Shown one piece after another: positions 1 through 34,815 of a DNA stretch of 34,815 nucleotides. The stretch lies in assembly GCA_030605695.1 (NCBI GenBank), contig JAUWHX010000075.1, positions 1-34,815 on the forward strand. Reading direction: 5' to 3'. This stretch comes from a bacterium. GTDB lineage: Bacteria > Hydrothermota > UBA3073 > JACQXS01. The first letter of the stretch is position 1, and every line of letters starts with the position of its first letter. The notes under the pieces were generated by a model. It was not told the DNA's origin. It did no database searches and was given only the letters and a program-made list of their open reading frames with translations. The position numbers and the translations under genes are program-made.

Positions 1-576
1 ATCAAGGTCTCCCCACACAATTTTCTTGTAAAACTCTGGGTCCATTGATTTGAGGTCAATATTAGCCGCATCAATATAAGGCAGAAGTTCACTCAGAGGT
101 TTCTCATTTATCATTCCGTTTGTTACCAACACATTTTTGAGTCCTTTGCTCCGAGCAATCTTTGCTGTATCAAGTAGATATTCATACCAGGTAAATGGCT
201 CTGTATAAGTGTAAGCTATGCCCAGAGAGTCTTTCCGCAAGGCAATTTGCACAAGCTCTTCTGGTGAAACATATTTAGTTAAGCTCTCTCCTTGCGAGAT
301 TTCATAGTTCTGGCAATAAGGACACCTGAAATTACAAGAATTAGGTGCAGTTGAGAGGATAAGAGTTCCGGGATGAAAATGATAAAGTGGTTTTTTCTCA
401 ATAGTATCCATAGCCAGACTCACACATTCGCCGTAGTTTATAGCATATAGGATACCATCTACATTTTTTCTTGCTTTGCAAGGGGATATTTTATTTGGCT
501 TAATTATACAGCTATGGGGACAAAGCTCACATTTAATTCCATCAGGAAGTTTCTCATAATATTTGGCTTCTTGCAT
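1..576 (-). CDS. amrS: AmmeMemoRadiSam-type radical SAM enzyme (AmrS), 3' end outside window
   Basis: Reading leftward from an ATG at 576 there are 192 open codons to the window edge, so the C-terminal part is missing. The N-terminal cysteine segment (CELCPHSC near residues 16-23, then another Cys at 33) is typical of the AmrS/pyruvate-formate-lyase-activase-like family. The radical SAM cluster motif CNFRCPYC lies at residues 81-88 (CxxxCxxC), followed by YTYTEPFTWYEY and a VTNG motif, all as in this family. Such proteins bind a 4Fe-4S cluster and cleave S-adenosylmethionine; the physiological substrate of AmrS is not settled. The gene lies 4 bp downstream of a TPR gene on the same strand, so it is probably cotranscribed. 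The usual AMMECR1 and Memo partners are not visible here. Family call is firm, role is not. Confidence 0.85.
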   Translation of the reverse strand, partial: MQEAKYYEKLPDGIKCELCPHSCIIKPNKISPCKARKNVDGILYAINYGECVSLAMDTIEKKPLYHFHPGTLILSTAPNSCNFRCPYCQNYEISQGESLTKYVSPEELVQIALRKDSLGIAYTYTEPFTWYEYLLDTAKIARSKGLKNVLVTNGMINEKPLSELLPYIDAANIDLKSMDPEFYKKIVWGDLD

Positions 577-580
577 TTCG

Positions 581-1468
581 TTACTTGCTTAACTCTTTTG
601 CCTTCTTTAAGTCGGCTTCCGCCTTTTTGATTTTACCAAGCTCTTTGTAAGATTTTGCTCTTTCTCTATAATACTTTGGATTGTTAGGATTAAGCCTAAT
701 TGCTGCAGTATATGTTTTTACTGCAAGGTCCCATTCTCCTGTAATTTGATGCATTTCTCCGACATAAGAAAGGACTTCAGGGTCACGAGTATATATTTCT
801 TGGGCTTCCTCTCTCTTTTTCTTTTTTCTTTTCTGAGGTTTAAACTTGCGTGTCTCTCCAAAGTACATTCCCGTCCGCAATTCTTTTGCTCGCTGTATAT
901 CTTTTTTCGAAAGTTTTCTATTTCCAAGTTTCCAGTAGGCACTGGCTCTACCTTCGTAGGCTCTCGGGTCCTCCGGGATAAGGTCAATGATTTCTGTATA
1001 GGTGTTTATTGCGGGTTTATATCTTTCTATGACAAGATAAATACCCGCTAAGTGAAATAAAACTTTTGTATCATCTGGTTTGATGTTATGAGCTTTCTTG
1101 AAAATTTTCACTGCTTCTTTATATTTCTTTCCCTTTATCAAAACAGCGCCAAGATTAAAGTAAGCATCTATGGTAGGGGCATACTTTATTACGCGTTTAA
1201 AAGTTGTTTCTGCGTGCCAGTAATCTCTTTTGAGATAATAGCTAATCCCGAGTTGATATAAAAGTCCAGTGTCTCTGGGAGCAATGCTCAAGCCCCGTTT
1301 AAAACAATTTATTGCCTCGTCATACTCTTTGTTCTTTTTGTAATGAGCTCCGAGATTCTTATATACATTTATATCTGTGGAACCAAGTTCAATTGCCCTC
1401 TTATAACTTGCAATTGAGGAACTATATTGGTGAACAGTAAATACAAGAATAAATAAAATGCCAACCAC
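581..1468 (-). CDS. TPR-repeat protein, N-terminally shortened paralog of the next gene
   Basis: A 295-residue protein made almost wholly of tetratricopeptide repeats, which normally form protein-interaction scaffolds. It starts with GTG (1466-1468) with only a weak ribosome site, and has a short hydrophobic N-terminus instead of a clear signal peptide. Residues ~18-195 align repeat by repeat with the C-terminal half of the upstream TPR lipoprotein (shared NLGAVLIK, HLAGVYL/HLAGIYL, YEGRA.AYWKLG), so the two are tandem duplicates and this copy has lost the first ~150 residues and the lipobox. It then carries its own extension: a very basic linker (KPQKRKKKKR) and about two more TPRs ending in KKAKEL, the same ending as the paralog. 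It may be a truncated but still expressed gene, or one whose true start is elsewhere. Function unknown. Confidence 0.75.
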   Translation of the reverse strand: MVGILFILVFTVHQYSSSIASYKRAIELGSTDINVYKNLGAHYKKNKEYDEAINCFKRGLSIAPRDTGLLYQLGISYYLKRDYWHAETTFKRVIKYAPTIDAYFNLGAVLIKGKKYKEAVKIFKKAHNIKPDDTKVLFHLAGIYLVIERYKPAINTYTEIIDLIPEDPRAYEGRASAYWKLGNRKLSKKDIQRAKELRTGMYFGETRKFKPQKRKKKKREEAQEIYTRDPEVLSYVGEMHQITGEWDLAVKTYTAAIRLNPNNPKYYRERAKSYKELGKIKKAEADLKKAKELSK

Positions 1469-1492
1469 TGAAATTCTCTTGTAATTTTTTGC

Positions 1493-1518
1493 AGGAGCGA
1501 ACCGGTGCGTTCGTTCCT
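1493..1518. repeat. Imperfect palindrome at the TPR gene junction
   Basis: Arms aggagcgaac (1493-1502) and gttcgttcct (1509-1518) are inverted with one mismatch around a 6-base centre. A short T-rich run follows on the plus strand, but both flanking genes lie on the minus strand, so it does not look like their terminator. It resembles small dispersed palindromic elements. Confidence 0.55.
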
Positions 1519-1521
1519 ATT

Positions 1522-1553
1522 TTTAAGGGCAGACATATGGGCCTGGCCTTAAA
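1522..1553. repeat. Second imperfect palindrome at the TPR gene junction
   Basis: Arms 1522-1534 and 1541-1553 are inverted repeats with two mismatches in 13 positions. It begins four bases after the first palindrome, so the spacer between the two TPR paralogs is mostly palindromic DNA. Confidence 0.5.
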
Positions 1554-1575
1554 TATCAGCAAGTAGGGAGTCCAA

Positions 1576-2586
1576 TTACTTTAACTCTTTAGCTTTCTTT
1601 AAATCAGCATTTGCCTCTTCTTTCTTCCCAAGTTTCCAGTAAGCGTTAGCCCTTCCTTCATAGGCTTCACGAGTTTCTTCGTCAAGTTCTATAATTTTCG
1701 TGTAAATTTCCACTGCAAGGTCATACTTCTTGGTCAGAAGATAAACACCGGCTAAGTGGCTTAGAGCTTCTATATCATCCGGCTTAAGTTCAACTGCTTT
1801 TTTAAAGAGTGTTATTCCTTTATCATATTTTTCTTCCTTAATTAGGACAGCTCCCAAATTAAAGTAAGCATCCTCTAATGTGCTGTCACATTCAATCGCA
1901 TGCTCAAATGAGCATTCCGCCTCTTTATAATTCTCCTGAAGATAATAGCAAACACCAAGCCAATACAAGATATCAGCATTTTTCGGTTCTACATCCAATG
2001 CTTTCTTAAAATACTCTATGGCGAGGTCATATTCTTTGTTATTTTTATAATGAATTCCCAGATTCCTATATGCCTCTATGTTTTCAGGAGTAATTTCAAT
2101 TACACGCTTATAATATACAATTGCCGAGTCTTCTTTCTCCAGATTTGAATAGACAAGCGCCAGGTTCATATATGTTGACACAGAATCAGGCTCAAACTCA
2201 GATGCCTGAACAAACCTCTGCTTTGCACTTTCAAAATCTTTATCACGATTTGCATAAATACCGGCATTGTAATAAACAAGCCATAGAAATCCACTTTCTT
2301 TTGTAAAATCCTCTTTATCTGGAGCTGTTTTTTTTGCCTCGTCTATATATTTACAGGCTTCCTCATATTTCTCCTGATAAGCATAAGTTCTACCAAGCCA
2401 CAGCAATGCGTCTGCATCTTGCGGATTCATCTCAAGCTGAAGTTTAAACTGATCAATCGCCTTCTCATAATCTTCGCGCTGAATATAAACTTTACCAGCA
2501 GTCATATATTGAGATGCACACCCAGTTACTACTAAAAACCCGATAACCGATAACCGATAACCGATAACCGAAACACACTTTTTCAT
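1576..2586 (-). CDS. TPR-repeat lipoprotein
   Basis: A 336-residue protein with about eight TPR units behind a lipoprotein signal: the hydrophobic start ends in a VTGC lipobox at about residue 23, so it is probably anchored in the cell envelope with the TPR superhelix in the periplasm. The ATG at 2586 is preceded by a strong purine-rich ribosome site (ggaggagagg). Unusually, residues 5-16 of the signal peptide are encoded by a 7-bp tandem repeat and read as a seven-residue periodic peptide (SVIGYRL, then SVIGF). A change of one repeat unit would shift the frame ahead of the whole protein. The next gene downstream is a shortened duplicate. TPR lipoproteins act as scaffolds in envelope assembly; the partner cannot be deduced here. 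Confidence 0.85.
   Translation of the reverse strand: MKKCVSVIGYRLSVIGFLVVTGCASQYMTAGKVYIQREDYEKAIDQFKLQLEMNPQDADALLWLGRTYAYQEKYEEACKYIDEAKKTAPDKEDFTKESGFLWLVYYNAGIYANRDKDFESAKQRFVQASEFEPDSVSTYMNLALVYSNLEKEDSAIVYYKRVIEITPENIEAYRNLGIHYKNNKEYDLAIEYFKKALDVEPKNADILYWLGVCYYLQENYKEAECSFEHAIECDSTLEDAYFNLGAVLIKEEKYDKGITLFKKAVELKPDDIEALSHLAGVYLLTKKYDLAVEIYTKIIELDEETREAYEGRANAYWKLGKKEEANADLKKAKELK
2541..2574. repeat. Heptanucleotide array inside TPR lipoprotein signal peptide
   Basis: Four exact copies of cgataac (2541-2568) plus a degenerate fifth (cgaaac). The array encodes residues ~5-16 of the lipoprotein. Confidence 0.9.
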
Positions 2587-2603
2587 CCTCTCCTCCTTTT
2601 TTC

Positions 2604-2679
2604 GTAAATAGTAGTTCGTGAATAGTGAATTGTAACTTGCCTCTCTCTCATCAAACTATTCACGATTTACGATTCACGG
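2604..2679. repeat. Heptanucleotide arrays filling the TPR-accD spacer
   Basis: From 2604 to 2638 the sequence reads as five degenerate 7-mers related to gtgaata. From 2659 to 2679 three 7-mers (ttcacga, tttacga, ttcacgg) form the inverted version of the same unit, so the spacer can fold back on itself. The second array overlaps the accD stop codon (2674-2676). Confidence 0.75.
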
Positions 2680-3492
2680 CTTAAAAAAGTCCAATATCCT
2701 TACAAGAGTGGCTTTCAACTCTTTCCTCTCAATAATTGCATCAAGAAACCCGTGTTCAAGTAAAAACTCAGATTTCTGAAATCCCTCCGGCAACTCTTGT
2801 TTTATCGTTTGTTGAATTACCCGTGGTCCTGCGAATCCAAGTAATGCTTCAGGCTCAGCTATTACTATGTCTCCCAGTGATGCATAAGATGCCATTACTC
2901 CAGCAGTTGTTGGATTTGTCAAGATTGATATATACGGAATCTTTGCTTCTTCCAGTCTTGCGAGAGCTCCTGATGTCTTTGCCATTTGCATCAAAGATAA
3001 AATTCCTTCCTGCATTCTTGCACCACCTGATGCACCAACTATTATGAGCGGTATATGTTCTTCCTTTGCAAAATCTGTTATCCTCTTTACTTTTTCTCCA
3101 ACGACTGAACCCATTGAACCACCCATAAACTTAAATTCCATTGCCCCAATTGCCACTCTATGTTCTCCTATTTTTGCTTCTCCAGTTATAATTGCATCTT
3201 TAATCCCAGTGCGATTACTTCCAGAATCAAGCTTCTCAAGATAATTTTTAAATTCCAATGGGTCAGCAGATTCTATAGAATCTGCTTTGGGAATGAACTC
3301 ATCTGTTAATATTTCAATGTATTTTTGTGAGGATATTTTAAAGTGATAATCGCATTTTTCACATATCCAGAAATTTTTTGCGAGTTCTTTCTTGTAAAGT
3401 ATCTCTCCACATTTCTCACATTTAAGCCAAAGTCCATCAGGAACTTCACGCTTTGGAGCTGGTTTTAACCCTTTCTTTCTTTTAAACCACAT
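2674..3492 (-). CDS. accD: Acetyl-CoA carboxylase carboxyltransferase subunit beta
   Basis: The 272-residue product has the full architecture of AccD. A zinc ribbon (Cys 25, 28, 44, 47) is followed by a crotonase-like carboxyltransferase domain with MEFKFMGGSMGSVVGEK, the oxyanion-forming GASGGARMQEG and the TNPTTAGVMASYASLGD segment. It pairs with AccA to move CO2 from carboxybiotin to acetyl-CoA, giving malonyl-CoA for fatty acid synthesis. The length is usual for the family. No accA is next to it. The ATG at 3492 has no ribosome site but a promoter ends 6-7 bases upstream, suggesting a leaderless transcript. The TGA stop lies within a 7-bp repeat array, so the extreme C-terminus (FFKP) may have been reset by the array. 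Confidence 0.95.
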   Translation of the reverse strand: MWFKRKKGLKPAPKREVPDGLWLKCEKCGEILYKKELAKNFWICEKCDYHFKISSQKYIEILTDEFIPKADSIESADPLEFKNYLEKLDSGSNRTGIKDAIITGEAKIGEHRVAIGAMEFKFMGGSMGSVVGEKVKRITDFAKEEHIPLIIVGASGGARMQEGILSLMQMAKTSGALARLEEAKIPYISILTNPTTAGVMASYASLGDIVIAEPEALLGFAGPRVIQQTIKQELPEGFQKSEFLLEHGFLDAIIERKELKATLVRILDFFKP

Positions 3493-3498
3493 ATTATT

Positions 3499-3526
3499 AT
3501 ATTAAAGCAAAAATATTGACTGTCAA
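3499..3526 (-). promoter_or_regulatory. Promoter of accD, possibly leaderless
   Basis: On the minus strand TTGACA (3521-3526), 16-base spacer, TAATAT (3499-3504); a TATAAT also overlaps at 3496-3501. Six bases separate the -10 from the accD ATG and there is no ribosome site. Confidence 0.7.
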
Positions 3527-3620
3527 GTTCATTTTTCTCTTTGAAAATGATTTCCTTTTTGGCTTTTAAAACTAAACAAAATTTCAGGAGCTTTTGAAAC
3601 GCTTTTGAAATGCTTTTTCC

Positions 3621-3648
3621 TTGACAAATTTATAAAATAAGTTATAAA
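3621..3648 (+). promoter_or_regulatory. Promoter of moxR, possibly leaderless
   Basis: TTGACA (3621-3626), 16-base spacer, TATAAA (3643-3648), then eight bases to the ATG at 3657 with no ribosome site. Transcription would begin at or next to the start codon. Confidence 0.7.
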
Positions 3649-3656
3649 ATTCAAAT

Positions 3657-4631
3657 ATGAGTGATATTGAGACTGTAGAAAAACTTGAAACTGCACGAAG
3701 TAAGTTAATAAAAGAAATAAAAGAAAGAATCGTAGGTCAGGATGAAGTGATAAATCAGATTCTTATTTCCCTCCTTGCACAAGGACATTGCATCTTGCTC
3801 GGAGTCCCGGGACTTGCAAAAACACTTATTGTAAATACACTTGCAGAGGCACTCTCATTATCTTTTTCTCGCATCCAATTTACGCCTGACCTTATGCCAG
3901 CAGATATTACTGGCACAGAAATAGTGGATTCAATTGATGGAAGAAGAAGCTTTAGATTTATAAAGGGACCCATCTTTGCAAATGTTGTTCTTGCTGATGA
4001 AATAAACCGTACCCCTCCTCGCACTCAATCAGCATTACTTCAAGCAATGCAAGAGTATAATGTAACTATCTCAGGCAAGACCTATGACCTTGAATCCCCA
4101 TTCTTTGTGCTCGCAACTCAGAACCCAATTGAGCAAGAAGGGACCTATCCATTACCTGAAGCACAGCTTGATAGGTTTATGTTTGAAATAGAAATCCAGT
4201 ATCCTTCACAGGAAGAGGAAGAGTACATCGTGAAGACCACTACATCTGCTTATATCCCAACAGTAAAGAAAGCACTTACATCTCAGGAAATCATAGAACT
4301 CCAGTCTTTGGTGAGAAAGGTGCCTGTTTCTGACGAATTAATTCATTCAGTAGTGAAGTTTGTGAACCTCACGAGACCCAGCTCCAACTCAGACTGCCCT
4401 AAATACATAAAAGACTGGGTAGCGTGGGGGGGGAGTCCTCGGGCTTCACAATACTTGATTCTTGGTGCAAAAGCTCGTGCAATACTTGAAGGCAGATACA
4501 CTCCTTCAATAGAAGATGTCAGATATGTAGCAATTTCTGTTTTGCGTCATCGTATCATTCCAAACTTCAATGCCGAAGCCGAAGGAATAACCACACTTGA
4601 CATCATTCAAAAACTCCTAAAGGAATTATGA
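3657..4631 (+). CDS. MoxR-family AAA+ ATPase
   Basis: A 324-residue AAA+ ATPase of the MoxR class. The Walker A is GVPGLAKT (residues 49-56), the alanine variant usual in this family. The Walker B VVLADEINRTPPRTQSALL (about 109-127) and sensor region LATQNPIEQEGTYPLPEAQLDR follow, and the C-terminal lid has the GGSPRASQ motif. MoxR ATPases act as hexameric chaperones that help mature or insert metal centres or envelope complexes, normally with DUF58 and von Willebrand A-domain partners encoded just downstream. Here none follow: the next feature is a tRNA and then a gene-poor stretch, so this copy is an orphan in the window. A strong promoter lies directly upstream. Confidence 0.93.
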   Translation: MSDIETVEKLETARSKLIKEIKERIVGQDEVINQILISLLAQGHCILLGVPGLAKTLIVNTLAEALSLSFSRIQFTPDLMPADITGTEIVDSIDGRRSFRFIKGPIFANVVLADEINRTPPRTQSALLQAMQEYNVTISGKTYDLESPFFVLATQNPIEQEGTYPLPEAQLDRFMFEIEIQYPSQEEEEYIVKTTTSAYIPTVKKALTSQEIIELQSLVRKVPVSDELIHSVVKFVNLTRPSSNSDCPKYIKDWVAWGGSPRASQYLILGAKARAILEGRYTPSIEDVRYVAISVLRHRIIPNFNAEAEGITTLDIIQKLLKEL

Positions 4632-4684
4632 CAACTATAAATAGCAAAAACTTGTATTTTAATGTTGATTTTTAAATTTCACTT

Positions 4685-4770
4685 GCCGAAGTGGCGGAAC
4701 TGGTAGACGCGCCAGACTCAAAATCTGGTCTCTGGTAACAGAGGTGAGGGTTCGATTCCCTCCTTCGGCA
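4685..4770 (+). tRNA. tRNA-Leu (anticodon CAA)
   Basis: The acceptor arms gccgaag (4685-4691) and cttcggc (4763-4769) pair, with discriminator A at 4770. The D-arm has ggtaga. The anticodon stem ccaga/tctgg encloses the loop ctcaaaa, giving anticodon CAA. A long variable arm (ctctggtaacagag) and the T-loop ttcgatt follow. The long variable arm and anticodon make this Leu, reading TTG. CCA is not encoded and would be added afterwards. Confidence 0.97.
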
Positions 4771-5021
4771 GATTTATCTACAGAACAACACAGAAATCCA
4801 CTGAAATATTTCAAGGAGAAAGCCCCGCATTTTGCGGGATTCCGATACGGCGGGAGGAGAAAATGGAAAAGTGGAGAAAAGATGAAAAATTCAAGATTCT
4901 CCTTTTCCTAATATTCCCCATTTTTCCTTATTTATTTTGTCAAGTAAAGAAATACAAAAAATCGTAAATTACAGATTACGGATTGTGATTGTAGGAGTTA
5001 AGAGTTCAAAGGTTTAAGAAT
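4771..5021. other. Gene-free spacer with hairpin and repeat tract
   Basis: No coding sequence is visible. A compact hairpin (cccgca-ttt-tgcggg, 4824-4838) follows the tRNA but lacks a T-run, so it is not a typical terminator. Purine-rich sequence at 4855-4890 can pair imperfectly with pyrimidine-rich sequence at 4898-4930. Confidence 0.5.
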
Positions 5022-5023
5022 TT
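4961..5023. repeat. Degenerate heptanucleotide array overlapping the DUF4340 stop
   Basis: The stretch divides into nine 7-mers such as attacag, attacgg, agttaag, agttcaa and aggttta. The agtta/agttc units match those inside purL at 10837. The array runs into the stop codon (5022-5024) of the minus-strand gene. Confidence 0.6.
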
Positions 5024-5873
5024 AGGGGAGGTTTTTCAGGCGGTCTATTTTCCAGGAATTCAAGAGATAAAAGGTTGGAATTCCTTTAACACGGGCTAGC
5101 TGATTATTGTCATCGGTTTTCTCTCCTATATAAAGAATCTTTTCTTCTCCCTCAACAAGCACTATCTTTACCTCAAGTTCCGTCTCAAATTCTTCGGTTT
5201 CTTCCGAGAAACCATCACACCTAAGATTAGATAAGATATCCAAAATTGGCTTAACTTTCTTGTCCTCAATTACTTCCTTGCCTAACATCCACAGAGTATC
5301 ATCAGTGCGGACTAACTTTTTGTCTCCCAGATGCAATTCTTTGACATCTTCTGAGTCAAATGAGAACATAGTATGGTCGCGCCAATCATCCGGACGCTTG
5401 TCAATCAAGAACTTTGATAATCCCTTTGAGATGTATGTTTCTGGAGCAGGAGGGAATCTAATATACCAGTGCAAAAAATCTCCAGCCATTTTGCCAATAA
5501 TAAAGCTTTTTGAACGGCTATCCCAATGAACTTTGACTTCAATTCCCTTTATTGTATCTACTTCAAAGTCTGCGTGTTTTGCTTCTCGCTTCGAGACTAC
5601 TTCGCCGATTTCTAAATCTTTAAGTCTCTCCAGCAGGGGATAAAATATGCTGGTATCAACTGGATATTCCATAGGTTCGGTAATTTTCCAGGTCTCCCCC
5701 ACCTTTTCAATTATGGATAAAGTATCTTTGGATTTAATCTCTATTCGTTTAAATTCTGTGGTTGCAAAGGGTTTGTTTGATTTTGGGGTTCGTTGAATGA
5801 GTGTATAAACAATAGCAGTTACAATAAGAATTCCTAAGACAAATAGAAGGATTTTGGCGGATTTAAATCTCAT
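5022..5873 (-). CDS. DUF4340 domain protein of Gld-like ABC system
   Basis: A 283-residue protein with one N-terminal membrane anchor (hydrophobic stretch at about residues 9-25) and a soluble beta-rich remainder. The segments KIVLVEGEEKILYIGEKTDD and a near C-terminal FYLLNSWKIDRL are typical of DUF4340, a family usually encoded beside Gld-type ABC exporters. Its start overlaps the end of the permease/auxiliary gene by 11 bp, so it is translationally coupled and probably part of the same complex. It likely faces the periplasm. Biochemical role unknown in general. The stop codon falls at the edge of a 7-bp repeat tract, so the last few residues may be recent. Confidence 0.8.
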   Translation of the reverse strand: MRFKSAKILLFVLGILIVTAIVYTLIQRTPKSNKPFATTEFKRIEIKSKDTLSIIEKVGETWKITEPMEYPVDTSIFYPLLERLKDLEIGEVVSKREAKHADFEVDTIKGIEVKVHWDSRSKSFIIGKMAGDFLHWYIRFPPAPETYISKGLSKFLIDKRPDDWRDHTMFSFDSEDVKELHLGDKKLVRTDDTLWMLGKEVIEDKKVKPILDILSNLRCDGFSEETEEFETELEVKIVLVEGEEKILYIGEKTDDNNQLARVKGIPTFYLLNSWKIDRLKNLP

Positions 5874-7995
5874 AAACTCGTTTTCCTCTTTTTCTCCATC
5901 TTATAAGTCCTACAACAATTAAAAGGACTGATGGCAGGAGAATATCAAGCCACTTAATAGTTCGCTTAATTCCCTTGCCAACTGGCTTCAATGGACGCTC
6001 ACTAACTCCCTTTGACCTTATTCCGATAAGAGTTTCGTCCTGAGCCAGCCAGTCAATAGTATTCAAGAAGAAAGCAAGGTTTGGAGGAGAAGTATATCGC
6101 CCTTCAGCAAATCTTGCACATCCTGAAACTATAAACCTTGATGGAGTATCTACCGTTACTGCTAAATTAAATGGACCTTTTTCGTCTGTAAGTTGAGGCA
6201 AGTGTTGCTCCATAGGACTTAAGGTGAAGATGTTCTGAGTTAACCAACTTCGTTTAGAGGATTTTACAATAGGGGTCCCTCCTGAGACTGGTGATACAAA
6301 TGGGAATACCATAGACTCAAGTTCACGGACTATGGGGCTTTCCTTATTAAAGTTTGATGCCTTTGGGAAAAATGGATATGGGATAAAGTTTTGCATCATA
6401 AAAGAGCCACGTTGCATAGTGATTCCTACTACTTGATTTTGCATATCTAATACAAGTCCATCTTTAAACTCTATGCCATAACTCTTGAGCAAGCCCTCAA
6501 GTCCTGTTTGCACTTTTCTGCCCACAAATCTATCCAGATTCACATCTATCTTGTCAAGGAAAAACGCACAGGTCTTACCCCCTTCAAGAGCTTTATGTAT
6601 TCTTTTTATTGCGGTGTCGCCGAATTCAGTTTTGGGTCCGAGTATGACTAAGCTTGTGGCATCCAGAGGAATATCCTGAGTGTCTGGATTTACCTGAGAT
6701 ATCTCATATTGCTCTCTCAGTTTTTGAAGCACCCTTTCATTTGGCTCGATTTCCAGATGTCCATTGGTGAATACAATATGTTTTTTCTCCTCGGCTGTCA
6801 GCCGTTTGATTCTTGATGAGATATCATATTCAAGGGTTGCGGTATTTTCTATGATGGGTATTACTTCTCGTTTATCGCCGTATAATATACTGATTCCCAT
6901 ATATCCTTCTTTTATCCCGTATTCGCCTTCTTTTACTTCCGTAATTTGCAACGGGGGAATACCGGCACGTTGGGCTTCCATTTTGATTTCACGGTCAAGA
7001 GGGTCAATTAGCTTAAGCGAGAGTTTGCCTCTTGATTTGGCACGATACTCTGATAGCAAATCATTCGTATATCTGGCTTTTACATTATAGGGAAAGGGTA
7101 ATTTTTTTGTCATATATGCACGAATTATAATGGGGTCTTCAAGTTTTCTTATCATTTTTACCGATGCACGAGAGAGAGAATAAATGTTTCCATCTGTCCA
7201 GTCAAGCCGAGTAAAAATGTGATAGGATAAGAAATTAACAACGATTGTTATTCCGAGAATCGTGCCGATTGCAGTAGCCGAAAGGGCTCTATGCTTGGTT
7301 CTTCTATATGCATAAAAAGCAAATGACAGGAAGAAACCTATCATCGAGAGGAAGTAGATTACGGCTCTTGAGTCAACAACTCCTCTGCCGAGAGAATTTA
7401 AATGATAATCTATGCTCAAATATTGGACAATTCCAACAAAAGCGGTTGGGATAGCAATTAAAACTTTGCCGAGCATAAAAAGTGCAAAGCATAGGATGGC
7501 ACTAATTATAAAAGCTACGACCTGTGATTTAGTAAGGGATGATGCAAATATTCCGATAGCAGAAAATCCTGCGGCAAGAAGTATTAACCCCAGATAAGAG
7601 CTTGCAACAATACCCCAGTCAAGTGGTCCTATAAACCTGACAGAAATTGGGTATATGAGGGTGCATACGATTCCAAGCCCAATTAGTGCCAGAGAAGCAA
7701 GGTATTTTCCAGTTATGATTTCCCAATCCTTGAGAGGAGCAGTTGCTAAAATTTCACTGGTTCCAAGTCTTTCTTCCTCAGCGAGAAGTCTCATAGAGAT
7801 AGCTGGTATGAGGAAAAGGAAAAATAATGGGGCAAAATTAAAGAACCCGTCTATGGTGGCTTCGCCCGACAGGAACAATCCTGACATAAAAAACCATCCA
7901 GAGAGAACAAGCCACGCTATAAGAACAATGTAAGCAACCGGAGAATTAAAATACCCCCTCCACTCTTTCAAAAATATAGTCCGCACATTCTTCAT
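5863..7995 (-). CDS. Fused ABC-2 permease / GldG-like auxiliary protein
   Basis: A 710-residue fusion. Residues 1-~240 are an ABC-2 type permease with about six membrane segments and the family motif AEEERLGTSEILATAPL (GldF-like). A seventh hydrophobic stretch (~243-260) leads into a large periplasmic auxiliary domain (ABC_transp_aux, GldG-like) with LDWTDGNIYSLS near 265 and the ILGPKTEFGD region near 450. A last membrane helix lies at ~685-702 before a basic tail. In gliding Bacteroidetes GldF and GldG are separate; fused forms occur in non-gliding bacteria, so gliding should not be inferred. It is the second gene of a gldA-gldFG-DUF4340 operon, with 6 bp between it and the ATPase gene. Substrate unknown. 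Confidence 0.88.
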   Translation of the reverse strand: MKNVRTIFLKEWRGYFNSPVAYIVLIAWLVLSGWFFMSGLFLSGEATIDGFFNFAPLFFLFLIPAISMRLLAEEERLGTSEILATAPLKDWEIITGKYLASLALIGLGIVCTLIYPISVRFIGPLDWGIVASSYLGLILLAAGFSAIGIFASSLTKSQVVAFIISAILCFALFMLGKVLIAIPTAFVGIVQYLSIDYHLNSLGRGVVDSRAVIYFLSMIGFFLSFAFYAYRRTKHRALSATAIGTILGITIVVNFLSYHIFTRLDWTDGNIYSLSRASVKMIRKLEDPIIIRAYMTKKLPFPYNVKARYTNDLLSEYRAKSRGKLSLKLIDPLDREIKMEAQRAGIPPLQITEVKEGEYGIKEGYMGISILYGDKREVIPIIENTATLEYDISSRIKRLTAEEKKHIVFTNGHLEIEPNERVLQKLREQYEISQVNPDTQDIPLDATSLVILGPKTEFGDTAIKRIHKALEGGKTCAFFLDKIDVNLDRFVGRKVQTGLEGLLKSYGIEFKDGLVLDMQNQVVGITMQRGSFMMQNFIPYPFFPKASNFNKESPIVRELESMVFPFVSPVSGGTPIVKSSKRSWLTQNIFTLSPMEQHLPQLTDEKGPFNLAVTVDTPSRFIVSGCARFAEGRYTSPPNLAFFLNTIDWLAQDETLIGIRSKGVSERPLKPVGKGIKRTIKWLDILLPSVLLIVVGLIRWRKRGKRVYEI

Positions 7996-8001
7996 AGAAA
8001 T

Positions 8002-8916
8002 TTACTCCTGAGTTAGCTCTCTAAATACATTTTCAAGTGATACTACACGACGATGCATATCAATGATGGTCCAATTGTTCGCAACACAAAGATTAAATAT
8101 GTTTTCTCTTGGGTCAGTAGCAGATGAGATTTCATATTTTTGGGTTTCCCCTTCTTCTTTTAATTCAATACTCTCAATATCAGGTTGCTCTTGCATTATC
8201 TCAAGAAACTTTTCTTTAGGTGCTTTAAGCTCAAGTTCAATAACTTCCTTACCTTTTGCCATCTTATGAAGCTCATCTTTTCCAGCATCTGCTATGATTT
8301 TGCCACGATTTATAATTAAAATACGTTTGCAGGTTGCCTCAACCTCCGAGAGTCTGTGAGTAGAAAGAAGAACTGTCTTTTCCTTGCCAAGTTCTTTGAT
8401 GAGTTCACGCACTTGAACTACTTGATTTGGGTCCAATCCTTCGGTTGGCTCATCCATAATTAAAATCTCAGGATTATGTAATATAGCTTGTGCCAAACCA
8501 ACTCTTTGGCGATACCCTCTTGAAAGCTCACCTATTGTCTTGGATATGATTTCCTTAATTCTACAAAGTTCTGCTACTTCTTTAATCCTGTTCCGAGAAT
8601 CATGAATCTCTCGCAGAGCTCCCAGAAACTCGAGATACTCCATTACTTTCATCTCATGATAAAGTGGGTTATTTTCTGGCAGATACCCTATACTTCGTTT
8701 TGCCTCGATTGGAGATTCTTCGATATCATAATTTCCTATCTTGCAAGTCCCTTGGCTCGGGGGGAAATATCCTGTCAACATTCGCAAAGTAGTTGTTTTC
8801 CCAGCACCATTGGGTCCTAAGAATCCGACTACCTCTCCACGCTCAACCTTAAAAGAGATATTATCAACGGCTACAACCCCATCATACTTTTTAGTAAGAT
8901 TAATTACTTCTATCAT
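8002..8916 (-). CDS. ABC transporter ATP-binding protein (GldA-like)
   Basis: A 304-residue ATPase of the ABC-2/GldA group. It has Walker A GPNGAGKT (34-41), a Q-loop equivalent at GYLPENNPLY, the signature LSRGYRQRVGLAQA, Walker B ILIMDEPTEGLD and switch histidine LSTHRLSE. A C-terminal extension of ~90 residues follows, as usual for ATPases partnered with ABC-2 permeases. It energises the permease encoded 6 bp downstream. The ATG at 8916 is the first gene of the operon. It has no ribosome site but sits 8 bases after a promoter -10, again suggesting leaderless expression. Confidence 0.95.
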   Translation of the reverse strand: MIEVINLTKKYDGVVAVDNISFKVERGEVVGFLGPNGAGKTTTLRMLTGYFPPSQGTCKIGNYDIEESPIEAKRSIGYLPENNPLYHEMKVMEYLEFLGALREIHDSRNRIKEVAELCRIKEIISKTIGELSRGYRQRVGLAQAILHNPEILIMDEPTEGLDPNQVVQVRELIKELGKEKTVLLSTHRLSEVEATCKRILIINRGKIIADAGKDELHKMAKGKEVIELELKAPKEKFLEIMQEQPDIESIELKEEGETQKYEISSATDPRENIFNLCVANNWTIIDMHRRVVSLENVFRELTQE

Positions 8917-8924
8917 CTTGAACT

Positions 8925-8952
8925 ATTTAAATAAAGTTAACTTATTTGTCAA
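8925..8952 (-). promoter_or_regulatory. Promoter of Gld-like operon, possibly leaderless
   Basis: Minus-strand TTGACA (8947-8952), 16-base spacer, TTAAAT (8925-8930), eight bases to the ATG at 8916. No ribosome site. Confidence 0.65.
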
Positions 8953-9073
8953 GTAAAAATCTGCTGTAACTTGCCCATTTTTCAAAAGTGTAAAAGCCGG
9001 TCGGAATTTCAATTCAATGCTCATAGCAGAGAGTCAATTAGTAATGTAGATACGCTCAAGAATTACTACTACT

Positions 9074-9598
9074 TTATCTTCTCCATGCTCTTGACTGCCA
9101 TTTTCTTGCTTCCTGCTGCCATCGTTTGAGTTCGTGCTCCCATTGTTCCTTTTCTACCCAACGGTCTTCCCAAGATTTTATCTTATCAATCCTGCCCTGA
9201 TGACGCTTACCTTCAAACTTAGTATCAAGCCATATATCTATAATCTTGGTTGCAAGTTCTTCAGGAACAAACTCAGCTGATAGAACAAGAATATTTGCAT
9301 CATTGTGCTGTCGTGAAGATTCTGCAAGTTTCTCATTTATGCAAAGAGCCGCTCGTATTCCATTTACTTTGTTGGCAACAATTGACATCCCAAGTCCACT
9401 GTTGCATATAAGAATTCCTCGCTCAAAATTCCCCTCTGCCACTTCTTGGGCAACCTTAAATCCAAAATCAGGATAATCACAAGATTTTACGTTCTCAGGA
9501 CCAAAATCCTGAATCTCTATCTTTTTGGATTTTAGAAACTTTTTTATATTTTTTTTAAGCCCGAACCCACGATGGTCTGCACCTATTGCAATCTTCAT
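9074..9598 (-). CDS. rpiB: Ribose-5-phosphate isomerase B
   Basis: A RpiB/LacAB-family sugar phosphate isomerase of 174 residues that interconverts ribose 5-phosphate and ribulose 5-phosphate in the non-oxidative pentose phosphate pathway. The family start MKIAIGADHRGF, the catalytic-cysteine segment GILICNSGLGMSIVANK, the RAALC segment and RQHNDANILVL are all present. The C-terminal ~25 residues (from about WEDRWVEKEQWEHEL) are a Trp/Glu/Arg-rich helical tail beyond the usual end. The frame is open 23 codons further upstream, but a TTGACA/TATCTT promoter lies inside that stretch and the family begins at this Met, so I place the start at 9598. Monocistronic. Confidence 0.93.
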   Translation of the reverse strand: MKIAIGADHRGFGLKKNIKKFLKSKKIEIQDFGPENVKSCDYPDFGFKVAQEVAEGNFERGILICNSGLGMSIVANKVNGIRAALCINEKLAESSRQHNDANILVLSAEFVPEELATKIIDIWLDTKFEGKRHQGRIDKIKSWEDRWVEKEQWEHELKRWQQEARKWQSRAWRR

Positions 9599-9605
9599 AT
9601 AACAC

Positions 9606-9633
9606 AAGATACTCGTCATTTCCGAGTTGTCAA
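9606..9633 (-). promoter_or_regulatory. Promoter of rpiB, possibly leaderless
   Basis: Minus-strand TTGACA (9628-9633), 16-base spacer, TATCTT (9606-9611), seven bases to the ATG at 9598. No ribosome site. It lies inside the upstream open frame and so decides the start. Confidence 0.65.
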
Positions 9634-9692
9634 GATTTTTCTCAAATAATGTTCCGCAGCAAACCATCAGATGAGACGAGTTACAAAAAAGA

Positions 9693-9721
9693 TTGACTTC
9701 CTGATTTTTATAGTGTATTTA
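9693..9721 (+). promoter_or_regulatory. Promoter of TPR lipoprotein-purL-pncC unit
   Basis: TTGACT (9693-9698), 17-base spacer, TATTTA (9716-9721). The in-frame ATG at 9721 overlaps the -10, so it cannot be the start if this promoter is used. This supports the ATG at 9769. Confidence 0.55.
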
Positions 9722-9768
9722 TGCAAAAAGTAACTCATGGAACTGATGTAAATCATTTAGGAGAAGAT

Positions 9769-10590
9769 ATGAGAGTTTTAATAATAAGTATATCGGTTTT
9801 AATCTTTTTATCTGGAATATCATGCTATCATCACTATAATTCCTACGAATATTATGAATATTATAGTGAAGGTGTAGAGTATGGAGCTCAAGCGAAATTT
9901 GAAGAAGCACAAAGACAATTTGAAAAGGCTCTGGATGTCAGTCAACCTTGTCCTCCTACAACTCTTATAAAAAGACGCTTGAAAATCATTGATGATGTAA
10001 TTAAAGAAAAAATAACAAAGGAAGCAGGTGTTTATTTATTCAAAGCAATAGCTCGTATTAACAAGACGATGACACTTCCGGAGAACCTTGTTTCACATAA
10101 GTGGCGTAATGTTACCCACAGACGGAGTTATCTCAATCAATGGAGGTTAGATGATGCTATAAATGATTGCAAAAAAGTTATTACTCTTTACTCAAACTAT
10201 GGAGAAGCATATCGTATTCTTGGGATAGCTTATTACTACAAGGAGATGTATGATGAGAGTGTTACTGAGAGCAAGAAAGCATTGAAGTCTAATCCAAATG
10301 ATGCTCTCGTATACTACGATCTTGGTTTTACCTATCTTGCCAAAGAGATGCTGGACGAGGCATGTGGGGCATGTGAGAAAGCTCTTTATATCAATCCAAA
10401 ATTTGGTGAGGTGCATAAGCTTTTAGCTAAAATCTATTATTGCAAACTAGCATATGAATTAGCTATTGAACATTGTGAGAAATTAGCCAAACTTGGGTGT
10501 ATGGTTCCTTCCGAACTCTTACATGTTTTAAAACCATATGATTATATGGGTAAACTCAAAACTTTAAATTTTTATGATGTGGAAGATTGA
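9769..10590 (+). CDS. TPR-repeat lipoprotein
   Basis: A 273-residue protein. The chosen ATG at 9769 follows an aggaga ribosome site and opens a good lipoprotein signal (hydrophobic run to LSGISC, lipidated Cys at residue 19). An ATG 16 codons upstream is in frame but sits in the promoter. A Tyr-rich segment follows the lipobox, then TPR-like helices, clearest at residues ~125-235 (YGEAYRILGIAYY, ALVYYDLGFTYL, GEVHKLLAKIYY). It is probably an envelope scaffold protein. It overlaps purL by 17 bp, so the purine enzyme appears to be translated by coupling from this gene, an odd pairing with no obvious functional link. Confidence 0.82.
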   Translation: MRVLIISISVLIFLSGISCYHHYNSYEYYEYYSEGVEYGAQAKFEEAQRQFEKALDVSQPCPPTTLIKRRLKIIDDVIKEKITKEAGVYLFKAIARINKTMTLPENLVSHKWRNVTHRRSYLNQWRLDDAINDCKKVITLYSNYGEAYRILGIAYYYKEMYDESVTESKKALKSNPNDALVYYDLGFTYLAKEMLDEACGACEKALYINPKFGEVHKLLAKIYYCKLAYELAIEHCEKLAKLGCMVPSELLHVLKPYDYMGKLKTLNFYDVED

Positions 10591-13500
10591 GATTAAAAAA
10601 CGAGATAATACAGAAGGAGAGAACCTCAAAAAGGATATCCTTGACCTTGTTGGAACGAATCCCGATTTATCTGGACCTGGCGAGAGAGTTAATATTGAAC
10701 GATGTGAGGTAATTCAGGTTTATTATCTTTTTGGGCAAACACATGTAGGGGTTCAATATATTGAACCCCTACAATCGGAAATTCAAAGAATTGCGGAAGA
10801 GTTGCTTGCAGATAGAGTTTGGGAAACATACAATATAGTTAAGAGTTCAGAGTTGAAAGTTCAGGGTAACAATTCCCTAATTCCCAAATATGAGGTTGAA
10901 GTTGCTTATAATCCCGGAGTGATGGACCCGGTAAGTGCAAGCACCTTAAAAGGAATACGGGATTTGGGAATCAAAGGTGTGCAAGAAGTAAAGAGAGCAA
11001 AAAAGTATTTAATCTATGGCTCACTATCTCAAGAAGAGTTAGAACTCGTTTGTAATAAACTTTTGCTTAATCCAACAATTCAGCATCGAGTTCAGAGTTT
11101 AGAGTTTAGAGTTAAGAGTCCAGAGTTAAGAGTTCCAGTTTTTGATAAACCAAATTATATAGATATTCTGAATGCTCCTATGGAAGAACTTTTAGATATA
11201 AGTAAAAATTATGGTTTAAGTCTTAACTCCGAGGAATTTAAGAAGATACAGTTGCATTTTAGGAGTCTTGGACGAAATCCCACTGATATAGAGCTTGAGA
11301 CAATTGCTCAAACCTGGTCCGAGCATTGCGTGCATAAGACATTCAAGTCAAAAATTAAGTTTAATGGGAAAATCATAGAGCCACTTTTTACCACACTTAT
11401 GAGAGCCACAAAAGAACTCTCGCGAGATTTCTGTGTCTCTGTTTTCAAGGATAATGCAGGTATAATAAAATTTACTGACGAACACAACATTTGTTTCAAA
11501 GTAGAGACTCACAATCACCCATCAGCTATTGAGCCATACGGTGGTGCAGGAACAGGAACTGGCGGAGTAATAAGAGATATTTTGGGAACAGGACTTGGGG
11601 CAAAGCCAATATTAAATACTGATGTTTTCTGTTTTGGGCCACCAGATTATCCTGCGAATAAACTCCCGAAAGGAACACTTCATCCCAAACGAGTTATGAA
11701 AGGAGTTGTAGCTGGGGTAAGAGATTATGGAAACAAAATGGGCATCCCAACTTCAAATGGAGCAGTGATATTTGACGAGAGGTATTTAGGAAATCCAGTA
11801 GTTTACTGTGGAACCGTTGGCTTAATGCCTTGTGATAAATGCGAAAAGCAGATTGTGCCAGAAGATTTGATTGTTCTCTTAGGTGGGAGAACTGGTAGGG
11901 ACGGAATACATGGAGTAACCTTTGCATCCAGAGAACTGACCGAAAGCTCGGAAACCGCGTCATCACAGGCAGTTCAAATCGGAAACCCAATCACCGAAAA
12001 GAAACTTACAGATGTGCTTCTTAAGTTGAGAGATGCAGGCCTATATCGTGCTATTACAGATTGCGGTGGAGGAGGACTTTCATCAGCTGTGGGCGAACTT
12101 CCAAGACCTTATGGAGCAGAAGTTGATTTAGACCTTGTGCCACTTAAATATGAGGGGCTCTCTTATCGGGAAATATGGATATCCGAAGCTCAAGAGCGTA
12201 TGATAATTTTTGTGCCTCAAGAGAATATTAAAAAACTACTTGAGCTATGTGCTAATGAGGATGTAGAAGCAACTGTCATTGGCAAAATAAGGAATGATAA
12301 AAGACTCTTGCTCCAATATAATGACACTATAGTTGGCAATCTTGATATGGAATTTCTCCACGAGGAGGTTCCTTTATCAATAAGAACAGCCAAATGGAGA
12401 CCACCGAAACTCAAGGAATCCAGCGATTCACGATTCACGATTCACGATTCACAAGACTTAACTCCTTACTTATTGAAAATTCTTTCAAGTTTAAATGTTT
12501 GTAGTAAAGAATGGGTAGTCCGCCAATACGACCATGAAGTTCAAGGAGGCTCTGTAATTAAACCTCTTCACGGAGATGCAGCAGTTACAAAACCTTTGCT
12601 TGATTCTAATCGTGGGGTTGTTGTGGGATGTGGGATTAATCCAAAATATGGAGAGATTGACCCATATTGGATGGCAGCCGGGGCTGTTGATGAGGCGATA
12701 AGAAACATCGTTGCGGTTGGAGCTAACCCAGAGCATGTAGCACTTTTGGATAACTTCTCCTGGGGAAACCCGAATAAGCCAGAAATATTGGGGCAGCTTG
12801 TTCGAGCCGTAGAAGGATGCTACTTTGCATCTAAGACTTACAAAGCACCATTTATATCAGGCAAAGACTCATTAAATAATGAATACCGAATAGGAAACAA
12901 AACTATATCTATTCCCTCAACCTTGTTAATTTCTGCTATTGGAATAATAGAGGATGTAAACAAAGCAATCTCAATGGATTTGAAAGCTCCTGATAATTCA
13001 ATATATTTGCTTGGTCTGACATTTGATGAACTTGGAGGCTCACATTATTATGAACTCCATGGATGGAGTAGCAATAAAGTTCCTAAAATTAAACCACAAA
13101 TTAAGATGCTCAAAAAACTTCATCAAGCGATGCAAATTGGGCTTATTCGTGCCTGTCATGATTGCTCGGAAGGTGGAATTGGAGTAACTTGTTCTGAAAT
13201 GTGTTTCTCTGGAAATCTTGGAATGCAAATCCGGCTTGATAAAGTAAAATGCGGAAAGCTCATTACTCAGGATGATACGATTCTTTTCTCTGAGTCTAAC
13301 ACAAGATTCGTGGTTGAAATAGCAAAAGAACAGGAAGCTGAATTTGAAAAACTAATGTCTGGATGTGATTTTAGTAAAATTGGGATAACTACTCCACAGG
13401 ATTCTTCGAAAAAGTCTCCAGAGCTTTTAATATTTGGGCTAAATGGGAAGCAAATTGTTAAGGCAAAAACTGCCGAGCTTAAAGAAGCCTGGCAATCTAC

Positions 13501-14338
13501 ATTAGCTTACAGTCAACGGTCAACAGTCAACAGTCAACAGTCAACGGCTAAAACTAACTCACAACTCACAACTCACAACCCACAACTCGCAACTCGTGTC
13601 TTGATTTTGAGGACAGCTGGAACTAATTGTGATATGGAAACTAAGTTTGCCTTTGAACTTGTCGGCTCAAAAGTAGATTCAGTGCATATAAATCAACTTA
13701 TAAGTCGCAAAAAGAGTCTTCAAGACTATGATATTCTCGTTTTGCCTGGTGGTTTTACCTATGGAGATGACATTTCTGCTGGCAAAATCCTTGCAAATGA
13801 ACTAAAATTTGGACTGGGAGAAGAACTTGAGAAATTCATTGATTCAAAAAAGCTGATACTTGGAATTTGTAACGGCTTCCAGATTCTTGCTAAACTTGGA
13901 TTGTTACCCGGAGGCAAATTAGGAGAACAACTTGTAACACTTACTAATAATACCTCAGGTATATTTCAATGTGAGTGGGTGCAATTAGAAGCTCCTAATA
14001 CTAAATGTGTATTTACCAGAGGGATTGAAGAACTTGAGTTGCCAATTGCTCACGCAGAAGGAAGGTTTGTCGCTTCTCGTCCTGTAATTTCGGAACTTGA
14101 GCAAAATAATCAAATAGCTCTTCGGTATAAAGATTACAATCCAAATGGCTCAATGTCAGATATTGCAGGGATATGTGACCCTTCAGGCAGAATCTTTGGG
14201 CTTATGCCTCATCCGGAGAGATTCGTATCCAAAATTCAACATCCTCAATGGACTCGCGATGAAATAGAGCCCTTAGGACTATTGATATTTAAAAATGCAG
14301 TGGAATATGTATCTAATAAAAAAACGAGTAATTTATGA
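10574..14338 (+). CDS. purL: Phosphoribosylformylglycinamidine synthase, large fused type
   Basis: 1254 residues, converting FGAR, glutamine and ATP to FGAM in purine synthesis. Order: two PurS-like halves (~1-85 and ~105-170), linker helix and FGAM synthase core (signatures TWSEHCVHKTFKS, VETHNHPSAIEPYGGAGTGTGG, DCGGGGLSSAVGE, then the second half with EVQGGSVIKPLHGDAAV and ISGKDSLNNE), and a class I glutaminase domain from ~1008 with catalytic Cys1099 in GICNGFQIL and MPHPERF. Smaller PurL systems encode PurS, PurL and PurQ separately. Here four of five 7-bp arrays lie at domain boundaries: residues ~88-97, ~172-188 and ~979-1007; another is at ~617-626. A 30-bp palindrome encodes residues ~57-67. 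There is no ribosome site at the start; it overlaps the upstream lipoprotein gene. ATG at 10577 is an alternative. Confidence 0.95.
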   Translation: MMWKIEIKKRDNTEGENLKKDILDLVGTNPDLSGPGERVNIERCEVIQVYYLFGQTHVGVQYIEPLQSEIQRIAEELLADRVWETYNIVKSSELKVQGNNSLIPKYEVEVAYNPGVMDPVSASTLKGIRDLGIKGVQEVKRAKKYLIYGSLSQEELELVCNKLLLNPTIQHRVQSLEFRVKSPELRVPVFDKPNYIDILNAPMEELLDISKNYGLSLNSEEFKKIQLHFRSLGRNPTDIELETIAQTWSEHCVHKTFKSKIKFNGKIIEPLFTTLMRATKELSRDFCVSVFKDNAGIIKFTDEHNICFKVETHNHPSAIEPYGGAGTGTGGVIRDILGTGLGAKPILNTDVFCFGPPDYPANKLPKGTLHPKRVMKGVVAGVRDYGNKMGIPTSNGAVIFDERYLGNPVVYCGTVGLMPCDKCEKQIVPEDLIVLLGGRTGRDGIHGVTFASRELTESSETASSQAVQIGNPITEKKLTDVLLKLRDAGLYRAITDCGGGGLSSAVGELPRPYGAEVDLDLVPLKYEGLSYREIWISEAQERMIIFVPQENIKKLLELCANEDVEATVIGKIRNDKRLLLQYNDTIVGNLDMEFLHEEVPLSIRTAKWRPPKLKESSDSRFTIHDSQDLTPYLLKILSSLNVCSKEWVVRQYDHEVQGGSVIKPLHGDAAVTKPLLDSNRGVVVGCGINPKYGEIDPYWMAAGAVDEAIRNIVAVGANPEHVALLDNFSWGNPNKPEILGQLVRAVEGCYFASKTYKAPFISGKDSLNNEYRIGNKTISIPSTLLISAIGIIEDVNKAISMDLKAPDNSIYLLGLTFDELGGSHYYELHGWSSNKVPKIKPQIKMLKKLHQAMQIGLIRACHDCSEGGIGVTCSEMCFSGNLGMQIRLDKVKCGKLITQDDTILFSESNTRFVVEIAKEQEAEFEKLMSGCDFSKIGITTPQDSSKKSPELLIFGLNGKQIVKAKTAELKEAWQSTLAYSQRSTVNSQQSTAKTNSQLTTHNPQLATRVLILRTAGTNCDMETKFAFELVGSKVDSVHINQLISRKKSLQDYDILVLPGGFTYGDDISAGKILANELKFGLGEELEKFIDSKKLILGICNGFQILAKLGLLPGGKLGEQLVTLTNNTSGIFQCEWVQLEAPNTKCVFTRGIEELELPIAHAEGRFVASRPVISELEQNNQIALRYKDYNPNGSMSDIAGICDPSGRIFGLMPHPERFVSKIQHPQWTRDEIEPLGLLIFKNAVEYVSNKKTSNL
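10744..10773. repeat. Perfect 30-bp palindrome within purL
   Basis: The sequence 10744-10773 is a perfect inverted repeat, each half reading tgtaggggttcaata. It is translated in frame as roughly VGVQYIEPLQ inside the first PurS-like half. It could form a 15-bp cruciform or RNA hairpin, and resembles small palindromic elements that insert into genes. Confidence 0.9.
10837..10864. repeat. Heptanucleotide array in purL, between PurS-like halves
   Basis: Four 7-mers: agttaag, agttcag, agttgaa, agttcag. They encode about SSELKVQ (residues ~88-97). Confidence 0.85.
11088..11136. repeat. Heptanucleotide array in purL, PurS-to-core linker
   Basis: Seven consecutive 7-mers of type gagttha (gagttca, gagttta x2, gagttaa, gagtcca, gagttaa, gagttcc), 49 bp, encoding residues ~172-188 (VQSLEFRVKSPELRV). 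Confidence 0.92.
12424..12451. repeat. Heptanucleotide array in purL, mid-core
   Basis: Four exact copies of cgattca, encoding SDSRFTIHDS (residues ~617-626), between the two halves of the FGAM synthase core. The unit is related to the inverted repeats beside accD (2659-2679). Confidence 0.93.
13510..13592. repeat. Two heptanucleotide arrays in purL, at the glutaminase junction
   Basis: Five 7-mers of cagtcaa/cggtcaa (13510-13544) and then five of ctcacaa and variants (13558-13592), together encoding a Ser/Thr/Gln/Asn-rich linker (~979-1007) immediately before the class I glutaminase domain. Confidence 0.93.
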
Positions 14339-14344
14339 AGGATT

Positions 14345-14818
14345 ATGAAGCTTGAGGAAGAAGTTGGGAAGGTTCTCAAACAGAAGGGACTTACAATCTC
14401 GGTTGTTGAATCCTGTACCGGTGGGCTTATTCAAAAACTAATTACTGATGTCTCAGGAAGTTCGGAGTATTTTCTTGGAGGCATTGTTGCTTATTCAAAC
14501 CTATTAAAACAGAAACTTCTTAATGTATCTCCACAGACTTTAATTACGCACGGTGCAGTTAGTGAAGAGACAGCTTGTGAACTTGCTCGTGGCGTGAGAG
14601 AAATCACTGGTGCAGACATTGGAGTTTCAACCACCGGGATTGCAGGTCCTGCTGGTGGAACTCCCAAAAAACCTGTTGGGCTCGTTTATATAGGGTTATG
14701 CACCGAGAAAATTCTAACTGCCCACAAATTTTTATTCAAGGGAACGCGCCAAGGAATAAGAAAACAAACAGCTGACAAAGCTCTTGAACTTGTGAAAAAT
14801 GTAATCCAAAGTATCTAA
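14345..14818 (+). CDS. pncC: CinA C-terminal-type nicotinamide-nucleotide amidase
   Basis: A stand-alone 157-residue CinA C-terminal domain (PncC). These enzymes deamidate nicotinamide mononucleotide to nicotinate mononucleotide in pyridine nucleotide salvage. The family motifs are clear: VVESCTGG near residues 20-27 (with the catalytic-site Ser), VSGSSEYFLGGIVAYSN, GAVSEETACELA, and TTGIAGPAGGTPKKPVGLVYIG. Length is normal for the single-domain form; the N-terminal CinA nucleotide-binding domain is absent. It begins 6 bp after the purL stop with a modest aagg ribosome site, so it should be cotranscribed with purL. Confidence 0.93.
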   Translation: MKLEEEVGKVLKQKGLTISVVESCTGGLIQKLITDVSGSSEYFLGGIVAYSNLLKQKLLNVSPQTLITHGAVSEETACELARGVREITGADIGVSTTGIAGPAGGTPKKPVGLVYIGLCTEKILTAHKFLFKGTRQGIRKQTADKALELVKNVIQSI

Positions 14819-14934
14819 AAAAGTCGTGGTTTTCTAAAGTAATGTATTCAAGTAAAGGTTATATTCATCGGCTGGCAAAACATAGCGAAGGTAAATATAG
14901 TAACAAATAAAATCGGCGTAGATTCTCTTAGAAA
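14819..14934. other. Convergent spacer
   Basis: Spacer between convergent pncC and the FlgM-like gene. I see no gene, no clear hairpin terminator and no array here. Confidence 0.4.
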
Positions 14935-15237
14935 TTACGGAAGGAAAAAATTCAGAAGATTATTAATGGCTTCTTTTTTTACGCTTTCTTTATCGTAATA
15001 TCCTTCTTTTATACGCTCTCTTACTTCCTGAATTTTCTCTTCTCTTAATTCTGATGATTCTTCATTAAGTAGTTTGAGCAACTCCATTTCTTGCTTATGT
15101 CTGAGTTTTTCCTTTGCCTCCGAAGATATCTCTACCCTATCTTCATTCTTGACTTTATCAGTGAGTTTTTCTCTTTTATTAACTTTGTCAAATGCGTTTA
15201 TTTGCTCACTAATCTTTCTTATCCCATCTATCTCCAT
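14935..15237 (-). CDS. FlgM-like anti-sigma factor
   Basis: A 100-residue, highly charged protein whose pattern fits the FlgM family: D-R-V-E-I-S-S-E-A at residues 33-41, then a helical region with REEKIQEVRERIKEGYY (65-81) and a final hydrophobic helix with NNLL. In flagellated bacteria FlgM binds and inhibits sigma-28. No flagellar gene is present in the window, so either flagella are encoded elsewhere or this homolog regulates another sigma factor. It follows the SprA-like gene on the same strand after a 62-bp gap and has its own aggagg ribosome site. The match is by motif pattern only. Confidence 0.62.
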   Translation of the reverse strand: MEIDGIRKISEQINAFDKVNKREKLTDKVKNEDRVEISSEAKEKLRHKQEMELLKLLNEESSELREEKIQEVRERIKEGYYDKESVKKEAINNLLNFFLP

Positions 15238-15299
15238 TTTTTTCCTCCTGTTATTCTTATCGGCAGATTCTACATATACTTTAGAAAATATTTAAAAAA

Positions 15300-15854
15300 T
15301 TATACTTTCAAGTCAAGTCTTTGTCCTCCTATTTTCATTCTTGCTTCGCCTCCTACGGTATAAAATTTATGATGTTCCCAATCCACTCTCCATTTCATTA
15401 CGAAATATGCGTGCTCAATTTCTCGGCGATTGACAAGTGCTTTCGCAACTGCCCTTATTACATGCCCACGCTCGTGTCCAGCAACTCGAACCGGAGCTTC
15501 AAGTTCATTCATTGGAGTTGGATGCTGGAAGGTTGCTCCAACATCATCAGAACTATCCTTATAAGTTCGTGTTACTCCATATGTTACTTCAATACCTGGA
15601 AGAAAATTCCCATTTATATTTTCATCCTCTACTATCTTCTCTGCTTCTTTGAGCTTTCGCTCCGCAAGCCCCAAATTACCACGGTCACGAAGAGTCTCAG
15701 CTTCATTAAGGAGAGTATAGAACCTTGGAGAAAGCTTTCCTTGTTGTCCAATTGTTTGTTTTAAGCGAGTAAGCTTTCTCTCAATCTGATTCTCCTTTGG
15801 TGTAGAAGTATTTAGTTGAGGATAAGATGCTTTACTGATAGATTCTGGTCCCAT
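15300..15854 (-). CDS. SprA-related putative metalloprotease
   Basis: 184 residues. The C-terminal half has a zinc-metalloprotease motif HERGH at 127-131 (HExxH), preceded by EAPVRVAG and followed by YTVGGEARMKIGG (165-177). This HExxH plus VGGEA arrangement is typical of the SprA-related putative metalloprotease family. The N-terminal ~75 residues are a helical, charged region (LLNEAETLRDRGNLGLAERKLKEAE). No signal peptide is visible. It is followed by the FlgM-like gene, probably in one transcript. The ATG at 15854 has no ribosome site, with a promoter -10 seven bases upstream. Substrate unknown; a role in processing the neighbouring regulator is speculation. Confidence 0.65.
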   Translation of the reverse strand: MGPESISKASYPQLNTSTPKENQIERKLTRLKQTIGQQGKLSPRFYTLLNEAETLRDRGNLGLAERKLKEAEKIVEDENINGNFLPGIEVTYGVTRTYKDSSDDVGATFQHPTPMNELEAPVRVAGHERGHVIRAVAKALVNRREIEHAYFVMKWRVDWEHHKFYTVGGEARMKIGGQRLDLKV

Positions 15855-15861
15855 ACTATTA

Positions 15862-15888
15862 ACTATATCAAAAAAAGGGGGTTGTCAA
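15862..15888 (-). promoter_or_regulatory. Promoter of SprA-like/FlgM-like pair, possibly leaderless
   Basis: Minus-strand TTGACA (15883-15888), 15-base spacer, TATAGT (15862-15867), seven bases to the ATG at 15854, no ribosome site. Confidence 0.6.
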
Positions 15889-15920
15889 GATAAAATCCGA
15901 TTCTTAGACTTAGGAAAAGC

Positions 15921-18587
15921 TTATTTATCAGAAATTTCTTCTTGAATTAATTTGATATGTGCCTCAAGTTTAAGCAATTTTTGCTTATACTCTTTTGCTT
16001 TTTCGTGAGCCTTTTTTACTACTTCTGGTGGAGCTTTCTTCAGGAAATCAGAGGAAGCAAGGCGAAGCTCTGTATTTTTGACAAGCTGTCCGAGTTCTGA
16101 ATGTTCCAGTTCGAGTTTCTTTAATTCTTGCCCTAAATCTACAAGTCCTGCCAGAGGAATAAATATATCTACTCCCTTGGCAAGAGCGTGTTTGCACCCT
16201 TTGGGTATTGACTGTATAAATTCAATAGAATCTATTTTCCCCAAAGATTTAATGTATAGCTCATTCTCTTTAATAATATCTGGATAAGAAGGTTCACATT
16301 TCAAAAGGAGTTTAATGGGTTTTGTTTTTGGAATACGGAAGTCGGTTCTTGTATTCCTGGAAGCCATTATAATATTTTTGATAAGTTCAAATTCCTGTTC
16401 TGCAGGTAAATCTAAATCAGCTGGGTCCGGCAGGGGCCACTCGCTTATCATAATTGAGTTGTGAGTTGCAAGTTGTGAGTTATGAGTTGAGAGCTTTTGC
16501 CATATTTCTTCTGTAATAAACGGGATAAAAGGATGAAGGAGCCGTAATGTATTATCTAATATGCGTATTGCATTTTTTTTGTCCCCTTTTATTTTGAGAG
16601 TCTCAAGATACCAATCACAGAACTCGTGCCAGAAGAAATCATAAATCCGCATAGCAGGTTCTTGTAGTTTAAACTTGTCAAGTAAAGAAGTTACATCTTT
16701 TATAAGTTTGTGTTGTTTGGATAATATCCAGCGGTCAGGAAGTGTTAACCCTTTTCGGGATTCGGGGTTCGGGTTGGTGTTTGGCAATGAATCAAGAAGT
16801 CTATAAGCATTCCATATTTTATTTGTAAAGTCTCGTCCAAATTCAAATGTATTGGGCTGAATATGAGGGTCCTGTCCTTCACCAGCAGTAGTTATTAACG
16901 AAAATCTCAGGGCATCTGTGCCATACTCTCGTATAATATCTCTTGGGTCTATTCCATTTCCCAGGGATTTCGACATTCTTATTCCTTTTACATCTCTGAC
17001 GGTTCCGTGAAGATATACATCCGTAAATGGAGGTTTTCCCATAAACTCGTATCCAGCCATAATCATTCGGGCTACCCAGAAGAAAATTATCTCCGGTGCT
17101 GTACTGAGGAGTGCAGTTGGATAAAAATATTGGAGTTCTGGAGTTTGTGTGGGCCACCCAAAAGTAGAAAAGGGCCAGAGCCACGACGAAAACCAGGTAT
17201 CAAGGACATCTGTGTCCTGAACCAATTTCTTTGATTTGCAGTAAGGACATTGCTTAGGCTTCGTCTTAGAGACAATAATACCGTTTTGCATTTTGCATTT
17301 TGCATTTTGCATTTCTCTGCAATGCCAAACCGGCAACTGATGTCCCCACCATATCTGTCTTGATATACACCAATCTCTGATATTATACATCCAGTTTAAA
17401 TAAACACCCTTCCACCGAGGTGGATAAAATTTAATTTCTCCATCTTCTACTGCCCGGATTGCAGGTTTTGCAAGCTCCTTCATTCTCACAAACCATTGTT
17501 TTGAAAGAGTTGGCTCAATTATAGTTTTACATCTGTAACAATGTCCGATTGCACAATTATAGGGTTCGGTTCGCTCAAGAAGTCCAAGTTCTTCAAGGTC
17601 AGCAATAACCTTTTTTCTGGCTTCAAATCTTTCAAGCCCTTTATACCCACCACCATTCTCATTGATTACTCCTGTTTTATCCAGTATGAGTATTTTGGGC
17701 AATTTATGCTCCTGAGCAATTTCAAAATCAACAGGGTCATGCGCTGGAGTTATTTTAACTATCCCTGTTCCAAATTCAGGGTCGACTTTCTCATCAGCTA
17801 TTACAGGGATTTCACGATTCATAAGAGGAAGTAGAACAGTCCTCCCAATAAACTTAGCATTCTTTTTATCTTTTGGACTCACCGCACAAGCAGTATCACC
17901 GAGCATTGTCTCGGGTCTGGTTGTTGCCACAATTATATACTCTTGTGTTCTTGTGCTCTTGTGCTCTTGCGACTTAAGAGGGTATTTAATATAATAGAGC
18001 TTACCCTTTCTTTCTTTATGTTCAACTTCTTCATCAGCGACTGCAGTTTTACATCTTGGACACCAGTTTACAATGTAATCTCCCTGATAAATCAGTCCTT
18101 TTTCATAAAGCCGTACAAAAGCTTCACGCACAGCCTCGCTGAGACCGGAGTCTAAAGTAAATCTTGTTCTGTCCCAATCGCAACTGCAACCAAGTTTTTT
18201 GAGTTGCTCCAATATAGTGTGTTTTTTTTCATTTACCCATTCCCATACGAGGTTCAGGAATTTATCTTTGCCTATTTTTTCTATGGGCTCATAATGTAGC
18301 ACTTCTCTTTCAACTATTACTTGAGTGGCGATTCCTGCATGGTCAACTCCGGGAAGCCACTCAGCCATAAAACCTTGCATTCTGCGATATCGTATAAATA
18401 TATCCTGAATTGTGTTGTTAAGAGCATGCCCAAGATGTAAAACATCAGTTACATTTGGAGGAGGAATAACAATTGTGAATGGTTTTAACTTAGAGTCCGG
18501 AGTTGCCTTGAAATAACCATTCTCGAGCCAGACTTTGTACCACTTTTCCTCTACGGGGATTGGGTCATATTTTTTAGGTATATCCAT
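15921..18587 (-). CDS. valS: Valyl-tRNA synthetase
   Basis: 888 residues, class Ia aminoacyl-tRNA synthetase charging tRNA-Val. HIGH-type motif HLGH at 51-54 within PPPNVTDVLHLGHALNNT, editing domain with VATTRPETMLGDTA, the CISRQIWWGHQLPVWHC segment, KMSKS-type RMSKSLGN near 535-541, an anticodon-binding domain, and a C-terminal coiled coil (~820-880) typical of ValS. Four short-repeat arrays are read through in frame at residues ~206-216, ~426-435, ~602-611 and ~700-711, each where ValS sequences commonly vary in length, so catalysis should be intact. The 5' end has a promoter and no ribosome site. It is divergent from the redox operon, with ~150 bp between starts. Confidence 0.97.
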   Translation of the reverse strand: MDIPKKYDPIPVEEKWYKVWLENGYFKATPDSKLKPFTIVIPPPNVTDVLHLGHALNNTIQDIFIRYRRMQGFMAEWLPGVDHAGIATQVIVEREVLHYEPIEKIGKDKFLNLVWEWVNEKKHTILEQLKKLGCSCDWDRTRFTLDSGLSEAVREAFVRLYEKGLIYQGDYIVNWCPRCKTAVADEEVEHKERKGKLYYIKYPLKSQEHKSTRTQEYIIVATTRPETMLGDTACAVSPKDKKNAKFIGRTVLLPLMNREIPVIADEKVDPEFGTGIVKITPAHDPVDFEIAQEHKLPKILILDKTGVINENGGGYKGLERFEARKKVIADLEELGLLERTEPYNCAIGHCYRCKTIIEPTLSKQWFVRMKELAKPAIRAVEDGEIKFYPPRWKGVYLNWMYNIRDWCISRQIWWGHQLPVWHCREMQNAKCKMQNGIIVSKTKPKQCPYCKSKKLVQDTDVLDTWFSSWLWPFSTFGWPTQTPELQYFYPTALLSTAPEIIFFWVARMIMAGYEFMGKPPFTDVYLHGTVRDVKGIRMSKSLGNGIDPRDIIREYGTDALRFSLITTAGEGQDPHIQPNTFEFGRDFTNKIWNAYRLLDSLPNTNPNPESRKGLTLPDRWILSKQHKLIKDVTSLLDKFKLQEPAMRIYDFFWHEFCDWYLETLKIKGDKKNAIRILDNTLRLLHPFIPFITEEIWQKLSTHNSQLATHNSIMISEWPLPDPADLDLPAEQEFELIKNIIMASRNTRTDFRIPKTKPIKLLLKCEPSYPDIIKENELYIKSLGKIDSIEFIQSIPKGCKHALAKGVDIFIPLAGLVDLGQELKKLELEHSELGQLVKNTELRLASSDFLKKAPPEVVKKAHEKAKEYKQKLLKLEAHIKLIQEEISDK
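16456..16490. repeat. Heptanucleotide array in valS (residues ~700-711)
   Basis: Five 7-mers: gagttgt, gagttgc, aagttgt, gagttat, gagttga. The unit is the reverse complement of the ctcacaa unit in purL (13558-13592). Confidence 0.9.
16756..16783. repeat. Heptanucleotide array in valS (residues ~602-611)
   Basis: Four degenerate 7-mers (cgggatt, cggggtt, cgggttg, gtgtttg), encoding a Pro/Asn-rich loop (NTNPNPES). Confidence 0.8.
17284..17311. repeat. Heptanucleotide array in valS (residues ~426-435)
   Basis: Four exact copies of ttttgca, encoding MQNAKCKMQN just after the QLPVWHC segment. Confidence 0.93.
17941..17972. repeat. Octanucleotide array in valS (residues ~206-216)
   Basis: Four 8-mers: tcttgtgt, tcttgtgc, tcttgtgc, tcttgcga. 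It encodes SQEHKSTRTQE in a loop before the editing-domain TTRPE motif. The unit length differs from the other intragenic arrays. Confidence 0.85.
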
Positions 18588-18596
18588 ATTAGATTA

Positions 18597-18624
18597 TATT
18601 TAGCATAAACTCATTGAAAGTCAA
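18597..18624 (-). promoter_or_regulatory. Promoter of valS, possibly leaderless
   Basis: Minus-strand TTGACT (18619-18624), 16-base spacer, TAAATA (18597-18602), nine bases to the ATG at 18587. No ribosome site. Its -35 belongs to the block that is duplicated at 26287. Confidence 0.5.
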
Positions 18625-18732
18625 CAGAAAAAACTTATAGATTTTAGCTTTTAAAATATTTTTCAATATTTTCTAAAAATTGCTTGACACCATAGAATTA
18701 GTTGTTAATTTTAAACCAGTTAAAAAAGGAGG
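18616..18732 (+). promoter_or_regulatory. Promoter and leader of the redox/sulfur operon (duplicated block, copy 1)
   Basis: TTGACA (18684-18689), 16-base spacer, TAATTT (18706-18711), then aaaggagg (18725-18732) before the dsrE-like ATG. The segments gaaagtcaaca, tttttcaatattttc, agttgttaatttta and aaaaaaggaggt recur with the same spacing to the promoter at 26287-26405. Confidence 0.75.
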
Positions 18733-18739
18733 TATTGTT

Positions 18740-19093
18740 ATGGCTAAAGTAGCAATTACGTGTAATGGGTCAGAGCCCGGTAATGTTTTTCCACCTTTTA
18801 TTTTGGGCTCAAGTGCAGTTGCATCCGGTGATGAATTAGTTCTGTTCTTTATACCTGGTGGCGCACCTGCTCTGGTGAAAGGAAAGATGGAAACGATGAA
18901 AGTCAAAGGGTTGCCAGACTTAGTTGAGTTATACGAAGGAGTCCGAGGTCTTGGAGGCAGAATACTTGTCTGTGAACTGGCATTAGATGCTAAAGATTTG
19001 AAAAAAGAGGACTTTAGAGAAGGTGTAGAAATCGTAGGAGCAACCACATTCCTGAATGAGATTAAGGATGCTACGATAACTTTCTCTTTTTGA
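18740..19093 (+). CDS. DsrE-family protein
   Basis: 117 residues from the ATG at 18740, chosen because a strong aaggagg site lies 7 bases upstream and the frame before it overlaps the promoter. The fold pattern (beta-strand AKVAITCNG, FFIPGGAPALVKG, then GRILVCELALDA with a Cys in the position conserved in DsrE proteins) fits the DsrE/TusD family, which carries persulfide sulfur. Domain FIPGGAPAL resembles the DsrE2-like versions found beside TusA. It is the first gene of the nine-gene operon and is followed after 22 bp by TusA, its usual relay partner. Direction of sulfur flow cannot be read from sequence. Confidence 0.8.
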   Translation: MAKVAITCNGSEPGNVFPPFILGSSAVASGDELVLFFIPGGAPALVKGKMETMKVKGLPDLVELYEGVRGLGGRILVCELALDAKDLKKEDFREGVEIVGATTFLNEIKDATITFSF

Positions 19094-19115
19094 AATTTGA
19101 TTAAAAGGAGGTAAA

Positions 19116-19340
19116 ATGGCTACACATACACTTGATACTTTGGGACTTAAATGTCCCCAGCCAATTCTTAAAGTGGCAGTGAAAGCTAAGGAACTTCAAC
19201 CAGGCGATATGCTTGAGGTAATAGCTGATTGTCACTCTTTCCCTGATGATATGAAAGCATGGTGTGAAAAGACAGGCAGGACCCTACTTGTCTGTGCGGA
19301 TGAAGGGGGAGGAAAGTTTAAGGCTCAGATACAATTTTAA
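19116..19340 (+). CDS. tusA: TusA/SirA-family sulfur carrier
   Basis: 74 residues, the usual size of TusA. The hallmark CPQP (CPxP) has the sulfur-binding Cys at residue 13, in TLGLKCPQPILKVAVKAKEL, and the DMLEVIADC strand follows. TusA carries sulfur as a persulfide on this Cys, passing it between DsrE-type proteins and acceptors. In tRNA thiolation it works with TusBCD; in sulfur oxidisers it works with sHdr enzymes. Neighbourhood with HdrA-like proteins favours the second kind of role, but the direction is unknown. Strong ribosome site (aaaaggaggt). A paralog is not seen elsewhere in the window. Confidence 0.93.
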   Translation: MATHTLDTLGLKCPQPILKVAVKAKELQPGDMLEVIADCHSFPDDMKAWCEKTGRTLLVCADEGGGKFKAQIQF

Positions 19341-19428
19341 GAAATCAGGAAAATAGAAAATAAGAAAATAGAGGGTAGTATTAGGGTAATAATTTCTTAA
19401 TTTCCTAATTTCTCATTTTCTTGAGATT
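19341..19428. repeat. Short-repeat spacer between tusA and mvhD
   Basis: Left part (19345-19375) is built from aaaatag-like units; right part (19390-19425) from taatttct-like 8-mers on the complementary theme. The two halves can base-pair. Same style as the accD spacer. Confidence 0.55.
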
Positions 19429-19854
19429 ATGCAAGAAGAGTTTACACCTAAGATAGTGGGGTTTCTGTGTAATTGGTGCTCCTACGCGGGTGCTGACCTT
19501 GCAGGGACAAGTAAATTGAAAATGCCCCCTTCTCTTGCAGTCATTAGAGTAATGTGCTCCAGTAGAGTAGACCCTGTTCTTGTATTGAGAGCCTTTTTGC
19601 GAGGTGCAGATGGGGTGTTGATTGCAGGATGCCATCCGGGAGATTGCCACTATGAGAAGGGAAATTATTACGCTCGTAGAAGATTCGCACTCTTAAAGTC
19701 AGTTGTTGAGACCCTGGAGCTGGATTCAGAAAGATTACAGCTATCATGGGTTTCTGCATCAGAGGGACCCAGATTTCAACAGGTAGTTACTGAATTTACA
19801 GAGAAGTTAAAAAAGCTTGGACCCAACCCGATGCAGGAAAAAACATCTATGTGA
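19429..19854 (+). CDS. MvhD-like 2Fe-2S electron-transfer subunit (copy 1)
   Basis: 141 residues, the length of MvhD/VhuD, the small iron-sulfur subunit that passes electrons between a hydrogenase or other donor and HdrA. Cysteines occur as CNWCSY (14 and 17), CSSRVDP (~44) and GCHPGDCHY (~67-73), the family's pattern, followed by GNYYARRRFA. A second, very similar copy ends the operon (25764-26189). No hydrogenase large or small subunit is nearby, so the partner donor is more likely one of the FrhB-like proteins downstream. The start ATG has only a weak gag ribosome site. Strong family match, partner inferred. Confidence 0.92.
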   Translation: MQEEFTPKIVGFLCNWCSYAGADLAGTSKLKMPPSLAVIRVMCSSRVDPVLVLRAFLRGADGVLIAGCHPGDCHYEKGNYYARRRFALLKSVVETLELDSERLQLSWVSASEGPRFQQVVTEFTEKLKKLGPNPMQEKTSM

Positions 19855-19863
19855 TATTAAAAA

Positions 19864-21141
19864 ATGAAAGAGAAAAACGGTAATGTATTAATAATAGGAG
19901 CTGGAGTTGCAGGAATGGAGGCAAGTCTATTACTCGCTAATTCAGATAAAAAAGTCTATCTGGTTGAGCGTACATCCTACACCGGTGGCAATGTAATAAA
20001 GTTTGAAAAAGTTTTCTCTAATATGGAATGTGCTACTTGTATGTTAGCACCAAAGCAACAAGAACTTCTGGCAAACGAGAATATTGAACTTTTGACTCTT
20101 GCTGAGGTTATTGATGTTAAAGGTTCCGCCGGAGATTTTACTGTAAAAGTTAGGAAAAAAGCTAGGTATGTAGATTTGCAGAATTGTATTGGCTGTAGTG
20201 CTTGCTTTGAGCCCTGTCCGGTTAGCGTGAAAAATGAATTTGAAGAGGGACTTTCGGAGAGAAAGGCAATATATGTTCCCTGTCCCGGTGCACTTCCAAA
20301 TGTTCCTGCAATTGATACAGAAAATTGTGTCAGATTTAAAGGCAAGGATTGTCAACTGTGCAAAGAAGCTTGTATGTTTGAAGCAATTGATTTTGACCAG
20401 AAAGATGAGGAACTTAAGCTGAAAGTCGGAGCAATAATAGTAGCCACAGGATTCAGCACATTTGACTCCAAAAAGACCCCTCACCTCGGATACGGGAAAC
20501 TTGCTGATGTATATACTGCCTTTGAGTTTGAGAGAATGTTTGCTTCTAATGGACCTACCGAAGGAGAGATTAAGCTCCGAAATGGTGAAACTCCGAAATC
20601 TGCTGTTATCATCCATTGCGTAGGGAGAGAAGAAAAAGGATATTGTTCTGGAGTGTGCTGTATGTATTCCCTTAAATTCACTCACTACTTGAAGGAAAAG
20701 CTTCCAGAAATCAAGATAGCCGAGTTTTATTCTGATTTATGTATTCCGGGTAAGTCCTATCAAAAGTTTTATGAGGAGACCAAAACTATGGGACCCGAGA
20801 TTATTAGATTCAATGAGATTGAAGTCGTCAACGCTAATGGACAACTAACAGTAAACTACAAACCCGACACCCTAAACCCTAAACCCCAAACCCTAAATAC
20901 TGATATGGTTATTCTTGCTCCAGCAATTGAACCGGACGGTAATGCGAATAAACTTGCAGAGGTAATTGGCATTCCCCAAGATGAATATGGGTTCTTTGCT
21001 GAAGGGCATCCAGAGATTGACTCTGTAGCTACGCAGAAAGAAGGAATATTTATTGCAGGGTGTGTGCAAGGACCAAAAGACATTCAAGACTCGGTAGCCC
21101 AATCAGAAGCAGCAGTGGGAAAAATACTTTCATCAAGATAA
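19864..21141 (+). CDS. Short HdrA-like flavoprotein with inserted ferredoxin
   Basis: 425 residues. Starts directly with an FAD-binding GAGVAG (12-17), so the N-terminal domain of full HdrA is missing. CATCMLAPKQ (Cys 56, 59) matches the FAD-proximal cluster site. An inserted ferredoxin domain has CIGCSACFEPCP (from 108) and CQLCKEAC (from 163). The second nucleotide-binding region has VGAIIVATGFSTFD and CVGREEKGYCSGVCCMYS. The C-terminal ferredoxin of HdrA is absent; it ends after GIFIAGCVQGPKDIQDSVAQ. Such proteins hold FAD and can bifurcate or confurcate electrons. It resembles QmoA in size. A 7-bp array encodes residues ~333-346. It starts 9 bp after mvhD, with no clear ribosome site. Confidence 0.88.
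   Translation: MKEKNGNVLIIGAGVAGMEASLLLANSDKKVYLVERTSYTGGNVIKFEKVFSNMECATCMLAPKQQELLANENIELLTLAEVIDVKGSAGDFTVKVRKKARYVDLQNCIGCSACFEPCPVSVKNEFEEGLSERKAIYVPCPGALPNVPAIDTENCVRFKGKDCQLCKEACMFEAIDFDQKDEELKLKVGAIIVATGFSTFDSKKTPHLGYGKLADVYTAFEFERMFASNGPTEGEIKLRNGETPKSAVIIHCVGREEKGYCSGVCCMYSLKFTHYLKEKLPEIKIAEFYSDLCIPGKSYQKFYEETKTMGPEIIRFNEIEVVNANGQLTVNYKPDTLNPKPQTLNTDMVILAPAIEPDGNANKLAEVIGIPQDEYGFFAEGHPEIDSVATQKEGIFIAGCVQGPKDIQDSVAQSEAAVGKILSSR
20860..20901. repeat. Heptanucleotide array in short hdrA
   Basis: Six 7-mers close to aaaccct (aaacccg, acaccct, aaaccct, aaacccc, aaaccct, aaatact), encoding a Pro/Asn-rich loop before NTDMVILAPA. The aligned site in the long hdrA (about 22496-22530) has a degenerate version. 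Confidence 0.85.
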
Positions 21142-21283
21142 AATGCAATTAAAAACAGGGATTGAAAGAGAACCCAAGAGAAATAAGAAAAAAATCTCTT
21201 CCAATCTCTTGAAATTCCTGTTAAATTGAAATGAGTACACAGAGTGGACATATTGAAAGTCTCTGTGACCTCTGTGGTTAAAA
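21142..21283. other. Spacer between hdrA paralogs with long hairpin
   Basis: Arms 21154-21181 and 21195-21222 are inverted repeats matching at 22 of 28 positions around a 13-base A-rich loop. After it, cacagag...ctctgtg and cctctgtgg elements (about 21238-21275) form a smaller hairpin directly before the next gene, which has no ribosome site. No gene is seen. Confidence 0.6.
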
Positions 21284-23020
21284 ATGCCTATGGAAGAGAA
21301 AATAGGTGTATATGTATGTGAATGTGGGCCCAATATAGCTGATAAGGTAGATATTGATAAAGTAGTGGAGACAATTTCTTCTCTGCCATCCGTAAATGTA
21401 GTTGAGAGGCATAAGCTTTTGTGTTCCGAAGATGGCAAGAAATTCCTCAAAGAAAGTATCCAAAAAAATGAATTAACGCGTATTGTAGTTGCAGCTTGCT
21501 CACCAAAGCAACATGAGGTTACATTTATGAGAGTATGTGAGTCTGCAGGCATTAACCCCTACTTTTTCCAACTTACTAACATACGGGAGCAGTGTGCCTG
21601 GATTATAGACGATAAGGAAGAAGCTACTGAAAGGACGATAAGATATATAAGAGCAGCTATTAGAAGAGTCCTTTATCATAAAGCCCTTGAGAAGAAAGAG
21701 ATAGAAGCGAATCCTGATGTTCTTGTAATTGGAGGCGGGATTGCAGGAATTTCCGCGAGTCTATTACTTGCCAGTGGAGACAGAAAGGTCTATTTGATTG
21801 AGAAAACAAAAGTTGTCGGAGGAAAAGTCCGAGAATTTGCCAAACTTTTTCCACGAATGGAGCCGTGCTCTGATATTATATCGCAGAAAATCAAGGAAGT
21901 AGAAAACAATAAAAATATTGAAGTTCACACTGACAGCGAAGTTTCTGAAGTATTAGGATTTCTGGGAAACTTTGTTGCAAAAGTAAACACCAGCGAAAAT
22001 AAAGCTATCGAGCAACCAAGCGAGCAAGCTATCAAGGAAAAGGGTTTAGAAAATAAGGAGCTTGAACTCAAAGTTGGAGCAGTGGTAGTGGCTACTGGAT
22101 TTAGTATGCTTGACTTACAACAGCTTCCCCAATATGGATATGGAAAATATGATAATGTCTATACCGCTCTGGAATTTGAAAAGATGAATGCTGAGGGGAA
22201 AATTCTTCTAAAAAATGGTAAACCTCCAAAGCAAATTGCTATTATCCATTGTGTAGGAAGAGAAAAAGTAGGTTATTGTTCAAGGGTTTGTTGTATGTAT
22301 TCTCTTAAGTTTGCTAATTATATCAAATCTAAACTCCCAAGTGTCAAGGTATCTCATTTATATACAGACCTTACTGTTCCAGGCAAAACTTATCAAAAAT
22401 TCTATGAACAGACCAAAGAAAAGGATGTTGAATTCATCCGTGCCCAAGATATTGAAATTACTGAGTCTAATGGACAGCTAACGATAAACCACAAAGGAAC
22501 CCCTAACCTCAAACCCCTAAATACCGATATGGTAATTCTTTCTTCTGCTATTACTCCTTCCTCTGATGCCCACAAGCTCGCAGAGATGCTTAATATTTCT
22601 CAAGGTGATAATGGCTTCTTTGTAGAAGAGCATCCAAAACTTGCACCGGTTTCTACATCAATGGAAGGCATATTTATTACTGGATGTGCTCAAGGCCCAA
22701 AGAATATTTCAGATTCAATAGTTCAAGCACAAGCAGTAGCTGGGAAAATACTCTCAAGTATTATCCCTGGCAAGAAATTAGAACTTGAGGTAAAAACCTC
22801 TGAAATCTCTGAAGCACTTTGTATTGGCTGTCAGACCTGTCTTGAGGTTTGTTCTTATGGGGCTATTTACTTTGATGAGATAAAAAGAGTATGCATCGTA
22901 AATGAAGTATTGTGTAGAGGATGCGGAAACTGTGTTGGAAGTTGTCCATCCGGAGCAGCATCATCTAAACATTTTACCACTACACAACTTCATCAAGAAG
23001 TTGTAGAAGCACTAAGATGA
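21284..23020 (+). CDS. Long HdrA-like flavoprotein with N- and C-terminal iron-sulfur domains
   Basis: 578 residues. The N-terminal domain typical of HdrA is present (GVYVCECGPNI, KLLCSEDG, VVAACSPKQHE, NIREQCAWI), then FAD-binding GGGIAGISASLLLA near 148 and VVVATGFSMLD. Where HdrA normally has its inserted ferredoxin there is only a short Glu/Lys-rich loop (SENKAIEQPSEQAIKEKG). At the FAD-proximal cluster site only one Cys remains (MEPCSD). The C-terminus carries two 4Fe-4S motifs (CIGCQTCLEVCS and CRGCGNCVGSCP). Its domain losses are complementary to those of the short paralog just upstream, so the two could act as a heterodimer equal to one full HdrA. ATG 21284 or 21290; neither has a ribosome site. 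Confidence 0.9.
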   Translation: MPMEEKIGVYVCECGPNIADKVDIDKVVETISSLPSVNVVERHKLLCSEDGKKFLKESIQKNELTRIVVAACSPKQHEVTFMRVCESAGINPYFFQLTNIREQCAWIIDDKEEATERTIRYIRAAIRRVLYHKALEKKEIEANPDVLVIGGGIAGISASLLLASGDRKVYLIEKTKVVGGKVREFAKLFPRMEPCSDIISQKIKEVENNKNIEVHTDSEVSEVLGFLGNFVAKVNTSENKAIEQPSEQAIKEKGLENKELELKVGAVVVATGFSMLDLQQLPQYGYGKYDNVYTALEFEKMNAEGKILLKNGKPPKQIAIIHCVGREKVGYCSRVCCMYSLKFANYIKSKLPSVKVSHLYTDLTVPGKTYQKFYEQTKEKDVEFIRAQDIEITESNGQLTINHKGTPNLKPLNTDMVILSSAITPSSDAHKLAEMLNISQGDNGFFVEEHPKLAPVSTSMEGIFITGCAQGPKNISDSIVQAQAVAGKILSSIIPGKKLELEVKTSEISEALCIGCQTCLEVCSYGAIYFDEIKRVCIVNEVLCRGCGNCVGSCPSGAASSKHFTTTQLHQEVVEALR

Positions 23021-23039
23021 AGAATAAAAAAAGAGTGCT

Positions 23040-23516
23040 ATGAAATCTTTGATGATTTTTGTGTTCATTGTGGTATTGGGTGGATGCAAGAATAAGGTAA
23101 CTGAAACAGAAGAGAAAACCCTCTATACTGAATTCCAGCTTATAGACTCTCTCGGAGTTCCCACCACGAGTTTTCATGTTGGAGACAATGTGTATTTTTA
23201 CTGTGCTATTATTAATCGGACTGGCAAGACACAACCGTGGTGGAAATCAAGTACAGCACCCATTGTATTTTTCGAAGTGTTTATTGGAGATAGTTTTATT
23301 GGTTCTTCTGTTGATGGAATGGGCTTTGCAGATGTGATAGTTTCTGGCAAACTATTGAATAGTGATATTCTTGCTCTTAAAGATTCTTGGCTTGCAAACC
23401 TTAAACATGGAGTGTTACCAGTAGGAGAGTATACAGTGTGGGCAAAACCACAATTACGGTTTGATAATTTTGGAGCTTTGCCTGATGAAAAAATCGATTT
23501 CAAAATTTTACCTTGA
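23040..23516 (+). CDS. Lipoprotein of unknown function within redox operon
   Basis: 158 residues with a lipoprotein signal (hydrophobic start ending in VVLGGC, lipidated Cys at about 16). The rest looks like a single beta-sandwich: FHVGDNVYFYCAIINRTGK, IVFFEVFIGDSFIG, and LPVGEYTVWAKPQLRFD resemble the strand pattern of BsuPI-type and other Ig-like envelope domains, but I do not recognise a family with certainty. It lies 19 bp after the long hdrA and 22 bp before the first FrhB-like gene. An exported protein is unexpected among cytosolic redox subunits; it might tie the complex to the envelope or be a chance insertion. Confidence 0.65.
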   Translation: MKSLMIFVFIVVLGGCKNKVTETEEKTLYTEFQLIDSLGVPTTSFHVGDNVYFYCAIINRTGKTQPWWKSSTAPIVFFEVFIGDSFIGSSVDGMGFADVIVSGKLLNSDILALKDSWLANLKHGVLPVGEYTVWAKPQLRFDNFGALPDEKIDFKILP

Positions 23517-23538
23517 TTTCTGCTAACAAGAGAAACAA

Positions 23539-24651
23539 ATGAAAGGTGCAATTCTGAAAATAGAAAATAGCATAGAAAAGACCATTATTGAGTTTCTGAA
23601 AAAGGGATTAGACAAGAAGCTATTTGATGTAGTTCTTATACCTGTAAAGGTACCTGCTGGTGATTCTTATGCTTGGGTTTTGGTGCAGGATAAAGCTCTT
23701 CTTGAAGATGCCAATCCTCTTCCTCCTGTTATGTTGGTTCAGGGAGCTAAAGCATTAAGCAGTATAACGAGAAGAGGGAAATCAAATAAGAAGATTGCGG
23801 CGATTATGAGACCTTGCGAGATAAGAGCATCAATTGAGCTTTCTAAACTTCAGCAAATAGATTTAGAAAATATATGTCTTATCTCAATTGATTGTCCAGG
23901 TGCATTGCCATTAAAGGATTATCTTGAAGACACAAAGAAAGGAATAGATACATTTAAAAAAGTTATCAAAGAATGGGGGAATGAATCTGTGCGTCCCATT
24001 TGTCAGATGTGCGATAAATCTGTAGGGTTATCCATACAATCGGACTTGCATATAGGGATATTTGGAGCAAAAAACAATGAAATTTATCTTATTCCGTCCA
24101 GCCAAAAAGGGAAAAGTATTTTAGAGGAAATCGGTATTCCTGCGGAAGAATCAATGGATAATTGGGAGAAAAAAACGAAGGAGTTCGTAGAAACAAGAAA
24201 GAAAAATAGGAAAAAGATTCAATCTACCTTAAGTGAAAAAGTTATGGGGTTGGATAACTTGCTGGAGACTTTTAGCAATTGTATAAATTGTCATAATTGT
24301 CAAAGTGTTTGCCCTATTTGTTATTGCAGGCAATGTTATTTTGAATCAGAGAAGATGAAACTTTCATCTGATGATTATTTAATAAGAGCAGAAAGCAAAG
24401 GTATTCTGCGATTCCTTCCTGACACCTTATTATTTCATCTTGGACGGATGACACATATGAGTCTTTCTTGCGTAGGGTGTGGAGCGTGTGAAGACGCTTG
24501 TCCTATGTCTATCAAAGTGGCACAAATATTTAGTATAGTAGGAGATAGGTCTCAAAAAGTATTTAATTATATTCCGGGTAAAAGTATTGAGGAGTCTCTT
24601 CCTCTCAAAGTTTATGAAGAAGATGAGTTTCACGATGTAGAAAAACCTTGA
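23539..24651 (+). CDS. FrhB/FdhB-like flavin and iron-sulfur oxidoreductase subunit (copy 1)
   Basis: 370 residues of the coenzyme F420 hydrogenase/formate dehydrogenase beta-subunit superfamily. The flavin-binding part includes MRPCEIRASIELSKLQQIDLEN and SIDCPGALP, with RPICQMCDKS further on. Ferredoxin motifs CINCHNCQSVCPICYC (from ~247) and CVGCGACEDACPM (from ~310) follow. In archaea FrhB passes electrons between F420 and iron-sulfur centres through FAD; bacterial relatives beside HdrA probably use NAD(P)H or ferredoxin, but the substrate cannot be told. A paralog follows two bases after the stop (24654-25760). These may be the electron input modules of the complex. Confidence 0.85.
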   Translation: MKGAILKIENSIEKTIIEFLKKGLDKKLFDVVLIPVKVPAGDSYAWVLVQDKALLEDANPLPPVMLVQGAKALSSITRRGKSNKKIAAIMRPCEIRASIELSKLQQIDLENICLISIDCPGALPLKDYLEDTKKGIDTFKKVIKEWGNESVRPICQMCDKSVGLSIQSDLHIGIFGAKNNEIYLIPSSQKGKSILEEIGIPAEESMDNWEKKTKEFVETRKKNRKKIQSTLSEKVMGLDNLLETFSNCINCHNCQSVCPICYCRQCYFESEKMKLSSDDYLIRAESKGILRFLPDTLLFHLGRMTHMSLSCVGCGACEDACPMSIKVAQIFSIVGDRSQKVFNYIPGKSIEESLPLKVYEEDEFHDVEKP

Positions 24652-24653
24652 AA

Positions 24654-25760
24654 ATGTCAAAAGTCCTAAGAATAAGCAAAGGTGCAGAACAAGGTGTGCA
24701 AGAACTTCTAAAGTTCCTTCTGGAAAGTGGGAAGGTTAAAGGAGTTCTTACCCTTACAAAGATAAACAATAATGGTGCAGTTGATTATTCACTCATTACT
24801 AACTCAGAGATGCTTAAAGATGCTTTACCACTTTTTCCTTTAATGCCTGCAAATGCTGGTAAATTGCTGTCCCGTTTTACACTGAAATCCGCACTTGCCG
24901 AACCCATTGCGGTAGTTGTAAAGCCCTGTGAACTCAGAGCATTTATAGAACTTGTAAAACGAGAACAAGGGAGTCTGGAAAACTTTTTATTTATATCATC
25001 TACTTGTGATGGAGTCTATCCACTTGAAATATCCTCTAATGGAGAAGTAGCTAAAAAACTCTCTAAATATTGGGATGCAGTCAAAAAAGGAGATATTGCT
25101 CCAGATATTAGACCTACTTGTTCCTGCTGTAAGTATTTTTTACCTTACAATGCTGATATTACGATTGCTTTGATTGGTGAGAATATTGACAAAGAATGCA
25201 AAATATTTCTGACTACTGAAAAGGGAAAGAAATCTGTAGAAGGCATGAAAGGACAGCTTGTGGAAGGAGAACTTAAAACACAAGAGGTGAAAAACTTACT
25301 TAACAAAAGAGAGGAAAACAAGAAAAAGCTTTTTGATAACCCCGCATTAATGCAGGATGGGCTCTCAGGATTGATAGAGACTTTCGGTAGATGTATAGGT
25401 TGTCATGGATGTAGCAGAGTTTGTCCTATTTGCTACTGCACACTATGTACTTTTGATTCCAAAGACTATGAAAATGAACCCTCCACTTATGAAACAGAAC
25501 TTAAGAAAAGAGGAGGTATGAGAGTTCCTCCTAATACAATACTTTATCATATTGGTAGGTTAACCCATATTGGGATTTCTTGTGTCGGATGTGGAATGTG
25601 CACAGATGTATGTCCAGTTGATATACCACTTTCAACTATCTTCCTAAAAGTAGGTGGAGAAGTCCAACAAACCTTTAATTATATCCCGGGAAAAAGTGTA
25701 GAGGAAAAAGTCCCTCTTACTATATTTGAGAAAGAGGAACTTACCGAAGTGGAGGATTGA
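24654..25760 (+). CDS. FrhB/FdhB-like flavin and iron-sulfur oxidoreductase subunit (copy 2)
   Basis: 368 residues from ATG 24654, two bases after the previous stop; a TTG two codons earlier overlaps that stop and is less likely. Same architecture as copy 1: VKPCELRAFIELVKREQGSLEN, TCSCCKYF instead of RPICQMCDKS, then CIGCHGCSRVCPICYCTLC and CVGCGMCTDVCPVDI, and the shared ending FNYIPGKSVEEKVPL. The two copies have clearly diverged, more than the two MvhD copies, so they may bind different flavin substrates or occupy different positions in a heteromeric complex. The mvhD copy 2 starts 3 bp downstream. Confidence 0.85.
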   Translation: MSKVLRISKGAEQGVQELLKFLLESGKVKGVLTLTKINNNGAVDYSLITNSEMLKDALPLFPLMPANAGKLLSRFTLKSALAEPIAVVVKPCELRAFIELVKREQGSLENFLFISSTCDGVYPLEISSNGEVAKKLSKYWDAVKKGDIAPDIRPTCSCCKYFLPYNADITIALIGENIDKECKIFLTTEKGKKSVEGMKGQLVEGELKTQEVKNLLNKREENKKKLFDNPALMQDGLSGLIETFGRCIGCHGCSRVCPICYCTLCTFDSKDYENEPSTYETELKKRGGMRVPPNTILYHIGRLTHIGISCVGCGMCTDVCPVDIPLSTIFLKVGGEVQQTFNYIPGKSVEEKVPLTIFEKEELTEVED

Positions 25761-25763
25761 GAA

Positions 25764-26189
25764 ATGAAAGACGATTTTGAACCAACGATAATCGGATTCC
25801 TATGCAGATGGTGTTCTTATGCAGGTGCTGACCTTGCAGGAACGAGTAGACTTCAATATCCACCGTCTATGCTACCTATTAGAGTTATGTGCTCAAGTAG
25901 AGTAGATCCAGTTTTTATTATAACAGCTTTTTTGCGAGGTGCAGACGCAGTTTTAGTTGCAGGATGTCACCCCGGAGATTGTCACTACATAGAAGGAAAT
26001 TATTATACTCGTAGGAGATTTGCTTGCCTACGCAAAATCTTTGAAACATTGGGTATGGAGTCTGACAGAATAAGACTCTCCTGGATTAGTGCATCAGAAG
26101 GACCAAGATTTGCACAAGTAGTCACAGATTATACGGATAAGATAAAAAAGCTCGGTCCTAATCCTGCCAAAAAGGAAATCTTCCTATAA
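25764..26189 (+). CDS. MvhD-like 2Fe-2S electron-transfer subunit (copy 2)
   Basis: 141 residues, same length as the first mvhD and almost identical in the cysteine-bearing parts: CRWCSYAGADLAGTS, RVMCSSRVDP, GCHPGDCHYIEGNYY, and the ending KKLGPNP. It ends the operon. Two MvhD proteins for two HdrA-like proteins suggests one per HdrA. A ggagg site lies 8 bases before the start. A C-terminal KKEIFL versus QEKTSM distinguishes the copies. No terminator is obvious after it; cactaaat-type 8-mers occur at about 26208-26235. Confidence 0.92.
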   Translation: MKDDFEPTIIGFLCRWCSYAGADLAGTSRLQYPPSMLPIRVMCSSRVDPVFIITAFLRGADAVLVAGCHPGDCHYIEGNYYTRRRFACLRKIFETLGMESDRIRLSWISASEGPRFAQVVTDYTDKIKKLGPNPAKKEIFL

Positions 26190-26286
26190 TTTCCCTTTAA
26201 TCTGCCACAAAAACACTAAATCACTAAATTTCACTAAGGTCATAATGTAATTCTTTTAAGGAAACCTTATAGAGAAAACACCGACG

Positions 26287-26405
26287 GAAAGTCAACATAA
26301 AAAACTTCCAGATTAACTCATTAGAAATGTTTTTCAATATTTTCAAAGAAATCCTTGACATTATAAAATCAGTTGTTAATTTTAAGATGGTTGAAAAAAG
26401 GAGGT
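26287..26405 (+). promoter_or_regulatory. Duplicated promoter block, copy 2
   Basis: TTGACA (26355-26360), 16-base spacer, TAATTT (26377-26382) and aaaaggaggt (26396-26405) serve the CsgG-like gene. The element gaaagtcaaca starts 68 bases before TTGACA, exactly as at 18616, and tttttcaatattttc and agttgttaatttta recur at equal distances. It therefore also includes the valS -35 on the other strand, here with no gene to drive. Confidence 0.75.
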
Positions 26406-26410
26406 AAATT

Positions 26411-27451
26411 ATGTTAGGACTTTTATGGGTGTTACTATTTGCAGAATGTGATGGATGTTCTGCAAAAACAAATGTTGCTGTATTTGAGTTTGAGGCAATT
26501 GGCATAGAGAAAGATTTAGTTACAACTATATCTGACCTTCTTCGTCTTGAACTATCTGAATGTGATAAATACAAAGTTATTGATAAAGGAACTATGATAG
26601 ATACTTTAGGCGAAGACTTAGTGGTTTCAAGTATGGATAAAGCGGTTGAGTACAGCGACTCTTTAGGGGCGTCGCTTGTAGTAATTGGTCATATGAGTAA
26701 ACTTGGGAATAAAATTATTATCTCTGTCTCTTTAATTAATAAATGGGAGAAGGAAAGAATATACACCGATAAGCTTACATCTTCAAGTGTCGAAGACCTT
26801 GAAACAGTAGTTAAACGATTGGCAGCCAGTTTATGCGAAATGAAGAAAGCTAAGGAAAGTGTTACGGTTGAGACTGTTACAGAAGAAGAAGCTATGCCTC
26901 GTAGGAGGAGAGAAAGCTATCACACTGCTGGGTTTATGTTAGGATATTTATTCCCTATGGGTGGCTCCTATGGCAAGAAAGTAGAAAGTGAATTATGGGA
27001 TGATGTCCGATTAGGTGGAAATATTAAAGCAATGCCCGGTGGTAGCTTTTTATATTTTTATGAAACTCCTTACTATATGGCAGAAGTGGCTTGGAGATTT
27101 CATGCAAGGAGTAACGCTTCTTTGTTTGGTGTTGGATTTTCTGGTTATCGTTTTCTATCTCTTGAGGATATTTCTCCTTACATAGGAGGTGGACTTGGAA
27201 TGAGTCGGGGAAGGCGAGTAATGAGTATTGACACAACTGATTATTATTACGATATTCCAGGAGAGAATTTTGATGGTTTAACACTTGATGTAGGTGGAGG
27301 GATAGTAGCATTTAGAACCTACGATTTTCACTTCCTTGCAAATTTGAAATACCATATTGTATTTGCAGAAGGAACTCCAAATGGATTCATATTATCTTTT
27401 GGCATCTCCTATAAGAAGAAAGGGGGGGGTGGTTGTGGTTGCGGATTTTAA
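26411..27451 (+). CDS. CsgG/FlgO-like domain fused to outer-membrane beta-barrel
   Basis: 346 residues. After a short hydrophobic start (possible signal; Cys at 13 and 16 in ECDGC), residues ~20-150 follow the CsgG/FlgO/TolB-N-like pattern: NVAVFEFEAIGIEKDLV, RLELSECDKYKVIDKGTM, LGASLVVIGHMSKLGNKIIISVSLIN. A linker with basic PRRRRES leads to a beta-barrel region (~170-335) with alternating aromatic strands such as YFYETPYYMAEVAWRFHAR and ISPYIGGGLGMSRG. The last strand FGISYKKK is followed by an odd tail GGGGCGCGF, encoded partly by a run of eight G. Likely an envelope or outer-membrane protein; its promoter copies that of the redox operon. Function unknown. Confidence 0.7.
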   Translation: MLGLLWVLLFAECDGCSAKTNVAVFEFEAIGIEKDLVTTISDLLRLELSECDKYKVIDKGTMIDTLGEDLVVSSMDKAVEYSDSLGASLVVIGHMSKLGNKIIISVSLINKWEKERIYTDKLTSSSVEDLETVVKRLAASLCEMKKAKESVTVETVTEEEAMPRRRRESYHTAGFMLGYLFPMGGSYGKKVESELWDDVRLGGNIKAMPGGSFLYFYETPYYMAEVAWRFHARSNASLFGVGFSGYRFLSLEDISPYIGGGLGMSRGRRVMSIDTTDYYYDIPGENFDGLTLDVGGGIVAFRTYDFHFLANLKYHIVFAEGTPNGFILSFGISYKKKGGGGCGCGF

Positions 27452-27501
27452 ATATAACTGGATTCTAATCACTCTTACTTTAATCAACGATTAAACCTTA
27501 T

Positions 27502-27547
27502 AAAAAAACACCGAGAGAAAGTCATTAAATATCCTTCCCCCGGTGTT
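27502..27547 (-). terminator. Intrinsic terminator of the secreted propeller gene
   Basis: Arms aacaccg (27507-27513) and cggtgtt (27541-27547) pair, with further partial pairing (agagaaag with cttccccc) inside. On the minus strand a T-run follows. It sits between convergent genes. The left arm and its flanks (aaaccttata...aacaccga..gaaagtca) are similar to 26263-26295, upstream of the neighbouring gene. Confidence 0.6.
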
Positions 27548-27571
27548 AATTTTCCTGCAATTTACTAATTA

Positions 27572-29305
27572 CTATCTCAATATCGTGAGTTTTCTGGTTG
27601 CCTTGAAATCACCCACTACGAGTTTTGCAAAATAGATGCCAGTTGTCAACTCTTTTGCATTGAAGTCAACACTATAATTCCCAGCTTCTTTCTCTCCACT
27701 CACTAATGTTTTTACTTTCCTGCCAGTGATGTCATAAATCTTCAATGAGACATTGCCTTTGGCTGGTAGTTGATAGCTGATAGCTGTGGAGTTCGTTAAT
27801 GGGTTAGGGAGAATTTTCATAAATGGTAACTGGTTATTCTGCATCTCTTCAATTCCAACGAACTTACCACATATCAAGCTATCCAGAACTTTTACAGAAG
27901 AGTCCGCGATTTCCATTATCTCCATACCAAGCAGATACTCATATACTGATGAATCAACATACACCTCTGGAGAATCCACAAATATATCAATATCCTGAAG
28001 GCAAGCATTAGGACTATTAGGACAAGGTATATCACCATTCGCATCTGTCTTGGCAACAAGAAGATTAGCAGGAGTCCAAGGGGATGGCCAATCTGTATAT
28101 CCTGTAGCAGCATAAAAATCCTTCGGATATTCTATGACATACTGACCATAGTCATCTAAGTTCATTGGTGTTGCCGGACAACCTGTCAATACCTTTGACC
28201 ATTTTATCAGCCCATTTATATCAATTTTGGTCATCAGAAGGTCAAAGGAACTCGTTTTACCCGGGTCAGTGAATCCTGTAAAGACATAATTGCCATCCGA
28301 GGTATTCTCAATACACCGAGAACTGGCAATATCTGGTATAGTATAAATCCTGCAGTTCCCGAGCCATCCTACCTTTAGGTTCGGGTGTAATTTCATAACC
28401 ACGATACTTGAATCTACATCACCAGTCAGTATATAACCGGGCTGGAGGTGATCGTTCTTGATATTGTATGCACAGCTAAATCGTCCCGGAGGACTGTAAT
28501 CATAAAGCTGTCTTGTCGCAGGGTCAATGGTGCCATCAGACTTTTTCCCTTTGAATGCCAGAATGTCGGACATTGGGTATCCAGGTTCAACTTCATAACA
28601 CGACTTCCCTGCTACCACCCAAAGATTAGGAGTTGCAACACTTGAATCCTCAATAATAGAATATAGATAGTCATCTGTAGGAAACTCATCATAGAGCATT
28701 TTACCATAAGCCCGTGTCCAATTAGGAAAACCACTATCTGCAGTCACACTCATTACCAATGCATCGGAAAGACCTCCACAAGGAGCTGGCCTGCTAATCC
28801 CCTCAACATTTCCAGCAACCAGATAGTCTCCTCCATCATTGGTAATAGAATATGCGTAGTCAGCAAGGGGTCCCGTTTGATCAAACCCACAATACCTATA
28901 TCCCCATACCTTACTGCCATCACTGGCTTTTATCTTGAATATCAGAATATCTGCAAGGTCTTCCGGTGCTATCCCAGGACTGGTATATCCTGTTACCACA
29001 TAATAAGTCGTATCCTCATCATAGTCCACAATAACGGAGCGACCATAGTCATCTCCTTCATACAGAGGACCAAAGACTCTTGACCAGATTACACTTCCAT
29101 CAGCAATGCTTAACTTAGTAACCAGGACATCCAGTCCACCCAGAGGACCCATATTTGTATGTCCAACAACCACATATGCTTTATCAACAGTGTCACAAGC
29201 AATAGAATAAGCGGTATCGTTGTAAGATTCTTCACCGAATCTATCGTATGCCTTTGCCCACGGTGTCTGTCCTATTAACATCAATAAAATACTTATACTT
29301 ATCAT
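27572..29305 (-). CDS. Secreted beta-propeller-like protein with C-terminal sorting domain
   Basis: 577 residues. A signal peptide (hydrophobic residues 2-12, cleavage likely after AKA) leads into repeated blocks with the theme D-YSI..D...YVVAGYT...D.LV.K....G...W.R.YG, about seven times, as in delta-60/propeller-type secreted proteins. The final ~85 residues are a classic T9SS type A-like sorting domain: LPFMKILPNPLTNSTAISYQL, VSLKIYDITGRKVKTL, GNYSVDFNAKELTTGIYFAKL, ending TRKLTILR. Such tails direct export and surface attachment in FCB bacteria and occur widely in WOR-3-type genomes. A strong ggaggaggaaaaa-type ribosome site precedes the ATG. Function unknown. Confidence 0.88.
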   Translation of the reverse strand: MISISILLMLIGQTPWAKAYDRFGEESYNDTAYSIACDTVDKAYVVVGHTNMGPLGGLDVLVTKLSIADGSVIWSRVFGPLYEGDDYGRSVIVDYDEDTTYYVVTGYTSPGIAPEDLADILIFKIKASDGSKVWGYRYCGFDQTGPLADYAYSITNDGGDYLVAGNVEGISRPAPCGGLSDALVMSVTADSGFPNWTRAYGKMLYDEFPTDDYLYSIIEDSSVATPNLWVVAGKSCYEVEPGYPMSDILAFKGKKSDGTIDPATRQLYDYSPPGRFSCAYNIKNDHLQPGYILTGDVDSSIVVMKLHPNLKVGWLGNCRIYTIPDIASSRCIENTSDGNYVFTGFTDPGKTSSFDLLMTKIDINGLIKWSKVLTGCPATPMNLDDYGQYVIEYPKDFYAATGYTDWPSPWTPANLLVAKTDANGDIPCPNSPNACLQDIDIFVDSPEVYVDSSVYEYLLGMEIMEIADSSVKVLDSLICGKFVGIEEMQNNQLPFMKILPNPLTNSTAISYQLPAKGNVSLKIYDITGRKVKTLVSGEKEAGNYSVDFNAKELTTGIYFAKLVVGDFKATRKLTILR

Positions 29306-29316
29306 TTTTCCTCCTC

Positions 29317-29332
29317 TCCGTCAGCTGACGGA
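29317..29332. repeat. Perfect 16-bp palindrome beside a ribosome site
   Basis: tccgtcagctgacgga reads the same on both strands and directly adjoins the ribosome site of the secreted propeller gene. It could be an operator, or a small dispersed palindrome. Confidence 0.7.
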
Positions 29333-29477
29333 TAAAAACAACAACTCCTGCAAAATTTTATATATTTCACAAACAATGGGGTTCCAACCCTCTATATTTT
29401 AGACTTCCCTCCTTTCGTTAAATCTTTCGTAGCTTGCAGGACTCATTAAAAACCACAAAGCTTAATATGTTAATTAC

Positions 29478-29504
29478 ATTATATCTACATCTTCTGGATG
29501 TCAA
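29478..29504 (-). promoter_or_regulatory. Promoter of secreted propeller gene
   Basis: Minus-strand TTGACA (29499-29504), 15-base spacer, perfect TATAAT (29478-29483). It implies a leader of ~165 nt with a ggtt..aacc hairpin (near 29375-29385) and the 29317 palindrome. Confidence 0.65.
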
Positions 29505-29862
29505 GAAAAAAAGAACTACTGTTATTTTTCTGGAACTTCAGGAAATTTCCTGAAACTTACCTATATTTTTTATGATAAAAACAAGAGACTAATCCTTCAA
29601 ATATCCTTGATATACTTGCTTCCAATCTTCCCTGTTACACTAATTGTTTGGTGATTGCCAAGCAAAGAATCGTAAAAATGCTTCATTGGTGTAAAGTATT
29701 TTGAGAGTTTTTTATTTGACAAGGGAAGAGAAGTAATTTATGATGAATGCATAATTCATTTTTGCTTTAAGAGAAGTTCAGAGAGGTATCCAAAGGCAAT
29801 GGAATTCTTTGCTGTCGTGCAGAATGATAAATTGGTTGTCGGTATTTAGAGTTTAATTTTAC
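29505..29862. other. Gene-free spacer upstream of leuC-type gene
   Basis: No intact gene is seen. A TTGACA lies at about 29717 with a weak TTATGA 16 bases on. The end of a possible broken frame (YPKAMEFFAVVQNDKLVVGI, stop at 29848) reads like protein but has stops just upstream and no recognised family. No ribosome site precedes the next ATG. Confidence 0.35.
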
Positions 29863-31056
29863 ATGACGATTATTGAAAGAATTTTATCTAATAAAGTCGG
29901 ACGAGAAGTTCATATTGGAGAGAGAATTTGGGTCCCGCTTGATTTAGTAACAATGCGGGATTTTGGTGGTCCTAATGCAATTTTAGAATATAAGGAAAAT
30001 TTTGGTGATGCTCCTTTATTTGACCCAGCCAAAGTGGCAATAACTTTTGATTTACATATACCTCCGAGGAATGAAAAGGTAGCACGCAATCAACAAATTT
30101 GCCGTGAATTTGCAAAAGCTACCGGAGCAAGATTGTTTGATATAAACCAAGGGATTGGACAACATATTTTATGGGAACACGGAATGGTGCAAGAAGGAGA
30201 TGCTATAATTGGGACTGACTCACATATGAACCTTCTGGGAGCTTTTGGAGCATTTGCAAGTGGAGTTGGAACTACTGATATTGTAGCTGGAATGAGATAT
30301 GGCAAGTTCTGGTACCGTGTCCCAAAAACTATAAAAATTAAACTTCGTGGGAAATCAAAGAAGTTTGTTGGTGCAAAAGATGTAATACTCTGGGTGCTGA
30401 AAAACTTAGGCACTGATGGAGCAATAAATAGAGCAGTTGAGTTTAGCGGAGATATAATTGAGCCAATAGGAGTTACAGGACGAATTACCTTAGCATCAAT
30501 GGTAACAGAGCTTTCAGGTGAAATTGGTTTTTTTCAGTCCACAGTCCACAGTCTACAGTCCACAGTAGAGTATGAAAAGGTATATGAATTTGATGTTTCG
30601 GACATTTCACCACAGATTGCTTGTCCGCATTCACCAGACAATGTAAAAGATGTTAAAGATATTGCAGGCACTCCTATAGACCAGGTATTTATAGGGAGTT
30701 GCACCAATGGGAGGTATGAGGATTTAGAGCAAGCCGCTAAGATTCTTAAGGGCAGAAAAATAAAGACGAGATTAATAATAGTTCCTGCAAGCACAAAAGT
30801 TGCACAAGAAGCTTTGAAACACGGACTTTACGAGATATTTTTTGATGCTGGGGCAGTTGTAGTAAATCCTGGTTGTTCCTTATGTACCACTGGACATCCG
30901 GGAATACTTGCTCCGGGCGAGCGTATGGTTTCCACTTCAAATCGCAATTTTATTGGGAAACTTGGCAAGGGAGGAGAAATATGGCTTGCATCACCACAAA
31001 CAGCGGCTGCATCAGCGATTAGAGGAGAAATCACAGAACCAGGAACATTATGTTAA
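29863..31056 (+). CDS. leuC: 3-isopropylmalate dehydratase/homoaconitase-type large subunit
   Basis: 397 residues of the short, archaeal-type LeuC/HacA group of aconitase-fold hydro-lyases. Cluster and substrate motifs are present: THE-like DINQGIGQHILWE, GTDSHMNLLGAFGAFASGVGTTD, IGSCTNGRYEDL (first cluster Cys), GCSLCTTGHPG (the other two), and STSNRNFIGKLG. With the small subunit encoded next it would isomerise a 2- to 3-hydroxyacid such as isopropylmalate. leuA and leuB are not here, so homoaconitase or another substrate is possible. A 7-bp repeat array encodes residues ~225-236. It overlaps the small-subunit gene by 7 bp. Family is sure, substrate is not. Confidence 0.88.
   Translation: MTIIERILSNKVGREVHIGERIWVPLDLVTMRDFGGPNAILEYKENFGDAPLFDPAKVAITFDLHIPPRNEKVARNQQICREFAKATGARLFDINQGIGQHILWEHGMVQEGDAIIGTDSHMNLLGAFGAFASGVGTTDIVAGMRYGKFWYRVPKTIKIKLRGKSKKFVGAKDVILWVLKNLGTDGAINRAVEFSGDIIEPIGVTGRITLASMVTELSGEIGFFQSTVHSLQSTVEYEKVYEFDVSDISPQIACPHSPDNVKDVKDIAGTPIDQVFIGSCTNGRYEDLEQAAKILKGRKIKTRLIIVPASTKVAQEALKHGLYEIFFDAGAVVVNPGCSLCTTGHPGILAPGERMVSTSNRNFIGKLGKGGEIWLASPQTAAASAIRGEITEPGTLC
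30535..30569. repeat. Heptanucleotide array in leuC-type gene
   Basis: Five 7-mers: cagtcca, cagtcca, cagtcta, cagtcca, cagtaga, encoding FQSTVHSLQSTVE in a loop following SGEIGF. The unit is close to cagtcaa in purL. Confidence 0.92.
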
Positions 31057-31538
31057 AGGGAAGAGTTTGGAAGTTTGGTAATAATATAGACACAGACCAG
31101 ATATATCCGGGAAAATATCTACCTCTTACTGATAAAAAAGAGATGGCACGACATTCAATGGAAGGAGTCCCTGAAGCAGAGAAATTTATAGAAAATGTGA
31201 AATCAGGAGATATAATAGTTGCTGGAAAAAACTTTGGATGTGGGAGCAGTAGAGAACATGCAGTCATAACAATTAAAGGAGTAGGAGTAGGATGTATAAT
31301 CGCAGAGTCTTTTGCAAGTATATTTTATCGGAATGCAATAAATCTTGGTTTACCTGTCATTGAGTGTCCGGATGTAAAATTAATTAAAGAAGGCGATTAT
31401 ATTATTGTGGACCCGGCTAAGGGAGAAATAATAAATCCTGATAAAAACGAAAGCTATAAAGGACTTCCTTTGTCCGGACTTGAACTTGAAATCATAAAAG
31501 CAGAAGGACTGCTTAATTATTTAAAGAAACACGGATGA
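31050..31538 (+). CDS. leuD: 3-isopropylmalate dehydratase/homoaconitase-type small subunit
   Basis: 162 residues, normal for archaeal-type LeuD/HacB. The swivel-domain motifs NNIDTDQIYPGKYLPLTD (near 11-28) and NFGCGSSREHA (about 61-71) are clear. In characterised archaeal homologs the loop after the YL of the first motif helps choose substrate; here it reads YLPL, which I do not recognise as either the isopropylmalate or homoaconitate version. Its ATG overlaps the large-subunit stop, and its own stop overlaps the HD gene by 4 bp (ATGA), so all three are translationally coupled. Confidence 0.88.
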   Translation: MLKGRVWKFGNNIDTDQIYPGKYLPLTDKKEMARHSMEGVPEAEKFIENVKSGDIIVAGKNFGCGSSREHAVITIKGVGVGCIIAESFASIFYRNAINLGLPVIECPDVKLIKEGDYIIVDPAKGEIINPDKNESYKGLPLSGLELEIIKAEGLLNYLKKHG

Positions 31539-32047
31539 TAGATAAGAGCTATATAGAGAAAGAGTTTAGAGAGCTTCAGAAGATAAAAAATAAGTCTTTT
31601 GAAGAAGGGGTAATAAAGGTATGGATTTTGGGATGCAAAAAAGGAGGATGGGAACGGATAGATGATATTCCATTTACTCTTCTTATACCGACAAAAATAT
31701 CTTTAATCGAGCACACTCGGAGGGTTACACAAATGGCTATTTCTATTGCCGAGAAAAGAAAGGATTTGGATATGGATATTTTAATTGCAGGTGCTTTAAC
31801 TCACGATGTAGGCAAGCTTCTTGAATATACTCGGGAAGGAGACAAGATTGTAAAATCAAGGTTTGGTATGCGAGTTCGTCATCCCATTTCCGGATATGGA
31901 ATTGCACTTGAGTCAGGACTTTCTCAAGAGGTAGCTCATATCATATTTGCTCATTCGCACGAAGGAGACAAGATTGAGAGAAGCCCTGAAGCAATTGTAG
32001 TTCATCACTGTGACTTTATTGAGTTTGAGATAGCAAAAACAATTTAA
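31535..32047 (+). CDS. HD-domain phosphohydrolase
   Basis: 170 residues with an HD metal-dependent hydrolase core: first His in SLIEHTRRV, HD pair in AGALTHDVGKLLEY, then further His at RHPISGYG, AHSHEGD and VVHHCDF. This resembles small HD proteins that hydrolyse nucleotides or phosphate esters. The N-terminal ~50 residues (to IPTKI) are a short helical and beta lead. The start ATG overlaps the leuD stop by 4 bp, so it is coupled to the dehydratase. That link has no clear biochemical reason. Substrate unknown. Confidence 0.85.
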   Translation: MIDKSYIEKEFRELQKIKNKSFEEGVIKVWILGCKKGGWERIDDIPFTLLIPTKISLIEHTRRVTQMAISIAEKRKDLDMDILIAGALTHDVGKLLEYTREGDKIVKSRFGMRVRHPISGYGIALESGLSQEVAHIIFAHSHEGDKIERSPEAIVVHHCDFIEFEIAKTI

Positions 32048-32069
32048 CGATTAAGAAAGGGAGGAAAGA

Positions 32070-33233
32070 ATGGAAATAGATACAAAAGTTGTGCATGGAG
32101 GTCAACATCCTGACCCAAGCACTGGGGCTGTTTCGCAACCCATATATCAAACTTCTACTTTTGCTTTTAAGGACGCTGACCACGGTGCAAGATTATTTAA
32201 AAAAGAAGAGAAGGGTTATATTTATACCAGACTTGGAAATCCTAATATAGACCTTCTTGCCCAAAAACTTGCAGTATTAGAAGGTGCTAAGGCAGGACTT
32301 GTTTTTTCATCCGGGAGTGCAGCAATATTTGGAATTATGTTTTGCATTGCTGGCAAAGGAAATAATATCGTCTCTGACAACATAATATACGGTGGCACTT
32401 ATGCACAGTTTATGAAAGTATTACCAAAAACAGGTATAACAACTACTTTTGTTGATGCAACTCAGGTTGAAGAGCTTGAACAGTCTATTAAGCCCGATAC
32501 TAAACTTATTTTCATAGAGACCCCTGCCAATCCTACTTTAAAGATAATAGATATTGCTAAATGTGCTGAGATTGCTCATAAGCATAATATACCTCTTGTG
32601 GTGGACAACACTTTTGCAACTCCTTGCCTCCAGAGGCCAATTGAGCATAAAGCTGATATAGTTGTTCATTCAATGACTAAATATCTTACTGGACACGGAG
32701 ATTCTATCGGTGGTGTTGTAGTTGGGAAAGAAGAGGTTATAAAAGAATTGAAAGTGCTGAATGATTTGGGAGCCTGTTATAATCCTTTTGGAGCGTGGCT
32801 TACTTTGCGAGGACTTAAGACGCTTGCAGTAAGAGTTGAACGACATTCTAAAAATGCTATGGAACTCGCAAAATTCCTTGAGACTCATTCTAAAGTGGAG
32901 AAAGTTTATTATCCGGGACTTGCCTCTCATCCGGGTTATGAGATTGCCAGACGACAGATGAGTGATTTTGGAGGAATGGTGAGTTTTGAAGTCCGTGGCG
33001 GAAGAGAAGCAGGGAAAACTTTGATAAACTCCGTCAAGCTTTGTATTGTTGCGGTGAGTCTTGGGGACACGGATACTCTTATAGAACATCCCGCGAGTAT
33101 GACTCACTCTTCGTATTCAGATGAAGAATGTCTGAAAGTTGGAATTAAGCCTGGACTTGTGAGAATCTCTGTTGGGATAGAAAACATTAAGGATATAATT
33201 GCTGATTTAGAGCGGGGATTGGACAAAATATGA
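32070..33233 (+). CDS. Trans-sulfuration PLP enzyme (methionine gamma-lyase/cystathionine synthase-lyase family)
   Basis: 387 residues, fold type I PLP enzyme of Cys/Met metabolism. Family motifs: QPIYQTSTFAF, YTRLGNPN, LEGAKAGLVFSSGSAAI, VVDNTFATPCLQRP, and SMTKYLTGHGDSIGG with the PLP lysine at about residue 204. The C-terminal domain has HPGYEIARRQMSDFGGMVSFEV and TLIEHPASMTHSS. The fold resembles methionine gamma-lyase most, but the conserved active-site Cys (YGCTF) is Gly here (YGGTY), so the choice among methionine gamma-lyase, cystathionine gamma-synthase or -lyase, and O-acetylhomoserine enzymes is open. Good ribosome site (gggagga) 22 bp after the HD gene. Confidence 0.88.
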   Translation: MEIDTKVVHGGQHPDPSTGAVSQPIYQTSTFAFKDADHGARLFKKEEKGYIYTRLGNPNIDLLAQKLAVLEGAKAGLVFSSGSAAIFGIMFCIAGKGNNIVSDNIIYGGTYAQFMKVLPKTGITTTFVDATQVEELEQSIKPDTKLIFIETPANPTLKIIDIAKCAEIAHKHNIPLVVDNTFATPCLQRPIEHKADIVVHSMTKYLTGHGDSIGGVVVGKEEVIKELKVLNDLGACYNPFGAWLTLRGLKTLAVRVERHSKNAMELAKFLETHSKVEKVYYPGLASHPGYEIARRQMSDFGGMVSFEVRGGREAGKTLINSVKLCIVAVSLGDTDTLIEHPASMTHSSYSDEECLKVGIKPGLVRISVGIENIKDIIADLERGLDKI

Positions 33234-33242
33234 AAAAAAACA

Positions 33243-33270
33243 TTGACAAAAGATTTATAGATAATAATAA
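33243..33270 (+). promoter_or_regulatory. Promoter of outer-membrane beta-barrel gene
   Basis: TTGACA (33243-33248), 16-base spacer, TAATAA (33265-33270). It gives a ~125-nt leader, with a taaggggaggtgat stretch close to a full anti-16S complement at 33279-33292. Confidence 0.6.
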
Positions 33271-33302
33271 TAAATAATTAAGGGGAGGTGATGCATATAG
33301 AG

Positions 33303-33354
33303 AATCTTTTCCTTTCTTCTGTTAAGTGGAGGCGCAAAAGAAAGGAACAAGATT
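33303..33354 (+). promoter_or_regulatory. Long leader hairpin upstream of beta-barrel gene
   Basis: Arms 33303-33318 and 33338-33354 pair perfectly over 16 bp with a single bulged C (33348). The 19-base loop holds a gtggagg sequence. No T-run follows, so it is more likely a stability or translation-control element than a terminator. Confidence 0.75.
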
Positions 33355-33400
33355 AAGTCTTCCGCAAACAAGAAAAAAGTACTTTTTAGGAGGGGGAAAA

Positions 33401-34060
33401 ATGAAAAGAGGATTAATTATATTAGCAACAGTTTTTGGTTTAGCAACTGCTTCTTTTTCTCAGGTGTCCATTGGGGTAAATGTCCCATTTTCAGGCAGTT
33501 CGTTAAAATCAGGTGAGGAAGTAAAAAATACTGAGTCATGGGCAGGTGTCTATGGAACAATTGAAGTCGGTTTCTTCTCAGTTTATCGTAATTACACCTG
33601 TCCTGGTGGAGGAGAAATTACGAAACAACTTGGCAATACTCCTGTTCTTGGAGTTGAATTAAAATATGGTCCGCAGTTTAGTCTCGGTGGAAAGGATACA
33701 AAAAATGATTCAACAACAAGAGAGTATAAAAACGATGGGAATGTAATTGCCGTTGTTTTGAAATACTATTTCCCTATGGCTGAAGAATCACCTTTTCACA
33801 TTTATGCAGGTGCAGGACCTGAAGTTTCTATGATTATCAGAAAAGAAAAGGATGAAGATGGCAATTATGATGATGAAGGAAAAGAGCTCACCAATGTCAG
33901 GTTCTTTGCTCCTTTAGGGTTCGATTACGATGTCAATGAAGAGAAAACTGCGAAGTTAGGTGTTTTTGGTAGTCTTGCATATACTCTATCAAGCAATTTA
34001 GTAAGGAGCGGAACCACTGTAAATTATACCGTAGGTGCAGGACTTAAATATTGTTTCTAA
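33401..34060 (+). CDS. Outer-membrane beta-barrel protein
   Basis: 219 residues from the ATG at 33401, chosen because an aggaggggg ribosome site is close upstream and a signal peptide starts here (MKRGLIILATVFGLATASFS, then Q). The frame is open to a GTG 25 codons earlier, but that is in the leader hairpin. The mature part alternates polar and aromatic residues: VYGTIEVGFFSVYRNY, LGVELKYGPQFSLGG, VIAVVLKYYF, HIYAGAGPEVSMII, and ends VGAGLKYCF with a terminal Phe, the usual barrel ending. It fits a small eight-stranded outer-membrane barrel (OmpA/OmpW-like). It likely sits in the outer membrane; role unknown. Confidence 0.78.
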   Translation: MKRGLIILATVFGLATASFSQVSIGVNVPFSGSSLKSGEEVKNTESWAGVYGTIEVGFFSVYRNYTCPGGGEITKQLGNTPVLGVELKYGPQFSLGGKDTKNDSTTREYKNDGNVIAVVLKYYFPMAEESPFHIYAGAGPEVSMIIRKEKDEDGNYDDEGKELTNVRFFAPLGFDYDVNEEKTAKLGVFGSLAYTLSSNLVRSGTTVNYTVGAGLKYCF

Positions 34061-34102
34061 TAACTTACCATATAGCTTCTGAATAAATAGGGTTCTTGTA
34101 TC

Positions 34103-34129
34103 TTGAGAAAAGAACATATATTTTAATAT
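34103..34129 (+). promoter_or_regulatory. Possible promoter of meaB
   Basis: TTGAGA (34103-34108), 15-base spacer, TAATAT (34124-34129). A TTGACT at 34133 also occurs, but its -10 would overlap the start codon. No ribosome site before the ATG. Confidence 0.4.
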
Positions 34130-34156
34130 TTCTTGACTTCCCTTCTCTACCCACAT

Positions 34157-34815
34157 ATGGATATTGTCAAGAAGCTTCTAAAAGGGGATAAACGAACACT
34201 TGCGCGTGCAATTAGTGAAGTTGAGGACGGGAATACCTCTATTTTAAGGGAGATTTATCCACACACTGGCAACGCTTATTATATTGGGATAACCGGCCCT
34301 CCCGGAGCAGGCAAATCCACAATCGTTGATAAACTCACTTCTAAATTACTTGTTCGTGATAAAAAGATAGGGATTATTGGTGTTGACCCAACCTCACCAT
34401 TTTCCGGTGGTGCTTTGCTTGGTGACCGCATCAGGATGTCGGACATTGCGACAAAAGAGGGCGTGTTTATCCGAAGTATGGCATCCAGAGGAAATCTTGG
34501 CGGATTGGCTCACACTACGAAAAATGTGGCATTACTTTTTGACGCCGCTGGTATGGATTACATATTCATAGAAACAGTGGGAGTTGGGCAGGTGGAGCTT
34601 GATATTGCCGGAGTGTGTGATACCACGATTGTAGCTCTTGTTCCCGAGTCTGGCGATTCAATCCAAACAATGAAAGCAGGGCTGTTAGAGATTGCTGATA
34701 TAATTGTGGTAAATAAAGCTGACAGAGATGGAGCAGACCGCATAGTTGCCGAACTTAGATTTGTTTCGGAGATGAGAGTGAAAACGCAGGGCTGGGAATA
34801 TCCTGTGATGAAAAC
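34157..34815 (+). CDS. meaB: MeaB/ArgK-family GTPase, 3' end outside window
   Basis: 219 codons of a G3E-family GTPase that protects and loads methylmalonyl-CoA mutase (or another B12 mutase). The N-terminal helix DIVKKLLKGDKRTLARAISEVE is typical. The P-loop is GPPGAGKST (47-55), followed by GVDPTSPFSGGALLGDRIRM, the switch region GVFIRSMASRGNLGGLA, ETVGVGQVELDI and NKAD. The C-terminal dimerisation part is outside the window. The start fits the family exactly. A mutase gene is not seen in the window. Loss of the end means length cannot be compared. Confidence 0.93.
   Translation, partial: MDIVKKLLKGDKRTLARAISEVEDGNTSILREIYPHTGNAYYIGITGPPGAGKSTIVDKLTSKLLVRDKKIGIIGVDPTSPFSGGALLGDRIRMSDIATKEGVFIRSMASRGNLGGLAHTTKNVALLFDAAGMDYIFIETVGVGQVELDIAGVCDTTIVALVPESGDSIQTMKAGLLEIADIIVVNKADRDGADRIVAELRFVSEMRVKTQGWEYPVMK

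Follow-up and report, generated by a model that had tools for sequence, protein, structure and literature searches.

The operon described here lies on a contig of 34,815 nucleotides, analysed in full and referred to below as the window, and carries two adjacent HdrA-like genes of unequal size. It raises the question of whether their products, HdrA-short (S) and HdrA-long (L), are two separate enzymes or the unlike parts of one. Both reading frames are intact, and the module has the order dsrE-tusA-mvhD-hdrA(S)-hdrA(L)-fdhB-fdhB-mvhD:

18740..19093, +, DsrE-family sulfur carrier, 117 aa from an ATG with a good ribosome site (Pfam DrsE_2 / DsrE)
19116..19340, +, TusA sulfur carrier, 74 aa, with KCPQPI (CPxP motif)
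19429..19854, +, MvhD-1, [2Fe-2S] protein of the MvhD/FlpD family (Pfam FlpD, 9.8e-55)
19864..21141, +, S, FAD domain with inserted ferredoxin, 425 aa
21284..23020, +, L, N-terminal cluster domain, FAD domain without insert and C-terminal ferredoxin, 578 aa
23040..23516, +, lipoprotein-like ORF of 158 aa, no family match
23539..24651, +, FdhB-1, FdhB/ElpB-type electron-input subunit (profile match to ElpB/FdhB of Hdr complexes, best 1.1e-47)
24648..25760, +, FdhB-2, second FdhB/ElpB-type subunit (profile match 1.3e-51)
25764..26189, +, MvhD-2 (Pfam FlpD, 1.8e-53)

The start of DsrE was placed at the ATG with a ribosome site (18740), whereas the ORF caller had chosen 18680. In alignments that include the window, C78 of DsrE is invariant in 17/17 sequences, the cysteine of the TusA CPxP motif in 18/18 and five cysteines of MvhD-1 in 19/19; the TusA gene had been missing from an earlier, sequence-only reading of this DNA. 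FdhB-1 has 15 invariant cysteines, and FdhB-2, which is 37.5% identical to it, has invariant cysteines as well; in profile searches the matches of both to the input subunits of Hdr complexes span the full length. MvhD is encoded separately and twice (67% identity between the copies) and is not fused to L. The lipoprotein-like ORF recurs, among the relatives, only in L009, a locus of the same genus. The window operon contains no gene for HdrB/HdrC, for a lipoate-binding protein (LbpA) or for a qmoC-like protein, and the CCG proteins of this genome sit on other contigs.

Alignment with solved HdrA structures (5odc, 8rvu) and domain HMMs located the following elements (cysteines are in methanogen numbering unless marked as the protein's own):

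20029..20040, +, C56-C59 of S (own numbering), aligned to methanogen C194-C197 of 5odc
20167..20406, +, inserted ferredoxin of S, residues about 102-181, 8 Cys (domain HMM, Cys alignment)
21293..21697, +, N-terminal Fe-S domain of L, residues 4-138 (domain HMM)
21989..22069, +, short linker of L, about residues 236-262, in place of the inserted ferredoxin (alignment)
22793..23002, +, C-terminal ferredoxin of L, residues 504-573, 8 Cys (domain HMM, Cys alignment)

S is an FAD domain in which Cys194, Cys197 and all eight cysteines of the inserted ferredoxin are present, and in the alignment and HMM searches it has neither the N-terminal domain nor the C-terminal ferredoxin, just as the sequence-only reading had described it. 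In L, the same analyses recovered an N-terminal domain with five invariant cysteines (at about C11/12, C13/14, C46/47 and C71/72, plus C103/104) and the C-terminal ferredoxin, but no inserted ferredoxin; positions 194 and 197 are P and D, and the conserved residues near that site (P201, R357 and the GPT loop 363-365) are missing too. The domain make-up proposed earlier for L was therefore correct, but the claim that it lacks most FAD-proximal cysteines was too strong, since L, like S, retains C386, C399, C403 and C404 (own C323, C332, C336 and C337) together with the thioredoxin-reductase domain. This FAD/thioredoxin-reductase domain and its four-cysteine cluster, invariant in all S and L apart from the S of L018, which is aberrant near C386-C404, mark both proteins as HdrA; the NCBIfam HdrA2 model matches S at 9.7e-131 and L at 4e-158, both below the whole-protein cut-off. 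The accessory domains of HdrA are thus divided between two chains. The pair does not, however, add up to exactly one full HdrA, as had been supposed: it holds one set of accessory domains and two FAD cores, the FAD core having been duplicated, not divided.

This division recurs in S/L pairs at 18 named loci from MAGs assigned to several phyla, although for several of these MAGs the taxonomic label may be wrong. With identities of 47-98%, Cys194 and Cys197 are present in 20/20 aligned S rows (two of which are the window's own gene) and in 0/17 L rows; because every relative shows the same pattern, chance or an assembly error is excluded. L follows S directly, with MvhD and TusA upstream, in 18/18 named loci, and of the 15 loci whose contigs extend far enough to show them, 14 have both FdhBs; in L016, FdhB genes are absent although the sulfur carriers and the S/L pair are there. 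Just upstream, L010, L015 and L016 encode rhodanese proteins, one of which has the rhodanese domain repeated in tandem, and all five Aminicenantes loci an ArsR-family regulator. HdrC-HdrB genes come directly after the module in some relatives, L025 and L026 among them, but not in the others.

The trees speak for a common origin of the two genes. A single 100/100 clade, distinct from all other HdrAs, holds S, L and four full-length HdrAs associated with Mvh; S and L mirror each other, and those of one genome do not group. The proposal that a duplication was followed by a division of parts is thereby well supported, and the outcome that would have spoken against it, S and L lying in distant HdrA clades, was not what we found. 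As to which of the two is nearer to the full-length HdrA, p was 0.18 for grouping it with S and 0.49 for grouping it with L. In the N-half tree S and L stand further apart than in the C-half tree, but the N-half tree is built on only 94 columns and draws the fastest rows together, and it was given no weight. S and L are 59% identical in their second half and 46% in their first. Gene conversion, which these identities might suggest, was rejected: S and L of the same genome are ungrouped, and same-locus identity (47.4%) barely exceeds that between loci (44.6%).

What such a pair could do is suggested by solved complexes, in which the arm formed by the N- and C-terminal domains of one protomer serves FAD', HA4' and HA5' of its partner HdrA' (PMC12350162), and a ligand of the N-terminal cluster in one protomer is Cys197 of the other (PMC9012536). 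Judged by these homodimers, the S/L split falls exactly along the division between the arm and FAD'/Cys197, and because the arm of one HdrA serves the FAD and inserted ferredoxin of the other, S and L together would keep exactly one of the two active units. A limit of 14 Å between clusters, suggested earlier as a means of rejecting any such dimer, is unusable, because distances of 20-25 Å separate the arm clusters from the partner's FAD even in solved complexes, and these clusters are presumed to be mobile (PMC12350162).

By homology with these structures, we infer that S pairs with L in an obligate HdrA heterodimer of unlike subunits, in which one ancestral active unit is left. L would supply the mobile arm, with its N-terminal cluster, C-terminal ferredoxin and docked MvhD, and S the electron-splitting flavin; Cys197 of S (own C59) would cap the N-terminal cluster of L, and the inserted ferredoxin of S would be the route of low-potential electrons to (or from) ferredoxin. 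The FAD of L, left with neither arm, Cys194/Cys197 nor outlet, may be a scaffold or a simple relay; an FAD domain with a four-cysteine cluster would be needless for a pure scaffold, which counts against the model. FdhB-1 and FdhB-2 would be the entry or exit of electrons, which would then pass via MvhD, and two FdhBs and two MvhDs set against one arm are a surplus that the one-unit model does not place. The genomic context, in turn, points to bifurcation with a high-potential branch on sulfane sulfur carried by TusA/DsrE, the likeliest direction being persulfide to sulfide, with ferredoxin reduced alongside. The donor would be of the pyridine-nucleotide type; F420 is probably not the carrier, because no cofH was found in the same genome (84% complete). 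As a whole, this obligate one-unit S-L heterodimer, bifurcating onto sulfane sulfur, is the explanation towards which we lean. Two observations count against its sulfur branch: the operon, being without HdrB/HdrC, lacks the disulfide site that the high-potential branch normally has, and no operon protein has a proven persulfide-reducing site.

The first of these points leaves room for a heterodimer that is an ordinary, non-bifurcating hub, or that bifurcates between FdhB-linked carriers and ferredoxin, while TusA and DsrE merely share the operon and serve thiolation or sulfur supply. Both carriers also function in tRNA thiolation in many bacteria, and the presence of two different FdhB-MvhD pairs points to two soluble carriers; on the other hand, mere neighbours would hardly keep TusA directly upstream of mvhD-S-L in 18/18 named loci spread over several phyla, nor be joined in several of these loci by rhodanese proteins or an ArsR regulator, and we regard this alternative as possible but doubtful. 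It is unlikely that the module instead oxidises sulfane sulfur in the manner of the sHdr pathway and delivers electrons to FdhB-linked carriers and ferredoxin. The TusA/DsrE carriers and the ArsR-family regulator do recall sHdr loci; yet the operon lacks HdrB, HdrC and the lipoate-binding protein, the hosts appear to be anaerobes, and no sulfite-handling enzyme with an NIR_SIR domain was found in the same genome (84% complete).

That S and L are not partners at all, each being homodimeric or joined to a full-length HdrA of the same genome, is quite improbable. Full-length HdrAs of the same clade do occur in some of these genomes, directly downstream of the operon in L024 and L062, but an L homodimer would be without Cys197 and inserted ferredoxin and an S homodimer without an arm, and the two genes lie side by side in every case, while their branches in the tree mirror one another.

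The sequence-only reading had also likened the pair to QmoA and QmoB, the MvhD part of QmoB being encoded on its own. The sizes, the tandem HdrA-like genes and the resemblance of L plus MvhD to QmoB favour this, as does the closeness of type II QmoAB to HdrA (PMC10504309). However, aprA was above the cut-off in 0/147 WOR-3 genomes, with no match of any kind in this one (84% complete), which also lacks a sulfite reductase domain; the operon has no qmoC-like gene and its MvhD is separate, and its best partners are FdhB/ElpB-type proteins and TusA/DsrE. Thermosulfurimonas QmoA, moreover, is described with FAD and one four-cysteine cluster, no inserted double ferredoxin of the kind found in S being mentioned (PMC4911364). 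A plasmid search for Qmo references gave two HdrA-like matches only. The likeness is not upheld, and a divergent Qmo in an APS-reductase electron path is very unlikely.

The same organisms encode a fused S-L HdrA (type II, about 1030 aa), which adjoins the pair in L013, L025, L027 and L062 and lies elsewhere in the window's own genome (L003). Its first half has the FAD domain and an inserted ferredoxin with Cys194/197, and its second half the N-terminal domain, FAD and C-terminal ferredoxin. That the pair arose by breakage of such a protein, as the shared order and domain split might suggest, is scarcely credible, given that AU tests on the C-terminal FAD segment reject a grouping of S with the first half of the fused protein (p 0.008) and one of L with its second half (p 0.001) and that S, L and full-length HdrA form their own 100/100 clade, so that only a long-branch artefact could rescue it. 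The fused protein has the same split as the pair and, by these tests, a separate origin.

The conserved module, the S/L clade with full-length Mvh-type HdrA and the separately derived fused HdrA are new. A pair of this kind in a conserved sulfur-carrier operon suggests an undescribed sulfur-linked electron-splitting enzyme of uncultured microbes. More specifically, and only tentatively, it may be a single-site heterodimeric bifurcating enzyme that needs no HdrB to reduce (or oxidise) sulfane sulfur bound to TusA/DsrE, takes its input through FdhB-MvhD and has ferredoxin as its low-potential partner. Asymmetric HdrA dimers with one site may then have evolved at least twice, as two genes here and as a fused protein in neighbouring loci. 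Such a natural one-site dimer would isolate a single site without mutation and make testable the long-standing points of whether both protomers are needed per bifurcating site and what the second flavin does. It would also link sulfane-sulfur carriers with electron bifurcation in uncultured, deep-branching phyla without known sulfur respiration genes.

Parts of this arrangement are found in known systems. sHdrA is a small FAD protein that works with HdrB1C1/B2C2 and LbpA. Its loci share with the S/L module an HdrA-like protein linked to TusA/DsrE and nearby ArsR-family regulators, but here MvhD and FdhB stand in place of HdrB1C1/B2C2 and LbpA. QmoA and QmoB are likewise two HdrA-derived flavoproteins of unequal size, but QmoB carries its MvhD domain, the inserted double ferredoxin is missing from QmoA as described, and the AprAB and QmoC of that system are absent here. 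The HdrABC-MvhAGD, Fdh-Hdr and Elp-Hdr complexes of methanogens (5odc, 7bkb, 8rvu) share the HdrA domains and cysteine ligands, MvhD and an FdhB/ElpB input subunit beside HdrA and MvhD; they differ in having a homodimeric HdrA with two units, HdrBC with hydrogenase or Fdh, no sulfur carriers and, for Fdh-Hdr and Elp-Hdr, an F420 carrier. The fused type II HdrA (L003, L013, L025, L027, L062) has the same split in one polypeptide, and no TusA/DsrE of its own was noted next to it. An obligate HdrA heterodimer has been proposed for the tandem and fused HdrA of ANME archaea, where complementary pairs are tandem copies of which one has the N-terminal domain without Cys197 and the other Cys197 without the N-terminal domain (Chadwick 2022, PMC9012536), and all adjacent S/L pairs show this domain and cysteine pattern. 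The tandem and fused HdrAs of ANME archaea and Moorella (HdrA5/6, 12/13, 3, 4; PMC9012536), set beside S/L by their description, are also alike in their complementary C-terminal ferredoxin. The pair described here differs in being mainly bacterial and encoded by two separate genes, S then L, in an operon that has TusA and DsrE in place of FdhA or HdrBC, and in that the inserted ferredoxin takes part in the split as well.

The window forms one contig of a WOR-3 MAG (G000) that is 84% complete. Its two adjacent hdrA genes are both intact open reading frames and follow a DsrE gene, a TusA gene and the first of two mvhD genes:

18740-19093, DsrE gene, upstream of MvhD-1
19116-19340, TusA gene, upstream of MvhD-1
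19864-21141, HdrA-short (S), 425 amino acids
21284-23020, HdrA-long (L), 578 amino acids

The match of S to HdrA runs from the FAD domain to the end of S, while L matches HdrA at both of its ends and skips the inserted ferredoxin. When aligned to Methanothermococcus thermolithotrophicus HdrA (5odc, in the sequence given by the phmmer output), S retains C194, C197, the eight cysteines of the inserted ferredoxin and C386/C399/C403/C404. L retains C11, C13, C46, C71, C103, C386/C399/C403/C404 and the eight cysteines of the C-terminal ferredoxin; it no longer has C194, C197 or the insert. This pattern is identical across the aligned rows (20 S and 17 L), with one aberrant S, that of locus L018. 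P201, R357, the GPT loop (363-365) and M405 are likewise fixed in S and full-length HdrA and lost in L. The complementary domain losses noticed in the sequence-only reading are thus borne out by the reading frames, the HdrA matches and the cysteine alignment. Its statement that L lacks most FAD-proximal cysteines holds for C194 and C197 only, since the four-cysteine flavin-domain cluster is kept in both proteins.

In the Elp-Hdr structure, an MvhD-type subunit and the N- and C-terminal domains of one HdrA together form a mobile arm that serves FAD', HA4' and HA5' in the second HdrA (PMC12350162), and the N-terminal cluster of one HdrA takes Cys197 of its partner as a ligand (PMC9012536), so that the homodimer amounts to two crossed units. 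By this geometry, S and L would keep one unit whole, with the arm supplied by L and the flavin and outlet by S, and we infer that the second unit was deleted. The earlier proposal to discard such a heterodimer if its clusters lay more than 14 Å apart would throw out the real enzyme as well, because the published arm clusters lie 20-25 Å from FAD' (PMC12350162).

The second FAD segment was used for a tree of 72 rows and 233 columns. There, 22 S and 21 L sequences fell into a single clade (100/100) together with four full-length HdrAs, and methanogen HdrA, the other HdrAs of WOR-3 and the two halves of fused HdrA fell outside it; the case for a duplicated HdrA that split its parts is strong. Genes for MvhD and NiFe-hydrogenase subunits come after the full-length members, which in loci L024 and L062 lie directly downstream of the cluster. 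The fused HdrA (~1030 amino acids) has the same domain split in the same S-L order; it adjoins the cluster in L013, L025, L027 and L062, and the window's own genome encodes one on another contig (L003, G000:C60:12942-17609). Joining S to the first fused half (p 0.008) or L to the second (p 0.001) was rejected, which argues that the asymmetric dimer arose at least twice, the fused HdrA separately from S and L. HdrA-like frames of 800-870 amino acids with a single in-frame TGA also recur in many WOR-3 genomes (e.g., G086:C1, G112:C1), which suggests selenocysteine in HdrA-MvhD fusions.

The gene order dsrE-tusA-mvhD-S-L-fdhB-fdhB-mvhD was found again in 18 named loci, assigned by their MAG labels to WOR-3, Stahlbacteria, TA06, Cloacimonadota, Aminicenantes, Spirochaetales, Dehalococcoidia and Thermoplasmata (some of these labels may reflect misbinning), as well as in further WOR-3 genomes. 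All 18 have TusA, MvhD-1, S and L side by side; DsrE occurs in 16 of the 17 loci able to show it and the two FdhBs in 14 of 15, and L013 and L026 lack the second MvhD at its usual place. The TusA CPxP cysteine, DsrE C78 and five cysteines in both MvhDs are invariant, as are 15 cysteines in each FdhB, and the FdhBs are related over their full length to the FdhB/ElpB subunits of Hdr complexes (1e-47, 1e-51). Between L and fdhB, a lipoprotein-like frame with no family match (23040-23516) was seen only in the window and the same-genus locus L009. Further downstream (27572-29305) lies the gene of a secreted repeat protein; its C-terminus (FMKILPNPLTNSTAISY...GIYFAKLVVGDFKATRKLTILR) resembles a sorting tail for type IX secretion.

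The operon points to a ferredoxin-linked flavoenzyme, fed by FdhB/MvhD, that would act on carrier-bound sulfane sulfur. Two things above all are left for this reading to account for, namely the lack of an HdrB-type site and the presence of a second FdhB-MvhD pair; the genome's HdrB-type CCG proteins lie on contigs other than the window. Rhodanese proteins stand directly upstream of the cluster in L010, L015 and L016, that of L016 (1177-6201; MAG labelled Thermoplasmata) having 1674 amino acids and many tandem rhodanese repeats; the same stretch encodes a pyridine-nucleotide-disulfide oxidoreductase (13413-14798). In all five Aminicenantes loci (L017:7343-7603, and L019, L020, L021 and L023), the gene directly before dsrE encodes an ArsR-family regulator that has a pair of cysteines (SGERCVND, NLRCYF) and is reminiscent of persulfide-sensing ArsR proteins. 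A Cys/Met-metabolism PLP enzyme (PF01053, window 32070-33233), of which L017 and L021 also encode a homologue downstream of the cluster, has a possible sulfur link. No sulfite/nitrite reductase domain, AprA or cofH was found in the own genome, so within the limits of its 84% completeness Dsr, Apr/Qmo and F420 all fail to account for the module, and the earlier likening of S and L to QmoA and QmoB is left unsupported.

The open-licence literature searched yielded no description of a TusA/DsrE-linked HdrA module. The idea of an HdrA heterodimer is itself already known: tandem and fused complementary HdrAs of ANME, and the HdrA of Moorella, have been described and heterodimers proposed (Chadwick et al., PMC9012536), and a 2025 survey lists both an S-like class (A6) and a two-flavin type II HdrA (PMC12054007).
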